A DNA stretch of 64,000 nucleotides from Stutzerimonas stutzeri (GTDB taxonomy: Bacteria; Pseudomonadota; Gammaproteobacteria; Pseudomonadales; Pseudomonadaceae): positions 124,001 through 188,000 of the forward strand of contig NZ_JAAMQZ010000003.1 of the NCBI RefSeq assembly GCF_013522825.1, read 5' to 3'. The position numbers and the translations under genes were made by a program. Positions 1 to 64,000 of this stretch are shown here, piece after piece (within the stretch, counting starts at the first letter, position 1; the number at the start of each line of letters is the position of its first letter). The notes below the pieces were generated by a model. That model had not been told where the DNA came from, made no database searches, and was given only the letters and a program-made list of their open reading frames with translations.

Positions 1-369
1 CCGTTGTATCCCGGCATCCGCGCCGCACAGGTGCAGGCGCTGCTCGACACGGGCGTGCAGGGATTGCTGCTCGAATGCTACGGCAGCGGCACCGGACCTG
101 CCGAGGATGACGCGCTGCTGGCGGCCTTGCACAGCGCCCATCAGCGCGGCGTGGTGCTGGTCGCCATCAGTCAGTGCCCGCAGGGGCATGTAGAGTTCGG
201 CCTCTATGCCGCCGGCAGCCAGCTGGCGAGTACCGGGCTGATTTCGGGCGGCGGCATGACCCGCGAAGCCGCGCTGGCCAAGCTGTTCGCCCTGCTCGGC
301 GCGGGCCTGTCACAAGCCGAAGTGGAACACTGGTTTGCGCTGGATCTGTGCGGCGAGAACGCTGACTGA
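1..369 (+). CDS. ansA: L-asparaginase type I, C-terminal part (cut by window edge)
   Basis: The reading frame is open from the first base and ends at TGA 367-369, so only about 122 C-terminal residues are visible. They read LYPGI, then a GLLLECYGSGTGP stretch and an SGGGMTREAALAKL stretch, which is the usual C-terminal domain of cytoplasmic type I asparaginases (EcAI family, about 330-340 aa). The enzyme hydrolyses L-asparagine to aspartate and ammonia. The catalytic N-terminal Thr motifs lie outside the window and cannot be checked. Type I rather than periplasmic type II is inferred from the C-terminal wording only. It converges on a sensor kinase with two REP-like hairpins between. Confidence 0.8.
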   Translation, partial: PLYPGIRAAQVQALLDTGVQGLLLECYGSGTGPAEDDALLAALHSAHQRGVVLVAISQCPQGHVEFGLYAAGSQLASTGLISGGGMTREAALAKLFALLGAGLSQAEVEHWFALDLCGENAD

Positions 370-412
370 GCACTCGGCCTGTTGCCGTTTCATCGCGCCT
401 GACCGTCCGCCC

Positions 413-438
413 GTCGGGTCTGTGAAGCGTGACCCGAC
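413..438. repeat. REP-like hairpin, family A (GTCGGGTC stem)
   Basis: GTCGGGTC (413-420) pairs perfectly with GACCCGAC (431-438) around a 10-nt loop containing GAAGCGT. Closely related copies lie at 23162-23187 and 51620-51645. It lies between the converging asparaginase and sensor kinase genes. Confidence 0.75.
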
Positions 439-461
439 CTATGAACCCCAGGCATTTGTAG

Positions 462-489
462 GTCGGATTAGCCGAAGGCGTAATCCGAC
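462..489. repeat. REP-like hairpin, family B (GTCGGATTA stem)
   Basis: GTCGGATTA (462-470) pairs with TAATCCGAC (481-489) around GCCGAAGGCG. A near-identical element is at 23287-23314. It follows the family A hairpin by 23 bp, so the two types are paired in one convergent intergenic gap, as they are after rimK. Confidence 0.75.
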
Positions 490-527
490 GGCTTGAAGAC
501 ATAAACCGACGATGACGGCGTGGCGCC

Positions 528-3017
528 TCAGCATTTATCCCCGGACAGCACCGGCAACACGATCCAGAAGCGGCTGCCAACGCCCGGCTCGCTCCAGACG
601 CCGATATCGCCGTGCATCAGCCGGGCATATTCCAGGCACAGCGACAGCCCGATGCCAGCCCCCAGAATGCTGGAGTTTTCCCGGCCCAGACGCTGGAAGG
701 GCTCGAACATCCGCGCCTGCTGGGCTTCGTCGATGCCCAGACCGCTGTCTTCGACGACCAGATGCACTTGGTCATTCTGCCGCTCGACAGCCAGCAGAAC
801 CCGTCCGTCCGGGGTGTTGTACTTGATGGCATTGGACAGCAGGTTGAGCAGTACCTGACGCAGCCGTCGCGGCTCGGCCAGCACCTGCACCGGCGCAGCC
901 GGCAGATCGAACTCCAGATGCAAGCCCTGACGCCGCACATCGAGGGCGACCAGTTCGGCACATTCACGCACCAGCGCGATGACCTCGACCCGCTCCAGCT
1001 GCAATCGCGGAGGCTCGGCCTGCAGGCTCGACCAGTCGAGAATATCGCCCAGCAGTTGGTTGAGATGCCGGCTGGCCAGCAGGATTTCGTCGAGATAATC
1101 GGCAGCCTCCGGGTCGGCTTCCTCCGAGCAGTCCATGCGCATCAGTTGGGCAAAGCCGAGAATCGCATTGAGCGGCGTGCGCAGTTCATGACTGATGCCG
1201 GAGATCAGGTGAGTCTTGGCCTCGTTGGCGGTCTGGGCCTGTACAGTCGCCTGACGCAGGTCTTCCTCGACCCGCTTGAGCGCATCGATATCCACGTAGG
1301 TGCCGGCCACCAGCACGGCCTGCCCGGTCTGCGGGTCCCGCTCAAGCACACGACCACGGCTCAACAGCCAGTGGTAATCGCCCAGGGCGTCGGCAAAGCG
1401 AAATTCACTTTCGTAACGCAACGCGCCCCCGCGATGCATGCGCTCCAGCTCGGCGCGCATGCGCGGCAGGTCGGCGGGGTGAACACGCTGCAGAAACTGC
1501 GCCTCGCTGAGCCGCGACGAAGGCAACCCGAAGCGCGCCGGCAGGCGTCCGCGAAACTGCAGCGTGGCACTGCGCAGGTCGCTTTCCCAGAGGCTTTCGG
1601 TAGCGCTTTCCAGCACCAGCTCCAGATGTCGCTGCGCCTGCGAACGCTGTGCTTCGCTGAATTCCAGCTGGCTGCCGATGGCCTGGGTGTGGCGTGCCAG
1701 ATCGTTCAGCTCGCGGATATCCGAGGCCGCCGGTTGCGGGCGCCAGTGGCCCAGGCCGATCTGCCCCATCATTTGCGAAATGCTGGCGATAGGTGCCAGC
1801 AGCGACTCGCTGAGGCGGCGCGCGCGCAGCCACATATAGGCGAAAAACGCTAGGTAGAACAGCACCAGCCCGGCGATCAGCAGATAGCCGATCTGCTGGT
1901 AGCGGCTGGCCAGGGCGTTGGTCTGGCTGAAGACCTGGGCTTCATCGACCACGGCCAGCAGATACCAGCCGGTGTGCTCAACTCGGGTCCAGGCGACGAG
2001 CTGCTGCTGGCCGCCGAGACTCAAGCGCTGCACACCTTCATCATCGGCGGCAACGGCCTGCGCCAGCTCGCGGGTTTGGGGCCGGCTGCCAAGGCGAAAA
2101 TCCTCGGGCTTGAATACCTCGCGACGAATCGCTTCCTCGTAGGAGTGGTCGGTCAGTTCGTCGAGTCCGAAGTCCCGTTCACCGGCTTCGGGCAACACCA
2201 TGATCTTGAGGTCGTGGCTGACCAGCATGGCATAGCCGTTCCACGGCAGGCGCAGGCTGGCTATCTGCTGCAACAGGCCGCTGACAGTGATGTCGATGCC
2301 ATTGACACCTTCGAGGAAATCGCCGTTGTAGACCGGCGCGATGGCCGACATCATCCAGCCGTGCCCGGCTGGATCCAGGTAGACATCGGTCCAGACGACC
2401 TTGCGCATCGGGTTGTGCCAGGCGTTGGCCAGGTAATAGAAGTTGTAGCTGGGAATGTCCATGTCCGGCGGATACTGACCGGCAGTATCGAACCAGGGGT
2501 AGATGTGGTTGTAGCTGTCCCAGGTATTGAAATAGAGGCTGGCGATCAGCGGATTGCCGGCGTGCAGTTCCTTCATCAATGAATCGAGGCGTTGCAGCTG
2601 CCCGACCTTCTCCAGATCCTGCTGCACAGACGCGGTGGCCGCCGAATAGAAACTCGCCGCGCCGCCTTCGTCGCGCGGGCTGTAACGCACGCCACGACTG
2701 TCCAGATTCAGCAGCGCAGGCAAACCACCACCGGCCAGCAGCGCCTGCTGGGTGAGGTTGCGGTACAACTCGGTAGTGGTCGCGACCTGTTGCAACTGCT
2801 GGTCGATGATCCGCGCTTCCATATCCACCGATGCCTGCAGATCGGCCAGCGCCGTCTCGCGCAGATGCTCGATCTGCGCATCGCGGATGGCGTTGTTGGT
2901 CAGCAGATAGACGGCGATCAGCACCACCTCGACCAGCACCAGCGGGATCAGCGCACTGTGTACGAAGGCGCGCCAGATCCATTGGCGCATGCCAGCCGGT
3001 TTTTTTGCAGTCACCAC
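528..3017 (-). CDS. membrane sensor histidine kinase (Cache-like sensor, HAMP-like, PAS, HisKA, HATPase)
   Basis: 829 aa. A first membrane segment (about residues 14-40) and a second (about 375-398) bracket a periplasmic region of about 330 residues that resembles a double-Cache sensor (motifs around SLYFNTWDSYNHIYPW and GVNGIDITVS). A short HAMP-like linker and a PAS region (about 455-580, ending in a PAC-like GTYVDID) follow. HisKA carries the phospho-acceptor His610 in ISHELRTPLNAI, and the ATPase has the N box (NLLSNAIKYN, about 725-734) and G boxes (DSGLGID, GAGIGLSL). No receiver domain is present, so it is a classical rather than hybrid kinase. The GTG start at 3015-3017 has GGAG just upstream. 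No response regulator gene is adjacent, so its partner is unknown; the input signal is probably a small periplasmic ligand (inference). Confidence 0.88.
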   Translation of the reverse strand: MVTAKKPAGMRQWIWRAFVHSALIPLVLVEVVLIAVYLLTNNAIRDAQIEHLRETALADLQASVDMEARIIDQQLQQVATTTELYRNLTQQALLAGGGLPALLNLDSRGVRYSPRDEGGAASFYSAATASVQQDLEKVGQLQRLDSLMKELHAGNPLIASLYFNTWDSYNHIYPWFDTAGQYPPDMDIPSYNFYYLANAWHNPMRKVVWTDVYLDPAGHGWMMSAIAPVYNGDFLEGVNGIDITVSGLLQQIASLRLPWNGYAMLVSHDLKIMVLPEAGERDFGLDELTDHSYEEAIRREVFKPEDFRLGSRPQTRELAQAVAADDEGVQRLSLGGQQQLVAWTRVEHTGWYLLAVVDEAQVFSQTNALASRYQQIGYLLIAGLVLFYLAFFAYMWLRARRLSESLLAPIASISQMMGQIGLGHWRPQPAASDIRELNDLARHTQAIGSQLEFSEAQRSQAQRHLELVLESATESLWESDLRSATLQFRGRLPARFGLPSSRLSEAQFLQRVHPADLPRMRAELERMHRGGALRYESEFRFADALGDYHWLLSRGRVLERDPQTGQAVLVAGTYVDIDALKRVEEDLRQATVQAQTANEAKTHLISGISHELRTPLNAILGFAQLMRMDCSEEADPEAADYLDEILLASRHLNQLLGDILDWSSLQAEPPRLQLERVEVIALVRECAELVALDVRRQGLHLEFDLPAAPVQVLAEPRRLRQVLLNLLSNAIKYNTPDGRVLLAVERQNDQVHLVVEDSGLGIDEAQQARMFEPFQRLGRENSSILGAGIGLSLCLEYARLMHGDIGVWSEPGVGSRFWIVLPVLSGDKC

Positions 3018-3074
3018 AGCGCTCCCGCGATCACCTCATCCATGGCCTGCACGCAGCCCCCCAACGAACATGCC

Positions 3075-3890
3075 TCAGCGATTCGCCAGATCGATCAGCT
3101 CGCTGCGCCAGTCAACGCCGCGCGGCAGCGCCAGAAAGGACGGGTTGAGGTAGCTCTCACGCGCTTCGTAGGTCAGCGGTGCACCGCTGACGGCCAGCAC
3201 TTCCCCACCGGCACCTTCAAGCACGCCCTGGGCGGCGGCGGTATCCCACTGAGAGGTCGGTGCCAGTCGCGGATAGCAGTCAGCGGCGCCTTCGGCCAAT
3301 AGGCACAGCTTCAGCGAGCTGCCGACATTGGCCAGCTCCAGCTCGCCGAAACGCTGGCGCAGCCCGTCGAGCAGGCGCTCCTGCGCTGGGCTGGAATGGC
3401 GACGGCTGGCGACTACGGTAAAACCCTGCGCCGGACTGTGGCGCACCTGCAAGGGCTGCACGCCGCCCTCGGTATCGGCCATCCAGGCGCCGAACCCGGT
3501 GCCGCCATAGTAGCAGCGACCATTGGCCGGAATGCCCACCACGCCGAACAGCACCCGGCCCCGCTCGATCAGTGCGACATTGACGGTGAACTCTTCGCTG
3601 CCGGCGATGAACTCCTTGGTGCCGTCCAGCGGATCCACCAGCCACCAGCGCGTCCAGCCGGCGCGCTCGGCCAGGCTCAGCGCACAGTCTTCCTCGGACA
3701 GCACCGGAATGCTCGCATCCAGCGCTCGCAGGCCATCGGCCAGCAGGTGATGCGCCGCCAGGTCAGCCGCCGTGACCGGCGAGGCATCGGCCTTTTCATG
3801 CACCTGCACGCCGCTGCGCCAATACGGCAGGATGACGCGCCCCGCCGCTCGGACCAGATCGATCACCGGCGCCAGATAAGGATGGCTCAC
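3075..3890 (-). CDS. cysQ: 3'(2'),5'-bisphosphate nucleotidase
   Basis: 271 aa, a normal length for CysQ. The metal-dependent phosphatase signatures of the inositol monophosphatase superfamily are present: SEED (EEDCAL), DPLDGTKEF, and the C-terminal WDTAAAQGVLEGAGG. The enzyme removes the 3'-phosphate from PAP, a by-product of sulfate assimilation, relieving inhibition of sulfur enzymes; some homologues act on inositol phosphates. It starts at GTG 3888-3890, overlapping the nudE stop by 4 bp, so the two are translationally coupled. nudE-cysQ next to divergent yrfG is a conserved Pseudomonas arrangement. Confidence 0.93.
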   Translation of the reverse strand: MSHPYLAPVIDLVRAAGRVILPYWRSGVQVHEKADASPVTAADLAAHHLLADGLRALDASIPVLSEEDCALSLAERAGWTRWWLVDPLDGTKEFIAGSEEFTVNVALIERGRVLFGVVGIPANGRCYYGGTGFGAWMADTEGGVQPLQVRHSPAQGFTVVASRRHSSPAQERLLDGLRQRFGELELANVGSSLKLCLLAEGAADCYPRLAPTSQWDTAAAQGVLEGAGGEVLAVSGAPLTYEARESYLNPSFLALPRGVDWRSELIDLANR

Positions 3891-4453
3891 TGAACGAACT
3901 CCCCGCGCTGGGTCAGCAGATCACGCGCCAGATAGAGCGCGGCCAGTGCGCGGCCTTCGCTGAACTGCGGGTTCTGGATCAGGTTCGACAGCTCGCGCAG
4001 ATCGACCCGGTCGACACGCATCGGCTCCGGCTCGTCGCCGGGCAGCCGCTCGGGATAGAGATCGCGGGCCAGCACCACCTGAATCCTCTGGCTCATGTAA
4101 CCGGGCGACAGCGACAGTTCGGCGAGCAGCTCCAGCTGGTGCGCGCCGAAGCCGGCTTCTTCCTTGAGCTCGCGGTTGGCAGCGTCCAGTACGCTCTCGC
4201 CCGGTTCGATCAGGCCCTTGGGCAAGGAAAGCTCGTAGGTGTCGGTGCCGCCGCAATACTCCTCGATCAGCAGCGCCTGGCCGTCGGCATCGAGCGCGAC
4301 GATCATCACCGCGCCATAGCCGGCGCCCTTGCCGACCAGCCGTTCGTAGGTGCGCTCGACACCATTGGAAAAACGCAGCTGCAGCTCCTCGACACGGAAC
4401 AGGCGGCTGGTTGCGACGATCTCACGGGCAAGCACGGTAGGTTTCTGGCGCAT
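3887..4453 (-). CDS. nudE: ADP compounds hydrolase NudE (Nudix)
   Basis: 188 aa. The Nudix box is complete: G-L-I-E-P-G-E-S then R-E-L-K-E-E-A-G-F, fitting GX5EX7REUXEEXGU. NudE enzymes hydrolyse ADP-ribose, Ap3A and NADH to nucleotide monophosphates, acting in the cytoplasm in nucleotide clean-up. The ATG at 4451-4453 is preceded by AAGGAACCTGTC, a good ribosome binding site. It is the first gene of a two-gene unit with cysQ; both handle adenosine phosphates. Confidence 0.93.
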   Translation of the reverse strand: MRQKPTVLAREIVATSRLFRVEELQLRFSNGVERTYERLVGKGAGYGAVMIVALDADGQALLIEEYCGGTDTYELSLPKGLIEPGESVLDAANRELKEEAGFGAHQLELLAELSLSPGYMSQRIQVVLARDLYPERLPGDEPEPMRVDRVDLRELSNLIQNPQFSEGRALAALYLARDLLTQRGEFVQ

Positions 4454-4500
4454 GACAGGTTCCTTGAAACGCGATCCGCAATCATAACCCGGCTTGTCAT

Positions 4501-4766
4501 AGGGCCTGTTGACGTTTCATCACATCCGCGCCGGAGCCTGTTTTAGCGCGAAGCAAGGCACGAGGAGCGAAGTTTGGTCGTTCCAAATAAGCGACGAGAA
4601 ACGCTGCATCGCGCAAAAACAGGCCCGGCCCTCCGGGTTGCGCGGCAAATGTCGCCATGCGGCGTTGCGGGACTTGGCAAGGGAACCACCATTACCTGCG
4701 TCCCGCGCCTTGCCTGGCGGCATTTGGCGCAGCAACGCGGATTGTGCTGAAACATCAACAGGCCCT
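4501..4766. mobile_element. MITE-like element with 19-bp terminal inverted repeats
   Basis: The left end AGGGCCTGTTGACGTTTCA (4501-4519) and the reverse complement of the right end (4748-4766) agree at 18 of 19 positions. Inside, a second inverted repeat (GCCTGTTTTAGCGCGA at 4536-4551 against 4609-4624, one mismatch) forms a separate arm. A looser pair involving GGCAAATGT and GGCATTTGG gives a third. The 266-bp unit has no convincing coding frame and no target duplication that I can see. It fills most of the gap between nudE and yrfG. A non-autonomous transposable element or a structured dispersed repeat are the two readings. Confidence 0.6.
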
Positions 4767-4838
4767 CACTGCGAACGCTTTGCATAGAACCGACCGCTGC
4801 CGCACCATTGCACCCTTGCCGAACCACAAGAGCCTGCC

Positions 4839-5519
4839 ATGACCACTTCCCTGCCCTGGTCCGAAATCGATACCGTCCTGCTGGACATGGACGGCACCCT
4901 GCTGGACCTGCATTTCGATAATCACTTCTGGCTCGAATTCCTGCCCCGCCGCTATGCCGAGCTGCACGGCATCAGCCTCGCCATGGCCGAGCTGGAACTG
5001 GCCCCGCTGTTCAACGCGCATCAGGGCCAGTTGAGCTGGTATTGCCTGGACTTCTGGACGCGCGAACTGAACCTGCCGATCCGCGAGATGAAGCGCGAGA
5101 TGGCCGACCTCATCGCCCTGCGCCCGGCAGCCGACCAGTTCCTCGCCGCGCTGCGCGAGGCCGGCAAGCGCGTGGTGCTGATCACCAATGCCCATCGCGA
5201 TTCGCTGTCGCTGAAGCTCGAACGCATCGAGCTGGCGCCCTGGTTCGACCGCCTGATCAGCTCCCATGACTACGGCTTCCCCAAGGAACAGGCGCAGTTC
5301 TGGTATGCGCTGAAAACCGACCTGGAATTCGATCCGGCGCGCGCGCTGTTCATCGACGACAGCCTGCCGATACTGCGCAGCGCCCGCGACTTCGGCGTCA
5401 CGCACCTGCGGGCGGTCAGCCAGCCGGACAGCCGGCGCGGGCAGAAAAATACCGAGGAATTCGCAGCCGTTGGCGATTACCTGGAGCTGATTCGCAGCCT
5501 GCAGGGCTATCCTGACTGA
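4839..5519 (+). CDS. yrfG: HAD-type GMP/IMP nucleotidase
   Basis: 226 aa. HAD motif I is VLLDMDGTLLDL near residue 14-25, motif II lies in VVLITNAHRDS, motif III Lys in FPKEQ, and motif IV in ALFIDDSLPIL. The family dephosphorylates purine nucleoside monophosphates (GMP, IMP) in the cytoplasm. ATG 4839 follows a gap largely filled by the MITE-like element, which must therefore sit at or near its promoter. Divergent from nudE-cysQ, whose products also act on nucleotides. Confidence 0.92.
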   Translation: MTTSLPWSEIDTVLLDMDGTLLDLHFDNHFWLEFLPRRYAELHGISLAMAELELAPLFNAHQGQLSWYCLDFWTRELNLPIREMKREMADLIALRPAADQFLAALREAGKRVVLITNAHRDSLSLKLERIELAPWFDRLISSHDYGFPKEQAQFWYALKTDLEFDPARALFIDDSLPILRSARDFGVTHLRAVSQPDSRRGQKNTEEFAAVGDYLELIRSLQGYPD

Positions 5520-5560
5520 ACAGTCGCACCCGCTTTACCAATCAATTGCCGAGTCTGCCC

Positions 5561-6415
5561 ATGAATATTCCACGCCCTCCAGCCTTGTCCCCGAAACGCA
5601 ATACCACGACACCCGTGGGCGCCAGCGGGCAATATCGTTTCCAGGCCATTGGCCAGACGCTGCCGGAAACCGTCGAGCTGGCCGAGGAATGCGCGCTGGC
5701 CATCGCCTACAACGGCATCAGCCAGGCGGTGATGATGGTGTCACCCGCCGACCTGGAGGATTTCGTGGTGGGCTTCAGCCTCGGCAGCGGCATCGTCGAG
5801 CGGGCCGGCGATATCTACGACATCCGCATCAGCGGCGCGGGCGAGGGCCGCCAGGCCGAGGTCGAGATTGCCAGCCGCGCCTTCTGGGCTCTCAAGCAGC
5901 AGCGCCGCCAGCTGCCCGGCAACGCCAGTTGCGGCCTGTGCGGGGTCGAGGCACTGGAACAGGCGCTGCCGCAGTTGCAGGCTTTGCCCGGCGCGCCGCT
6001 GCCACCGGCGCACTGGCTGGATGACCTGCGCCAGCGCATCAGCGAATTCCAGATACTCGGGCAGAGCTGCGGCGCGGTGCATGCCGCACTGTTCATGGAC
6101 GCCCAGGGCGAGATTCGCCTGAGCCGGGAAGACATTGGCCGGCACAACGCATTGGACAAGCTGATCGGTGCCATCAACCGCATCGGCCTGGACATCGTCG
6201 GCGGCGTGGCGGTGGTCACCAGCCGCTGCAGTCTGGAACTGATCCACAAGGTCCAGCGCGCCGGCATTCAGACGCTGGTCAGCCTCTCGGCACCCACGGG
6301 CCTGGCGACGCGCTGGGCGCAGCGGCACAACCTCAACCTGATCCATATTCCCCATCGCAGTCCGCCACGGGTGTACAGCCCGCTGTCCGCTGTCGGCCTG
6401 CGATCAAGGCCCTGA
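5561..6415 (+). CDS. fdhD: formate dehydrogenase accessory sulfurtransferase FdhD
   Basis: 284 aa from ATG 5561; a TTG at 5546 would add five residues but gives no better ribosome site. The CxxC pair that carries the persulfide is present (C124 and C127 in SCGLCGVE), with the family motifs AECALAIAYNGIS, EDFVVGFSLG and EDIGRHNALDKL. FdhD transfers sulfur from IscS to the molybdenum cofactor of formate dehydrogenase and is required for its activity. No formate dehydrogenase genes are in the window, so its client enzyme is encoded elsewhere. It follows yrfG by 41 bp and may be co-transcribed. Confidence 0.92.
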   Translation: MNIPRPPALSPKRNTTTPVGASGQYRFQAIGQTLPETVELAEECALAIAYNGISQAVMMVSPADLEDFVVGFSLGSGIVERAGDIYDIRISGAGEGRQAEVEIASRAFWALKQQRRQLPGNASCGLCGVEALEQALPQLQALPGAPLPPAHWLDDLRQRISEFQILGQSCGAVHAALFMDAQGEIRLSREDIGRHNALDKLIGAINRIGLDIVGGVAVVTSRCSLELIHKVQRAGIQTLVSLSAPTGLATRWAQRHNLNLIHIPHRSPPRVYSPLSAVGLRSRP

Positions 6416-6582
6416 CTGCCGGGGCCAGACACCTTCCACGACCGCTTCGCCTTTCAAAAGTTCCTCATATAAATCAACAAGTTAATTAAAGCGAAGGGCA
6501 TCACACCTTTCGTCCGCCAACGCTTGCACAAGCACCCGTCGACAGCCGAGGATCGCGCCGTCATTCCTTCTGAGGTTTCACC

Positions 6583-7053
6583 ATGAAGTACTCCTCGATC
6601 CTGCTGTTGTCCGCCAGCCTGCTCGGCAGCAGCGCCTTTGCCGGAAGCAACACCGAAGCCGCCGTAGGTGGCGCGCTGGGAGGCGCGCTGGGTTCGGTGG
6701 TGGGCGAACATCTGGGCGGCTCCACGGGTGCAGCCATCGGTGCAGGCGTGGGCGGTGCAGCCGGCGGCATGGTCGGCGCCGACAAGCGCAGCCGTACGGA
6801 GGCGGCCATTGGCGGCGGACTGGGCGCCGCCGGTGGCAACGTGGTGGGCCAGCGCGTCGGCGGCAGCACCGGCGGGCTGATCGGCGCAGCAGTGGGCGGC
6901 GGTGCGGGCGGCGCGATAGGCAATGCCTACGGCGACGAGGATGACCACCGCTTCGACCGCCGCCGCGATGACCGCCGCTACTATGGTCCTCCCGGCAAGG
7001 CCAAGGGTCATTACAAGCACAAACATAGACACAAGCACGGCCACCGGCACTGA
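6583..7053 (+). CDS. glycine-zipper exported protein with His-rich tail
   Basis: 156 aa. A signal peptide (about residues 1-20, ending SSAFA) is followed by about 90 residues of repeated glycine-zipper blocks (GGALGGALGS, GAAIGAGVGGAAGG, GGLIGAAVGGGAGG), which in known proteins pack as membrane-associated helices. Acidic and Arg-rich linkers follow, then a basic tail with alternating Lys-His and several histidines (HKHKHRHKHGHRH). The zipper resembles bacterial YMGG/Gly-zipper envelope proteins. The His-rich tail suggests metal binding (inference). ATG has TGAGG 7 bp upstream. A hairpin terminator follows at 7136-7161. AT-rich sequence at about 6461-6495, unusual here, may hold the promoter. 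Confidence 0.85.
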   Translation: MKYSSILLLSASLLGSSAFAGSNTEAAVGGALGGALGSVVGEHLGGSTGAAIGAGVGGAAGGMVGADKRSRTEAAIGGGLGAAGGNVVGQRVGGSTGGLIGAAVGGGAGGAIGNAYGDEDDHRFDRRRDDRRYYGPPGKAKGHYKHKHRHKHGHRH

Positions 7054-7135
7054 AGCGGGCATGGCGGCAACTGATCACACAGCCCCACCTTGTCCACCGC
7101 GCTATCTCGCTGGATCAGCGCGAACCGCAAAAAGC

Positions 7136-7161
7136 AGAAAGCCCGCCGAAGCGGGCTTTCT
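7136..7161 (+). terminator. hairpin terminator after the glycine-zipper gene
   Basis: AGAAAGCCCGC (7136-7146) pairs with GCGGGCTTTCT (7151-7161) around CGAA. On the plus strand the stem ends in CTTTCTCT, a weak U-rich tail; on the minus strand CTTTTTG follows within 10 bp, so it may work both ways. Confidence 0.7.
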
Positions 7162-7592
7162 CTGACCATTCCAAATCCGTCTGAATTGCCTTCCTGGCGT
7201 GGCCGATCATCCATGATCCTGAGCGCGTCCTGCGCTGCAGAGATGGGCATAGATTAAGCCTCGTCCCGCAGCGGCTGAAGCAGCGATAAGCGCGACGGCG
7301 TGTAAGCCTTTCGCCATACCGACAGCGCCATCTTCCCGCACGGCCCATGGCCTTCCCAACTCATTGCTCACCGGACGCTCACGTTCGCGTCCCGAAGCGT
7401 GCCGGAACCATCCGCTATCATCAGCGCAATTGTTCGCGCAGCAAGTCCATCGACCGCTGCCATCAGTTTCGCATCGATGCATTCTCCTGTCACGAAGCGG
7501 GCCATTCCATTCTTTGATCTACGCTGTAGCTGAATCGCTCCGATGCGAACAGGAACACCCTGCCGTTTCTCCACCACCCAGGGAAACAGACG
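7162..7592. other. long intergenic region ahead of sdhB paralogue
   Basis: About 430 bp with no plus-strand gene. On the minus strand an open frame of 91 codons (7207-7482) has a GGAG-like site 5 bp before its ATG but resembles no family I can name, so I do not call it. A promoter for the sdhB paralogue is expected here but no convincing -35/-10 pair stands out. Confidence 0.4.
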
Positions 7593-8300
7593 ATGCTCGA
7601 CGTACAGCTGTATCGCTACAACCAGGAACGGGACGCCAAGCCCTACATGCAGTCGATGCAGGCGCCCGAGGAATTTCGCCAGCGCATGGTACTGGATGTT
7701 CTGGAATACCTGCGCGAAACGGACCCTTCGCTGGCCTACCGCCGCTCCTGCCGCGAAGGGGTGTGCGGCTCGGACGGCATGAATATCGGCGGCAAGAACC
7801 GCCTGGCCTGCATCACACCCGTAGCCGACGCCCTGGATGGCGCGGGCCGCCTGGTCATCCGACCGCTGCCCGGCATGCCGGTGGTGCGCGATCTGGTGGT
7901 GGACCAGAGCCTGTTCTTCAAACAGTACGAACGCATCAGACCCTGGCTGATCAATGACCAGCCGGCACCTGGCATCGAACGTCTGCAATCGCCCGAAGAG
8001 CGTGCCCGGCTCGATGGCCTGTACGAATGCATCCTTTGCGGCTGCTGTTCGTCGCAGTGCCCGTCCTGGTGGTGGAATCCGGAAAAATATATAGGCCCGG
8101 CCGGGTTGCTGCAGGCCTGGCGCTTCATCGTCGACAGCCGGGATACGGCAGCGACCGAGCGGCTGGCGGATCTGGACGATCCCTTCAGCGTGTTTCGCTG
8201 CCGCAGCATCGGCAATTGCAGCTGGGTCTGTCCCAAGGGGCTCAACCCCATGGGCGCCATTGGTCATATTCGGCGCGAGCTTTTGCAGCGGGGCACCTGA
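7593..8300 (+). CDS. orphan succinate dehydrogenase iron-sulfur subunit (SdhB paralogue)
   Basis: 235 aa, nearly the standard SdhB length and alignable end to end. The [2Fe-2S] ligands are all present (C53, C58, D61, C73), as are the C-terminal cluster Cys in CxxCxxCxxxC (C146, C149, C152, C156) and C203, C209, C213 before PKGLNP. In complex II this subunit passes electrons from the flavoprotein SdhA to quinone. No sdhA, sdhC or sdhD is near, and the flanks are a long gap and a convergent HPF-like gene. It differs from typical Pseudomonas SdhB in several places (for example CGCCSSQCPSWWW and CRSIGNCSWVCPKG). The housekeeping sdhCDAB operon is presumably elsewhere (inference), making this a second copy with unknown partner. 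Confidence 0.87.
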   Translation: MLDVQLYRYNQERDAKPYMQSMQAPEEFRQRMVLDVLEYLRETDPSLAYRRSCREGVCGSDGMNIGGKNRLACITPVADALDGAGRLVIRPLPGMPVVRDLVVDQSLFFKQYERIRPWLINDQPAPGIERLQSPEERARLDGLYECILCGCCSSQCPSWWWNPEKYIGPAGLLQAWRFIVDSRDTAATERLADLDDPFSVFRCRSIGNCSWVCPKGLNPMGAIGHIRRELLQRGT

Positions 8301-8323
8301 AGGATATCGCCTCGTCGCAGGGT

Positions 8324-8749
8324 CTAATCCTTGCCTCGCTCCTCCTGCCGGGCGAGAAACTCCTCCTGCAACAGGGCATCGGTGACCTGCTGTGGCTCCT
8401 CTTCGAGCAAGGGATCATCGAGATAGCCGCTGGCGATCACTTTCGCATCGAGCTTGCCCATCAGATGACCGATGGCGCTGTGCATCTTTTCGGCGGCCCC
8501 GTCGACCGCCAGCTGCAGCGACTCGGCCTTGTGCGTCACCGAAAGCGGCTGATGACCCTTGGGCCGCGCTTCGATCTGGCAACGCTTGTCAGCGGCGCCG
8601 GCCTTCTGCGCGTTCTCGTCGCCGACATGAACTTCCACCCGCATCAGGAAATCGTCGAAACGTTCCAGCCGCTCCTGCACTGCGGCACCAACCCATTGAT
8701 GGAGCTCGGCACTGCCTTCGATATGGTTGCTTCTCACCTGGATCTGCAT
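8324..8749 (-). CDS. HPF/RaiA-like ribosome-associated protein
   Basis: 141 aa from ATG 8747-8749, chosen over an upstream ATG because GAGGTGAGCGA sits directly before it. The fold of the sigma-54 modulation / S30AE family is recognisable: MQIQVRSNHIEGS, HQWVGAAVQERLERFDDFLMRVEVHVGDEN, a middle QIEARPKGHQPLSVTHKAESLQLAVDGAAEKM. This family binds the 30S decoding region and promotes ribosome hibernation. It is not the rpoN-linked copy, and its C-terminal tail is acidic and Gln-rich (EEEPQQVTDALLQEEFLARQEERG), so its exact effect on dimerisation is open. It ends 23 bp from the converging sdhB paralogue. Confidence 0.8.
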   Translation of the reverse strand: MQIQVRSNHIEGSAELHQWVGAAVQERLERFDDFLMRVEVHVGDENAQKAGAADKRCQIEARPKGHQPLSVTHKAESLQLAVDGAAEKMHSAIGHLMGKLDAKVIASGYLDDPLLEEEPQQVTDALLQEEFLARQEERGKD

Positions 8750-8864
8750 TCGCTCACCTCTTTCGTGATACATCTCAAGGTTCGAGGATGCGACCTGCGC
8801 CGAGGTTCAGAATGATCGGACGGATCACCTCAGCAATACCAACGAGCCTATTGGCAGGCCGCTC

Positions 8865-10166
8865 TTATCGCTGCCCGGACGTCCTCGCCTGCCGATCGGC
8901 CCTGCCGCCCAGATACCAGCCCAGCACGGCCCAGACCGCTGCACAGCCGGCGCCCACCAGACCAATCAACATGGCACCCTGGCCGAGCATGTCCAGCAAT
9001 GTCTTGGCCCAACCGCTGAGGGCGTCGCCGCCGCGATAGACCACCGTATCGATTAAATTCTTCGCCTTGTACTTGCTCTCGGCATCCAGTGGCGCAAAGA
9101 GCATTTCACGGCCCGGGCGAACGAAGGCGTACTCGCCGATACGTCGCACGATCATCACCGCTGCCAGCACGGCAAACGTAGGCGCCAGCGCCAGGCCGAG
9201 AAAGCCCAGGCAGACCAGTCCCGGCACCACCGCCAGCAGCACCCGCACACCGAGCCGCTGGGCGATGTGCCCGGTGATGAACAATTGCGACAGCAACGCA
9301 CCAGCCTGTACCACGAAGTCGATGGCACCGAATACCCGCACCTGCTCGGCACGGTCGGGAAACAGCTCGGCCACCAGCCGCGCCTGCTCGAAATACAGAA
9401 AGGTGCTGGCAGCGGTCAGTAACAGTACGAATGCCGCGATCCCCAACAGGTAGCGCGAACCCAGCACCCGCGTCAGCCCGCTGAAGGGATTGCCTGCCAC
9501 CGGACGGCGCGGATTTTCCGCTCGTTCGGCATCGGGCCGCCCGGCACCAGCCACTTCCCGCCAGGCCATCAGGTAATGCTTGAGCGCCACGGCCACGGCC
9601 AGCAGCAGTGCCGCCAGCAGCATCAGACCGAACGCCCCCATCACACCCACCAGCAGAGCGCTCGTCGCCGGACCGGCGAGACCGCCGACGCTGGCGCCCG
9701 CGGCGATGAAGGCGAACAGACGGCGCGCCTGGGGCGCATCGAACACATCGGCCATCAGGCTCCAGGCCACCGAAACCACGAACAGGTTGTAGACCGAGAT
9801 CCATACATAGAACACCCGCGCCAGCCAGACGCTGTCGCGCAGGACGAAGAACAGCCCGGCGAACAGCAGCAGGTTGACGCAGAAGAAGCCGTAGACCCAA
9901 TCGATGTAATGGATGCGCGCCACGCGCGAATTGAGCCAGGCGAACAGCGGTACCGCCACCAGCATGGCGAGGAAGGTCGCGGTAAACAGCCACTGCAGGT
10001 TTTCCACCCCGCCCTGGATACCCATCGACTCGCGGATCGGCCGTAGCATGAAATAGCCGGAGAACAGGCAGAAGAACAGGCCGAAACCGGCCAGCGCGGC
10101 CCTCGATTCGCCGGGTCGGGCGTTGATCAGCCTGGCCAGGCGCAACCGGGTCGAAGCCACAAGCAT
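8865..10166 (-). CDS. NTP/NDP-exchange-transporter-like MFS permease
   Basis: 433 aa with about 12 hydrophobic segments. The N-terminal wording (GYFMLRPIRESMGIQGGVENLQWLF) and the late RIGEYAFVRPGREMLF and KYKAKNLIDTVVYRGGDALSGW segments are typical of the bacterial MFS/ADP-ATP-carrier-like (Npt1/Npt2) family of free-living bacteria, whose substrate is unknown. Real nucleotide import is documented only for intracellular parasites, so I do not assign one. It begins 9 bp after the aldo/keto reductase stop, so the two form a unit. Confidence 0.8.
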   Translation of the reverse strand: MLVASTRLRLARLINARPGESRAALAGFGLFFCLFSGYFMLRPIRESMGIQGGVENLQWLFTATFLAMLVAVPLFAWLNSRVARIHYIDWVYGFFCVNLLLFAGLFFVLRDSVWLARVFYVWISVYNLFVVSVAWSLMADVFDAPQARRLFAFIAAGASVGGLAGPATSALLVGVMGAFGLMLLAALLLAVAVALKHYLMAWREVAGAGRPDAERAENPRRPVAGNPFSGLTRVLGSRYLLGIAAFVLLLTAASTFLYFEQARLVAELFPDRAEQVRVFGAIDFVVQAGALLSQLFITGHIAQRLGVRVLLAVVPGLVCLGFLGLALAPTFAVLAAVMIVRRIGEYAFVRPGREMLFAPLDAESKYKAKNLIDTVVYRGGDALSGWAKTLLDMLGQGAMLIGLVGAGCAAVWAVLGWYLGGRADRQARTSGQR

Positions 10167-10175
10167 CGGCCGGGC

Positions 10176-11090
10176 TCAACCGAAGGCATCGGCGATCAGC
10201 TGGCGTTGCCGTGCATCCGGCAGACGGCCCTGCCCGGCCAGCAGATTGTCGGCCATATAGCGCGGGGTCGAAGTCGCCGGAATCACCGCGGTCACCGCCG
10301 GCTCGGCGAGAATGAACTTGAGCGCCAGCTGTGCCCAGGAGCTCGCGTCGAGTTCGACCGCCCAATCGGGCAACGGCTTGTTCCTGACCCGCCCCAGCAG
10401 GTTGCCCCGGGCGAACGGTCGGTTGATCAGCGTAGCGATGCCGTTGTCGGCGCAGTACGGCAGCAGGCGCTTCTCGGCATTGCGTTCGCCGACCGAGTAG
10501 TTGAACTGAACGAAATCCACCTTTTCGCTCTTGAGCACATCGAGCAGCCGCTCATGGGCCGACTCCACATAGTGAGTCACGCCGATATAGCGGATGCGCC
10601 CTTGCTCTTTCAGTTCGCGTAGAAGGCCGAGCTGGGTGGCGGTGTCCTGCAGGTTGTGCACCTGGATCAGGTCGATGGTGTCGCTCTGCAACGCCTCGAA
10701 GCTGGCCTCGATCTGCGCCAGCCCGCGCTCGCGACCGCTGGAGGAAACCTTGCTGGCGAGAAATACTCGCTCACGCACAGCGCGCCGTGCGACCAGCTCG
10801 CCGCTGACCGCTTCGGCATTGCCATAACTTGGCGCGGTATCGATCAGCTTCGCGCCGCCCTCGACGAATATCCGCAGCACCTCCAGCAGCGCATCCATCT
10901 GCGAATCATCGAGGCTGACGTCATGGGTGCGCGAAGTACCGAGACCGATCACCGGCAGCATCTCGCCTGTGGCGGGAATCCGTCGCTGGCGCAAGGGCTC
11001 CGCCCACGCCAGGGCTGGCAGAAGCGGCCCCAGGGCAGCGAGCGCGGCGACAAGTGTGGAACGCTGAAGTAGTTGACGACGCGTCTGCAT
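10176..11090 (-). CDS. aldo/keto reductase with Tat-type signal
   Basis: 304 aa from ATG 11088-11090, preceded by GGAGAACACGCCC. The N-terminus MQTRRQLLQRST followed by a hydrophobic stretch ending LAWAEP looks like a twin-arginine export signal, suggesting a folded, cofactor-loaded periplasmic enzyme. The TIM-barrel AKR features follow: GLGTSRT, DTAPSYGNAE (catalytic Asp and Tyr), SKVSSSGRERG (catalytic Lys), QVHNLQDT, and the C-terminal AVIPATSTPRYMADNL cofactor-binding segment. It reduces an aldehyde or ketone with NAD(P)H; the substrate is unknown. It lies immediately upstream of the permease. Confidence 0.87.
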   Translation of the reverse strand: MQTRRQLLQRSTLVAALAALGPLLPALAWAEPLRQRRIPATGEMLPVIGLGTSRTHDVSLDDSQMDALLEVLRIFVEGGAKLIDTAPSYGNAEAVSGELVARRAVRERVFLASKVSSSGRERGLAQIEASFEALQSDTIDLIQVHNLQDTATQLGLLRELKEQGRIRYIGVTHYVESAHERLLDVLKSEKVDFVQFNYSVGERNAEKRLLPYCADNGIATLINRPFARGNLLGRVRNKPLPDWAVELDASSWAQLALKFILAEPAVTAVIPATSTPRYMADNLLAGQGRLPDARQRQLIADAFG

Positions 11091-11319
11091 GGGCGTGTTC
11101 TCCAAAGGGCTGCACGAACCTGGCGATTGAGTATGGTCGACATCGCGAAGGCCATCAGCTGATCGGAGACCAGAGGGTTTTCCTTTTGTTTCAGGCTGCT
11201 GCCGCACGCCAGCAAGCAGCCATCTGGCGGGCCGGGCAAGCAGTGCTGGCAATATGCCTCCAGTTCGGTTCTACTGCGACGCGCCATTGGCACCAACGCT
11301 ACGCAGTATCGAGACAGGC

Positions 11320-11520
11320 ATGCCCAGCCATACCCACAGACCAAGCAGTCAAACCCCGGCAAACCCATCAGCGACCACGCCGTCAGAAGCGCACCGGCAA
11401 CGGCGAAACAGACTGATCAGCCTCGGCTATGCGCTGGGTTTGTTGCTGATCTTCCTCCTCAGCCTGCTTCTGCTGCCTGCCGATACCGGCTTGGGCAAGC
11501 TGCTGTGGGGCTCGCTATAG
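11320..11520 (+). CDS. small hypothetical inner-membrane protein
   Basis: 66 aa from ATG 11320 (GAGACAGG upstream). A polar, Pro/Ser/Thr-rich N-terminus is followed by RQRRNRLI, then one strong hydrophobic helix (about residues 33-52, GYALGLLLIFLLSLLLLP) and a short tail, GLGKLLWGSL. The positive-inside pattern predicts a cytoplasmic N-terminus. No family recognised. It lies between the divergent aldo/keto reductase and the converging chemoreceptor. The helix after a basic stretch argues it is real, but the frame could be chance. Confidence 0.45.
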   Translation: MPSHTHRPSSQTPANPSATTPSEAHRQRRNRLISLGYALGLLLIFLLSLLLLPADTGLGKLLWGSL

Positions 11521-11570
11521 GCAGGCCCGCACACCGCGGTTGACGACAGCCGGACTCTCCTTTCTGCAAC

Positions 11571-13205
11571 TCAAACGCGAAAGCGTCCAACCAGCCCTGC
11601 CAGGCGCTGGGACAAGCCGGAAAGCTCCTCACTGGCGCGCATGCTCTGTGCCGAATTTGACGCAGCCTCGTCGGAAAGGTCGCGGATATCGCTGATGTTG
11701 CGCGCAATTTCCTCGGTCACGCTGCTCTGCTCTTCGCAGGCCGTGGCGATTTGCGCAGCCATGTCGTTGATACGGCGCACTGCCTCGGTGGTATCAGCCA
11801 GCGTCTGATCCACACCCGCCGCCCGCTCGACGCTGTCACGGGCCTTGCCGCTGCCGGCATGCATCGCCTGAACCGCCCGGCTGACGCCACCCTGCAGGCG
11901 CTCGATGCGAACCTGAATATCCTTGGTCGACTCTTGGGTACGCGCCGCCAGCGCCCTGACTTCATCGGCTACCACGGCAAAGCCACGCCCCTGTTCGCCC
12001 GCCCGTGCCGCTTCGATAGCCGCGTTGAGCGCCAACAGGTTGGTCTGCTCGGCAATGCCGCGAATGACTTCCATCACATCGCCGATGCTGGATGCTTCCT
12101 CGGCCAGCGCTTCGATGGTCTGCGAAGTTCCTTCCACTTCCTGGGCGAGTTGGCGGATCGATTCGATGGTGCCACTCACCACCTGCGCACCCGCGCTGGC
12201 CTGATCCTCCGCCTGACGAGCGGCATCCGAAGCGTTCTGCGCGTTGCGCGCCACTTCATGCACGGCGGCGCTCATCTCGGTGGCGGCGGTACTGACCTGA
12301 TCGACGGCGGCATGCTCGCCGCTGATCAGTTGATCGTTGGCGCTGGCCATGCTGGACATCCCGCGCGCCGCCGCTTCGACCTCGGCAGTCACCTGCCCCA
12401 CCTCGGCAATCAGCGGCTGCAATTTATCAATAAAACGATTGAAGGCACTACCCAACTGCCCCAGCTCATCGGCCGAACTTACTTCCACCCGCGTGCGCAG
12501 ATCACCGTCGCCTTCGGCTATCTGCTCGACACGCTGGAGCAGCCGACGCATCGGTCTCAGCACCACCAGCGGCATCCCCAGGATCAGCACAAGACAGCCA
12601 AGCATGCCTATCAGCAGGATCGTGCCCTGCTGCGCGGCGACAGCCAGCCCCTCGGCAATCGCCGATTCGCCCTCGCGATTCGCAGCCTGATCCTCCAGCT
12701 CGCCAAGCTGGTCGATGGCGTCGCGCATGGCCTCGAAGCGCGCCTCGCTGTCGCCGAAGCTCAGGGCACTGGCTGCCTGCGGATCGCTATTGACCAGCTC
12801 GATCACCCGCTGCGAAACCTTCTGCCACTGCTCGAAACCGCGATTGAACTGGTCGACCAGCGCCAGCGCCTCGGCACCCGGCTGCATCTGGACGTATCGT
12901 TGCACCCGCTCATGGGCCTGTTGCAGGTTTTCCGCATGACTCAGACGTAACGCCTGGGCGTGCGCTCCGGCACCGGCGCCCAGCAGGCTGCGCTCGGCGA
13001 TAAACGCCTGGTACAGATCACGGTCGGCATTGAGCAGCAGGCTGATGGCCGGCAGATAACGCGTGGCCAGCGTGTTGCTGGAACCCGCGACCTGATCGAT
13101 ACCACGCATGCCCAGCCAGCCCATCAGCACCAGCAGCACCGCCAGAAAGCTGATCGGCAAGGTGATTTTCCAGCGAAACCCGAGATCGGCGAACAAACGA
13201 AACAT
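11571..13205 (-). CDS. methyl-accepting chemotaxis protein (membrane, four-helix-bundle sensor)
   Basis: 544 aa. TM1 at about residues 12-34, a periplasmic helical region of about 150 residues rich in Leu/Ala heptads (4HB_MCP-like), TM2 at about 195-215 ([23 protein letters not shown]), a HAMP domain ([25 protein letters not shown]), then the long signalling coiled coil. The hairpin tip that contacts CheA/CheW is intact ([35 protein letters not shown] region). Methylation-type Glu/Gln pairs occur in the flanking helices. No CheB/CheR-docking pentapeptide is visible at the C-terminus (ends GLVGRFRV). ATG has AAGGAG upstream. Ligand unknown. Confidence 0.92.
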
Positions 13206-13547
13206 GGCATCACTCCTTGAAGGTTTTCCTGGTTATCGGCAAGAGGGCTCACGGCAAAAGACCACTCCAGCTGTTGTAACTTCGATGAAACCGCACCGCA
13301 ATCCGAAGATTTGCACAGCGACAGAGCGCCCCCCTTGAGCGGTATCAAACGGACACCAGGATTTCCTCTCCTACTTAAGTACGAGCACCATGGTTGCATA
13401 GCCAGTTCGACCAGCCGCTCGGTAGCCTGAATCGCACCAGGCAGGCGCCGAACGGTATTCCAGAGATGTTGGTCGATGCCGACTGATATCTGTTGACGGG
13501 AGGCGCAGCCTCCCGCTTCGCCCTATCGAACTGCGCGAGTACCGCCC
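13206..13547. other. divergent intergenic region between two chemoreceptors
   Basis: About 340 bp separating the start of the membrane chemoreceptor from the start of the FIST chemoreceptor. It must hold both promoters. The one clear structure is a perfect 8-bp hairpin, CGGGAGGC (13496-13503) with GCCTCCCG (13507-13514), 33 bp before the FIST gene ATG and without a T-run. It would lie in that gene's mRNA leader. I see no coding sequence. Confidence 0.5.
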
Positions 13548-15569
13548 ATGTTTCCGTTTTCCCACTTCAAGCCGGGCAACAAGCAATCCGATGGCGTACT
13601 GAGCCTGCTCGGCAGTTCGCAGCAGTTGGCACAGCAGCTCGCCACGCTGCGCTTCAACCCCACCTACATCGCCGGCTTCGTCTCTCCGCATGTGGATATC
13701 GACGCGGTGGCGCGGCGGATCGCCCAGCGCTTCCCGCAGGCAGTGGTCAGCCTGTGTACCACTTCGGGCGAGCTGTCCAGCGACAACCAGCACCTGTATT
13801 GCGCGACCGGGGCACACTGGGACCGGGTGGTACTGCAGCTGTTCGACGCCAGCGTGATCGCCGCCGCGGAGATCGTGCAGGTGCCGCTGGAATGCGAGGA
13901 CATTCGCGCAGCGGGCCAGCGCGTGAGCATGGCACAGCGCATCGCCAGACTGACCGCCTCGATCAAGCGCCTGCAGGTGTCGATGAAGATCGACTACCGC
14001 GACACCCTGGCCAATATCTTCTTCGACGGCCTGTCGGCCTCGGAATCCTTCTTCATGGAGGCGCTGTACGAGTCCGGGCGCTTCCCCTGCCTGTTCGTCG
14101 GCGGCTCGGCCGGCGGCACGCTGGACTTCCAGAAAACCCAGCTGCATGACGGCCAGCGCGCCTACCAGAACCATGCGCTGATCGTCTTCCTCAAGTGCGC
14201 CCGGAACGTGCGTTTCGGCGTGTTCAAGAGCCAGAACTTCGAGCCCACCCCGCTCAGCCTGAGCGTGCTCAGCGCATCCCTGGAAGACCGTTACATCAGC
14301 CAGGTGGTGGATGCCAGGGGCAATATACGCAGCATGGTCGCCGCGCTCTGCGAGGCCCTGAAGTGCATGCCGCAGGAGCTGGAGCGGCGCCTGGCAGACT
14401 ACTCCTTCGCCATCAGGGTGGGCGAGGAAGTCTTCGTCCGCTCGATCTCGCGAATCGATTTCGCCAACGAGCGCGTACACCTGTTCTGCGACGTGGCGCC
14501 CGGCGAGGAGCTGATCATGGTCAAGCGTACCCCGCTGGCCGAAGCCACCCGCCGCGACTATGAACGCTTCCTGCGCAACAAACCGGGCAAGCCGCTGGTG
14601 GGCGTTCTCAACGACTGCATCCTGCGCCGACTGAACAACGAGCAGGCGCTGAGCAGCATGGACCCGGTGTTCGGCGACGTGCCGGTGGCGGGCTATTCCA
14701 CCTTCGGCGAGATTCTCGGGCTCAACCTCAACCAGACGCTGACGGCGGTGTTCTTCTTCCGCACCAGCGACAAGGACGACTTCCACGACGAGTACACCGA
14801 CAACTTCATCGCCTACCACGGCGAATTCAAGGCTTTCTTCCTGCGCCGCCAGATCAAGAAGCTCACCGGCCTGAGCCAGGTGGTGGTCAAGCAGATCGAA
14901 CAGTTCAAGCGCCAGGACTATGGCAGCGCGGTGGATATCAACGGCCTCGACGAGCATATTCGCCCGGTATTCTCGGGCCTTGCCGACCTGGGCCAGGTAC
15001 TGTCGCAGGCCGACCACGAGCGCCAGAACATCGCCGGGCAGTTGAATCAGTGCGCCACCGAGCTGCATGGCTCGATGGACGACCTGAGCCTGAACATCAG
15101 CCGCCAGGGCCAGGTCATCGAGCAGGCTGCAGGCTCGGTCAAGCAGATGGTCCACCAGGCCGACGAAGTGGTCAGCAGCGCCCGTGATCTGGCGCAATCG
15201 AGCCAGCGCATCCAGTCGGTGGTGCAGACCATTCAGCAGATCGCCGGGCAGACCAACCTGCTGGCGCTCAACGCCGCCATCGAGGCGGCGCGTGCCGGGG
15301 AAATGGGCCGGGGCTTCGCCGTGGTGGCCGACGAGGTGCGCAAGCTGGCGGAAATCACCGGCAGGAACGCAGAGGAAATCGGCACCGACATCGAACGCCT
15401 GGCCAGCGAAATTCGCGCGGTGGCGCAGCATATCGAGGCGCAATCGACCGACGTCGGCTCGCTCACGGGCCTGCTCGATGCACTGGAGCAATCCAGCAAC
15501 CTCACGGCTGGTACTTCCCGTCAGACCAAGGGTGTGGCCGATATGCTGCTCGGCCTGACGGCACACTGA
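13548..15569 (+). CDS. soluble chemoreceptor with FIST sensory domain
   Basis: 673 aa with no membrane segment. Residues about 20-235 match a FIST_N domain ([55 protein letters not shown]) and about 245-395 a FIST_C domain ([45 protein letters not shown]). FIST modules are predicted to bind small ligands such as amino acids. The C-terminal half is a shortened MCP signalling hairpin with an intact tip (about residues 566-600, [18 protein letters not shown]). The short cytoplasmic coiled coil after the tip suggests a truncated or unusual helical class. It is divergent from a membrane chemoreceptor. Its stop lies 4 bp from the recQ stop on the other strand. Confidence 0.9.
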
Positions 15570-15573
15570 TGCC

Positions 15574-17520
<1,947 letters not shown>

Positions 17521-17625
17521 GCTGAGTCACTCCTTTGACTGGAAGCCCGAGGGTAGCAAAAGGAGAGTCGGCGCAGGGCGGGGCAGCCCACCGACCCACC
17601 AAGGGAGCATGGTCTGAGCGCCCGA

Positions 17626-18228
17626 TCAGAACCGGTCGCGAATGACCACCTCATCGAACGGCAGCTTGCCGACACGCGGTTTTGGGTCGGCGGCGCGCTT
17701 GCCAACTGCCACCATCATGGCGATGACATGGTTCTCCGGCAGGTTGATCAGCTCGGCCACTGCCTTGAAGTCGAAGCCATCCATGGGGCAGGAGTCCAGG
17801 CCCTTGCCGCGTGCGGCCAGCATCAACGTCTGCGCCATCAGGCCACAGCTGCGCATGGTTTCGTCGCGCTGCACCTGCGGCTTGTCACGGTAGTAGTTGT
17901 CGATGGCACCGGCCATGTAATCCTGCACCTCAGGAGCCACGCCTTCCCATACGCGGCGAACGTTCTTTTCCCAGCTGTCTACCTGGGCGCAGATCACCAC
18001 CAGCATCGAGGCATCGGTCATCTGCGCCTGGTTCCAGCCCACCTCACGAATCTGCGCACGCAGCGCCGGGTCGGCCACTTCCACCAGCCGTACATGCTGC
18101 AGGTTGAACGCCGAAGGCGCCAGCAGCGCAGTCTTCAGCAGTTCATCCTTTTCTTCGCGGCTGAGCTGGAAGCTGCTGTCATAGAGTTTGACGGCACGAC
18201 GGCTCTGGATGGCTTCTTCGATATGCAT
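17626..18228 (-). CDS. nitroreductase family protein (NfsB-like, FMN)
   Basis: 200 aa. The N-terminal SRRAVKLYDSSFQLS and SAFNLQHVRLVEV segments and the GLDSCPMDGFDF and VAVGKRAADPKPR motifs match FMN-dependent NAD(P)H nitroreductases, which act as dimers in the cytoplasm and reduce nitro compounds, quinones or flavins. The physiological substrate is not predictable. ATG has GGAGTTCTCCC upstream. Monocistronic between recQ and pckA. Confidence 0.88.
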   Translation of the reverse strand: MHIEEAIQSRRAVKLYDSSFQLSREEKDELLKTALLAPSAFNLQHVRLVEVADPALRAQIREVGWNQAQMTDASMLVVICAQVDSWEKNVRRVWEGVAPEVQDYMAGAIDNYYRDKPQVQRDETMRSCGLMAQTLMLAARGKGLDSCPMDGFDFKAVAELINLPENHVIAMMVAVGKRAADPKPRVGKLPFDEVVIRDRF

Positions 18229-18343
18229 GGGAGAACTCCACTGAGTTGAACGAGGCCGCCATGCTATGCCCCGGCATCGTTCGAATCCATGGGGCTTTGC
18301 TGATGGAAACTATCGAGGTTTTCGATCAACAGCTTGCCAACAA

Positions 18344-18375
18344 CCACAAAAAAGCCGCCCGAAGGCGGCTTTCGC
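18344..18375 (-). terminator. Rho-independent terminator of pckA
   Basis: On the minus strand AAAGCCGCC pairs with GGCGGCTTT around a short TTCG-type loop, and the 3' arm runs into a run of T (the plus-strand A run near 18348-18353). It lies 18 bp after the pckA stop. Confidence 0.88.
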
Positions 18376-18392
18376 TGTGCGGCGCTACAGCT

Positions 18393-19934
18393 TCAGAGTT
18401 GCGGACCCGCAGCCTGAATGGCTTCGGATACGTCGAACTTCTTGAAGTTCTCGATGAACTTGCTCGCCAGTTCTTTGGCCGCTTCGTCATAGGCGTTCGG
18501 GTCGGCCCAGGTATTGCGCGGGTTGAGCAGCTGGGTATCGACGCCGGGCACCGCGGTCGGCACATCGAGGTTGATGATCGGCAGGTGCTCGGTTTGCGCA
18601 CCGATCAGCGCACCGCTCTGGATCGCCGCGATCACCGCGCGGGTGGTCGGGATGTTGAAGCGCTTGCCGACGCCGTAGCCGCCGCCGGTCCAGCCGGTGT
18701 TGACCAGGTAGACCTTGGAGCCGAAGGCCTGGATGCGTTTGATCAGCAGTTCGGCGTAGACACCCGCCGGGCGCGGGAAGAACGGCGCGCCGAAGCAGGT
18801 GGAGAAGGTCGACTTGATGCCGCTGCCCGAACCCATTTCGGTGGAACCGACCAGTGCGGTGTAACCGGAGAGGAAGTGATAGGCCGCCTGCTCGTTGTTG
18901 AGGATCGACACCGGTGGCAATACGCCGGTCAGGTCGCAGGTGAGGAAGATCACCGCGTTCGGCTCGCCACCGAGATTCTTCTCGGAACGCTTCTCGACGT
19001 GCTCCAGCGGGTAGGCTGCGCGACTGTTCTGAGTCAGGCTGGCGTCGGCGTAGTCCGGCTCGTGGCTATCGTCGAGCACGACGTTTTCCAGCACGCTGCC
19101 GAACTTGATGGCCTTCCAGATGACCGGCTCGTTCTTCTCCGACAGGTCGATGCACTTGGCGTAGCAGCCGCCTTCGATGTTGAACACCACGCCGGTGCCC
19201 CAGCCGTGTTCGTCGTCGCCGATCAGGTAGCGCGATTCGTCAGCGGACAGGGTGGTCTTGCCGGTGCCGGACAGACCGAAGAACAGCGTGACGTCGCCCT
19301 CTTCGCCGATGTTGGCGGCGCAGTGCATCGGCAGCACATCGGCTTCGGGCAGCAGGTAGTTTTGCACCGAGAACATGGCCTTCTTCATTTCACCGGCGTA
19401 GCGCATGCCGGCGATCAGGACCTTTTTCTGGGCGAAGTTGATGATCACGCAGCCGTCGGAGTTGGTGCCGTCACGCTCAGGGGAGCATTCGAAATTGGCG
19501 ACATTGAGCACCTGCCACTCATCCTTGCCGGCGGAGTTGTACTGCGCCGGATTGATGAACAGCTGGCGACCGAAAAGGTTCTGCCAGGCCGTGGCGGTGG
19601 TCATCTTGACAGGCAGGTAGTGGGCTTCGGACGAGCCTACATGGACGTGGGAAACGAAGTGTTCCTGGGCCTTGTTGAAGGCTTCAACGCGATCCCAGAG
19701 GGCGTCGAACTTCTCCGCAGGGAACGGACGGTTGATCGGCCCCCAGGCGATGTTGCCCTGGCTACCCGGCTCTTCGACGATGAAACGATCGACGGGAGAA
19801 CGGCCGGTACGATGCCCAGTCTTGACGACGAGCGCGCCATTGGCGGCCAGTTGGCCCTCGCCACGCTGGATGGCTTGTTCAACCAGTTGGGCGGCGCTGA
19901 TATCGATGTACACGGCATTGGTGGCTTGCGTCAT
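18393..19934 (-). CDS. pckA: phosphoenolpyruvate carboxykinase (ATP)
   Basis: 513 aa. The ATP-type PEPCK signatures are present: [15 protein letters not shown] near the N-terminus, the kinase-1a loop [16 protein letters not shown], then LIGDDEHGW with catalytic Asp residues, and the [14 protein letters not shown] region. The enzyme converts oxaloacetate and ATP to PEP and CO2, the entry step of gluconeogenesis from TCA intermediates, central to organic-acid growth in Pseudomonas. Single-gene unit with its own terminator at 18344-18375. Confidence 0.97.
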
Positions 19935-20078
19935 GAGTTTCCCGTCGGCTCTGGGCCGATTCCTCCATGCTTTTGTAGCCCACCGAGCAGTGGACTACAC
20001 CGAAAAAAAGTGGGCGCGATTATGACAGAAAAGGCGCGGTGCTGGGTATGAGCACGTGATGGCAAAAAGGTTCAGAGC

Positions 20079-20972
20079 CTAGTGCCGCGTACCGGAAGGT
20101 CCTTCGACACCCGCCCCGGCGAACAACTGGGCGATATCCGCTGCATCGAAGCGATAGCTATGGTTGCAGAACTGGCAGTCGATGGTGATCGCATCACCCT
20201 GCTCACGCAACAGCTGTTCGGCATCCGCCTGGCCCAGGCTGATCACGGCCTTGGCCGAGCGCTCGCGCGAGCAGCTGCAGCGGAAGGTGATCGGGCGCGG
20301 CTCGAACAGGCGCACCGGCTCATCGTGATAGAGCCGGTGCAGCACAGTCTGGGTATCCAGGCCCAGCAGCTCTTCAGCCGAAAGCGTATCGGCCAGGGTG
20401 CGCAGGTGCTGCCAGCTGGCTTCACGCTCCTCGCCATCACGGATGCGGTCGGCGGGCAATTGCTGCAGCAGCAGGCCGCAGGCGCGGCGGCCATCGGCGT
20501 TGAGCCAGAAGCGCGTCGGCAACTGCTCGGATGAAGCGAAGTAACTGGACAGGCTGTCCGCCAGGCTGACGCCATCCAGCGCCACGATGCCCTGATAGCG
20601 CTGACCGTTGGTCGGATCGACGGTCATCGCCAGCATCCCCTCGGGCATCAACTCGCCAAAGGTGGCGTCCGGCGTCAACTGGTCGGCGTGATAGCGCGCG
20701 ATGCCGCGCACCTCGCGCTCACTGGAACATTCCACCATTAGCAGCGGTACCGGCCCGTTCGAGCGCGCCTGCAACACCATCAGCCCATCGAATTTCAAGG
20801 TGCCGACCAGCAATGCCGCAGCGGCCAGCAGCTCGCCCAGCAACTGGGCAACCGGCTCCGGGTAGTCGTGCTTGGCCAGCACTTCGGCATAACTGCGCTC
20901 AAGCCCGACCCATTCGCCACGCACGTCGGTGTCATCGAAAAGGAAACGCTGGGTGTAATCGGAATCGAGCAT
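20079..20972 (-). CDS. hslO: Hsp33 redox-regulated chaperone
   Basis: 297 aa from ATG 20970-20972 ([22 protein letters not shown] is the usual Hsp33 beginning; an upstream in-frame ATG would give an unlikely extension). The zinc redox switch is intact: C-S-C, 31 residues, C-Q-F-C, near the C-terminus. Oxidation releases zinc and activates the holdase. hslR lies upstream on the same strand, and a perfect 11-bp hairpin at 21009-21036 sits in the leader between them. Confidence 0.95.
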
Positions 20973-21008
20973 GTGCAGGACCAGACAGATTGAAGAATGG
21001 GAGCCGCG

Positions 21009-21036
21009 AAGGTTTGGCGGTGAGTCGCCAAACCTT
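21009..21036 (-). promoter_or_regulatory. 11-bp hairpin between hslR and hslO
   Basis: AAGGTTTGGCG (21009-21019) pairs perfectly with CGCCAAACCTT (21026-21036) around a 6-nt loop. No T-run follows on the minus strand, so it is not a standard terminator. It could stabilise the processed hslO transcript or attenuate read-through from hslR. Confidence 0.6.
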
Positions 21037-21098
21037 GCCAGCCGATGAAAGAAGGGACCGCATTCTAGGTCGAAAGTGGCCACCGTCCAACCGCAAGG

Positions 21099-21494
21099 TT
21101 ACTCGCTGCCCGCCCGAAAGCGCTGCAGATCGCGCCGTTGCTTCTTGCTGGGCCTGCCATCGGTTTCCACACCCAGCGCCCCAGCCTTGCGCATGGCCGC
21201 CGCCTGCTCGCGGCGGGCCAGGCTGTCGGCGGTTTCCTCGTAAAGCAGCTGCGCTTCGGGCGCGCCCTTGCGCACCGAGGACAGCGCCCGGATCACCACG
21301 GTGCGTTCGTCGAAGCCGGCGCGGATCACCAGTTCCTCACCGATCTTCGGTTCCTTGCCGGCCTTGCAACGCTCGCCCCGGCAGTGCACCTTGCCACCCT
21401 CGATGGCGGCCTTGGCCAGGGCGCGCGTCCTGTAGAAGCGCGCGGCCCATAACCATTTATCCAGGCGGACTTTACCGTCGTCTTTTTCGCTCAT
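21099..21494 (-). CDS. hslR: ribosome-associated heat shock protein Hsp15
   Basis: 131 aa with an S4 RNA-binding domain at the start (VRLDKWLWAARFYRTRALAKAAIEGGKV) and the family KPKIGEELVI-type loop, then a basic tail GRPSKKQRRDLQRFR. Hsp15 binds 50S subunits carrying stalled nascent chains and helps recycle them after heat shock. It is followed by hslO in the same orientation, the classic heat-shock pair. Confidence 0.95.
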   Translation of the reverse strand: MSEKDDGKVRLDKWLWAARFYRTRALAKAAIEGGKVHCRGERCKAGKEPKIGEELVIRAGFDERTVVIRALSSVRKGAPEAQLLYEETADSLARREQAAAMRKAGALGVETDGRPSKKQRRDLQRFRAGSE

Positions 21495-21564
21495 CGTTCA
21501 ACTCGGTCAACCGTCGTGTTGTCATAGGGTCGTACAGGTAAGTACGGATGTCATGTACCACGTC

Positions 21565-21714
21565 TAACAGGCCGTTGAAAAACTCTCTGCGTTGACATAC
21601 TGCGTCAAAAACAACCTCGGAAAGCCGCTTGCGGCTAACGTGTTTCAGCGCGGCCCGAAGGGCATTTTTTTCCTTGTCTTGCCTGCCTCGCCAACGCTTT
21701 TCAATGGCCTGCTA
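21565..21714. repeat. 150-bp element with imperfect 19-bp terminal inverted repeats
   Basis: The left end TAACAGGCCGTTGAAAAAC (21565-21583) matches the reverse complement of the right end (21696-21714) at 16 of 19 positions. Inside is a small hairpin, AAGCCGC/GCGGCT near 21618-21631, and a T-run. It resembles the 4501-4766 element in having CAGGCC...TTGA ends but is shorter and not homologous internally. It ends 31 bp before the rimB start codon. Confidence 0.55.
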
Positions 21715-21745
21715 GAATGCGCACAAATCCAGTGGATATGCTTTC

Positions 21746-22213
21746 TTGAACAATCCCGACCCCCACACCGTCATCGGTTTGCGCGAATGGATCGCCCTGC
21801 CCGAACTTGGCGTGGTCGGCCTGCGTGCGAAGATCGACACCGGTGCCAGCACTTCGGCGCTGCATGCCACCGAGATCAGCGAATTCGAGCGCGATGGCAA
21901 GCGCTGGGTGCGCTTCACCGCCCACCTGGGCACGCAGGTGCAGCGCCGCCATCGGTGTGAAGCACCGTTGGTGACGCGCAAGCTGATCAAGAGCTCCAAT
22001 GGCCATACCCAGACCCGCTATGTGGTACGCACACTGCTGGCGCTGGGCGATCACCTGTGGCCGGTGGAATTCACCCTGACCTGCCGCAAGACCATGCGCT
22101 ATCGCCTGCTGCTGGGCTCCAGAGCCCTGATGGACGGCAAATGGCTGATCGACCCGGCACTGACCTACGTGCAGCAAAAACCCCAGACCCTTACCTCTTC
22201 CGGTGCCCCATGA
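21746..22213 (+). CDS. rimB: retropepsin-like zinc protease RimB
   Basis: 155 aa from TTG 21746; no in-frame ATG precedes the conserved [27 protein letters not shown] segment, so TTG is the best start though its ribosome site is weak. The aspartic-protease-like [10 protein letters not shown] motif and a late [13 protein letters not shown] are typical of PF05618. In P. fluorescens RimB trims poly-glutamate tails added to ribosomal protein S6 by RimK. It overlaps rimK by 4 bp. The small regulator RimA described in P. fluorescens is not seen upstream; the space is taken by the inverted-repeat element. Confidence 0.88.
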
Positions 22214-23115
22214 AAATCGCCGTGCTGTCGCGCAATCCTCGTCTGTATTCGACCCGCCGCCTGGTGGAAGCCGGCCAGCAGCGTGGCCATGAGATGGTGG
22301 TGATCGACACCCTGCGCGCGTACATGAACATCGCCAGCCACAAACCGCAGATCCACTATCGTGGCCGCCCGCTGGAAGGCTTCGACGCGGTGATCCCGCG
22401 CATCGGCGCCTCGGTCACCTTCTATGGCTGCGCGGTATTGCGCCAGTTCGAGATGATGGGCGTGTTCCCGCTCAACGAATCGGTGGCCATCGCCCGCTCC
22501 CGGGACAAGCTGCGCTCGCTGCAACTGCTGTCGCGGCGAGGCATCGGCCTGCCGGTCACCGGTTTCGCTCACTCCCCGGACGACATCGCCGACCTGATTC
22601 AGATGGTCGGCGGCGCGCCACTGGTGATCAAGGTATTGGAAGGCACCCAGGGCATCGGCGTGGTGCTGTGCGAGACCGAGAAGGCCGCCGAATCGGTGAT
22701 CGAGGCTTTCATGAGCCTCAAGCAGGACATCATGGTGCAGGAATACATCAAGGAAGCCGGCGGCGCCGACATCCGCTGTTTCGTCGTCGGCGACAAGGTC
22801 ATCGCGGCGATGAAACGCCAGGCCAAGCCCGGCGAGTTCCGTTCCAACCTGCATCGCGGCGGCACCGCCAGCCTGATCAAGATCACTCCGGAAGAACGCA
22901 TGACCGCGATCCGCGCCGCCAAGGTCATGGGGCTTTCCGTAGCCGGCGTGGACATCCTGCGCTCCAACCACGGCCCGCTGGTGATGGAGGTCAACTCCTC
23001 GCCGGGCCTGGCCGGCATCGAGGAAACCACCGGCAAGGACGTGGCCGGGCTGATCATCCAGTACCTGGAAAAGAACGCCGGCCCGCACCTGACCAGAACC
23101 AAGGGCAAGGGCTGA
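22210..23115 (+). CDS. rimK: ribosomal protein S6--L-glutamate ligase
   Basis: 301 aa from ATG 22210, overlapping the rimB stop as ATGA. ATP-grasp features: [42 protein letters not shown], and [28 protein letters not shown] with the metal-binding Glu and Asn. RimK adds glutamates to the C-terminus of S6, altering ribosome composition; in pseudomonads its activity is tied to c-di-GMP. A convergent repeat cluster follows before envZ. Confidence 0.96.
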
Positions 23116-23161
23116 AAGGCCGTGGAGAGGCTGGAGGCTTGCCGCTGTTTCCGGTCCGCCC

Positions 23162-23187
23162 GTCGGGTCGGTGAAGCGTAACCCGGC
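23162..23187. repeat. REP-like hairpin, family A
   Basis: GTCGGGT and ACCCGGC arms around a GAAGCGTA-containing loop; one of three related copies (others at 413-438 and 51620-51645). This copy's 3' arm ends CCGGC rather than CCGAC, so the stem carries a mismatch. Confidence 0.65.
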
Positions 23188-23286
23188 TTTATATCTACGG
23201 CGGGCACCAGCAATACGGCCGTGTTTCGCGGCAGATGACGGAAGCGCCTTTGGCGATTCCATCCTACAAAACCGGACAGACCGTAG

Positions 23287-23314
23287 CCTGGATTAGCCGA
23301 AGGCGTAATCCGGG
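23287..23314. repeat. REP-like hairpin, family B, with a partial second copy
   Basis: CCTGGATTA pairs with TAATCCGGG around GCCGAAGGCG, nearly identical in core to 462-489. A half copy (CCGAAGGCATAATCCGAC) follows at about 23318-23335. All lie between the converging rimK and envZ. Confidence 0.7.
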
Positions 23315-23356
23315 TTTCCGAAGGCATAATCCGACAATCAGAAGACGTGGCCCGAC

Positions 23357-24679
23357 CTACGCCACCTCTGCGGCACCGCGCGGCAACAGCAACCCCAGCG
23401 GCAGGCTGACCCGAGCCTCAAGCCCCCCGCCGGCGCGATTGCGCAGTTCGATAGTGCCGCCGTGCTGGGCGGCGATGCGCTTGACGATGGCCAGACCCAG
23501 CCCCGTACCCTGTCCGCCGCGGGCACGGTCGCCACGGATGAAGGGATTGAAAATCTCGCTCAGCTCATCGGGGTTGATCCCGACACCACGGTCGAGCACG
23601 CTCAACACCACATAGGGCGCCTGCCGTTCGCCCGAAACGAAAGCCGCCACCTCGACCCCATGTCCGCCATAACGCAGGGCATTCTCGATCAGGTTGACCA
23701 GCAGGCGCTTGATCGACACCCGGCGCAATGCCAGTTGCGGCATGGGCTCCACGCACAGGCGCACGGTTTCCCCATACTGGTTATAGGGCGCCACCACCTC
23801 GCACACCAGTTCGCCCAGGTCGATGCTTTCCACCGGCTCGTCGCTGCCATCGCGCACGAAAGCGAGAAACTGGTCAAGAATGGCATCCATGTCCTCGATA
23901 TCGCGGATCATGTCTTCGGTCAGTTCGGCATCGCTGGACATCAGCTCCAGCGACAGACGCAGGCGCGTCAGCGGCGTACGCAGGTCATGGGAAACCCCGG
24001 CGAGCATCAGTTCACGTTCACGCCCGGCCTGCTCGACGTCCTCGGCCATCTGGTTGAAGGCGCGATAGACCTCGGTCATCTCGCTCGGCGTGTCGCTGAC
24101 CGGCAGGCGCACGCTGCGCCCCTTGCCGATCTGTCGAGCGGCGTAGACCAGACGCTTGAGCGGCAGGTTGAGCTGGCTGACGAAAATCCAGGCCGCGGCG
24201 GTGGAGAGCAGCCCGATACCGAGGAACCAGCCCAACACGCTCCAGATCCGCTGACCGCGCAAGGGATAGGCATACAGCGGTACCTGCAGCCAGTCCGGCC
24301 CCAGTTGCGGGGCGCGCACCCAGATGGCCGTCTGCGGCTGGATACGCACCCGCACATCGGTTTCGACCCCGAGTTCGGCCTGCATCTGCCGCTGGAAAAT
24401 CTCCGTATAGGGCCAGTGGTATTCGCTCGGCGGCACCTCCTCGGGCAGTACCCGCAGCAGGCCCGCAGCCATGGCGATACGCTCGCGGTTTTCCTCATCG
24501 GCGGCCCAGTAGGCGCGCAGGGTCAGCGCCGCACCATGGCTGTACTGGCGATCGACCATCACATCTTCATTCATCATCAGGTACACCAGCATCAGTACCT
24601 TGGAGAACAGGACGACGATCAGCACCATCCACAGCGTGCGGGCGAAGAAGCTTTGCGGGAACCAGAGCGGAGTCTTCAT
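23357..24679 (-). CDS. envZ: sensor histidine kinase EnvZ/AmgS
   Basis: 440 aa. TM1 (about residues 14-36), a periplasmic region of about 110 residues, TM2 (about 145-168), HAMP (LKRLVYAARQIGKGRSVRLPV), HisKA with SHDLRTPLTRLRLSLELM, and an ATPase domain with NLIENALRYGG, DRGVGINPDE and GTGLGLAIV. It phosphorylates OmpR in response to envelope or osmotic stress; the P. aeruginosa orthologue AmgS protects against aminoglycoside-induced membrane stress. It lies 92 bp downstream of ompR, and the whole gap is one long hairpin. Confidence 0.94.
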   Translation of the reverse strand: MKTPLWFPQSFFARTLWMVLIVVLFSKVLMLVYLMMNEDVMVDRQYSHGAALTLRAYWAADEENRERIAMAAGLLRVLPEEVPPSEYHWPYTEIFQRQMQAELGVETDVRVRIQPQTAIWVRAPQLGPDWLQVPLYAYPLRGQRIWSVLGWFLGIGLLSTAAAWIFVSQLNLPLKRLVYAARQIGKGRSVRLPVSDTPSEMTEVYRAFNQMAEDVEQAGRERELMLAGVSHDLRTPLTRLRLSLELMSSDAELTEDMIRDIEDMDAILDQFLAFVRDGSDEPVESIDLGELVCEVVAPYNQYGETVRLCVEPMPQLALRRVSIKRLLVNLIENALRYGGHGVEVAAFVSGERQAPYVVLSVLDRGVGINPDELSEIFNPFIRGDRARGGQGTGLGLAIVKRIAAQHGGTIELRNRAGGGLEARVSLPLGLLLPRGAAEVA

Positions 24680-24684
24680 AAATC

Positions 24685-24772
24685 AAAAACCGACAAGAGC
24701 GCTAAAGGCTTGAGGCTGGACGGAAAAGCGCCATCGTTCAGCCTCAAGCCTCCAGCGCTTTTATCGGCTTTT
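24685..24772 (-). repeat. long imperfect hairpin between ompR and envZ
   Basis: The left arm (24685-24717) and right arm (24739-24772) are imperfect inverted copies. AGCGCT ... GGCTTGAGGCTG pairs with CAGCCTCAAGCC ... AGCGCT, and the outer AAAAACCGACAAG pairs with TATCGGCTTTT. Sequence related to its right arm (CAAGCGCTTTTATCGG) recurs at about 49707-49722 and, in variant form, near 51743-51762, so it belongs to a dispersed family. Confidence 0.65.
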
Positions 24773-25509
24773 CAGCCCTTGTTTCCGTCTGGCACGAACA
24801 CGTAGCCCACGCCCCAGACCGTCTGGATATAACGCGGCTTGGACGGATCGGGCTCGATCAGGCGGCGCAGACGCGAGATCTGCACATCGATGGAGCGCTC
24901 CAGTGCATCCCATTCACGGCCCCGGGCGAGGTTCATCAGCTTGTCGCGGGTCAGCGGCTCGCGGGCATGCTGGACCAGCGCCTTGAGCACGGCGAACTCG
25001 CCGGTGGTGAGCATGTGCACCTGGTCGCCCTTCTTCAGCTCGCGGGTGCCGAGGAACAGCTCGTAGTCGCCGAAGGTCACCGTCTGGTCTTCGCTGCCCG
25101 GCGCGCCCGGCACCTGTGGCGCCTGGCGGCGCAGCACGGCACGAATCCGCGCCAGCAATTCACGCGGGTTGAAGGGCTTGGCCAGGTAATCGTCGGCGCC
25201 CTGTTCCAGGCCCTGAATGCGGCTGGCCTCGTCGCCCTTGGCGGTGAGCATGATGATCGGAATCTGATTGCCGCTTTCACGCAGGCGATGGCAGGCCGAC
25301 AGCCCATCCTCGCCGGGCATCATCAGGTCCAGCACCACCAGATGGAACAGCTCGCGACTGAGCAGACGATCCATCTGCTCGGCGCTTTCCACGGTGCGGA
25401 CACGGTAGCCCTGTTCATCGAGAAAGCGCTCAAGCAGACGCCGCAAACGGGCATCGTCATCGACAATAAGGATCTTTTCGCCTTCGCTGGCGGGCGCAGT
25501 GTTGCTCAT
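24772..25509 (-). CDS. ompR: response regulator OmpR/AmgR
   Basis: 245 aa. The receiver has the acidic pair in LIVDDDARL, the phospho-acceptor Asp in LVVLDLMMPGEDG, and the conserved Thr and Lys positions (MLTAKGDEA, AKPFNPREL). The C-terminal winged helix is OmpR/PhoB type (LTTGEFAVLKALVQHAREPLTRDKL ... RSIDVQISRLRRLIEPDPSKPRYIQTVWGVGYVF). First gene of the ompR-envZ unit. Orthologue of P. aeruginosa AmgR, which controls envelope-stress genes. Confidence 0.95.
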   Translation of the reverse strand: MSNTAPASEGEKILIVDDDARLRRLLERFLDEQGYRVRTVESAEQMDRLLSRELFHLVVLDLMMPGEDGLSACHRLRESGNQIPIIMLTAKGDEASRIQGLEQGADDYLAKPFNPRELLARIRAVLRRQAPQVPGAPGSEDQTVTFGDYELFLGTRELKKGDQVHMLTTGEFAVLKALVQHAREPLTRDKLMNLARGREWDALERSIDVQISRLRRLIEPDPSKPRYIQTVWGVGYVFVPDGNKG

Positions 25510-25619
25510 GGAAACTCCCGAATGTTCGACAGCGCATTATGCGCCTGCGGATATCAAAGCAACTGACAGCCATTGTTAGCAGATTTTTCCTCTGCTGGCG
25601 CCGACCATGCACCGTCAAA

Positions 25620-26018
25620 TCACCCGCACAGCACCAGCAACCACACCACCGCGATGCTCACCAACGCCATGAATTGCGCGGCGCTGCCCATGTCCTTTGC
25701 ACGTTTTGAAAGGGGGTGCAACTCCAGCGAAATCCGGTCAACCACTGCCTCGATTGCCGAATTGATCAGCTCTATCGCAAGCGACAGGAGAATGGGGAGG
25801 ACAAGGATGGCCCGCTCCAGCGGCACGTCGGTAATGAAAAATGCCACAACCGTGAGAACGGCCCCGAACAGCGCCAGCTGGCGAAAAGCGGCCTCGTGGC
25901 GCCAGGCCGCCGCGAAACCGGCAGCGGAGTAGCTTAGCGCCTTCCCTAAGCGCCGCAGTCCCGACTTGGTTTTCAGAGCAGTTGCATCAGCTACTTCATT
26001 CAGGGGTTCGCTATTCAT
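25620..26018 (-). CDS. dgkA: diacylglycerol kinase
   Basis: 132 aa with three membrane helices. The DgkA signature ELINSAIEAVVDR is followed by AKDMGSAAQFMAL, carrying the catalytic and metal-binding Glu and Asp/Asn residues. The enzyme phosphorylates diacylglycerol to phosphatidic acid in the inner membrane, recycling lipid released, among other sources, when phosphoethanolamine transferases take head groups from phosphatidylethanolamine. The divergent bcs operon encodes such a transferase (BcsG), which may be why dgkA sits here (inference). Confidence 0.95.
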   Translation of the reverse strand: MNSEPLNEVADATALKTKSGLRRLGKALSYSAAGFAAAWRHEAAFRQLALFGAVLTVVAFFITDVPLERAILVLPILLSLAIELINSAIEAVVDRISLELHPLSKRAKDMGSAAQFMALVSIAVVWLLVLCG

Positions 26019-26063
26019 CAGCTTCCTCGGCGCAACGGCTCAACGAACGGGCAGAGCAAAATA

Positions 26064-26092
26064 TTGGCAGCTTTGCGTGTCGATGATATTAT
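26064..26092 (+). promoter_or_regulatory. sigma-70 type promoter of the bcs operon
   Basis: TTGGCA (26064-26069; 5 of 6 against consensus) and TATTAT (26087-26092; 5 of 6) are separated by exactly 17 bp, 37 bp before the bcsE start. The -10 is overlapped by an imperfect palindrome with TGTC at 26079-26082 and GACA at 26096-26099, which could be an operator. Confidence 0.65.
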
Positions 26093-26128
26093 TTTGACAT
26101 ACCCAGCACGGAAATCCGACAAACTGCC

Positions 26129-27745
26129 GTGTCACCCGGTCAAGCCAGCCAGTTCCTGACCGATAACAGAGCTGCCCAGCATCACTTTCATACCGCAGGT
26201 ACCCTCTTGACCGACCGTGTTTTAGAACCACTCTCGGCATCGCTAGGCGCTGGAGACCTGTTGCTGGGCACGATGACCTTCGCCGCAGGCGCCATTCATT
26301 GGGTGCAAATCGGGCAATCCTATGACGCCATGCGCCTCTTGCGCCAGACCCTGACCAGCATGAGCCAGGCACGTGCGGTTTTACTCAGTACCAGCCCCTG
26401 CCAACAAGAGTTCCTGAACGATCTACCGGCCGACCAGGGGCCTCGCGAACTGGCCTTCCTGACCGTGACACCTTCCCGCATGAGGGCAATGCTGCGGGTG
26501 CTGCCCTCGGAGCTGGATCGTGCCACCCGAGTGGAGCATCGCATCATCCTCCTCGCCCTGCCCAGCGAGGCTTTCAGCGATATCCCCCTGAATCGCTGGG
26601 TAGAAACCGTCGGAAAATGGTTGACCCGGCGCAGCGCCACGCTAGTGATCCTCTGCGAAGGTGAACCAACTGGTTTTTCCGCCCAGCTGTACGAGCGAAC
26701 GCCTGGCCTTTCGGGCTTCGCCCAACTCTATCGTGACCGGGCGGCGCCCCGGCTTCTCGTGCACTACTGGCACAGTCAGACAGCGCCTGGGGGATCCAGG
26801 GAAGTCCTGCTCACCGAGCAAGCCGATGGTTTTCGAACCCTTCAGCTGCTGGCCAACTCCATACAGGACCACGAAGCAGCGCAGGATCGCCACCAGGTCC
26901 ATGCCGAACGAACCGCTCTTGCCGGCATCAGGCATGAGCCTTTCGGTTGGCAGGTGTATCCCGACCGTTCTGAGCTGTTGCATCACGCTGCCACAGCCTG
27001 TTACGCCACTATTATCCTGGGCGTCAGCCGCAGCGACGAAGTCGATGAGCTTGCAGTGCTCCTCGATCGGCTGCGCCGTAGCTGTGGCAACAAGCTGAAG
27101 CTAGTTGTCCGAGAGGTCGCTCCCTGCCTGCGCTACCGCGACGATCAACTGCTGATAGCCGCTGGTGCCTCGCTGATCATGCCTTTCGGCACTCCCCTCG
27201 CCCGGTCACTCACGCTCATCGACAGCATCCAAGGCCACACCTGGCAACGTCAAAGTCCGACCGATATCGCTGACAGTCTCAACCGCTCGAAACCTCTTCC
27301 GCTGCGCGGACAACTGACGCCCCGCGCCTTCGCCGAATCGGTGCGGCACATGTGGGCCGCCAAACAACACGGCGAGCTGGACCACACGCTATTGCGCATT
27401 CGGGTGTTGCCCGGCCTCAGTGTCGAAAGCCTGCTTGGCGAATCCCGCTTCCGCCGTCAGGGCGACATCCTCTGCCTGACTTCGGACGGACTGTACCTGT
27501 TCCTGTTCGCCTGTCGCGGCGAAACCGTGGAAGCCGCTCTGGACAACATCTTTCCGGTGAGCTGGCAGGAGCTGTTCATCAGTTTCGAGCGACTCGACGA
27601 CCTGGATGCACTTGCCAGCCCGCTATTTCTCGAAGAGCGCCAGCCAGCCCTATCCCTGGCGGAGACACCCGGGCCCGACCCTCTGACCAGGACGCTCGCA
27701 CCTCGGTCCGTGCGGCTCGAACTGGCCGAGGAGCCACTTTCATGA
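26129..27745 (+). CDS. bcsE: cellulose biosynthesis c-di-GMP receptor BcsE
   Basis: 538 aa (E. coli BcsE is about 520). It starts at GTG 26129; the ribosome site is poor, and a later start cannot be excluded. The C-terminal GIL domain has the c-di-GMP-binding RxGD motif (R-Q-G-D at about residues 443-446, after SLLGESRF), followed by DGLYLFLFACR. BcsE binds c-di-GMP and recruits BcsF/BcsG and the BcsRQ subcomplex to the synthase, promoting maximal cellulose output. First gene of the operon; it overlaps bcsF by 4 bp. Confidence 0.9.
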   Translation: MSPGQASQFLTDNRAAQHHFHTAGTLLTDRVLEPLSASLGAGDLLLGTMTFAAGAIHWVQIGQSYDAMRLLRQTLTSMSQARAVLLSTSPCQQEFLNDLPADQGPRELAFLTVTPSRMRAMLRVLPSELDRATRVEHRIILLALPSEAFSDIPLNRWVETVGKWLTRRSATLVILCEGEPTGFSAQLYERTPGLSGFAQLYRDRAAPRLLVHYWHSQTAPGGSREVLLTEQADGFRTLQLLANSIQDHEAAQDRHQVHAERTALAGIRHEPFGWQVYPDRSELLHHAATACYATIILGVSRSDEVDELAVLLDRLRRSCGNKLKLVVREVAPCLRYRDDQLLIAAGASLIMPFGTPLARSLTLIDSIQGHTWQRQSPTDIADSLNRSKPLPLRGQLTPRAFAESVRHMWAAKQHGELDHTLLRIRVLPGLSVESLLGESRFRRQGDILCLTSDGLYLFLFACRGETVEAALDNIFPVSWQELFISFERLDDLDALASPLFLEERQPALSLAETPGPDPLTRTLAPRSVRLELAEEPLS

Positions 27746-27927
27746 CCAGTTCCTGGCTATTCCAACTGGCACTGCTCTTTATCGGCCTGGGCACGCTGCT
27801 CGGCTTGCTGCTCGCAACCTACTGGCGACCAGTGCTCAGAATGCTTGATCGGCTGCTACCACCCCGTCATCTCCGGCGCGCGGGTGTTCGTTACCGGTCG
27901 CAAGAGCCGGAGCGGGAGGACCGGTAA
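27742..27927 (+). CDS. bcsF: small membrane protein BcsF
   Basis: 61 aa. One transmembrane helix (about residues 6-28, FQLALLFIGLGTLLGLLLATYW) then a basic cytoplasmic tail. Size, topology and position between bcsE and bcsG identify it. In E. coli BcsF anchors BcsE to the membrane next to BcsG. It overlaps bcsE (ATGA), and its TAA shares one base with the bcsG ATG. Confidence 0.88.
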   Translation: MTSSWLFQLALLFIGLGTLLGLLLATYWRPVLRMLDRLLPPRHLRRAGVRYRSQEPEREDR

Positions 27928-29555
27928 TGAATGTCGCGCTGGCACCCTCGCTGCATACAGGCCGCATGAGCAACTGGCCGGGCCTGGGCCACTGGAATCT
28001 GTACTTCATCGCCAAGTTCGTGCTGCTGGCGCTCGGGCTCGTGCAGATCCAGCCCTTGCCGAACCTGGTGCTGGTGGCCCTGCTCTGCATACCGCTACCC
28101 GGAAAATGGCTACGCGTTTCCAGGCAGATGATCGCCGTGCCGGCAGCCATCGCATTGCTGTATCGCGAAACCTGGCTGCCTCCGTTCCAGCGCCTGTTGG
28201 CGCAACCGGGCATCCTCGATTTCACCCCGGCATACCTCCTGGAATTGGCCGGACGCTTCGTCGACTGGCAGGCGATCGCCATCCTCGTCCTGCTGCTGAT
28301 CGGCTACAGCTACCTGTCGCAGTGGCTGCGGTTGACCAGCTTCAGCCTGCTCGGCCTGGTCTGGCTTTGGCTGCCCAGCGTCACCCCGGCCCTCGGCACG
28401 GCAGCCAAACCCGTAGAGGTCGCCATCGCCGCCAGCGTACCGGTCGAGCGAACCAGCACCGAGGTGAACACCGCGACGCTCGATACCTGGCTACAGCGTT
28501 TCTTCGAGAGCGAAGCCGGTCGCCAGACCTTGTTTCCCCCTCGAAACGAAGACGCGGCCGCATTCGATGTGCTGGTGGTAAACGTCTGCTCCCTGGCCTG
28601 GGAGGATCTGGATGCCGTAGGCCTCAAAGACAACGCGCTGTTCGGTCGGATGGACGTGATCTTCGACCGGTTCAATTCGGCCACCTCCTACAGCGGGCCG
28701 GCAGCGATTCGCCTGCTGCGGGCGAGCTGTGGACAGCCGCGTCACCAGGCGCTCTATCAGCCGGCTCCAGAGCAGTGCCTGCTATTCCAGAATCTGGCCA
28801 ATCTCGGCTTTCACGCCGAGACCCTGCTCAATCACAACGGACGCTTCGACGGCTTCACGGACGACGTGACAGCCCAGGGCCTGCCGCAGCCCGCGTTGCC
28901 GAGCCAAGGCTTCCCGCGCGCCATGGCCGGCTTCGACGGCTCGCCCATCGCCCGCGATCTGGACGTGCTGCGAGGTTGGTGGAAACACCGACAGTCGCTC
29001 ACCGAATCTCATGTAGGGCTGTTCTACAACAGCATCAGCCTGCACGACGGCAATCGCATTCTTGGGCCTGACGGCAAGGCACAGTCGGCGGACTACAAGC
29101 TCCGCGCACAGCGCCTGCTGGACGATCTGGACAGCTTCATCGATGAACTGGAGGGCAGCGGTCGTCGTGTTGCACTGCTCATCGTACCGGAGCACGGTGC
29201 CGCCCTGCATGGCGACAGGATGCAGATATCCGGAATGCGAGAGATTCCCCGTGCCTCGATCACTCAGGTGCCGGTGGGCCTGAAGCTGATCGGCATGGGC
29301 CCGACGCACGACAACATGCCGCTGCATGTCTCGCAGCCGTCGAGTTTCCTGGCCCTGTCGGAGCTGGTGTCACGCCTCTATGCCGCTCAAGGCACGCAAA
29401 GCGCGCCGGATGTGGCAACGCTGGTCGCCGGACTGCCGATAACCGAACAGGTATCAGAGACCGCAGGGGCACAGGTCATCGAGTACGACGGCAAGCCCTA
29501 CGTTCGCGTCAACGGGCAGGCCGTGTGGCTGCCCTATCCGAATCGTTTCGAGTGA
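27927..29555 (+). CDS. bcsG: cellulose phosphoethanolamine transferase BcsG
   Basis: 542 aa. About four to five membrane helices lie in the first 160 residues, then a periplasmic alkaline-phosphatase-fold domain. The SATSYSGPAAIRLLRASCG segment (about residues 250-268) corresponds to the catalytic Ser region of E. coli BcsG, and the late LLIVPEHGAALHGDRMQISGMR carries metal-binding Glu/His residues. The enzyme moves phosphoethanolamine from phosphatidylethanolamine to the glucan, giving pEtN-cellulose. Its presence predicts a modified polymer (inference). Confidence 0.94.
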   Translation: MNVALAPSLHTGRMSNWPGLGHWNLYFIAKFVLLALGLVQIQPLPNLVLVALLCIPLPGKWLRVSRQMIAVPAAIALLYRETWLPPFQRLLAQPGILDFTPAYLLELAGRFVDWQAIAILVLLLIGYSYLSQWLRLTSFSLLGLVWLWLPSVTPALGTAAKPVEVAIAASVPVERTSTEVNTATLDTWLQRFFESEAGRQTLFPPRNEDAAAFDVLVVNVCSLAWEDLDAVGLKDNALFGRMDVIFDRFNSATSYSGPAAIRLLRASCGQPRHQALYQPAPEQCLLFQNLANLGFHAETLLNHNGRFDGFTDDVTAQGLPQPALPSQGFPRAMAGFDGSPIARDLDVLRGWWKHRQSLTESHVGLFYNSISLHDGNRILGPDGKAQSADYKLRAQRLLDDLDSFIDELEGSGRRVALLIVPEHGAALHGDRMQISGMREIPRASITQVPVGLKLIGMGPTHDNMPLHVSQPSSFLALSELVSRLYAAQGTQSAPDVATLVAGLPITEQVSETAGAQVIEYDGKPYVRVNGQAVWLPYPNRFE

Positions 29556-29561
29556 GCCTTC

Positions 29562-29789
29562 ATGTCCCGCTATCCCCTGCCACCACTCGATGATGCCTCA
29601 GCCCTTCGGCAGCATCTGCATATGCCGCACCTGAGGTATCTGGATGTCTCGGCCACGAACGCACTGGGCCAGGCGCTGCAACGCTGGCCGCTGCTGGCAG
29701 AGACGGAAAGCACCCACGCACTGGATGCCGCGTTGCGCACGCCATCCCTCGACCGTGAGGATACGGTCGCCCAGGCTCAGCGGGCATGA
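29562..29789 (+). CDS. bcsR: cellulose synthase regulatory subunit BcsR
   Basis: 75 aa, slightly longer than E. coli BcsR (about 62). The hallmark ending ALGQALQRWPLLAE and the preceding HLRYLDVS (compare PDIDYADIS) identify it. BcsR binds BcsQ and stabilises the Bcs macrocomplex under c-di-GMP control. It begins 6 bp after bcsG and overlaps bcsQ (ATGA 29786-29789). Easily missed because of its size. Confidence 0.85.
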   Translation: MSRYPLPPLDDASALRQHLHMPHLRYLDVSATNALGQALQRWPLLAETESTHALDAALRTPSLDREDTVAQAQRA

Positions 29790-30526
29790 ACCGTATTGCA
29801 TTGCGAGGGCTGTGCGGAGGCGTCGGCACGACTGCAGTGCTGTGCGGTCTTGCCCTGGCCTTGCACGAACAGGGGGAACGGGTACTGCTGATCGACTGCA
29901 GCCCTGATGACCTCGCTCGTTTGCATTTCGGCGACGATCTGGCCAACGAATCAGGATGGGGTCGTGCTCAGCTCGACGGCACGTTCTGGAACGACGCACT
30001 GCAAGTGCAGCCAGGTCTCCACGTGTTGCCTTACGGTCGTCTCGCACCAGCGGAAACGCGCCAGATCACACAGCTGCTGGAACAGCAGCCGGCCTATTGG
30101 CATGCGCGTTTTGAACAGCTCCAGCCGTTCCATGACTGGGTGCTGTTCGATTTGCCGCCCCGAAGTACCAATCCGCCTCTTGCAGAGGTCGAAGACGGTC
30201 GTGCCGATCTGCTGATCGACCTGATCACGCCTGCACCAGGCTGCCACGCACTGTTGCACAGGCACTTCGATAGGCAGGCGAACCTGCTGCTGATCAACCG
30301 CTTCAATCCGGCCAGTCAGTTGCAGCGTGATCTGGTGCTCCTGTGGCGCACGGCATACAGCCCAAACCAGGCGCCGCAGATCATCCACGAGGACGAGGCC
30401 GTCGCCGAAGCCATGGCACACAAACTGCCCGTGGGGCTTTACGCCCCGAAAAGTCAGGCGGCCAGCGACCTTCGCAACCTGGCGTTATGGTGCCTTGCAC
30501 GCAAGGCAGGGCGTGGACATGCGTAG
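29786..30526 (+). CDS. bcsQ: MinD/ParA-like ATPase BcsQ
   Basis: 246 aa. The N-terminal phosphate loop reads RGLCGGVGTTAVLCGLAL. As in E. coli BcsQ (RGGVGTT), the Walker A Lys of ordinary ParA/MinD proteins (KGGVGKT) is missing before the Thr. The Walker A' Asp is in VLLIDCSPDD, and the switch region is WVLFDLPPRS. With BcsR it forms an essential regulatory subcomplex of the cellulose synthase and places it at the pole. It overlaps bcsA by 8 bp. Confidence 0.9.
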   Translation: MNRIALRGLCGGVGTTAVLCGLALALHEQGERVLLIDCSPDDLARLHFGDDLANESGWGRAQLDGTFWNDALQVQPGLHVLPYGRLAPAETRQITQLLEQQPAYWHARFEQLQPFHDWVLFDLPPRSTNPPLAEVEDGRADLLIDLITPAPGCHALLHRHFDRQANLLLINRFNPASQLQRDLVLLWRTAYSPNQAPQIIHEDEAVAEAMAHKLPVGLYAPKSQAASDLRNLALWCLARKAGRGHA

Positions 30527-33104
30527 TCTGTTCGCCTACTACCACCATCTTCGTTTCACGCGCGGCGCGGGTCGCCTTGCGTCTATTCAATGGACGCTGG
30601 GTTACCTGCTGGCGGCCCTGCTGCTGCGCCTGGAAAGCCCGGCCTGGCAGGCCGTGCTCAGCGAAAGGCAGCGCTTGTATCCGCACCTTGCCGGGAAGGC
30701 GCCTTCCGCTGGCGACCCGTTGCGTCTGCTGCTGCAGACGTTCTGGCTGCTGCTGGTACGCCCGGCCCGCCCGCGCGAAGCGGTGAGCAGGCGCCTGACG
30801 TTCCGAAAGCTGCGCTGGCCCAGCCTGCTTCGAGAGGCGCTACGCCACGGCAGACGGCTGGCAAGGCCCCTGACGCCAAGACCGGCCCTCTGGTCGAAGC
30901 CAGGCGAGCTGACGAATCGCATGCTCGACACGCTTTCACCGCTATGCAGACGTGCACTTCAGGTCACCGTGGCGGCTATCGCCATGCTGCTCGCACTGCT
31001 GTGCGTGACCGAACCGTTCAGCTACGGTGCCCAGGTGGTGTTCGTGCTCCTGCTCTGGGGGCTGGCCCTGATCGTGCGGCGCGTGCCCGGACGTTTTGCC
31101 GTCCTCATGCTGATCGTGCTGTCGACGATCATTTCCTGCCGTTACCTCTGGTGGCGCTACAGCGCCACACTGAAATGGGACTCGCCTTTCGATCTCACCT
31201 GCGGGGTCATCCTGCTGGTCGCAGAAACCTATTCCTGGCTCGTTCTGATACTCGGCTACGTACAGACCTGCTGGCCGCTGAACCGCCAGCCGGCTCCCCT
31301 GCCCGAATCGCCACAGCAATGGCCCAGCGTCGATTTGCTCATCCCGACCTACAACGAGGATCTTTCGGTCGTCCGCACCACCGTACTCGCCGCACTGGGG
31401 CTGGACTGGCCATCGGATCGGCTGCGCATTCACCTGTGCGATGACGGTCGCCGCGAAGAATTCAGGCAGTTCGCCGATGAGGTGGGTGTCGGCTACATCA
31501 CCCGTCCGGACAACCTCCATGCCAAGGCCGGCAACCTCAATCACGCCCTTACGGTGACTTCGGGTGAACTGATTGCCATCTTCGATTGCGATCACATCCC
31601 GGTACGGTCGTTTCTCCAGGTCACAGCGGGCTGGTTCGTGCGCGATGAGAAGATGGCCCTCGTACAGACGCCTCATCATTTCTTTTCGCCAGACCCATTC
31701 GAGCGAAACCTTGGCTCGTTCCGCCACAAGCCCAACGAAGGAGAGCTGTTCTACGGCCTGGTGCAGAACGGCAACGACATGTGGAATGCGGCGTTCTTCT
31801 GCGGCTCATGCGCGATTCTGCGCCGATCGGCCATCGAGAGTATCGGTGGCTTTGCGGTAGAGACGGTCACAGAGGATGCGCATACCGCACTGCGTCTGCA
31901 TCGCGCCGGCTGGAACTCTGCCTATCTCGGCACTCCGCAAGCCGCCGGCCTGGCAACCGAAAGCCTGTCCGCGCACATCGGCCAGCGCATCCGCTGGGCG
32001 CGCGGCATGGCGCAGATCTTCCGTACCGACAACCCACTGCTGGGCAGGGGACTGACAATCTTTCAGCGCCTGTGCTACGCCAACGCGATGCTGCACTTCC
32101 TCGTCGGCCTGCCGCGGCTGATCTACCTAACCGCCCCGCTGGCCTTTCTTCTGCTGCACGCATACATCATCTATGCACCGGCGCTGCTGATCGTCCTGTA
32201 CGTGCTGCCGCACATGATCCATGCCAGCCTGACCAACGCCCGGCTGCAGGGCAAGCACCGGCACTCGTTCTGGGGCGAGGTCTACGAGACGGTTCTGGCG
32301 TGGTATATCGCCCGCCCGACCACGGTGGCCCTGTTCAACCCCGGCAAAGGCAAATTCAACGTAACCGCCAAGGGCGGCCTGATGGACGAAAACCAGTTCG
32401 ACTGGCACATCGCCCGGCCCTATCTGCTGCTGGCGATTCTCAATATCCTCGGGCTGGGCTTCGCCGCCTGGCGGATTATCTACGGCCCTGCTGCAGAGAT
32501 CGCCACGGTGCTCGTCAGCACGGTCTGGGTCCTCTACAACCTGCTGATCATCGGTACCGCGGTAGCCGTGGCGGCGGAAGTACGGCAGGTACGCCGTTCG
32601 CACCGGGTACTGGCGAAGCTCCCCGCCTCGATCCGCCTTCCCGGCGGTCACGTTCACCCCTGCATATTGAGCGACTTTTCCGACTGTGGCGCAGGGCTCG
32701 AACTGTCGATGCCGCTACGGGTTTCACCGAACGATCAGCTGCAGTTGCTGCTACGCAGGGGAAAACGCGAATTCGCCTTTCCCGCACAGGTAACGCGACT
32801 GTCCGGCATGCACCTCGGCCTTCGCCTCGACGGTCTGGACCTGACCCAGCAAGTCGACTTCGTGCAATGCACCTTCGCCCGTGCGGATGTCTGGCTGAAT
32901 CGTCACGACCAGTTCGAGGCCGACCGTCCGCTGCACAGTTTCATCGAGGTGCTGCGCCTGGGTGGCCGCGGTTATTACCGGCTGTTCGAATACCTTCCCG
33001 CCGGCCTCGACAAACCACTCCGCCCCCTTTTCCGGCTAGCTGCGTGGCTGATCAGCTTCTGCCCGCGCACCCCGGCCCCTCGTCCCCTGGAGAACAGAAC
33101 ATGA
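30519..33104 (+). CDS. bcsA: cellulose synthase catalytic subunit
   Basis: 861 aa from ATG 30519, overlapping the bcsQ end. Membrane helices flank a family 2 glycosyltransferase with all catalytic motifs: DDG (308-310), DCD (356-358), the FFCGS acceptor site, TED (D453) and QRIRW (489-493). The FNVTAKGG gating-loop sequence follows. A C-terminal PilZ domain carries RRSHR (692-696) and DFSDCGAG (about 718), the c-di-GMP-binding signature. It polymerises UDP-glucose into beta-1,4-glucan and extrudes it through the inner membrane. Full length and intact. Confidence 0.97.
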   Translation: MRSLFAYYHHLRFTRGAGRLASIQWTLGYLLAALLLRLESPAWQAVLSERQRLYPHLAGKAPSAGDPLRLLLQTFWLLLVRPARPREAVSRRLTFRKLRWPSLLREALRHGRRLARPLTPRPALWSKPGELTNRMLDTLSPLCRRALQVTVAAIAMLLALLCVTEPFSYGAQVVFVLLLWGLALIVRRVPGRFAVLMLIVLSTIISCRYLWWRYSATLKWDSPFDLTCGVILLVAETYSWLVLILGYVQTCWPLNRQPAPLPESPQQWPSVDLLIPTYNEDLSVVRTTVLAALGLDWPSDRLRIHLCDDGRREEFRQFADEVGVGYITRPDNLHAKAGNLNHALTVTSGELIAIFDCDHIPVRSFLQVTAGWFVRDEKMALVQTPHHFFSPDPFERNLGSFRHKPNEGELFYGLVQNGNDMWNAAFFCGSCAILRRSAIESIGGFAVETVTEDAHTALRLHRAGWNSAYLGTPQAAGLATESLSAHIGQRIRWARGMAQIFRTDNPLLGRGLTIFQRLCYANAMLHFLVGLPRLIYLTAPLAFLLLHAYIIYAPALLIVLYVLPHMIHASLTNARLQGKHRHSFWGEVYETVLAWYIARPTTVALFNPGKGKFNVTAKGGLMDENQFDWHIARPYLLLAILNILGLGFAAWRIIYGPAAEIATVLVSTVWVLYNLLIIGTAVAVAAEVRQVRRSHRVLAKLPASIRLPGGHVHPCILSDFSDCGAGLELSMPLRVSPNDQLQLLLRRGKREFAFPAQVTRLSGMHLGLRLDGLDLTQQVDFVQCTFARADVWLNRHDQFEADRPLHSFIEVLRLGGRGYYRLFEYLPAGLDKPLRPLFRLAAWLISFCPRTPAPRPLENRT

Positions 33105-35332
33105 AGCTTCGATTGGCACCCTTGCTGATGCTGTGCTCGATGCTCCTCGCGCCAGGCCAGACCATGTCCGCACCAGAAGAGGTAGCAGACCTGACAGTCG
33201 CCGTGCCGCCACCGTCCTGGGAAACCAGCCGGAGCTTTTCCGACCTGGGGCGCCCCCAGGACCAGCTGTTGCTCGGTATCCGCAACGCCGAGCAGGTGGA
33301 ATTCCAGTTGCGCCGCGACCGGATAGCCACCGATGCGCGCCTCCTGCTCGATTACACCCCTTCGCCGGCATTGCTGCCGGTACTGTCACATCTGCGTATC
33401 TATCTGAACGATGAGCTGATGCGCACCCTGTCCATCACCGAGGATCAGCTCGGCCAGCGGGTACGTCAGACTGTCAGCCTGGACCCTCTTCTGCTCGGCG
33501 ATTTCAACCGCGTCAGGGTCGAATTCGTCGGTCACTACACCGATATCTGCGAGGACCCGGCGCATAGCGGGCTCTGGCTCAATCTCGGTCGCCAGAGCCG
33601 TATCGTGCTGCAGGAGCAGGCGCTGGACATCGCCAGCGACCTTGCCTGGTTTCCACTGCCCTTCTTCGACCAGCGCGATAGCAGCCCGCTGCGCCTGCCG
33701 ATCCTCTTCGCCGATGCTCCACCACCCGACACGCTGCGTGCAGCAGGCATCCTGGCCTCGTACTTCGGCGCACGCGCCGCTTGGCGGGGCGCCAGCTTCC
33801 CCGTGCACTACGGCGAGTTGCCCGAGGCCATCGAACGCCCGCAGCCTGCCGTCGTGTTCGCCACCAATGACCATCGTCCTCCACTGCTGCGCGAGCACCC
33901 GGCAGTGAACGGCCCGGTCGTCGAGCTGATCGACCATCCTGCCGACCGCTATACCAAGCTGCTGCTGGTCATGGGCCGGAACGAGGCCGATCTCGTCCAG
34001 GCGGCATCGGCACTGGCCCTCGACCAGGGGCAGCTGCGTGGCAGGCGGGTGACGATCGAGCAGGTCGAGGCCGCGCCGCGCCAGCCCTACGACGCACCGA
34101 ACTGGATTCGCACCGATCGACCGGTGCTGTTCTCCGAGCTGATCGAGTACCCACAGCAGCTTCAGGCGAGCGGCCTGCAGCCCTATCCGATCTCCCTGGA
34201 TATCAACCTGCCGCCGGACCTGTTCGTCTGGCGCAACCAGGGCATTCCGCTGGCGACGCGCTATCGCTATACACCCCCTGCAGCGCCCGATGAGTCGCGC
34301 TTGAACGTGACGGTCAACGACCAGTACATCAGCAGCATCGCGTTGAAGGCCAGCGACAGCCGCAGCAACGTGGAGAAGCTGCGGCTGTCGGTGCTCTCCT
34401 CGGATACTTCGACCGAGAGCGAAGAACTGCTGGTGCCGGCGCTGAAGATGGGGATGCGCAACAAGGTCCGCTTCGAGTTCAACTTCGCCAGCAAGCTCGG
34501 CAATGCCCAGCGCGATCATTGCCAGACCTATCTGCCGACCAACGTCCAGGCGGCGATCGACGAAAGCTCATCCATCGATCTGTCCGGCTACCACCACTAC
34601 ATGGCCATGCCGGATCTGAAAGCCTTCGTGCGCAGCGGTTTCCCGTTCAGCCGCATGGCCGACCTTTCCGAGACCCTTGTACTGGTACCGGAGCGAGCGA
34701 GTGCATCCGAAGCCGGCACCTTGCTCGATACGCTCGGCCTGATCGGTGCCCAGGTTGGCTACCCGGCACTGGGCGTGCGGATAACCGACGACTGGAGCGA
34801 TGCCCGCGCCGCAGACGCCGACCTGCTGCTGATCGGCCCGCTGCCCGACTCGCTACGCACCGCCAAGAATCTGCCCATCCTGCTCGAAGCCCCACGCAGC
34901 TGGCTCACGCAAGAAGCACCACGTCGCGGCGACAGCAGCGGCACGACGTCCCTTGCAATGCGCGCCAACGCTCCGCTGGCCGCCGTGCTCGGTCTGCAGT
35001 CTCCGTTCCATGAACAGCGCAGCCTTGTCGCGCTGTTGGCCAATACTCACGACGATTACCACCTGCTGCGTGAGGCACTGGGTGACGTCGGCAAGCAACA
35101 GGCTTTCGCAGGCTCCGTGGCGCTCATCCGTGACAGCGGGGTCAGCAGTCACGCCGTCGGCGAGCCCTACTATGTCGGCGCCCTGCCCTGGTGGCTCCTG
35201 CTCTGGTTCCACCTGTCCGAGCATCCGGTGCTGCTGGCCTTTCTCGCCACGCTAAGCATCGTGCTGCTGGCCCTCGTCCTGTGGCGCACGCTGCGCTGGG
35301 CTGCCGCCCGACGCCTCTCGGACGGACAGTGA
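33101..35332 (+). CDS. bcsB: cellulose synthase periplasmic subunit
   Basis: 743 aa from ATG 33101 (GGAG 10 bp upstream), overlapping the bcsA stop as ATGA. A signal peptide (residues 1-25) leads into paired carbohydrate-binding and flavodoxin-like domains (LDYTPSPALLPVLSHLRIYLND, VEFVGHYTDICEDPAHSGLW), ending in one C-terminal membrane anchor (about 712-733). BcsB guides the growing glucan across the periplasm and its tail helix is needed for BcsA activity. The same frame stays open upstream inside bcsA; that stretch is a shadow. Confidence 0.95.
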   Translation: MKLRLAPLLMLCSMLLAPGQTMSAPEEVADLTVAVPPPSWETSRSFSDLGRPQDQLLLGIRNAEQVEFQLRRDRIATDARLLLDYTPSPALLPVLSHLRIYLNDELMRTLSITEDQLGQRVRQTVSLDPLLLGDFNRVRVEFVGHYTDICEDPAHSGLWLNLGRQSRIVLQEQALDIASDLAWFPLPFFDQRDSSPLRLPILFADAPPPDTLRAAGILASYFGARAAWRGASFPVHYGELPEAIERPQPAVVFATNDHRPPLLREHPAVNGPVVELIDHPADRYTKLLLVMGRNEADLVQAASALALDQGQLRGRRVTIEQVEAAPRQPYDAPNWIRTDRPVLFSELIEYPQQLQASGLQPYPISLDINLPPDLFVWRNQGIPLATRYRYTPPAAPDESRLNVTVNDQYISSIALKASDSRSNVEKLRLSVLSSDTSTESEELLVPALKMGMRNKVRFEFNFASKLGNAQRDHCQTYLPTNVQAAIDESSSIDLSGYHHYMAMPDLKAFVRSGFPFSRMADLSETLVLVPERASASEAGTLLDTLGLIGAQVGYPALGVRITDDWSDARAADADLLLIGPLPDSLRTAKNLPILLEAPRSWLTQEAPRRGDSSGTTSLAMRANAPLAAVLGLQSPFHEQRSLVALLANTHDDYHLLREALGDVGKQQAFAGSVALIRDSGVSSHAVGEPYYVGALPWWLLLWFHLSEHPVLLAFLATLSIVLLALVLWRTLRWAAARRLSDGQ

Positions 35333-35342
35333 AGCCCTCACG

Positions 35343-38300
35343 ATGAACAGACTGCCCATGCTGTTGCTGCTGCTCTCGTCGGTCTGCTGGGGACAGACCG
35401 ACGGCCCTCGCGATGGCGCGCAACAAGTGGCCTGGCTGCTCGCACAGACCCGAGCCGGCGAAGCACTCAACCGCGATGATCTGATCGACGATGCCCTGAC
35501 CCGTCTGCGCCTGGTCGCCCCCGAACACCCGCGCACACTGCTGGCCGAGATGCGTCTTGCGCTACGCCAGCAGGACTTCGTTCGTGTCCGGAGCCTGCAT
35601 GACAGGTTCCGGTCGGCCAAGCATGACAGCGCATTGGACGTCGAAAAGCAGGCCCGCCTGCTGCTGGTGCTGGCGAACGAACAGACCCAGCAGAGCCTGC
35701 AGCAGGCTCGACTGGCCGCCATGGCGGGCCGCCCCGAAGAAGCCTATGCCGGGATGACAGCCATCTTTGGCGACGCACCCCCGACGCTGGAGCTGGCCGT
35801 GGAGTACTGGCGTCTGCGCAGTGCCCGTCCGGGGCAGCAAGCGCAGGCCATCACCGCGCTGCGCGAACTGGACGCGCATTACCCCGGAAATCCCCCGGTA
35901 CGCCAGCTGCTCGCCAACCTGCTGTTCGATGCCGGACAGGATGAAGCCGCACTGGCGCTATTGGCCGTGCTCGGACGCAACCCTACGGCAACGGACGCGG
36001 CCGCTCAGCGTGAGTTCGAGTATCTCGCCGCGCAACCGATCAGCGACAGGACGCTCGCAGGCTGGCAGAGCTTTCTTGATCGCTATGCCGGCGGTCGTTT
36101 CGCAGACGAAGCCCGACAACACCTCGAACGTGGCCGCACACTCATCGCCGACCCTTTCTGGCGGGCCGGCCAGCGCGGCCTGGAACTCGTTTCGCGCGGT
36201 GATGACGAGGCGGCGGAGGTTCAACTGAGGCAGGCCCTCAGGCGCCATCCCCAGGAGCCGGAATTTCTCGGCGGCCTGGGCCGAGCCCTGATGCGACCCG
36301 GCCACCGACCGCAAGCCATCCGGTATTTCGAGCGAGCCAAGGCCAACGAGGACGACATCGACAATCTGACCAAGTGGAACGACCTGATCGAGGCGACACG
36401 CTACTGGCTGACACTGGAGCAGGCCGACCTGGCCCTTGGGCAGAACAATCACGCCAAGGCCAAGACGCTCTATACCGCTGCCTTGCGTAGACGCCCGGAC
36501 AGCCTGTTCGCGCGCGCCGGCCTGGCCCGCGTCGCCGAAGACGAGGGCCGGCTCGAACAGGCCGAGCAGGATTACCTGAGTATCCTGGCACTCGAACGCG
36601 ACAACGGCAGCGCCATACGCGGGCTGGTCAGGATCTACCAGGCCCAGTCGACGGACCGGGCCCTGGCGTTCATCGAGTCACTCGCGCCAGCGCAGCGCCG
36701 GGCATTCGCCTCCCTGCGCAACGACCTGCTGCTTGAGCGCTACAAGAGCATCGCCGATCGCGCTCTGCAGGCTCAGGATGCAGCCATCGCCAGCGAAGCC
36801 CTGAAACAGGCCAGAACACTGGCGCCGGACGATCCCTGGCTCGCCTATCGACTGGCCAACGTGCTGCACGAACAGGGTCGGACAGGTCAGGCCGACGCGG
36901 TCTTCGCCGACCTCCTTCGGCGCCAGGCCGATGACCCGACGTCCCGCTATGCCCACGGTCTGTATCTGGCCGCCGCAGAAAGGGACGTCGCCGCGCTGGC
37001 GACGCTGCGTGCCGTTCCAGAGTCGCAATGGAGCGAGGACATGCAGGCGCTCGCCACCCGCGTACAGCGGCGCCAGCTGCTGGCGCGTGCCGAAAAGCTG
37101 CGCGAAACAGGTCGCGAGCATGCTGCCATCGAGATTATCGAAACGGCGCTACGCGACAATGGCGGCCCGCCGGAAGATTTCGTCATGCTGGCCAACTGGG
37201 CCGAGGCGCGGGGGGAGATCGGCAAGGCGCTCGACTACCTGCAGCAGGCATTGGCAATCGATGGGACACATGCCGGGGCGCGCCTGTCCAGAATCGAAGC
37301 GCTCGTGACTGCAGGGCGTATCCCGGAAGCCCGCGAGGCTCTTGAGCGGATGCCGCCCGATCTGGTCCCGGAAGACTTCAACGGCCAGCGCCGACTGGCA
37401 AACAGCTGGGCCGCTGTCGGCGAAACCGAAAAGGCCCGCACGCTGCTAACGGAACTCGAACGGCAACAGCGCGCTCCCGATCCTCTGCTGCGTCGCGACA
37501 CCGCCCGCCTTCTGCGCGCCATGAATCCACGGCAGGCCATCGGGCTCTACCGGCAGGCCATGGTCGATGCCGAGCTGCTGGATGCGGACGCCCACAGTTC
37601 GGCAATGACGCAGGCCTCACGTGCTGATGCAGAAGACGACTGGCTTGTGCGTAGTCTGCGCAGCGACCTGGCCGATCTCTATCAGGCGCAGAACACCACC
37701 CTGACGCTGCAGCACCACTTCGGCTGGCGCAACGATGATGGCACCCCTGGCATCTCGGAACTGCAAACCAACACGACCCTCCTGCATCTGGAATGGCCTG
37801 CCGCTGGTCAGCGCCGATTCCTGCGTGCCGAACGTATCGACCTCGATGCCGGTACGCTCGATGCCGATCCCAACTTCGGCAGCTGCCGGGAAACAGCCCT
37901 CTGTGGCGGCAAAACCCAGCAGGCGGACGCCATGATGCTGGCAGGCGGCGTCCAGACAGAGCGGATGGCAGTCGACGCCGGCTTCAGTCAGGGCTTCGAG
38001 ATCGACAATGTCTTTGCAGGCGTGACCGGCAGCGGCGGTCTGGGTCAGCTGGGCTGGTCGCTCACCGCATCCCGACGCCCAATGAGCAATTCGCTCCTGT
38101 CCTACGGCGGCAGCCTCGATCCCGGCACGGGGGTCCGCTGGGGCGCGGTCACCGCCAACGGCGCCAGCCTCGGCCTGAGCTGGGACGAGGGCGGCGCGCA
38201 TGGTGTCTGGGCCAATCTGGGCCATCACTGGCTGCGGGGCGAGAAGGTTGCGGACAATCGCCGGCTGACCGCCATGACCGGCTATTACTACAAATGGCTC

Positions 38301-38810
38301 GACCGTATCGATCAGCGACTGAGGTCCGGCCTGAGCTTCATCCACTTCGCCTATGAGCGCGAGCTCAGCGGCCATACGCTGGGACAGGGCGGCTACTGGA
38401 GTCCGCAGCAGTACAACTCGATCGGCCTGCCGGTGAGCTACGCCTGGCGCAATCCCGACTGGTCCGTTCTGCTTGAAGGCGGCGTCAGTTGGTCGGTATC
38501 GAGTACCGATGACAGTCGGCGCTATCCGCTCGATAGCCTGAACGGCAGATTCGCCGAGGTGATCGGCCCTCAGGCCGCGGCTGAAGAAATAGCCGGATCG
38601 ACCAGCCGTGGGGTCAGCTACCGGCTCCAGGGCATGTTCGAGCGCCGCCTGACCGACCATTTCGTGCTTGGCGGTGCCCTGAACTGGGTGTACAGCGACG
38701 ATTACGCGCCGAGCAACGCATTGCTCTTCGTTCGCTACAACTTCGCCCCATGGCGAGGCGACCTGTCCTGGCCCGTCGAGCCTCTGCAGCCCTACGCCGC
38801 ATTCCGCTGA
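35343..38810 (+). CDS. bcsC: cellulose export porin with TPR scaffold
   Basis: 1155 aa. A signal peptide (residues 1-17) is followed by about 750 residues of tetratricopeptide repeats (for example LLADLLFDAGQDEAALALLAVLGRNP-type helices and GLARVAEDEGRLEQAEQDYLSIL) and a C-terminal beta-barrel of about 300 residues (LGWSLTASRRPMSNSLLSYGG, ending PYAAFR). The barrel exports the polymer across the outer membrane. It begins only 10 bp after bcsB, where bcsZ would normally lie. No terminator is obvious before tex. Confidence 0.95.
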   Translation: MNRLPMLLLLLSSVCWGQTDGPRDGAQQVAWLLAQTRAGEALNRDDLIDDALTRLRLVAPEHPRTLLAEMRLALRQQDFVRVRSLHDRFRSAKHDSALDVEKQARLLLVLANEQTQQSLQQARLAAMAGRPEEAYAGMTAIFGDAPPTLELAVEYWRLRSARPGQQAQAITALRELDAHYPGNPPVRQLLANLLFDAGQDEAALALLAVLGRNPTATDAAAQREFEYLAAQPISDRTLAGWQSFLDRYAGGRFADEARQHLERGRTLIADPFWRAGQRGLELVSRGDDEAAEVQLRQALRRHPQEPEFLGGLGRALMRPGHRPQAIRYFERAKANEDDIDNLTKWNDLIEATRYWLTLEQADLALGQNNHAKAKTLYTAALRRRPDSLFARAGLARVAEDEGRLEQAEQDYLSILALERDNGSAIRGLVRIYQAQSTDRALAFIESLAPAQRRAFASLRNDLLLERYKSIADRALQAQDAAIASEALKQARTLAPDDPWLAYRLANVLHEQGRTGQADAVFADLLRRQADDPTSRYAHGLYLAAAERDVAALATLRAVPESQWSEDMQALATRVQRRQLLARAEKLRETGREHAAIEIIETALRDNGGPPEDFVMLANWAEARGEIGKALDYLQQALAIDGTHAGARLSRIEALVTAGRIPEAREALERMPPDLVPEDFNGQRRLANSWAAVGETEKARTLLTELERQQRAPDPLLRRDTARLLRAMNPRQAIGLYRQAMVDAELLDADAHSSAMTQASRADAEDDWLVRSLRSDLADLYQAQNTTLTLQHHFGWRNDDGTPGISELQTNTTLLHLEWPAAGQRRFLRAERIDLDAGTLDADPNFGSCRETALCGGKTQQADAMMLAGGVQTERMAVDAGFSQGFEIDNVFAGVTGSGGLGQLGWSLTASRRPMSNSLLSYGGSLDPGTGVRWGAVTANGASLGLSWDEGGAHGVWANLGHHWLRGEKVADNRRLTAMTGYYYKWLDRIDQRLRSGLSFIHFAYERELSGHTLGQGGYWSPQQYNSIGLPVSYAWRNPDWSVLLEGGVSWSVSSTDDSRRYPLDSLNGRFAEVIGPQAAAEEIAGSTSRGVSYRLQGMFERRLTDHFVLGGALNWVYSDDYAPSNALLFVRYNFAPWRGDLSWPVEPLQPYAAFR

Positions 38811-38908
38811 GCCTTTGCTAGCCGATTCGAAACCGCCGTGCGGCGACCGCAGGTATACTGCCGCCCTTTTCTGGCCGGCCGGCCGTCATTCCGCCCGCAG
38901 GACATCAC
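38811..38908 (+). promoter_or_regulatory. bcsC-tex intergenic region with a possible -10
   Basis: TATACT at 38854-38859 is a plausible -10 for tex, 50 bp before its ATG, but no good -35 lies 16-18 bp upstream. A GGCCGGCCGGCC repeat follows. If this is not a promoter, tex would depend on read-through from bcs. Confidence 0.35.
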
Positions 38909-41236
38909 ATGGACAGCATCAATTCCCGCATCGCCAACGAACTGGGCGTGCGCCCGCAACAGGTAGCCGCCGCCGTGGCGCTGCTCGACGAAGGCTCCAC
39001 CGTGCCCTTTATCGCCCGTTACCGCAAGGAAGTGACCGGCAGCCTCGACGACACCCAGTTGCGCAATCTGGAAGAGCGCCTGCGCTACCTGCGCGAGCTG
39101 GACGAGCGTCGCGCCTCGATCCTCGCCAGCATCGATGAGCAGGGCAAGCTGACCCCCGAACTGGCCCGCGAGATCAACCTGGCCGACACCAAGACCCGTC
39201 TCGAAGACCTTTACCTGCCGTACAAGCAGAAGCGCCGCACCAAGGGCCAGATCGCCCTGGAAGCGGGCCTCGGCGAGCTGGCCGATGCGCTGTTCAGCAA
39301 TCCGGAACTGAGCCCCGAAAGCGAAGCCGAACGCTTTATCGATACCGAGAAAGGCTTCGCCGACACCAAGGCCGTGCTCGAAGGCGCCAAGTACATTCTC
39401 ATGGAGCGCTTCGCCGAGGATGCCGACCTGCTGGCCAAGCTGCGCGACTTCCTCAAGCACAACGCCACCCTCAGCGCCCGCGTGGTGCCGGGCAAGGAAG
39501 CTGAAGGCGCCAAGTTCAGCGACTATTTCGAGCATGACGAAGTGCTGAAGAACACCCCCTCGCACCGCGCCCTGGCGATATTCCGCGGGCGCAACGAAGG
39601 CGTGCTCAGCGTCAGCCTCAAGGTCGGCGACGAAACGCCGGGCGTCGCTACGCCAGGCGCCATGCATCCGGGCGAAGCGATGATCGGCGAGCGCTTCGGC
39701 ATCGACAATCGCGGTCGCGCCGCCGACAAGTGGCTGGCCGAAGTGGTGCGCTGGACCTGGAAGGTCAAGCTCTACACCCATCTGGAAACCGACCTGCTCG
39801 GCGAGCTGCGCGACAAGGCCGAAGACGATGCCATCGGCGTGTTCGCCCGCAACATGCACGACCTGTTGCTGGCTGCACCCGCCGGCCCGCGCGCGACCCT
39901 GGGCCTCGATCCCGGCCTGCGCACCGGCTGCAAGGTGGCAGTGGTCGATGCCACCGGCAAGCTGCTGGATACCGCCACCGTCTATCCGCACGCGCCGCGC
40001 AATGACTGGGACGGCACTCTCGCTGCACTGGCCAAACTCTGCGCCAAGCATGGCGTGGACCTGATCGCCATCGGCAACGGCACCGCCAGCCGCGAGACCG
40101 ACAAGCTGGCCGGCGAGCTGATCAAGAAAGTACCGGGCCTGAAGCTGACCAAGGTGATGGTCTCCGAAGCCGGCGCCTCGGTGTATTCGGCGTCGGAGCT
40201 GGCGGCAAAGGAATTTCCCGATCTGGACGTTTCGATCCGTGGCGCGGTGTCCATCGCCCGCCGTCTGCAGGACCCGCTGGCCGAGCTGGTGAAGATCGAG
40301 CCCAAGGCCATCGGCGTCGGCCAGTACCAGCATGACGTGTCGCAGCTGAAGCTGGCGCGCTCGCTGGATGCGGTGGTCGAGGATTGCGTGAACGCCGTCG
40401 GCGTCGACGTCAACACCGCCTCCGCCGCCCTGCTGGCGCGTATCTCCGGCCTCAACGGCACCCTGGCGCAGAACATCGTCGCCTACCGCGACGCCAACGG
40501 CGCGTTCAAGTCCCGCAGCGAACTGAAGAAGGTGCCGCGCCTGGGTGAGAAGACCTTCGAGCAGGCCGCCGGCTTCCTCCGCGTGATGAATGGCGACAAC
40601 CCGCTGGATGCCTCCGCCGTGCACCCGGAGACCTATCCACTGGTCAAGCGCATCGCCGCCGACACCGGTCGCGACATCCGTTCGCTGATCGGCGACTCGG
40701 CCTTTCTCAAGCGCCTCGACCCCAAGCAGTTCACCGACGAGAACTTCGGCGTGGTGACCATCGGCGACATCCTCCAGGAGCTGGAAAAGCCGGGCCGCGA
40801 CCCGCGCCCCGAGTTCAAGACCGCCGAGTTCCAGGAGGGCGTCGAGAAGCTCAGCGACCTCACGCCCGGCATGGTGCTCGAAGGCGTGGTGACCAACGTG
40901 ACCAACTTCGGTGCCTTCGTCGACATCGGCGTGCATCAGGATGGTCTGGTACACATCAGTGCGCTGTCGGAAAAGTTCGTCAAGGACCCCTACGAGGTGG
41001 TCAAGGCCGGTGATATCGTCAAGGTCAAGGTCATGGAGGTGGACATCCCGCGCCAGCGCGTCGGCCTGTCCATGCGCATGAGCGACACCCCCGGCGAGAA
41101 GACCGAAGGCCCCCGTGGCGGCAAGCCGCGCGGCAACGCACCGCGCAGCGAGCGCCACGCGCCGCAGGAAAAGCCAGCCCCGGCGAACAATGCCATGGCG
41201 GCGCTGTTCGCCAATGCCAAGAACCTGAGGAAGTAG
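38909..41236 (+). CDS. tex: Tex family transcription accessory protein
   Basis: 775 aa. Tex N-terminal helical domain, a YqgF-like RNase H fold ([20 protein letters not shown]), two helix-hairpin-helix units ([51 protein letters not shown]) and a C-terminal S1 RNA-binding domain (about 650-720, [31 protein letters not shown]), then a basic, disordered tail. Tex binds nucleic acid and affects transcription and virulence gene expression. The thioesterase gene begins 1 bp after its stop. Confidence 0.96.
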
Positions 41237-41237
41237 C

Positions 41238-41627
41238 ATGAGCATTCAAGCCGAGGCGGTGGGTAACTCCAGCGCCTTCGGGCGCCTGCTCGGCCTGAAG
41301 ATCCACAAGGTCGGGAACGGCGAGGCGCTACTGGGCCTGAGCATGCACGACGGCCTGCGCAACCTGCACGGCAAGCTGCACGGCGGCGCGCTGTTCTCGC
41401 TGATCGACACCGCCATGGGCCAGGCCAGCCACAGCCTCAACGGCGGCCTGCCGAACAGCGTGACCCTGGAATGCAAGGTCAACTACATCCGCCCGGTGAC
41501 CGAAGGCGAACTGCAGTGCCGGGCCTGGGTGGTGCACGCCGGGCGGCGTACCCAGGTCCTCGAAGCCGAGGTTCATCAAGACGAGAAGCTGGTGGCCAAG
41601 GCACAATCGACCTTCGCCTGCCTCTGA
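41238..41627 (+). CDS. PaaI-family hotdog thioesterase
   Basis: 129 aa. The hotdog-fold active-site helix is NLHGKLHGGALFSLIDTAMGQASHSL, with the usual HGG..., Asp and Thr layout, followed by KVNYIRPVTEGELQCRAWVVHAGRRTQVLEAEVHQDEKLVAKA. It hydrolyses an acyl-CoA, possibly an aromatic one; the substrate is not predictable. It is tightly coupled to tex (1 bp gap). Confidence 0.9.
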   Translation: MSIQAEAVGNSSAFGRLLGLKIHKVGNGEALLGLSMHDGLRNLHGKLHGGALFSLIDTAMGQASHSLNGGLPNSVTLECKVNYIRPVTEGELQCRAWVVHAGRRTQVLEAEVHQDEKLVAKAQSTFACL

Positions 41628-41630
41628 AGG

Positions 41631-41698
41631 AGCAGCTACAAGCCACAGGCTAGAAGAGAAAGCCGGCGTGCTTATTCTTGACGCTGCGGCTTGAAGCT
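41631..41698. repeat. imperfect inverted repeat upstream of gshA
   Basis: AGCAGCTACAAGCCACAGGC (41631-41650) pairs imperfectly with GCTGCGGCTTGAAGCT (41683-41698). The CTTGAAGCTTG-type wording belongs to the same AGCTGCAAGC-like family found in tandem at 51530-51573. Confidence 0.5.
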
Positions 41699-41750
41699 TG
41701 CCGCTCGCCACCCCATATTGGCCTCACTTTCGCGTGAAGGAATCCACAAG

Positions 41751-43337
41751 TTGAGCGACCTCCTCTCCCATCGCCTGGCATTGCTGGCCGAGCCCCCGAA
41801 CCTTTCGCTGCTCTCGCAATGCCTGCATGGGATCGAGCGCGAATGCCTGCGCATCGACGGCCACGGCAAGCTGGCCCTGACGCCACACCCGCAGGCACTG
41901 GGCTCGGCACTGACCCACCCGAAGATCACCACCGATTATTCCGAAGCGCTGCTGGAGTTCATCACCGGCACCGAAACCGACCCGCAACAGACGCTGACCG
42001 AACTGGATACGATCCATCGCTACACCTACAGCAAGCTGGGCGATGAGTATCTCTGGAGCCCCTCAATGCCGGGCCAGCTACCCGAAGAGGCACAGATTCC
42101 CATCGCCGAATACGGCAGCTCCAATATCGGTCGGCTCAAGTACGTCTACCGTCAGGGGCTGGCGCTGCGCTACGGCAAGACCATGCAGTGCATCGCCGGC
42201 ATCCACTACAACTTCTCGCTGCCCGAGGCGCTGTGGCTCCTGCTGCAGGCTGAAGATGGCGACGAGCGCAGCCGCCAGGACTACCAGTCCTCGCGCTATA
42301 TCGCGCTGATCCGCAACTTCCGCCGCTACAGCTGGCTGCTGATGTACCTGTTCGGCGCTTCCCCGGCGCTGGATGCGAGCTTCATGCGCGGGCGCGGGCA
42401 CCAGCTCGAACAGCTGGATGAAGACACCCTCTACCTGCCCTGGGCCACCAGCCTGCGCATGAGCGACCTGGGCTACCAGAGCAACGCCCAGGCCGGCCTG
42501 ACGCCCTGCTACGACAACCTGTCCAGCTACACCGACAGCCTGCACAAGGCGGTTTCGACGCCCTACCCGGCCTACGCCGCGATGGGCACCAAGGACGCCG
42601 AGGGCAACTGGCTGCAGCTCAACACCAATGTGCTGCAGATCGAGAACGAGTACTACTCCAACATCCGCCCCAAACGCGTCACCGAAAGCGGCGAGCGGCC
42701 ACTGCAGGCGTTGCGCGCGCGTGGCATCCAGTACATCGAAGTACGCTGCCTGGACATCAACCCCTTCCTGCCGCTGGGCATCGACCTCGACGAGTCGCGC
42801 TTCCTCGATGCCTTCCTGCTGTTCTGCGCGCTGGAAGACAGCCCCTGCCTGGCCGCCGGCGAATGCGGCGCCAGCAGCGACAACTTCCTCAAGGTGGTCA
42901 ACGAAGGACGCAAGCCGGGCCTCGAACTGCGCCGCTGCGGCGAGCAGGTCGGCCTGCAGGCCTGGGCGCAGGAGCTGCTGGACGAAATCGGCCAGGTCGC
43001 CGCACTGCTGGACCAGAGCCAGGGCGGCGAACAGCATGCGCGGGCGCTTGCCGCACAGCAGGCGAAGGTCGCCGACAGCAGCCTTACCCCATCGGCGCAG
43101 GTACTCGACGCGCTGAAACGCAGCGGCGAAAGCTTCAGCCAGTTCGCCCTGCGCCAGACTCAGGCCCATGCCGAGTACTTCCGCAGCCAGCCTCTGAGCG
43201 CTACCGAGCAGGCCGCATTCGAAACCGCCGCGCAACGTTCCCACGACGAACAGGCCGCGCTGGAAGCCCAACAGGAATCGGATTTCGACCAGTTCGTCGC
43301 GGCCTATCAGGCAAGCCTGTTGGCCATCGGCATCTGA
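41751..43337 (+). CDS. gshA: glutamate--cysteine ligase
   Basis: 528 aa from TTG 41751, chosen because the conserved beginning is [11 protein letters not shown] and AAGGA lies 9 bp upstream; an upstream in-frame start would read through repeat sequence. GshA motifs include [44 protein letters not shown] and [12 protein letters not shown]. It catalyses the first, rate-limiting step of glutathione synthesis. It converges on argA across a palindrome. Confidence 0.95.
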
Positions 43338-43349
43338 GCGCGGTAGTGC

Positions 43350-43406
43350 GTAGGGCCGAACTTGTTCGGCCATGGCCCACATCGGCCGAATAAATTCGGC
43401 CCTACG
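43350..43406. repeat. 57-bp palindromic repeat, family C
   Basis: GTAGGGCCGAA at the left and TTCGGCCCTAC at the right form an 11-bp perfect outer pair, with inner CTTGTTCGGCC and GGCCGAATAAA arms. A second copy is at 49637-49696. Here it separates the converging gshA and argA. Confidence 0.75.
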
Positions 43407-43429
43407 GCCTCCACCGCTTGGGATCGCAG

Positions 43430-43493
43430 CTACGCCGCTGTCACGCTTCTCGCTTTTACTTCCAGCTTCCAGCTTCAGGCTTCCAGCTGCTTT
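43430..43493. repeat. CTTCCAGCTTCCAGC-type low-complexity repeat
   Basis: Short tandem CTTCCAG / CTTCAGG units followed by GCTGCTTTTTACAGC, immediately after argA on its 3' side. It is the complement-type relative of the GCTGGAG array at 51651-51691. Confidence 0.5.
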
Positions 43494-44792
43494 TTACAGC
43501 TTCTTCTCGAACACCTTCGACTGGCGCTGGAAGTTGTACAGCGAGGCCCGTGCCGCCGGCAGGCGTTCGACGCCGCTGGGCTCGAAACCGCGTTCGCGGA
43601 ACCAGTGGGCGGTGCGGGTGGTGAGCACGAAGAGGGTTTTCAGGCCCAGCTTGCGCGCGCGCGCCTCGATGCGTTCGAGCAGCTCGTCGCCGCGACCGCC
43701 ATGGCGATATTCCGGGTTGACCGCCAGGCAGGCCAGTTCGCCCCAGTCCGAATCGGGAATGGGATAGAGCGCGGCGCAGGCGATGATCAGGCCGTCGCGC
43801 TCGACGATGCTGAACTGCTCCACCTCGCGCTCCAGCACGTCCCGTGAACGCCGTACCAGGATGCCCTGTTCCTCCAGTGGGGTGATCAGGTCGATCAGCC
43901 CACCCACATCCTCAATCGTTGCCTCGCGCAGCTGCTCGAACTGCTCCTGCGCCACCAGTGTGCCCGCGCCATCACGGGTGAACAGCTCGTTGAGCAGCGC
44001 GCCGTCATCGGCATAACTGACCAGGTGGCTGCGCCGCACGCCGCCACGACAGGCCTGCGCGGCAGCGTCCAGCAGTTCGGCCTGGTAATCGCTGCCCAAC
44101 CGCGCCACGTGGGCGGGAATCTGCGGCGGACGCAGTTCGCGTACCAGACGACCGGCTTCGTCCAGCAAACCACGCTCGGCGCCGTAGAGCACCAGTTTGT
44201 CGGCCTGCAGATCGATGGCCGCGCGGGTAGCGACGTCTTCGCAGGCCAGGTTGAAAATTTCCCCGGTGGGCGAGTAGCCCAGTGGCGAGAGCAGCACGAT
44301 GGTGCGTTCGTCCAGCAGACGGCCAATGCCCTTACGGTCGATACGCCGCACCTCGCCGGTGTGCTGGTAATCGACCCCCTCGACCACACCGATAGGCCGT
44401 GCGGTGACGAAATTGCCGCTGGCCACGCGCAGCCGCGCGCCCTGCATCGGCGAGGCGGCCATGTCCATCGACAGGCGTGCTTCGAGGGCGATACGCATAT
44501 ACCCGACCGCATCGATTACGCATTCCAGCGCGGCGGAATCAGTGATGCGCAGGCCCTGATGGACGCGCGGCTCGATGCCACGCGCAGCCAGTCGCGCCTC
44601 GATCTGCGGACGCGAGCCGAACGCCAGCACCAGGCGCACGCCGAGGCTGTGCAGCAGCACCAGGTCGTGAACGATATTGGCGAAGTTGGGGTGCTCCAGG
44701 CCATCGCCCGGCAGCATGACCACGAAGGTCCGCTCACGGTGCGAGTTGATGTAGGGCGAGGAGTCGCGAAGCCAGGTGACGTAGTCGTGCAT
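43494..44792 (-). CDS. argA: N-acetylglutamate synthase
   Basis: 432 aa from ATG 44790-44792, which matches the usual start (xDYVxWLRxxSPYINSHR) and has GAAGG upstream; an ATG 60 bp earlier would add 20 unlikely residues. An amino-acid-kinase domain (ERTFVVMLPGDGLEHPNF ... GSRPQIEARLA) regulates by arginine, and a C-terminal GNAT domain (LACLAVNPEYRHGGRGDELLERIE) makes N-acetylglutamate. First step of arginine synthesis. argE lies just upstream. Confidence 0.96.
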   Translation of the reverse strand: MHDYVTWLRDSSPYINSHRERTFVVMLPGDGLEHPNFANIVHDLVLLHSLGVRLVLAFGSRPQIEARLAARGIEPRVHQGLRITDSAALECVIDAVGYMRIALEARLSMDMAASPMQGARLRVASGNFVTARPIGVVEGVDYQHTGEVRRIDRKGIGRLLDERTIVLLSPLGYSPTGEIFNLACEDVATRAAIDLQADKLVLYGAERGLLDEAGRLVRELRPPQIPAHVARLGSDYQAELLDAAAQACRGGVRRSHLVSYADDGALLNELFTRDGAGTLVAQEQFEQLREATIEDVGGLIDLITPLEEQGILVRRSRDVLEREVEQFSIVERDGLIIACAALYPIPDSDWGELACLAVNPEYRHGGRGDELLERIEARARKLGLKTLFVLTTRTAHWFRERGFEPSGVERLPAARASLYNFQRQSKVFEKKL

Positions 44793-44881
44793 GTTGCAGA
44801 AGCCTTCAGGTGACAGCTTGAGGTCCGGTAGCCGGGTCGGGAGAGCAGGCATGGAGCAGATTCGATTGGCGAAATCTGCTC

Positions 44882-46039
44882 CTATCCTCGGCTGGCCGGC
44901 TGCAGGCAGTAGTGATCGATCATGGCGCGCAGCAGCCTCACGGTAGGTTCGATCCTGTCGAGATCCAGGTATTCGTCCGGCTGGTGGGCGCAGGCGATGT
45001 CACCGGGACCGAGCACCAGCGTCTCGCAGCCGAGTTGCTGAAGATAAGGCGCTTCGGTGGCGAACGCCACTGCTTCGGCCTGATGGCCGGTCAGGCGTTC
45101 GGCAAGGGTGACCAGCTCACCGCCCGCCGCCTGCTCGAAGGGCGGCACGCTGGGAAACAGCGGCGCCAGCTCGATCGTCACCTGATGCTGCTCGGCCAGC
45201 GGTTGCAGACGCTGGCGCATGGCTGCGCGCAGTTGCTCGGGGTCCATGCCGGGCAGCGGGCGCAGGTCGAACTCCAGCGCGCACTGGCCGCAGATGCGGT
45301 TGGGGTTGTCGCCGCCATGGATGCAGCCGAGGTTGAGCGTCGGCTGCGGCACGTCGAACAGCGGATTGTCGTACTCCTGCTGCCATTGCCGACGCAGTGT
45401 CAGCAGCTCGCCCATCACCGCGTGCATGGCCTCAAGCGCGCTATGGCCGTAGGCCGGGTTGGAGGAATGGCCGCTCTGCCCCTGAATACTGATGCCTTCC
45501 ATCATGATGCCCTTGTGCAGCCGCACGGGGCGCAAGCCGGTGGGCTCGCCGATCACCGCGGCACGGCCCAGCGGCCTGCCTGCCTCGGCCAGCGCGCGGG
45601 CACCGGACATGGAGCTTTCCTCGTCGCAGGTGGCGAGAATCAGCAGCGGCTGTTTGAAAGGCTGATCGAGCAGCGGCAAGACCGCTTCGATGACCAGCGC
45701 GAAGAAGCCCTTCATGTCGCAACTGCCGAGGCCATACCAACGGTCGTCGTCTTCGCGCAAGCGCAGCGGGTCGGACGTCCACAACCCGGCATCGAAGGGC
45801 ACGGTGTCACTGTGCCCGGCCAGCACCAACCCACCGGGGCCACTGCCACGGCTGGCCAGCAGGTTGAACTTGCCGGGCGCCACTTCCTGGGTTTCGCAGG
45901 CAAACCCGAGCTCGCCCAGCCAGGCGGCGAGCCGTTCGATCACCGGACGGTTGCTCTGGTCCCAATGCGCCTGGGTACAGCTGACCGAGGGCGCGGCAAT
46001 GAGTTCGGCGAAACGCTGCTTGAGCGGGGGAAGGGCCAC
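44882..46039 (-). CDS. argE: acetylornithine deacetylase
   Basis: 385 aa, M20 metallopeptidase. Metal-binding motifs: GHSDTVPFD, GLGSCDMKGFFAL and the catalytic CDEESSMSGA; dimerisation-domain wording GQSGHSSNPAYGHSALEAM. It removes acetate from N-acetylornithine to give ornithine. Pseudomonas also has the recycling route through ArgJ, so this paralogue may be auxiliary (known for the genus, not tested here). GTG 46037-46039 has a strong GGAGGTAG upstream. Confidence 0.92.
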   Translation of the reverse strand: MALPPLKQRFAELIAAPSVSCTQAHWDQSNRPVIERLAAWLGELGFACETQEVAPGKFNLLASRGSGPGGLVLAGHSDTVPFDAGLWTSDPLRLREDDDRWYGLGSCDMKGFFALVIEAVLPLLDQPFKQPLLILATCDEESSMSGARALAEAGRPLGRAAVIGEPTGLRPVRLHKGIMMEGISIQGQSGHSSNPAYGHSALEAMHAVMGELLTLRRQWQQEYDNPLFDVPQPTLNLGCIHGGDNPNRICGQCALEFDLRPLPGMDPEQLRAAMRQRLQPLAEQHQVTIELAPLFPSVPPFEQAAGGELVTLAERLTGHQAEAVAFATEAPYLQQLGCETLVLGPGDIACAHQPDEYLDLDRIEPTVRLLRAMIDHYCLQPASRG

Positions 46040-46112
46040 CAGCTACCTCCGTGATTCATCGGGCAATGCCGGCAGTGAAACACGAATCGGCCCGCAATGG
46101 AGCCTCACAAGC

Positions 46113-46139
46113 AAAACGCCCCGTCGACTGGACGGGGCG
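46113..46139 (-). terminator. Rho-independent terminator of pit
   Basis: On the minus strand CGCCCCGTC pairs with GACGGGGCG around 5 nt and runs into TTTTGC. It lies 24 bp beyond the pit stop. Confidence 0.85.
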
Positions 46140-46162
46140 CTGTGGTACGGGCCTGGCCGCTA

Positions 46163-47428
46163 TCAGACGAAGATGGCCTGGAAAATCAGGAAGAAGACGA
46201 TCGACAGGCCCGCGCCGACCGGCAGCGTGACCAGCCAGGAGGTGAAGATCTTGCCGATCACCCCCAGGTTCAGTGCGCCGATGCCACGCGCGATACCGAT
46301 GCCCAGTACCGCACCGACCAGGGTATGGGTGGTGGAGATCGGCAGCCCCATGGCCGATGCGGTCACGACCGTGGTGGCCGTGGCCAGCTCGGCGGCGAAG
46401 CCGCGGCTCGGGGTCAGCTCGGTGATTTCACGACCGATGGTGGCGATCACCTTGTAGCCATAAGTGGCCAGGCCGATCACGATACCGACCGCCCCCAGCA
46501 ACAGTACCCAGCCCGGTACGGCGGACTTGGCGCCAATGGTCATGTCGCCACCGGCCTGGATCGCGCCCACCACCGCTGCCAGCGGACCGACGGCATTGGC
46601 CACGTCGTTGGCACCGTGGGCGAAGGCCATGGCGCAGGCAGTGAAGATCATCAGCACGGCGAAGACCTTTTCCACGCTGGCGAAATGGAATGCCCGATCG
46701 GCTTCCTCGTCCACCTTGATCCGGCTCAGCAAGGCCATGCCGAGCAGCGCCACCAGCACGCCCATCGCCACCGAGAGCAGCAGGCTCTGCGAGGTGGCCA
46801 GGTCGATGCCGACATGCTTGAGGCCCTTGGTGAAGGTCATGAGCGAAACCATGAAGCCGGTCAGGAACATGTATACCGGCACGAAACGCTTGGCGTTCTG
46901 GAACGGATTGTCGGTATTGATGATCAGCGCCTGCACGCTCATGAACAGGCCGAAGGCGATCACCCCGGACATGAAGGGCGTCACCACCCAGCTGGCGACG
47001 ATCGGCCCGATGGCCCCCCAATGCACCGCATCGACCGAGATGCCCACCGCCGCGAAACCGATTACCGCGCCCACGATGGAATGGGTGGTGGAGACCGGCC
47101 AGCCCCGCAGCGAAGCGATGAACAGCCAGGTGCCGGCCGCCAGCAGCGAGGACATCATGCCCAGAATGAAGAGATCCGGCGGGATCAGCTCGGCATCGAC
47201 GATGCCATTCTTGATGGTCTCAGTGACCTGTCCGCCGGCCAGATAGGCGCCGCAGAACTCGAAGACCATGGCGATCAGGATCGCCTGCTTGATGGTCAGC
47301 GCACGCGAACCCACCGAGGTGCCCATGGCATTGGCCACGTCGTTGGCACCGACGCCCCAGGCCATGAAAAAACCGAACGCGCAGGCGAGAATAAGGAGTA
47401 CGAGGCCGTAATCCGTAACAAGAGACAT
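46163..47428 (-). CDS. pit: low-affinity inorganic phosphate transporter (Pit family)
   Basis: 421 aa with about 10-11 membrane helices. Both duplicated PHO4 signatures are present: GANDVANAMGTSVGSRALT near the N-terminus and HGANDVANAVGPLAAV in the second half, with PISTTHTLVG-type repeats. It imports phosphate as a metal complex in symport with protons. Preceded by a DUF47 gene 38 bp upstream, the usual regulatory pairing. Confidence 0.95.
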   Translation of the reverse strand: MSLVTDYGLVLLILACAFGFFMAWGVGANDVANAMGTSVGSRALTIKQAILIAMVFEFCGAYLAGGQVTETIKNGIVDAELIPPDLFILGMMSSLLAAGTWLFIASLRGWPVSTTHSIVGAVIGFAAVGISVDAVHWGAIGPIVASWVVTPFMSGVIAFGLFMSVQALIINTDNPFQNAKRFVPVYMFLTGFMVSLMTFTKGLKHVGIDLATSQSLLLSVAMGVLVALLGMALLSRIKVDEEADRAFHFASVEKVFAVLMIFTACAMAFAHGANDVANAVGPLAAVVGAIQAGGDMTIGAKSAVPGWVLLLGAVGIVIGLATYGYKVIATIGREITELTPSRGFAAELATATTVVTASAMGLPISTTHTLVGAVLGIGIARGIGALNLGVIGKIFTSWLVTLPVGAGLSIVFFLIFQAIFV

Positions 47429-47466
47429 AAAGATTTACCTGTTGAACCCAGAAAAGACGCTGGCGC

Positions 47467-48144
47467 TCAACGCGCCAGCAGTTGTTCCAGACGGTTACCG
47501 ACACGCTCGGCGCGGTCGGCCACGTCACCGATCCATTCGATGATCTTGTAGAGGAACATGACGTCTACCGGTGGCAATTCCTTTTCCAGCTTGAACAGCG
47601 CACGGCGAACCGTGATCTGCATGCGGTCGGTTTCGCGCTCGATCTCTTCGAGCTCCTCGACCATGCTCTCCACCAGCGTGGCCTCGCGACCGCTGAAGCC
47701 GGTTTCGAGCAGCGAATCCAGTTCCTTGAGCGCCTTGAGTGCCTGGCAGCTGGCGTCGACGCTGCGCTGGACGAAGGCCAGCATCTGCGGCTGCAGCGGC
47801 ACAGGAACAGTCATGCAGCGGCCCAGCATCAGGCCGGCAATGTCCTTGGCGCGGTTGGCGATCTTGTCCTGTACACTCAGCAGCTCCAGCAGATCGGAGC
47901 GCGGCACCGGCAGGAACAGGCTCTTGGGCAGGTGCTGGCGAACATTCTTCTTGAGCTTGTCAGCCTCGCTTTCCAGCTGGGCCATCTCTTTCTGGATCTG
48001 CTCGACCCGCTCCCAATCTTCTGCCGTGATCGCCTGAAACAACGGCACCAGGTTGGCGGCACATTCATGGGATTTGGCCATATGTTGCTGCATGGGGCCG
48101 ATTGGCGAACGTCCGAACAGGCTGACGAATGGATTGATTGGCAT
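47467..48144 (-). CDS. DUF47/TIGR00153 PhoU-like protein
   Basis: 225 aa from ATG 48142-48144 (MPINPFVSLFGRSPIGPMQQHM is the normal start; a longer frame is open upstream). All-helical, PhoU-like with repeated acidic helices (WERVEQIQKEMAQLESEADKLKKN ... IEWIGDVADRAERVGNRLEQLLAR). The family is encoded beside Pit transporters and is thought to control phosphate uptake. Cotranscribed with pit. Confidence 0.92.
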   Translation of the reverse strand: MPINPFVSLFGRSPIGPMQQHMAKSHECAANLVPLFQAITAEDWERVEQIQKEMAQLESEADKLKKNVRQHLPKSLFLPVPRSDLLELLSVQDKIANRAKDIAGLMLGRCMTVPVPLQPQMLAFVQRSVDASCQALKALKELDSLLETGFSGREATLVESMVEELEEIERETDRMQITVRRALFKLEKELPPVDVMFLYKIIEWIGDVADRAERVGNRLEQLLAR

Positions 48145-48254
48145 AGGGAATACCCCGGCTTCAGAAGGCGGCAAGTATACGGACAGGCCATCGCGCCTGC
48201 TACCGTATGCCATCAAGCGGTAATACAAACTTGGTATAGGCACCGGTCGGCATC

Positions 48255-49619
48255 ATGCAGAAAGAAACCGAAATCAAACTGCGCGCCAGTCGCGAAACCC
48301 TCGCGGCCTTGCGCGACCACCCGCTGCTGAAGAAACGCAACAAGAGCGGCTGGCAGCGCCACGAACTGTTCAATCAGTACTACGACACGCCCGAGCACGA
48401 ATTGGCTCAGGCGAAAGTCGCGCTGCGCCTGCGGCGTGACGGCGAGCAATTCATCCAGACGCTGAAAAGTCGCGGCCAGAGCGTGGCCGGCCTGTCCGAG
48501 CGCAACGAGTGGGACTGGTACCTGGACAAGGCCAAGCTGGACCCGAAGAAACTCACCGACGATTGCTGGCCGGCGGCACTCGCCGGACTGGACAAGAAAA
48601 CCCTCAAGCCGATCTTCACCACCGATTTCGTTCGCGAGAAGGCCGAGATCGCCTGGGGTCGTGGCAAGGCCAAGGTCGTCATCGAAGCCGCGCTGGACCT
48701 GGGCAAGGTCGTGGTCGGCAAGCACAGTGAGGAAATCTGCGAGCTGGAACTGGAGCTGCGCCAGGGCGAGCCCGAAGCGCTGCTGGAACTGGCCGCCGAA
48801 CTGGCCGCCGAACTGGCGCTGATGCCCTGCGACATCAGCAAGGCCGAGCGCGGCTATCGCCTGCACGATGCCGACAGCTATTCGCTGAGCCTGCCGACAC
48901 CAACACTTGATGCCACCATGCCGCTGGACGACGCCTTCGCCGCGCTGGCCTGGCACCTGTTGGGCAACAGCCAACGGCTGGCCGAGCAGTACCGCTTCAA
49001 GGGCCACTGGAAACTGCTCGACCAGTGGCTGCAGCAACTGGTTGACCTGCGCGCCCTGCTCGGCAGCCTCGGCCAGGCCGCGCCGCGCGCCAGCAGCCGG
49101 GAACTGCGCGAACTGCTCGATGCACTGATCGACGACTGGCGCCCACGCATCGAAGCCGGCCAGGACGACGAAGCGATCCGCCAGAGCGCACCCGACGAAT
49201 TCGCCACCGAACTGGATCAGCCACGCTGGGGCCTGTTCTCGCTGAAGGCCTCGCTCTGGCTATGGCAACGCGGCTGGACCATCGGGCGCAACACGCGCGG
49301 CGAGCGCCAGGGTGCCGCCGAACTGGGCAAGTGGCTGCCACGCCAATTGGGTGAAGAGGCGCTGGCATTGCAGCTGCTGCGCTACCAGCAACAACCGGAA
49401 GACCTCGCCGAGCAGCGACCGCGCATGGAGCGCCTGCTGGTCTGGCTGCGCCTGGCGCGCAACGTGCTGGAAGTGCCGGAGACCGACCGCCTGTATGGCG
49501 AGCTGGTCAAGCTTTACGAACTGGCGCAGCAGCCGTTGAGCGACGAAATACTCGATGCCCGCATCGAACAGGCCCGTACTGTGTGGACGCTCAAGGCCTG
49601 GAAGATGCTGACCAAGTAA
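48255..49619 (+). CDS. CYTH-CHAD inorganic triphosphatase
   Basis: 454 aa. The N-terminal CYTH domain starts with the ExExK signature (ETEIKLRAS) and has paired basic residues (LRLRRDGEQFIQTLKSRG) and acidic strands (ICELELELRQGE) that bind triphosphate and metal. The C-terminal half (about 230-450) is an alpha-helical CHAD domain (LAWHLLGNSQRLAEQYRFKGHWKLLDQW, conserved His/Arg). E. coli YgiF of this architecture hydrolyses inorganic triphosphate. It is divergent from the DUF47-pit phosphate unit, fitting a phosphate-linked role. Confidence 0.9.
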   Translation: MQKETEIKLRASRETLAALRDHPLLKKRNKSGWQRHELFNQYYDTPEHELAQAKVALRLRRDGEQFIQTLKSRGQSVAGLSERNEWDWYLDKAKLDPKKLTDDCWPAALAGLDKKTLKPIFTTDFVREKAEIAWGRGKAKVVIEAALDLGKVVVGKHSEEICELELELRQGEPEALLELAAELAAELALMPCDISKAERGYRLHDADSYSLSLPTPTLDATMPLDDAFAALAWHLLGNSQRLAEQYRFKGHWKLLDQWLQQLVDLRALLGSLGQAAPRASSRELRELLDALIDDWRPRIEAGQDDEAIRQSAPDEFATELDQPRWGLFSLKASLWLWQRGWTIGRNTRGERQGAAELGKWLPRQLGEEALALQLLRYQQQPEDLAEQRPRMERLLVWLRLARNVLEVPETDRLYGELVKLYELAQQPLSDEILDARIEQARTVWTLKAWKMLTK

Positions 49620-49636
49620 GCTTTCAAGGCTGGAAT

Positions 49637-49696
49637 TGTAGGGCCGGACTTGTTCGGCCTTTTACCAATCCGTAGCCGAATAAATTCGGCCCTACA
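49637..49696. repeat. 60-bp palindromic repeat, family C, second copy
   Basis: TGTAGGGCC at the left pairs with GGCCCTACA at the right; inner arms CTTGTTCGGCC and GCCGAATAAA match the copy at 43350-43406, with a different loop. CAAGCGCTTTTATCGG follows, the same wording as the right arm of the ompR-envZ hairpin. Confidence 0.75.
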
Positions 49697-49740
49697 GTGC
49701 CCGTCTCAAGCGCTTTTATCGGTCTTTCCCAGGAGCCTTC

Positions 49741-51525
49741 ATGCCCGCGTTCGCCCCGTCCGTTGCCGACCGTTTCCTCGACCTCAACGACCTGTTGCGC
49801 GATCTGGTGGCCCAGGGCCGACTCCTGCAGGAAACCGCCGAGCAGTGCCTGGCCCTGCGCCGCAGCACGGCGGCCAGCCAGCAGCATCCGCTGGAATTCC
49901 TCGCCGCGCAGCAGCTCGACGACCTGGCGCGACCCGGCAAGAAGCTCGACCTGGAAACCCTCACCCTCTGGCTCGCCGAACAGGCCGGGCAGCCCTACCT
50001 GCGCATCGACCCGCTGAAGATCAACGTCGCGGCCATCACCCCGCTGATGTCCTACGCCTTCGCCCAACGCCACAAGATCCTCGCCGTGGCGGTGGACAGC
50101 TCGGCGGTGACCATCGCCAGCGCCCAGCCCTTCGTGAAGAGCTGGGAAGCCAACCTGACCCACGTGCTCAAGCGCCCGATCAGGCGCGTGGTGGCCAACC
50201 CGGTGGAATTGCAGCGCTTCACCGTGGAGTTCTACCGGCTGGCCAAGTCGGTCAGCGGCGCCACCGCCACGGACCAGAAGGTCAGTGGCACCGGCAACTT
50301 CGAGCAACTGCTCAACCTCGGCGCCAGCGACCAGGAGCCGGACGCCAACGACTCGCACATCGTCAACATCGTCGACTGGCTGTTCCAGTACGCCTTCGAC
50401 CAGCGCGCCAGCGACATCCACATCGAGCCGCGCCGCGAACAGGGCACGGTGCGCTTTCGCATCGATGGCGTGCTGCACAACGTCTATCAGTTCCCGCCGC
50501 AGGTGACCATGGCGGTGGTCAGCCGGTTGAAGAGCCTGGGTCGGATGAACGTCGCCGAGAAACGCAAGCCGCAGGACGGCCGGGTCAAGACCAAGACGCC
50601 GGATGGCGGCGAGGTGGAGCTGCGCCTGTCGACGCTGCCGACCGCCTTCGGCGAGAAGATGGTGATGCGCATCTTCGACCCGGAAGTACTGCTCAAGGGT
50701 TTCGACCAGCTGGGCTTTTCCGCCGAGGACCTGCGCCGCTGGCAGAGCATGACCCGCCAGCCCAACGGCATCATCCTGGTCACCGGCCCGACCGGCTCGG
50801 GCAAGACCACCACGCTCTACACCACGCTCAAGCAGCTGGCCACGCCAGAGGTGAACGTCTGCACCATCGAGGACCCGATCGAGATGATCGAGGGTGCCTT
50901 CAACCAGATGCAGGTGCAGCACAACATCGACCTGAGCTTCGCCAGCGGCGTGCGCGCGCTGATGCGCCAGGACCCGGACATCATCATGGTCGGCGAGATC
51001 CGCGACCTGGAAACCGCCGAGATGGCGATCCAGGCGGCGCTGACCGGACACCTGGTGCTCTCCACCCTGCACACCAACGACGCGCCCAGCGCCATCACCC
51101 GCCTGCTCGAACTGGGCGTACCGCACTACCTGCTCAAGGCGACGCTGCTCGGCGTCATGGCCCAGCGCCTGGTGCGCACGCTCTGCCCGCACTGCAAGGC
51201 GCCGGTGCAGCTGGATGCCGATGACTGGCAGACGCTGACCAAGCCCTGGAATGCGCCGCTGCCGACCCACGCACAGCAGGCGGTGGGCTGCATCGAATGC
51301 CGCGACACCGGCTATCGCGGGCGCGCCGGGGTCTACGAGATCATGCTGCTCAACGACGGCATCAAGCCGCTGATCAGCGCCGATACCGACCTCATCGCCC
51401 TGCGCCGCCAGGCCTTCAAGGACGGCATGCACAGCCTGCGCCTGTCCGGCGCGCAGAAGATCGCGGCGGGGCTGACCACGCTGGAGGAAGTGCTGCGGGT
51501 GACGCCGCAGAGCGAGCAGAAATAG
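49741..51525 (+). CDS. GspE/PilB-like secretion ATPase (orphan)
   Basis: 594 aa. An N-terminal MshEN/GSPII_E-type domain is followed by the ATPase: Walker A GPTGSGKTTT (about 348-357), Asp box TIEDPIEMIEGAFNQMQVQ, Walker B DPDIIMVGEIRDLETAEMA, His box LSTLHTNDAPSAI, and a zinc-binding C-terminal module (CPHC ... CIECRDTGYRGRAGVYE). Such ATPases power type II secretion or type IV pilus extension. No other pilus or secretion gene is near; the equivalent P. aeruginosa locus is, as I recall, also solitary. Confidence 0.9.
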   Translation: MPAFAPSVADRFLDLNDLLRDLVAQGRLLQETAEQCLALRRSTAASQQHPLEFLAAQQLDDLARPGKKLDLETLTLWLAEQAGQPYLRIDPLKINVAAITPLMSYAFAQRHKILAVAVDSSAVTIASAQPFVKSWEANLTHVLKRPIRRVVANPVELQRFTVEFYRLAKSVSGATATDQKVSGTGNFEQLLNLGASDQEPDANDSHIVNIVDWLFQYAFDQRASDIHIEPRREQGTVRFRIDGVLHNVYQFPPQVTMAVVSRLKSLGRMNVAEKRKPQDGRVKTKTPDGGEVELRLSTLPTAFGEKMVMRIFDPEVLLKGFDQLGFSAEDLRRWQSMTRQPNGIILVTGPTGSGKTTTLYTTLKQLATPEVNVCTIEDPIEMIEGAFNQMQVQHNIDLSFASGVRALMRQDPDIIMVGEIRDLETAEMAIQAALTGHLVLSTLHTNDAPSAITRLLELGVPHYLLKATLLGVMAQRLVRTLCPHCKAPVQLDADDWQTLTKPWNAPLPTHAQQAVGCIECRDTGYRGRAGVYEIMLLNDGIKPLISADTDLIALRRQAFKDGMHSLRLSGAQKIAAGLTTLEEVLRVTPQSEQK

Positions 51526-51529
51526 AGCA

Positions 51530-51573
51530 GCTGCAAGCTGCAAGCTGCAAGCTGCAAGCTGCAAGCTGCAAGC
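51530..51573. repeat. tandem heptamer array GCTGCAA x 6.3
   Basis: Six perfect copies of GCTGCAA plus two bases, beginning 4 bp after the gspE-like stop. Seven is not a multiple of three and the array lies outside genes. Confidence 0.95.
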
Positions 51574-51581
51574 GAGCGTAG

Positions 51582-51607
51582 GGTGGATGTCGCTTTTTAC
51601 ATCCACC
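51582..51607. repeat. GGTGGATGT hairpin
   Basis: GGTGGATGT (51582-51590) pairs perfectly with ACATCCACC (51599-51607) around CGCTTTTT. It may act as a terminator for the ATPase gene. Confidence 0.7.
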
Positions 51608-51619
51608 ATGACTCCGCTC

Positions 51620-51645
51620 GTCGGGTCGGAGAAGCGTGACCCGAC
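51620..51645. repeat. REP-like hairpin, family A
   Basis: GTCGGGTC (51620-51627) pairs perfectly with GACCCGAC (51638-51645); loop GGAGAAGCGT. Same family as 413-438. Confidence 0.75.
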
Positions 51646-51650
51646 CTACA

Positions 51651-51691
51651 GCTGGAGGCTGGAGGCTGGAGGCTGGAGGCTGGAGGCTGGA
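51651..51691. repeat. tandem heptamer array GCTGGAG x 5.9
   Basis: Five full copies of GCTGGAG and a sixth lacking one base. The unit differs from the GCTGCAA array 80 bp away by two bases (CA versus GG-type change), so both probably arose from one family of 7-mers. Confidence 0.95.
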
Positions 51692-51772
51692 CAGAATCGC
51701 TCCGGACAATGCCGGTCAAGCCTTTTCGTCCAGCTTTCCAGCTTCAAGCGCTCTTATCGGCTTTTACAGCTT

Positions 51773-52480
51773 TTATCCCTGCCGCGCCGCCAGTATCCCC
51801 GCCACGCGCGCTGGCTCGCAATTGAGGTAGGCCGAGGACTGCAGCCAGTCCTGATCGGGATACCAGGAGAACATGAACTGGCCGCCCTTGAGGCTATCGA
51901 CCACCATCCGCGCCACTTCCGGGCGCACTGCCGGGCAACCCTGGCTGCGACCGATGCGGCCCTGAGTGGCGATCCAGGCAGGGTTTACGTAGTCCGCCGG
52001 GTGGATGACGATAGCCCGTTCGCGGGCCAGGTCGTTCACGCCGGGTTCGAGCCCGTCCATGCGCAGTGAATAGCCGTGCTTGCCGCTGTAGCTCTCAGCC
52101 GTACGGAACAGACCGATGCTCGACTGGTGACTGCCGAGGACATTGGAAAAGCGCGTGGCGTGGTTTTCACCGGATTTCTGCCCATGGGCGACGAATTCTT
52201 CGAGCAACAATCGCTTGCGTTGGAGGTCGAAGATCCACAGCCGCCGCTCAGAGGACGGCAGTGAGAAATCAATCACCGCCAGCCGTTGCGCAGGGCTGGC
52301 GCCGTTGTTTACGGCACACTGCATGGCCGCTACGGCATGGGTCAGGACCCGTGTGTCCAGAGCGGGCGCTACTCGCGACAGATCATCCAGCAGCGGCTGA
52401 TAGGAAGGAGCGGCCCAGGCCAGCGGTGCCGACACCAGCAAACCGGCGGCAAGGCACAGGCGCCGAAGCATGACCATCAT
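51773..52480 (-). CDS. murein L,D-transpeptidase catalytic-domain protein
   Basis: 235 aa with a signal peptide (residues 1-23, ending AWAAP). The YkuD_2 family core is visible: VIDFSLPSSERRLWIFDLQ, GENHATRFSNVLGSHQSSIGLF, then the active-site region HPADYVN ... GRIGRSQGCPAV with His, Ser and catalytic Cys. Such periplasmic enzymes form or rearrange 3-3 crosslinks or attach proteins to peptidoglycan. It stands divergent to a second L,D-transpeptidase 211 bp away. Confidence 0.9.
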   Translation of the reverse strand: MMVMLRRLCLAAGLLVSAPLAWAAPSYQPLLDDLSRVAPALDTRVLTHAVAAMQCAVNNGASPAQRLAVIDFSLPSSERRLWIFDLQRKRLLLEEFVAHGQKSGENHATRFSNVLGSHQSSIGLFRTAESYSGKHGYSLRMDGLEPGVNDLARERAIVIHPADYVNPAWIATQGRIGRSQGCPAVRPEVARMVVDSLKGGQFMFSWYPDQDWLQSSAYLNCEPARVAGILAARQG

Positions 52481-52534
52481 GTGCTTGATACCTCATCCGG
52501 CGCCAATGCTGCGGTTTCCCGCCTGGCCGGCGCC

Positions 52535-52540
52535 TATAAT
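52535..52540 (+). promoter_or_regulatory. -10 element upstream of the YcbB-like gene
   Basis: A perfect TATAAT 151 bp before the coding start, with no good -35 at 17 bp. A 14-codon open frame (52569-52613) lies between it and the gene; it has no clear ribosome site, so I do not call it a leader peptide. Confidence 0.4.
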
Positions 52541-52691
52541 CGCCATCTAATAGCGAAACAAGTCAGACATGGGCAAAAAACCACCTCTGACAGAACATGT
52601 TGTAGTGACCTGAGTGGGCCTGGTTTTCCCAGTGCCGCAGCCGGTTCAGCGGCGAAGTCTAGCAGTCGACGGGTTAGCCTGGAGTGAAGCC

Positions 52692-54308
52692 TTGTACAAA
52701 AAACATGCATTTCGTCTATTCGCTCCGCTTTTGCTCACGCCCCTGCTGGCGTGCGCCGAAGCGGGCAGCGAGTCGCCCGGCTCCATGCACGACGCGCTGC
52801 AGATGCTTCCCCAGGCCTGCGGCAAACCGCTGGCCAATATCGATCAGCAGGCGCACGAGCGACTGTCTGCGCTGTATGGCCGCACGCAGTTCGAGCGCTT
52901 ATGGACCACCTATGCGCAACTCGACGAATTGCTGGTCCAACTCGAGGCGCTGGTCGACGACGGCCTGGAACCTGCGACCTATCACCCCGAGGCCATTCGC
53001 CAGGCGATGCAGACCGCAACCGCCGAGCCGTTGCAGCGCGAGTGCGGCGACCTGCTCGCCAGCCACGGCTATCTTCTGGCGCTGCAGCATCTGGCCCTGG
53101 GTCGTTTACCCCAGGCGCGCCACGAGCCGATCTGGCGCAGCCCCGATTCCCCTGCACGAAGACAGCACGACGAGCACCTGCTGCAGATCGCGGCGCAGGC
53201 GCTGCCAACGCCCCGGCTGGCCTTCGACAAGGCGCGCCCGTCGCTGGAACAGTACCGCAACCTGCGCAAGGCCTATGCACAGCTACGCAGCGCCGAACAA
53301 CCCGAGCACCCGCCTATCCCGTCCGGCAAGGCCTTGCGCCCCGGCATGTCGGACCCGCGCCTGCCGCTGCTGCGTCAGCGCCTGAGCGACGACAGCTATC
53401 TACCGGCGGCTGCCTCCCCGGACGATACGGACAACCGTTACAACGCCTCCGACGAGGCGGCGCTCAAGGCTTTCCAGCGCCATCACGGCTTGCAGGATGA
53501 CGGCGTTCTGGGCGCCGAAACCCTGGCCGCGCTGAATGTCACGCCGGAGGAGCGACTGGACCAGCTACGGGTGAATCTTGAGCGCTTTCGCTGGTTTTCA
53601 CGTGATATAGAGCCCCAGTCGCTGCTGGTGGACATTGCAGGCGGACGGGTCGTCCACTTTCATCAGGGCCAGCCGTTGTGGGAAACCCGCGCCCAGGTCG
53701 GTCGCAGCAGCCGACAAACGCCGGCCATCAAATCCAGCGTTACCCGCCTTACGCTGAACCCGACCTGGACCATACCGCCGACCATTCTGCGCGAAGACAT
53801 GCTGCCGAAGATTCGGGAAAACCCCGATTACCTCATCCAGCAGAACCTGCAGGCCCTCGATCACCAGGGCAATCCACTCGACCCGCAACTGATCGACTGG
53901 ACCAACCCCGGCAATATTCTTCTGCGCCAGGCAGCCGGGCCGGGCAATCCGCTCGGACGGGTGGCGATCCGTTTTGCCAACCCCTACTCGATCTATCTGC
54001 ACGACACACCGAGCCAGGGCCTGTTTGACCGTTCGCAGCGGGCCTTCAGCTCTGGCTGCGTCCGGGTCGAATCGGTGATGCAACTGATCGACCTGCTGCT
54101 GGCTGACAGCGAGTACGAGCGCTTCGAGCGGCTCCTTGAAACAGGCAAGACCTACGAACTTCGACTGACCAAACCCATGCCGATACTGCTTGCTTACTGG
54201 ACTGCCGAAGCCGACAGTACCGGCCAGCCGCACTATCGCCCCGATATCTACCAGCATGACCGCAGCCTGCTTGCCGCACTGCGGGCCGCCGATCAAGCCA
54301 GCCAATGA
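52692..54308 (+). CDS. YcbB/LdtD-like L,D-transpeptidase
   Basis: 538 aa from TTG 52692 (GGAG 8 bp upstream), giving MYKKHAFRLFAPLLLTPLLACAE, a signal peptide with a possible lipobox (LLAC). A scaffold domain (about 40-220) leads to a peptidoglycan-binding module (NASDEAALKAFQRHHGLQDDGVLGAETLAALN) and a YkuD catalytic domain with HDTP ... FSSGCVRVE carrying His and Cys. It forms 3-3 peptide crosslinks. Downstream the kinase gene follows at 54397. Confidence 0.92.
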   Translation: MYKKHAFRLFAPLLLTPLLACAEAGSESPGSMHDALQMLPQACGKPLANIDQQAHERLSALYGRTQFERLWTTYAQLDELLVQLEALVDDGLEPATYHPEAIRQAMQTATAEPLQRECGDLLASHGYLLALQHLALGRLPQARHEPIWRSPDSPARRQHDEHLLQIAAQALPTPRLAFDKARPSLEQYRNLRKAYAQLRSAEQPEHPPIPSGKALRPGMSDPRLPLLRQRLSDDSYLPAAASPDDTDNRYNASDEAALKAFQRHHGLQDDGVLGAETLAALNVTPEERLDQLRVNLERFRWFSRDIEPQSLLVDIAGGRVVHFHQGQPLWETRAQVGRSSRQTPAIKSSVTRLTLNPTWTIPPTILREDMLPKIRENPDYLIQQNLQALDHQGNPLDPQLIDWTNPGNILLRQAAGPGNPLGRVAIRFANPYSIYLHDTPSQGLFDRSQRAFSSGCVRVESVMQLIDLLLADSEYERFERLLETGKTYELRLTKPMPILLAYWTAEADSTGQPHYRPDIYQHDRSLLAALRAADQASQ

Positions 54309-54396
54309 ACAGACCGGCGGCTCTGGCAGATTGCCCGTAGACCGAGGTCTACTTGTTACAAAGTCCAGCCCGAGTATCTTGCGCACCGGCGCAGGC

Positions 54397-57300
54397 ATGC
54401 CTGGAGACAACAATGATTTTGCCGACATGGACAGACGAGCAGAAATCTTGAACAACGAAAATCAAGTCAAAGGCCGGGACGAAACTGAGCGACGGGCAGC
54501 ATTAGCCGATTACGGCATTTTCGAGATGCCCGACGAAGCGGTATTCGATGATCTGGTATCGCTGGCTGCGCAGTTGTGCGGCACAACCAGCGCCGCCATC
54601 ATCTTTCTCGACGACGAGCGCCAGTGGATCAAGGCCTCGCTCAATCTCGACGATCACAGCCGAGCCTGCGCCGCTGCACTCTGTGCCAGGGCGATGGTGA
54701 ACGCGCCGGCACTGGTCATCGAAAACCTTGCCACCGATCCGCAGAGCGAGCAGCTGTCCGGCTTTTATGCCGCTGCGCTGCTGCATACCCCGCAGGGGCT
54801 GCCGCTCGGCGCATTGTGCGTACTGGATGCCGTACCTCGACCGTTTTCCGAGCAACAGCTGGCGCAATTGCAGACACTGGCACGGCAGGTCATGGCCTTG
54901 CTGGAGCTGCGCCGAGGCCAATTTCGGGTCAACAGAACTGAGGGCTGCGCACACATTCGCAACGTAGTGGACCGGGCGAGCCAGGCCCTGCTGGAAGCCG
55001 AACAGCGGGTCAGCCTGGCTAATGAAATCGCCTCCATCGGCGTCTGGGAATATGACCTCGAACAGAATGTCCTGCATTGGGACACCCAACTCAAGGCGCT
55101 CGCTGGGATCGCCGCCGACGAGCCGGAGCTGAGCGTCAAGGAGTTCCTTGCCAGGGTTCACGACGATGACCGCCAGGCCTTGCTCGGCGCCTTTCGCAGC
55201 GCTCTGGAGGGCCAGGGTGACGGCGAGCTCAACCTCGACTATCGGGTTTACGACGCCGCCAGCGACCAGTTCCGCTGGCTGACCAACCGGGGCCGCCGCC
55301 TGCAAGGCCCTGACGGCAAGATCCGCCTGCTCGGAACCGCGCGGGAAATCACCGCCGAACGCAACGCGGCACTGAAGCTGCTGCGCATGAATACCCTGCT
55401 CGAAGAGCAGATCCGGGACAGAAAGCTCACCGAGCAGCGCCAGACACTGCTCATGGAGCTGGGCGATCTGCTGCGTGGGCAGCCTGACAGCGTCACCATC
55501 ATCACTGCCGTCGTACAGACGCTGGGGACGACCCTGAGCGTTACCCGCGCCGCTTTTCTGAGCATCAACCCCGGCGGCCATTACGCCACCGTCGAACGCT
55601 ACTGGAGCGGCGGCGCCCTGGGCGATCATGGCGAACGCATGTGCTTCGCCGATTACGGCGACTTCATCTACGACCTGCAGAACGATGAACTGGTCGTGGT
55701 CGAAGACGTGCAGCACGACACCCGCACCGCCGCGCAGGCTGCAGCCCTGCGGCTGCGACACATCCAGAGCCTGGTCTGTGTGCCGCTGCAGGAGCAGGGT
55801 CGCCTGAGCGCCGCCCTGATTCTGCTGCAGGATCGCCCGCGCCAGTGGGCCGAAGAGGACATATCCTTCATCCGCGAAGTGGCCGACCGCGCCTGGACCG
55901 CTGACGAGCGCATCCGTGCCGAGCGCGCCCTGCGCGCCAGCGAAGAACAGTTCCGCACACTGGCCGACAACATGAGCCAGTTCGCCTGGATGGCCGACCC
56001 GACCGGGCACATCTACTGGTACAACAAACGCTGGTACGACTACACCGGCACGACCTACGAAGCCATGCGCGCCCTGAGCTGGCGCGCGGTGAACCACCCC
56101 GACCACCACGAACGGGTCAGCGCCTCGATGAGGCGAGCCGTGGCCATCGGCTCGATCTGGGAGGAAACCTTTCCGTTGCGCGGCAAGGATGGCCAGTACC
56201 GCTGGTTCCTGTCGCGCGCGCTGCCCATCCGCGATGACTTCGGCCAGGTCACGCACTGGTTCGGCACCAACACCGACATCACTGCCCAGGTTACCGCCGA
56301 GGAAGCGCTGCGCGAACTCAACGACAATCTCGAACGCCGCGTCGCCGAACGCACCCGCGAACTGGCGGAGATCAATCATCTGCTGCATCTGGAAATGGGC
56401 GAACGCGAGCGCGCCGAGGAAACCCTGCGCCATGCGCAGAAAATGGAAGCCATCGGCCAGCTCACCGGCGGCCTGGCCCATGACTTCAACAACATGCTGA
56501 GCGGCGTGCTGGGGGCGCTGGAGCTGATCCAGCGGCGGGTCGCCAGCGGTCGGGTGAACGACCTCGACCGTTATGTCGATGCGGCCACCACCTCGGCCAA
56601 TCGCGCCGCGGCACTGACCCATCGCCTGCTGGCCTTCGCCCGCCGCCAGTCGCTGGACCCCAAGCCGGTGGACGTCAACCGGCTGGTGCTGTCGATGGAA
56701 GACATGCTGCGCCGTACCATGGCCGAGCACATCACCTTCGAAACCCGTCTGCAGGCGGACCCCTGGCTGGCCTATACCGATGCCCACCAGCTGGAAAACG
56801 CCCTGCTCAACCTGGTGATCAACGCCCGTGATGCCATGAGCGAAGGCGGCAGGCTGATCATCCAGACCGGCTGTGTGCAGATCGACGACACCCAGCATGA
56901 CCACCTCGAACCGGGTGATTACATCACACTCAGCGTGGCCGACAATGGCTGCGGCATGCCGGCGGAGGTGATCGCCAAGGCCTTCGACCCGTTCTTCACC
57001 ACCAAGCCCATCGGCCAGGGCACCGGTCTCGGATTGTCGATGGTTTACGGCTTCGTCAAGCAGACCGGCGGGCATGTGCGCATCGACAGCACCCCCGGCC
57101 AAGGTACGCTGATCACCCTGTTCCTGCCGCGCAACCAGGCGCAGGTAGAAGCGCCGGAAGTGCAGGACAGGCCCGCCCTGGAGACACAGGGCGCGTGCAT
57201 CGGAGAAACCGTGCTGGTGGTGGAGGACGAGGTCGCGGTGCGCATGCTGGTGATCGAAGTGCTGGAGGAACTCGGTTATCGGGTGCTCGAAGCGCTGGAT

Positions 57301-57570
57301 GGCACGACCGCCCTGCCTTATCTGCAAGGCGATCAGCGTATCGACCTGCTGCTCAGCGACATCGGCCTGCCCGGTATCAATGGCCGGCAGCTAGCGGAAA
57401 TCGCCCGCCAGCTTCGCCCGCAACTCAAGGTACTGTTCATCACCGGATACGCACCCGACGCCGGAGTTCGCGACGAATTTCTTGCGCCGGGCATGGACAT
57501 GCTCAGCAAACCCTTCAGCATCGACACCCTCGGCGCCAGGGTTCGTGAACTGATCGGGCGCAACGGATAA
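54397..57570 (+). CDS. multi-sensor hybrid histidine kinase (GAF-PAS-GAF-PAS-HisKA-HATPase-REC)
   Basis: 1057 aa from ATG 54397 (another in-frame ATG at 54427; neither has a strong ribosome site). No membrane segment. GAF 1 covers about residues 40-175, PAS 1 about 205-325 ([23 protein letters not shown]), GAF 2 about 360-500, PAS 2 about 515-635 ([23 protein letters not shown]), then a coiled coil, HisKA with His695 in [11 protein letters not shown], HATPase ([25 protein letters not shown]) and a receiver with acceptor Asp988 (LLSDIGLPG) and SKPF Lys. A cytoplasmic kinase integrating several signals; output partner unknown. Confidence 0.9.
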
Positions 57571-57633
57571 CGCGCGGAGGAACTCCGCCAGTCGCTTGGC
57601 AGTCTCTGAAGGAGATCAGACGGAGACACCATC

Positions 57634-57942
57634 ATGCGCACAACACTTCTGGCTGCTCTTGCGATGAGCTGCATACCCTTTGGCATGGCAATGGCGGACG
57701 GCAGTTTCGTCCGCCAGATCCTCTCTTCCGGCGCGACTACCGGCTCGACCTATCTGACATTCAAGGACAACAAACTGGTAGCGAACGTCCGCGAAGATGC
57801 CGGCAGCTTCGTCGCCAGTGACGGCGCCATTCGCGGCCCCTATCTCGAAGCCATGCTGGTGCAATTGCGCAGCGAGCAGCCGCAACTGCAGGCCAGCGAT
57901 CTGGAGCTGGCCCGCGCACTTCTTGCCGCCGAACAGCGCTAG
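57634..57942 (+). CDS. DUF2388 exported protein
   Basis: 102 aa. A signal peptide (residues 1-21) is followed by SFVRQILSSGATTGSTYLTFKDNKLVANVREDAGSFVASDGAIRGPYLEAML and a leucine-rich end, the pattern of Pseudomonas DUF2388 proteins, which often occur in several copies. Function unknown. ATG has CGGAGACACC upstream. Confidence 0.82.
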   Translation: MRTTLLAALAMSCIPFGMAMADGSFVRQILSSGATTGSTYLTFKDNKLVANVREDAGSFVASDGAIRGPYLEAMLVQLRSEQPQLQASDLELARALLAAEQR

Positions 57943-58013
57943 CAGCCTGAAAATAGCCAGGTCCGCTCAGGGCTGGCCCTGAACAATCGACTATTCAAAA
58001 AACCGGAGGAACC

Positions 58014-58436
58014 ATGAAAAAAACCGCATCCGCCGTCTGGCAGGGCGACCTGAAAAGCGGCAAGGGCACCATCAGCACCGAGAGCGGCGCGCTGAAGGAC
58101 AATCCATACGGCTTCAACACCCGTTTCGAGGATGCGCCCGGCACCAATCCCGAGGAATTGATCGGCGCCGCCCATGCCGGCTGCTTCTCGATGGCGCTGT
58201 CGCTGATGCTCGGCCAGGCCGGTTTCACCGCCGAACGCATCGCCACTCGTGCCGAAGTCACCCTGGACAAGGACGGCGAAGGTTTCAGCATCACCGCCAT
58301 CGCCCTGACTCTCGACGCCCAGATTCCCGGTATCGATGAAGCGCAGTTCCAGCAGATCGCCAACCAGGCGAAGGAAGGCTGTCCGGTCTCCAAGGTCCTC
58401 AACGCCCAGATCAGCCTGACTGCCAACCTGGCGTAG
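58014..58436 (+). CDS. osmC: OsmC-family peroxiredoxin
   Basis: 140 aa. Both reactive cysteines are present, in AAHAGCFSMALSLML and EGCPVSKVL, with the conserved Glu/Arg of the active site (GTNPEELIGAAHAG). OsmC reduces organic hydroperoxides in the cytoplasm and is usually induced by osmotic or stationary-phase stress. GGAGG lies 6 bp before the ATG. OsmC rather than Ohr is suggested by length and by EDAPGTNPEEL. Confidence 0.9.
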   Translation: MKKTASAVWQGDLKSGKGTISTESGALKDNPYGFNTRFEDAPGTNPEELIGAAHAGCFSMALSLMLGQAGFTAERIATRAEVTLDKDGEGFSITAIALTLDAQIPGIDEAQFQQIANQAKEGCPVSKVLNAQISLTANLA

Positions 58437-58456
58437 GCTGGCTTTGAAGCCCCGAT

Positions 58457-58498
58457 AAAAAACGCCACCACCGGTTGAAAACCGTGGCGGCGTTTTCT
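58457..58498. terminator. bidirectional terminator between osmC and dctP
   Basis: AAAACGCCACCA.CCGGTT pairs with AACCGTGGCGGCGTTTT with one bulged base; A and T runs lie on both sides, so it can serve both converging genes. Confidence 0.85.
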
Positions 58499-58519
58499 TC
58501 AATGCATCCCGCCAAACGA

Positions 58520-59620
58520 TCAGCCGCGGATGTTGTAGATGTCTTTCTCGTTCAACTCGGCATATTCATAGAGACGCTGGAGATAAGCGCTCTGCTGCTC
58601 CCACACCTTGCTCGCAACCGGATCGGCGGCAGCGGAGGCATCGACCACTTCGGCGGCGACTTCCTTCAGGCGCGCCAGCACTTCGTCAGGCAGGCGGCGT
58701 ACTTCAACGCCCTGCTCACGCAACTGCTCCAGAGCTTCCATGTTCTTGGCGTTGTAATCGTCGAGCATGTCGCCGTTGACGTCCCGCGCGGCAGCACGAA
58801 CGATGGCCTTGAGATCATCCGGTAGCGTTTCCCAGGCCTTGAGATTCACATCCAGCTCGAAGGTGACGTTCGGCTCCTGCCAGCCCGGCGTGTAGTAATA
58901 CTTTGCCGCCTTGTGCAGCCCCAGCGCCATGTCGTTGTAAGGCCCGATCCATTCGGTGGCATCGATGGCACCTGTCTGCAGCGCAGTGAAGATCTCACCC
59001 GCCGGCATGTTCACCACAGTGCCGCCCATCTTGGTCAGCACCTCGCCGCCCAGGCCGGGTGTGCGCATCTTCAGGCCGCGGAAATCCTCGACCGAATTTA
59101 TTTCCTTATTGAACCAGCCCGCCGTCTGCACACCGGAAGCGCCACAGGCCATCGGCAACACGCCAAACGGCTTGTAGACCTCCTCCCACAGCTCCATACC
59201 GCCACCACGATGCAGCCAGGCGTTCATTTCCTGGGCATTGGGACCGAACGGCAAGGCACAGAAGAACTGCGCCGCAGGCACCTTGCCTTTCCAGTAGTAG
59301 GGTGCGCCGTGGCCCATCTCGGCGGTGCCACGGGATACGGCATCGAAGACTTCCAGCGCCGGAACCAGCTCGCCGGCGGCATACACCTTGACCGTCAGGC
59401 GACCGGCACTCATCTCGTTGACCAGCCTGGCAAAACGCTCGGCACCAACGCCCACGCCGGGGAAATTCTTCGGCCAGGAGGTCACCATCTTCCAGTTGAA
59501 TTTCTCTGCCGCGGCGCTGGCTTCAGACTTGCCGGCGGTCTCGGCCTCCTTGTTGCAACCGGCCAGGGCCGTAGCGGCCAGCCCCACACCGGCTGCGGCC
59601 AGAATTTGACGTCGTTTCAT
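58520..59620 (-). CDS. TRAP transporter substrate-binding protein
   Basis: 366 aa. The N-terminus has an Arg pair (MKRRQILAAAG) and a lipobox-like ALAGC, so it may be a Tat-exported lipoprotein. DctP/TakP-type features: KMVTSWPKNFPG, GAPYYWKGKVPAAQFFCALPFG, RTPGLGGEVLTKMGG with the carboxylate-binding Arg, and TEWIGPYND. TakP relatives bind 2-oxo acids; the ligand here is unproven. It is divergent from dctQ-dctM, which complete the transporter. Confidence 0.9.
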   Translation of the reverse strand: MKRRQILAAAGVGLAATALAGCNKEAETAGKSEASAAAEKFNWKMVTSWPKNFPGVGVGAERFARLVNEMSAGRLTVKVYAAGELVPALEVFDAVSRGTAEMGHGAPYYWKGKVPAAQFFCALPFGPNAQEMNAWLHRGGGMELWEEVYKPFGVLPMACGASGVQTAGWFNKEINSVEDFRGLKMRTPGLGGEVLTKMGGTVVNMPAGEIFTALQTGAIDATEWIGPYNDMALGLHKAAKYYYTPGWQEPNVTFELDVNLKAWETLPDDLKAIVRAAARDVNGDMLDDYNAKNMEALEQLREQGVEVRRLPDEVLARLKEVAAEVVDASAAADPVASKVWEQQSAYLQRLYEYAELNEKDIYNIRG

Positions 59621-59820
59621 GGGTGACTCCCTATTGTTGTTGTAATGAACCGGATGCCGGAACCCTGCACCCAGTTCACTCTAGCTAACACAGGGCCATG
59701 CATCACTCAAGTCCACAATCAGGTCTTCAGACTATTTTCCGAGTGCTGTCAGTTGCGATGCCGTCTGGCAGGCGCCTAGAATCGCGAGCTGCTCAGGGCA
59801 ATAACAACAAAGGACCTACG
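59621..59820. other. divergent promoter region of the TRAP transporter genes
   Basis: 200 bp between the starts of the binding-protein gene and dctQ. No gene of its own, and no clear sigma-54 (TGGC-N8-TGC) or sigma-70 pair that I can defend. A CAATAACAACAAAGGA stretch forms the dctQ ribosome site. Confidence 0.4.
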
Positions 59821-60372
59821 ATGTCGAAACATGCCCCTCCCCTGCTTGCTTTAGCACGCCTGATCGATACCCTAAACGCTCGTTTCGGCCAAGCCTGCGC
59901 CTGGTTGACCCTGTTCCTGGTGCTCGGCACCGCCGTGGTCGTGCTCCTGCGCTACGGCTTCGGCATCGGCGCCACCGCGCTTCAGGAAGCGGTCCTCTAT
60001 GCCCACGCACTGGTCTTCATGGGCGCCGCCGCCTGGACGCTGCAGCGCAACGGCCATGTGCGCGTCGATATCTTCTACCAGCGCTTCAGCCCGCGCTATC
60101 AGGCGCTGGTCGAGGTGTTGGGCACACTGCTGTTCCTGCTTCCCGTTTGCCTGTTTCTTGGCTGGGCCAGCTGGGATTACGTCAGCAACTCCTGGTCGAC
60201 GCTGGAAGCGTCCAGCGAATCCGGGGGCCTGAAATTCGTCTACCTGCAAAAGAGCATCATCCTGGTTCTGGTGGTCAGTCTGGCGTTGCAAGGCATCGCT
60301 GAAATCATCAAGGCCGCCTACCTCGTCGCCGGTCGCCTGCCGATCCCGGAGCAGGAGGTGAAGCATGGCTGA
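59821..60372 (+). CDS. dctQ: TRAP transporter small permease (DctQ)
   Basis: 183 aa from ATG 59821 (AAAGGACC upstream). Four membrane helices, with the family motifs GIGATALQEAVLYAHALVFMGAAAWTLQRNGHVRVDIFY. The small subunit pairs with DctM and is needed for transport. It overlaps dctM by 8 bp. Confidence 0.92.
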   Translation: MSKHAPPLLALARLIDTLNARFGQACAWLTLFLVLGTAVVVLLRYGFGIGATALQEAVLYAHALVFMGAAAWTLQRNGHVRVDIFYQRFSPRYQALVEVLGTLLFLLPVCLFLGWASWDYVSNSWSTLEASSESGGLKFVYLQKSIILVLVVSLALQGIAEIIKAAYLVAGRLPIPEQEVKHG

Positions 60373-61741
60373 GTTGATGGCAATTCTGCTGTTCGCCTGC
60401 ATCTGCCTGGCGTTGATGGCCGGCTACCCGGTGGCCTTCACCCTGGGTGGCGTCTCACTGCTGTTCGCCGGTGTCGGCGTACTCACCGGCACCTTCGACG
60501 GCAGCTACCTCAGCGCCCTGCCGAACCGGCTGTTCGGCATCATGAACAACCAGACGATGCTGGCCGTGCCGCTGTTCGTATTCATGGGCGTGATGCTGGA
60601 AAAAAGCCGGGTCGCCGAAGACCTGCTCGAATCCATGTCGCGCCTGTTCGGCACCCTGCGCGGCGGCCTGGCGATTTCCGTCTGCGTGGTCGGCGCGCTG
60701 CTCGCGGCCAGCACCGGCATCGTGGGAGCCACGGTGGTCACCATGGGCCTGCTGGCCCTGCCGACCATGCTGCGCCGAGGTTACGACCCGGCAATTTCCA
60801 CTGGCACCCTGGCGGCCACCGGCACGCTGGGGCAGATCATTCCGCCCTCCATCGTGCTGGTTCTGCTGGGTGACGTGATGTCCAGCGCTTACCAGCAGGC
60901 GCAGCTGAAGATGGGCATCTTCTCACCGAAGACCGTATCGGTCGGCGATCTTTTCGTCGGCGCGCTGCTTCCAGGCCTGCTGCTGGTCGGCCTGTACATC
61001 CTCTACATCATCGTGATCGCGGTGCTGCAGCCAAAGAAACTGCCGGCGCTGCCCCAGGAGGAACTCGGCCCCATCGAATGGGGCAAGCTGGTTTACGCTC
61101 TGGTGCCACCACTGTTGCTGATCAGCGCCGTCCTCGGCTCGATCCTCGCCGGTTACGCCACGCCTACGGAGGCCGCCGCACTGGGTGCACTGGGCGCGAT
61201 GCTGCTGGCCTTTTACAAGGGCAAACTCAACTTCACCCAGCTGCGCAGCGTTGCGTACGGCACAACCGAAATCACCGCCATGGTGTTCCTGATCCTGATC
61301 GGCGCCTCTCTGTTCTCGCTGGTGTTTCGTGGTTTCGGCGGCGAAGCGCTGATCGAAGACGTGTTCGCTCAACTGCCAGGCGGCGTGCTCGGCGCCTTCT
61401 TCCTGGTCATGCTGGTGATCTTCCTGCTGGGCTTCATCCTGGACTTCATCGAGATCACCTTCGTAGTCGTGCCGATCGTTGGCCCGGTGTTGCTGGCAAT
61501 GGGCCTGGACCCGGTATGGCTCGGCGTCATGATCGCGCTGAATCTGCAGACGTCGTTTCTCACGCCACCTTTCGGTTTCGCCCTCTTCTACCTGCGCGGC
61601 GTGACGCCAAAATCGGTGCCTACCAGCACTATCTACAAGGGGGTGATACCCTTCATCCTGATCCAGCTCCTGCTACTGGTGATCGCTTATCTGTTCCCTG
61701 GTCTGGTCACCTGGCTACCCGAACAGGTTTACGGTAAATAG
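60365..61741 (+). CDS. dctM: TRAP transporter large permease (DctM)
   Basis: 458 aa with about 12 membrane helices. DctM motifs: GYPVAFTLGGVSLLF, QTMLAVPLFVFMGVMLEKS, ASTGIVGATVVTMGLLALPTMLRRGYD, GTLGQIIPPSIVLVLLGDV and LNLQTSFLTPPFGFALFYLRGV. It is the Na+-coupled channel-forming subunit. Translationally coupled to dctQ. A UUCG-loop hairpin follows the stop. Confidence 0.94.
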   Translation: MAELMAILLFACICLALMAGYPVAFTLGGVSLLFAGVGVLTGTFDGSYLSALPNRLFGIMNNQTMLAVPLFVFMGVMLEKSRVAEDLLESMSRLFGTLRGGLAISVCVVGALLAASTGIVGATVVTMGLLALPTMLRRGYDPAISTGTLAATGTLGQIIPPSIVLVLLGDVMSSAYQQAQLKMGIFSPKTVSVGDLFVGALLPGLLLVGLYILYIIVIAVLQPKKLPALPQEELGPIEWGKLVYALVPPLLLISAVLGSILAGYATPTEAAALGALGAMLLAFYKGKLNFTQLRSVAYGTTEITAMVFLILIGASLFSLVFRGFGGEALIEDVFAQLPGGVLGAFFLVMLVIFLLGFILDFIEITFVVVPIVGPVLLAMGLDPVWLGVMIALNLQTSFLTPPFGFALFYLRGVTPKSVPTSTIYKGVIPFILIQLLLLVIAYLFPGLVTWLPEQVYGK

Positions 61742-61749
61742 CTACGCGC

Positions 61750-61773
61750 AGACGCCTGTTTCGACAGGCGTCT
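61750..61773 (+). terminator. hairpin after dctM
   Basis: AGACGCCTGT (61750-61759) pairs perfectly with ACAGGCGTCT (61764-61773) around the stable loop TTCG. No T-run follows, so it may end transcription weakly or protect the mRNA end. Confidence 0.65.
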
Positions 61774-61803
61774 CGCTGTTCAGCCATCCTCGCGGATTTA
61801 TCG

Positions 61804-63057
61804 ATGCCCAGCCCCACCAGCCATGCGCAGCTCGCTGAACGCTTTCAGCAGCTCGACACGTTTCTCGTGCAGCATCAGACACTGTGGCAACCACGCCCCT
61901 TTACCCATAGCCGACTGCCCTGGGAAACCGATCATCCAGAACTGGCCGCATGGCTGCGCGCGCGCCCGCTGGAGGCAGCTGAATCCGCGCACAACCATCC
62001 TGACGCGCTTTTGGCACCGGCCCCCTTCCAGGCACTGGCCAGGCAGGCAACAGCTCTGAGCAGCGTGGCCGAACTACCCATGCAAACAAGCCCGGCAAAC
62101 AATCCCCGCCAGGCCACGGACGTTCCCGGACGCAAATGGCTGCAGATCCAGTCGTTCAGCGCAGCGCTCGACTTCCGCGAGCGCCCCCGTCACTGGCTTG
62201 ACTGGTGTGCCGGCAAAGGCCATCTGGGTCGCCAGCTGGCCGGCGACGGCGCAAACCTGACCTGCCTGGAATGGGACCCGATACTGGTCGATGCCGGCGC
62301 ACAACTCAGCCAACGCCTGGGCATCGACGCAAGCCACCGACAACAGGATGTGATGAGCGATGAGGCCGTCGCACAGCTTGGCCCAGACTCGACCCCGGTC
62401 GCCCTGCATGCTTGCGGCGACCTCCATGTCCGCCTGCTGCAACTGGCCATAGCCCAAGGCTGTCGACAACTTGCGCTGGCGCCCTGCTGCTACAACCGCA
62501 TCCAACACGATCGCTACCAGCCGCTGTCGCGTGCTGCTCAGAGATCTTCACTACGGCTATCGCGCGACGACCTCGGCCTGCCCCTGAGCGAAACCGTAAC
62601 GGCTGGCGCCCGTGAAAAACGCAACCGCGACCAGTCCATGGCCTGGCGTCTGGGCTTCGATCTGCTGCAGCGCAAACTGCGCGGGGATGACAACTACCTG
62701 CCAACCCCCTCACTGCCCAGCGCCTGGCTGAAGAAAAGCTTCGAGCAATACTGCCGCGACCTCGCCGCACTCAAGGGCATCCCTGCCCCCCAGACCGAGC
62801 ACTGGGCCGAACTGGAACAGCGCGGCTGGCAGCGCCTCGCCGAAGTCCGCAACCTGGAACTGCTGCGCGGCCTGTTCCGCCGCCCGCTGGAGCTTTGGCT
62901 CCTGCTGGATCGCACCCTTCTGCTCAGTGAAAATGGCTACAGGGTACGCCTCGGCACCTTCTGTCCCACCCAACTGACCCCACGCAATCTGATGCTGATC
63001 GCAGAACGTGAAAATCCACCCGCTACCCTCTCAACGACACCGTCCAGACTGCCCTAA
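61804..63057 (+). CDS. class I SAM-dependent methyltransferase-like protein (METTL25-type domain)
   Basis: 417 aa. The Rossmann methyltransferase motif I is WLDWCAGKGHLGRQLAGDG, motif II acidic end CLEWDP, then ALHACGDLHVRLL and LALAPCCYNRI, the signature of the Methyltransf_32 family related to eukaryotic METTL25/GSTCD. The substrate is unknown; an RNA or protein target is possible. A stretch of about 125 N-terminal residues and a long C-terminal half (QRKLRGDDNYLPTPSLPS) are family-specific. Monocistronic. Confidence 0.85.
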   Translation: MPSPTSHAQLAERFQQLDTFLVQHQTLWQPRPFTHSRLPWETDHPELAAWLRARPLEAAESAHNHPDALLAPAPFQALARQATALSSVAELPMQTSPANNPRQATDVPGRKWLQIQSFSAALDFRERPRHWLDWCAGKGHLGRQLAGDGANLTCLEWDPILVDAGAQLSQRLGIDASHRQQDVMSDEAVAQLGPDSTPVALHACGDLHVRLLQLAIAQGCRQLALAPCCYNRIQHDRYQPLSRAAQRSSLRLSRDDLGLPLSETVTAGAREKRNRDQSMAWRLGFDLLQRKLRGDDNYLPTPSLPSAWLKKSFEQYCRDLAALKGIPAPQTEHWAELEQRGWQRLAEVRNLELLRGLFRRPLELWLLLDRTLLLSENGYRVRLGTFCPTQLTPRNLMLIAERENPPATLSTTPSRLP

Positions 63058-63066
63058 AGAAACAGG

Positions 63067-63094
63067 TTTACTCGCCGCAACCAATCGCTATAAT
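63067..63094 (+). promoter_or_regulatory. promoter of tRNA-Thr
   Basis: TTTACT (63067-63072) and a perfect TATAAT (63089-63094), 16 bp apart, followed by GGCGCC. It ends 15 bp before the tRNA 5' end, as expected for a stable RNA gene. Confidence 0.7.
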
Positions 63095-63109
63095 GGCGCC
63101 CATCTTTTC

Positions 63110-63185
<76 letters not shown>

Positions 63186-63193
63186 TACAAATC

Positions 63194-63224
63194 AAAGGGT
63201 TACGTGAAAGCGTAGCCCTTTTTT
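63194..63224 (+). terminator. terminator of tRNA-Thr
   Basis: AAGGGTTACG pairs with CGTAGCCCTT (one G-T pair) around TGAAAG, followed by TTTT. It lies 9 bp after the CCA. Confidence 0.85.
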
Positions 63225-63549
63225 GTGCCTGAAATTTTGTCTGGGGTAGGATTGGGGTAGGGATTTGCCACCGCACCACCACTCGGTTAGAAAAAATCTG
63301 CGCCAGCATTACGACCACTCGTCAGCCCAATTCATCCGTCATCACCGATGACGCCCTCTGCATCACATCCCCCGCCATCAGAATCTAGGCACTACCAGCA
63401 TCTTGAACGCTACTCATGGTCAAAGCCTTTTTCGCCGAGATCCCGTAAAGTGCCACCTTGCAGGGCCTCTGCGGGCAGCATAGGGTGATTGGGCGGGTCG
63501 ACAGACCTGGCTTCAGGAACACAGCGCCAGAGGATTCTTGTGTCATGGT
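63225..63549. other. non-coding stretch after tRNA-Thr, possible edge of an integrated element
   Basis: About 325 bp without a supportable gene. It opens with a directly repeated GGGGTAGG (TCTGGGGTAGGATTGGGGTAGG), and its composition is less regular than the conserved regions. No integrase is visible up to the window end, so an attachment site next to the tRNA is only a suspicion. Confidence 0.35.
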
Positions 63550-63674
63550 GGCTGCATGCGGGGCGCTTCGGCGCACCGAGTTCCTTGAGTCTCGGTCTTC
63601 CACACCCGCATGCAGCCGCCACCCTTTGTGTGGAAGCGAAGGTGGCGGTCTCTTAAAACTCAAGAGATCACCCT
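63550..63674 (+). promoter_or_regulatory. structured 5' leader RNA of the DUF3077-like gene
   Basis: GGCTGCATGCGGG (63550-63562) pairs perfectly with CCCGCATGCAGCC (63605-63617), enclosing two hairpins: GCGC-TTCG-GCGC (63563-63574) and ACCGAG/CTCGGT (63575-63580 with 63591-63596). This is a three-way junction. An adjoining stem CCGCCACC/GGTGGCGG (63616-63623 with 63641-63648) follows. A last stem TCTCTT/AAGAGA (63649-63654 with 63662-63667) covers the likely ribosome binding site of the gene at 63675. Confidence 0.7.
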
Positions 63675-63980
63675 ATGCAGCAGACCAATATCCCTTCAAG
63701 CACCATCGACTCCGCTCCGCAAGCCCTCGACGCGCTCAATGGCCTGTTCACAGTTCGCAGTGACGTCACCTCCGGCCAACTGCATGACGAAGCCCAGCTT
63801 CGCCAAAACGCCGCAGTCGGCATACTCCACGCACTCTCCAGCGCAAGTGACTTGAACACCCTGGAAAACCATTTGCTTCTGGACTGCATCATGGCGCTGC
63901 GGCTGCTGTGCTCCGATGCTGCTGCGCTGTATTCGGCAGCATGCGAACGCGGCAAAGCAGAAAACCAGTCCCTGCCTTAA
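63675..63980 (+). CDS. small DUF3077-like protein
   Basis: 101 aa, no signal peptide or membrane helix. The phrase ALNGLFTVRSDVTSG ... LRQNAAVGILHALSSAS ... LLLDCIMALRLLCSDAAALYSAACERG resembles the small Pseudomonas DUF3077 proteins (LFxVRxGV..., then an Ala-rich helix), which often sit in accessory regions; the match is from memory and weak. Ribosome site AAGAGA, 7 bp before the ATG, is buried in the leader hairpin. Function unknown. Confidence 0.55.
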   Translation: MQQTNIPSSTIDSAPQALDALNGLFTVRSDVTSGQLHDEAQLRQNAAVGILHALSSASDLNTLENHLLLDCIMALRLLCSDAAALYSAACERGKAENQSLP

Positions 63981-64000
63981 TCGCCCTTGCCTACCAACTC

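Follow-up and report, generated by a model that had tools for sequence, protein, structure and literature searches.

A C4 antisense RNA that probably silences a small gene of an integrated element in Stutzerimonas stutzeri

Introduction

Why does a gene for a protein of only 101 amino acids carry an elaborately folded leader RNA? The gene (63675-63980, + strand) lies at the end of the window, as we call the whole 64,000-nucleotide stretch of the Stutzerimonas stutzeri genome analyzed here. An earlier note on this DNA had described the RNA before the gene as a long stem enclosing a UUCG hairpin and a second hairpin, followed by an 8-bp stem and a hairpin over the ribosome site, and likened it to a cis-acting switch or a stable small RNA. 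It named compensatory changes in homologous sequences as one test of the structure.

Antisense control of small phage operons offers a precedent. C4 of phages P1 and P7 pairs around the ribosome site and thereby represses the synthesis of the antirepressor (PMC12197685), and it acts in trans (PMC8546580); the P1 operon comprises c4, icd, and ant1/2, with Icd inhibiting host cell division (PMC8198154). Published work also counts C4 RNA among the substrates of RNase P (PMC11143913), describes c4 and c4-a1b1 as motifs found in Proteobacteria and phages (PMC2864571), and presents sar of P22 as an antisense RNA that blocks translation of the antirepressor mRNA (PMC12197685).

Results

The leader RNA belongs to the C4 family

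The window sequence at 63541-63626 (+ strand) matches the C4 antisense RNA family (Rfam RF01695) with 72.1 bits against a gathering cutoff of 45 (cmscan), and the alignment spans the full model, positions 1-87 of 87. C4 is the sole Rfam family above cutoff within 63400-64000; besides it, a search at E up to 1 returned one chance miRNA match in that region. A second C4 was absent from the window's genome in a whole-genome search at E up to 0.001. The possibility of a new RNA class was rejected on the full-length match and its score. Elsewhere in the window, Rfam matches mark rsmX (7136-7245, - strand) and the Pseudomonas sRNA P34 (6354-6683, - strand).

Folding places 17 base pairs in the main stem, between 63546-63562 and 63605-63621; the perfect 13-bp core (63550-63562 with 63605-63617) is extended by four pairs, one of them U-G. 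Within it lie the UUCG hairpin (63563-63574, GCGC-UUCG-GCGC) and the second hairpin (63576-63595), whose arms pair 63576-63580 with 63591-63595. The minimum-energy fold of 63541-63677 contains these three elements together with the hairpin over the Shine-Dalgarno sequence (SD hairpin), at -71.7 kcal/mol compared to a mean of -45.28 (sd 3.86) for 200 shuffled sequences (z -6.84), none of which is as stable. The stem and hairpins that the earlier note described are therefore all present where it placed them, and its idea of a discrete structured RNA before the gene is borne out; its starting point, 63550, lies 9 nt inside the Rfam span.

The fold is also visible in evolution. We aligned 43 distinct C4-plus-leader sequences, obtained from 45 loci in the genus after merging two identical pairs. 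The C4 stems have a covariation score of 0.384 versus 0.170 in shuffled alignments, 84.5% versus 71.5% of cells are paired, and 186 versus 71.3 cells are changed on both sides; 0 of 500 shuffles reach any of these values. For one of the five covariation measures, the number of further pair types, 12 of 500 shuffles do as well. Midway along the main stem the alignment has flaws: in five columns, 18-19 of the 43 sequences are unpaired. The leader hairpin is weaker, with three core pairs kept in 37-40 of 43 sequences and the others hardly at all in that alignment. The family match and the covariation show that C4 folds as a long stem with two hairpins: the RNA at this locus is a real, well-formed member of a known family in a phage-like setting.

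The locus lies in an element bordered by a tRNA gene

A tRNA-Thr gene (anticodon TGT; 63110-63185, + strand; ARAGORN) forms the left border of the element and is likely its integration site. Similarity to elements of other genomes begins just before, at, or inside this gene: in Pseudomonas sp. ZH-FAD the identity rises from ~73-75% to 99.4% at 63080, while matches of 87.5% in P. oleovorans and 88.4% in P. fluvialis begin at 63110 and 63141, respectively. The closely related S. xanthomarina resembles the window in the flanks as well. The sharp left borders in other genomes most likely mark a mobile element that adjoins tRNA-Thr or sits within it. A 440-bp cassette has identical copies in two other genomes, and in G054 the C4 and leader are the same as in the window.

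The element continues past the window, where adding 62000 to coordinates of locus L002 gives window numbering. A Cro/C1-type HTH gene on the opposite strand (63977-64240, L002:1977-2240, - strand; Pfam HTH_3, 3.9e-10) ends in the window and is followed by a 161-aa ORF, an antirepressor-type gene, a DUF6957 gene, a 114-aa ORF, and an integrase-like ORF (Pfam 0.0071, a weak match; PHROG integrase, 1.1e-6) before the contig ends at 68389. The antirepressor-type gene, about 0.8 kb after the 101-aa gene, matches PF10547 (1.6e-13, L002:2812-3540) and the PHROG anti-repressor Ant (1.4e-15), and its ATG (L002:2818) is 4 nt past the stop codon of the 161-aa ORF. A consensus scan of 63180-64000 found no sigma-70-like promoter or terminator. 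In Pseudomonas sp. ZH-FAD (L138), the match jumps at position 6944 from window 64618 to 68247, omitting the antirepressor-type gene and retaining C4 and the 101-aa gene; the jump lies near a contig end and is possibly an effect of the assembly.

For a right attachment site, the last 12-20 bases of the tRNA have no exact direct repeat between the tRNA and the contig end. The only other site in the genome with at most three mismatches to the last 35 bases of the tRNA is on contig C31 (L142, G000:C31:6345-6379); it has two mismatches, forms part of another tRNA-Thr(TGT)-like gene, and is possibly the other end of the element. This missing repeat and the weak Pfam match of the integrase-like ORF are what one might see in a decayed remnant of a prophage immunity region that is now inactive. 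We consider such decay quite unlikely, given that the stem, loops, and targets (see below) are intact and co-vary between elements and that two other genomes carry the 440-bp cassette unchanged.

The C4 loops match the leader of the following gene

Two segments of C4 have complements in the leader of the 101-aa gene. The first, b' (CTTGAGT, 63584-63590, + strand), sits in the loop of the second hairpin and matches site b (ACTCAAG, 63658-63664, + strand), which overlaps the Shine-Dalgarno sequence; the perfect pairing is just 7 bp long and is followed by an A-C mismatch. The second, a' (CTTCCACAC, 63597-63605, + strand), whose last base also ends the main stem, is complementary over 9 bp to site a (GTGTGGAAG, 63628-63636, + strand). 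The combination of a and b occurs once in the window's genome, directly behind C4. Between a and the start codon, the SD hairpin (63649-63667, + strand) pairs TCTCTT (63649-63654) with AAGAGA (63662-63667), 7 nt from the ATG at 63675, and its loop exposes part of b. The earlier note was right that the ribosome site is involved.

We scored each match as the longest perfect complementary run between a C4 segment and a leader segment. Across the 43 distinct loci of the genus, C4 segments match their own leaders with mean runs of 7.65 (b) and 7.09 (a), compared to 4.58 and 4.73 for swapped pairs. The own-leader sums, 329 for b and 305 for a, exceed the permuted maxima of 238 and 239, so that 0 of 20,000 permutations reach them; repeating the test with fixed windows gave 331 and 305 versus permuted maxima of 248 and 239. 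An SD-like motif is found in 44 of 45 leaders of the genus, and the motif alone therefore does not explain the difference between own and swapped pairs.

Loci of the nearest relatives show how the match is kept. In L040 and L140, b' and b have changed together from CTTGAGT/ACTCAAG to CTAGAGT/ACTCTAG; in L037, the a match has changed from CTTCCACAC/GTGTGGAAG to CTACCAA/TTGGTAG, again with compensation. In L029, both sides of the SD hairpin differ, CCTCT/AGAGG in place of TCTCTT/AAGAGA. Together with the covariation of the stems, these are the compensatory changes that had been set beforehand as a test. The match is uneven across loci: in the 43-locus test, L046 has no match to its own leader, and the perfect run at b is no longer than 4-5 bp in L009, L014, L015, L020, and L034.

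Between loci, the match of the C4 loops to the leader co-varies, which speaks for antisense pairing and against the sensing of a ligand. A riboswitch or an RNA thermometer that masks the ribosome site would account for the stable fold and for the hairpin over the Shine-Dalgarno sequence. A ligand pocket should, however, be conserved, and here the loops are diverse (the 43 loci carry 28 different b' and 27 different a' sequences) and vary together with their targets; in addition, C4 alone lies above the Rfam cutoff in the region. The riboswitch candidate was rejected for want of a riboswitch family match and for these same loop properties, and we regard either sensor as very improbable indeed. 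What had been read as a ligand switch or an unclassified element is instead a C4 RNA whose loops fit the leader that follows.

How often the ribosome site is masked by local structure differs among leaders. Of 98 leaders with an SD-like motif, 68 have a ribosome site that is at least 60% paired when the leader is folded alone (33/44 in the genus, 16/29 in G313, 15/16 in G302, and 4/9 in G067). Pairing of the ribosome site is thus common, not universal.

A third complementarity would allow a folding switch

Within the 3' arm of C4, the segment CCGCCACC (63616-63623, + strand) pairs through its first six bases with the 5' arm, and over all 8 bp it is complementary to a leader site, d (GGTGGCGG, 63641-63648, + strand). 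This is the 8-bp stem of the earlier note: its complementarity is there, but it competes with the main stem. Because CCGCCACC overlaps the 3' strand of the main stem, the two stems cannot both fully form, and the 8-bp stem is absent from the minimum-energy fold.

Such an arrangement could serve a C4 fold that acts solely in cis, as a part of the leader that is never released. Its own mRNA would then be switched by folding, with the 3' arm toggling between its own stem and d, or with b' and a' pairing with b and a intramolecularly. C4 and leader are adjacent on one strand, and the complementarity of the 3' arm to d is higher for own leaders than for permuted ones in the genus (6.14 versus 5.32; 0 of 5,000 permutations), with no such excess in the 5'-arm control. 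In other genomes, 1 (G302), 55 (G313), and 114 (G067) of 5,000 permutations reach the observed value. On the other hand, the effect at d is far weaker than those at a and b, the order of the sites keeps d out of one collinear duplex with a and b, and C4 of P1/P7 is reported to act in trans (PMC12197685, PMC8546580). We therefore think a cis-only mode unlikely; the d match, weaker than those at a and b, leaves room for a folding switch in cis.

A model for silencing of the 101-aa gene

Taken together, the fold and the two loop matches suggest that the C4 antisense RNA pairs with the leader and silences the 101-aa gene of the integrated element, a reading to which we assign a probability of roughly 84%. 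One transcript through 63541-63980 would carry C4 and then the leader of the 101-aa gene. The b' and a' segments, whose complementarity to b and a is observed, would form duplexes with them, and because b overlaps the Shine-Dalgarno sequence, this pairing is predicted to block translation, by analogy with P1/P7. C4 would probably be cut from the longer transcript as in P1, possibly by RNase P, and once released could act on other copies of the mRNA. This mode of action is inferred from the sequence, with good support.

Silencing of the 101-aa gene may also affect the antirepressor-type gene, which lies 0.8 kb further on, and the element would then stay quiet. This spread is the weakest step of the model because the opposite HTH gene intervenes. 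In another genome, G096, C4 matches lie about 73 nt before both of the P22_AR_N matches found in that genome.

Comparison with known systems clarifies what is shared. As in P1/P7, the RNA has the C4 fold by covariance model, its loops fit sequences around the ribosome site in the leader of the gene that follows, and an antirepressor-type gene (here PF10547, at about 0.8 kb) lies downstream in the locus. In P1, c4, the target ORF, and ant are co-directional without interruption; that c4-icd-ant layout is absent here, where the opposite-strand HTH gene at L002:1977-2240 lies before the antirepressor-type gene. Further differences from P1/P7 are that the target is a 101-aa, weakly DUF3077-like ORF and that the element borders tRNA-Thr.

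P1-type operons also carry an a1/b1 motif next to C4. At the window locus, c4-a1b1 (RF03163) has no match in 63400-64000 at E up to 1. That motif is a target working with C4; it lies upstream of C4 in L143 and L144, whereas the matching sites in the window lie downstream. In these two records, a 10-kb Pseudomonas phage (L143:2158-2360) and a P. aeruginosa plasmid (L144:2368-2570), c4-a1b1 is found shortly before C4; the records carry integrase and primase or toprim genes, and in L143 an isrK match overlaps c4-a1b1.

P22 sar, likened here by its description, shares antisense control of an antirepressor and is a different RNA. CopA/CopT-type plasmid pairs use loop-loop recognition in which variable loops give specificity, and they control replication; going by that description, the C4 locus resembles them in its proposed recognition by variable loops and differs in what is controlled.

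The product of the 101-aa gene and its relatives

The earlier note's description of the gene as unknown still stands. The product reaches 13.9 bits against DUF3077 (PF11275), below the Pfam cutoff of 21, so its likeness to that family is weak, and its PHROG and NCBIfam matches are at chance level only. Its family, A4 (7 sequences), aligns by profile comparison with A5, a group of 10 target proteins from G302 and 4 from G067, with a probability of 90.7 and E 1.3e-6; scanning the A5 members L109 and L126 singly gave no Pfam match at E up to 1. In G313, one C4 (L085) does precede a true DUF3077 protein (6.1e-32).

To look at targets more broadly we surveyed 105 loci (45 from the genus, 32 from G313, 17 from G302, and 11 from G067). 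A simple rule taking the first ORF of at least 40 aa gave an ORF for 85 of 105 loci, some clearly in the wrong frame. At 41 of the 105 loci, C4 is followed first by an ORF of less than 40 aa, owing to a misplaced start in at least five of them (L098, L112, L123, L134, and L135). At 12 loci the next frame opens 1-8 bases before the stop codon of the first ORF, an overlap that suggests coupled translation. In G302 and G313 loci such as L114, L118, and L078, a first ORF of 23-38 aa ends just within the start of the following gene.

A Pfam scan of 57 ORFs chosen from the 85 found 21 with DUF6124, 3 with Bro-N, and 2 with DUF3077, one of these being the window's weak match; in a G313 group chosen by start sequence and length, DUF6124 is found in 18 of 18. 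The idea of one common target family found no support in profile comparison, which does not link A4 to the DUF6124 group (E 0.55) and barely links it to a third group (E 0.051). At 16 loci of the genus (L003, L004, L007, L008, and others), C4 precedes ORFs of 52-61 aa that share an RLRRYN or RLSRYN motif.

These targets bear on the question of whether the locus might be a type I toxin-antitoxin pair, with a harmful small protein and C4 as the RNA antitoxin against it. An antisense RNA beside a small ORF and the many dispersed copies in some genomes (see below) would fit such a pair, as would Icd of P1, the product of a C4-controlled operon that inhibits host cell division (PMC8198154). Yet the 101-aa product has no toxin-family match in Pfam or NCBIfam, and the target proteins form several families that profile comparison does not link, leaving a toxin-antitoxin function rather improbable.

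Some genomes carry many C4 loci

C4 is found in 32 of 56 genomes of the window's genus (45 loci) and in 286 of 398 sampled genomes of the bacterial family, a sample in which copy numbers per genome are lower bounds, as no more than 10 candidates were scored in each. When six genomes were searched more fully, the matches numbered 17 (G302), 21 (G354), 32 (G313), 15 (G067), 8 (G096), and 30 (G265), 123 in total and 122 over the cutoff; these genomes were hand-picked, mostly for high scores or copy number, and are not typical. The copies are dispersed, with a median spacing of 161 kb in G313 and 256 kb in G302 and one gap below 20 kb in each.

We carried out the pairing tests on 17/17 loci of G302, 32/32 of G313, 20/21 of G354, the 20 best-scoring of 30 in G265, and 11/15 of G067, leaving out the 8 of G096. 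In G302, G313, G354, and G265, 0 of 5,000 permutations reach the own-leader match, for a and for b in each. The own leader is strictly the best for 17/17 C4s in G302, 27/32 in G313, 18/20 in G354, and 15/20 in G265; among the remaining C4s of these four genomes, one in G265 is beaten and the others tie. G067 behaves differently: 6,289 (b) and 9,951 (a) of 10,000 permutations are as good as its own-leader match, and the own leader is best for 0/11. Judged by their leaders, the C4-like RNAs of G067 must act otherwise, if at all, and so family membership alone does not prove an antisense mode. Three of these 11 RNAs (L131, L134, and L135, among L126-L136 in this 3.2-Mb genome) precede ORFs of 717-741 aa with a common N-terminus that look like type VI VgrG proteins; the scanned set, whose longest protein by far is L131, gave one match each to the phage hub, gp5 C-terminal, and type VI/baseplate OB families.

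The clean separation in G302 was initially striking, since 500 sets of 17 loci, each picked at random from 17 genomes of the window's genus, reach at most 15 (none attains 17/17). Against matched random sets drawn from the four pooled multi-copy genomes, 88, 269, 373, and 909 of 1,000 sets reach the observed values; the effect vanishes, and we make no claim of active avoidance of cross-talk. That matched sets do as well as the real ones indicates that the separateness comes from loop diversity, and not from a demonstrated selection against cross-talk.

As for their surroundings, we took the longest ORF on each side of 49 G302 and G313 loci. These 90 ORFs, some perhaps spurious, match 93 Pfam families; the 25 commonest, such as kinases, transporters, and enzymes, include no phage-specific family. 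They also match 54 PHROG families, and prophage neighbors are possible at single loci.

The copy numbers raise the prospect that C4 has a role beyond phage immunity. In some Pseudomonas-type chromosomes (17, 21, 30, and 32 matches) it may have spread as self-contained cassettes, each consisting of a C4 with its own pair of recognition loops, a leader to match, and a gene for a small protein (often DUF6124 and once a true DUF3077 in G313; a family without a name in G302), many of them amid ordinary chromosomal genes. We would give this proposal an even chance. If true, it would place C4 among the larger families of paralogous antisense pairs in one bacterial genome, with a two-part code (a and b). 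The literature on C4/RF01695 and DUF3077 that we searched, seen in part and with subscription journals mostly outside its scope, holds no account of multi-copy chromosomal C4, and the expansion may be described elsewhere; for DUF6124, that literature yielded no paper.

We consider the expansion a more interesting lead than the single locus. Its many natural pairs of loop and target would allow the evolution of antisense specificity to be studied, and they offer a handle on protein families such as DUF6124. The window's locus itself changes from an unexplained leader RNA and gene to a testable antisense pair.
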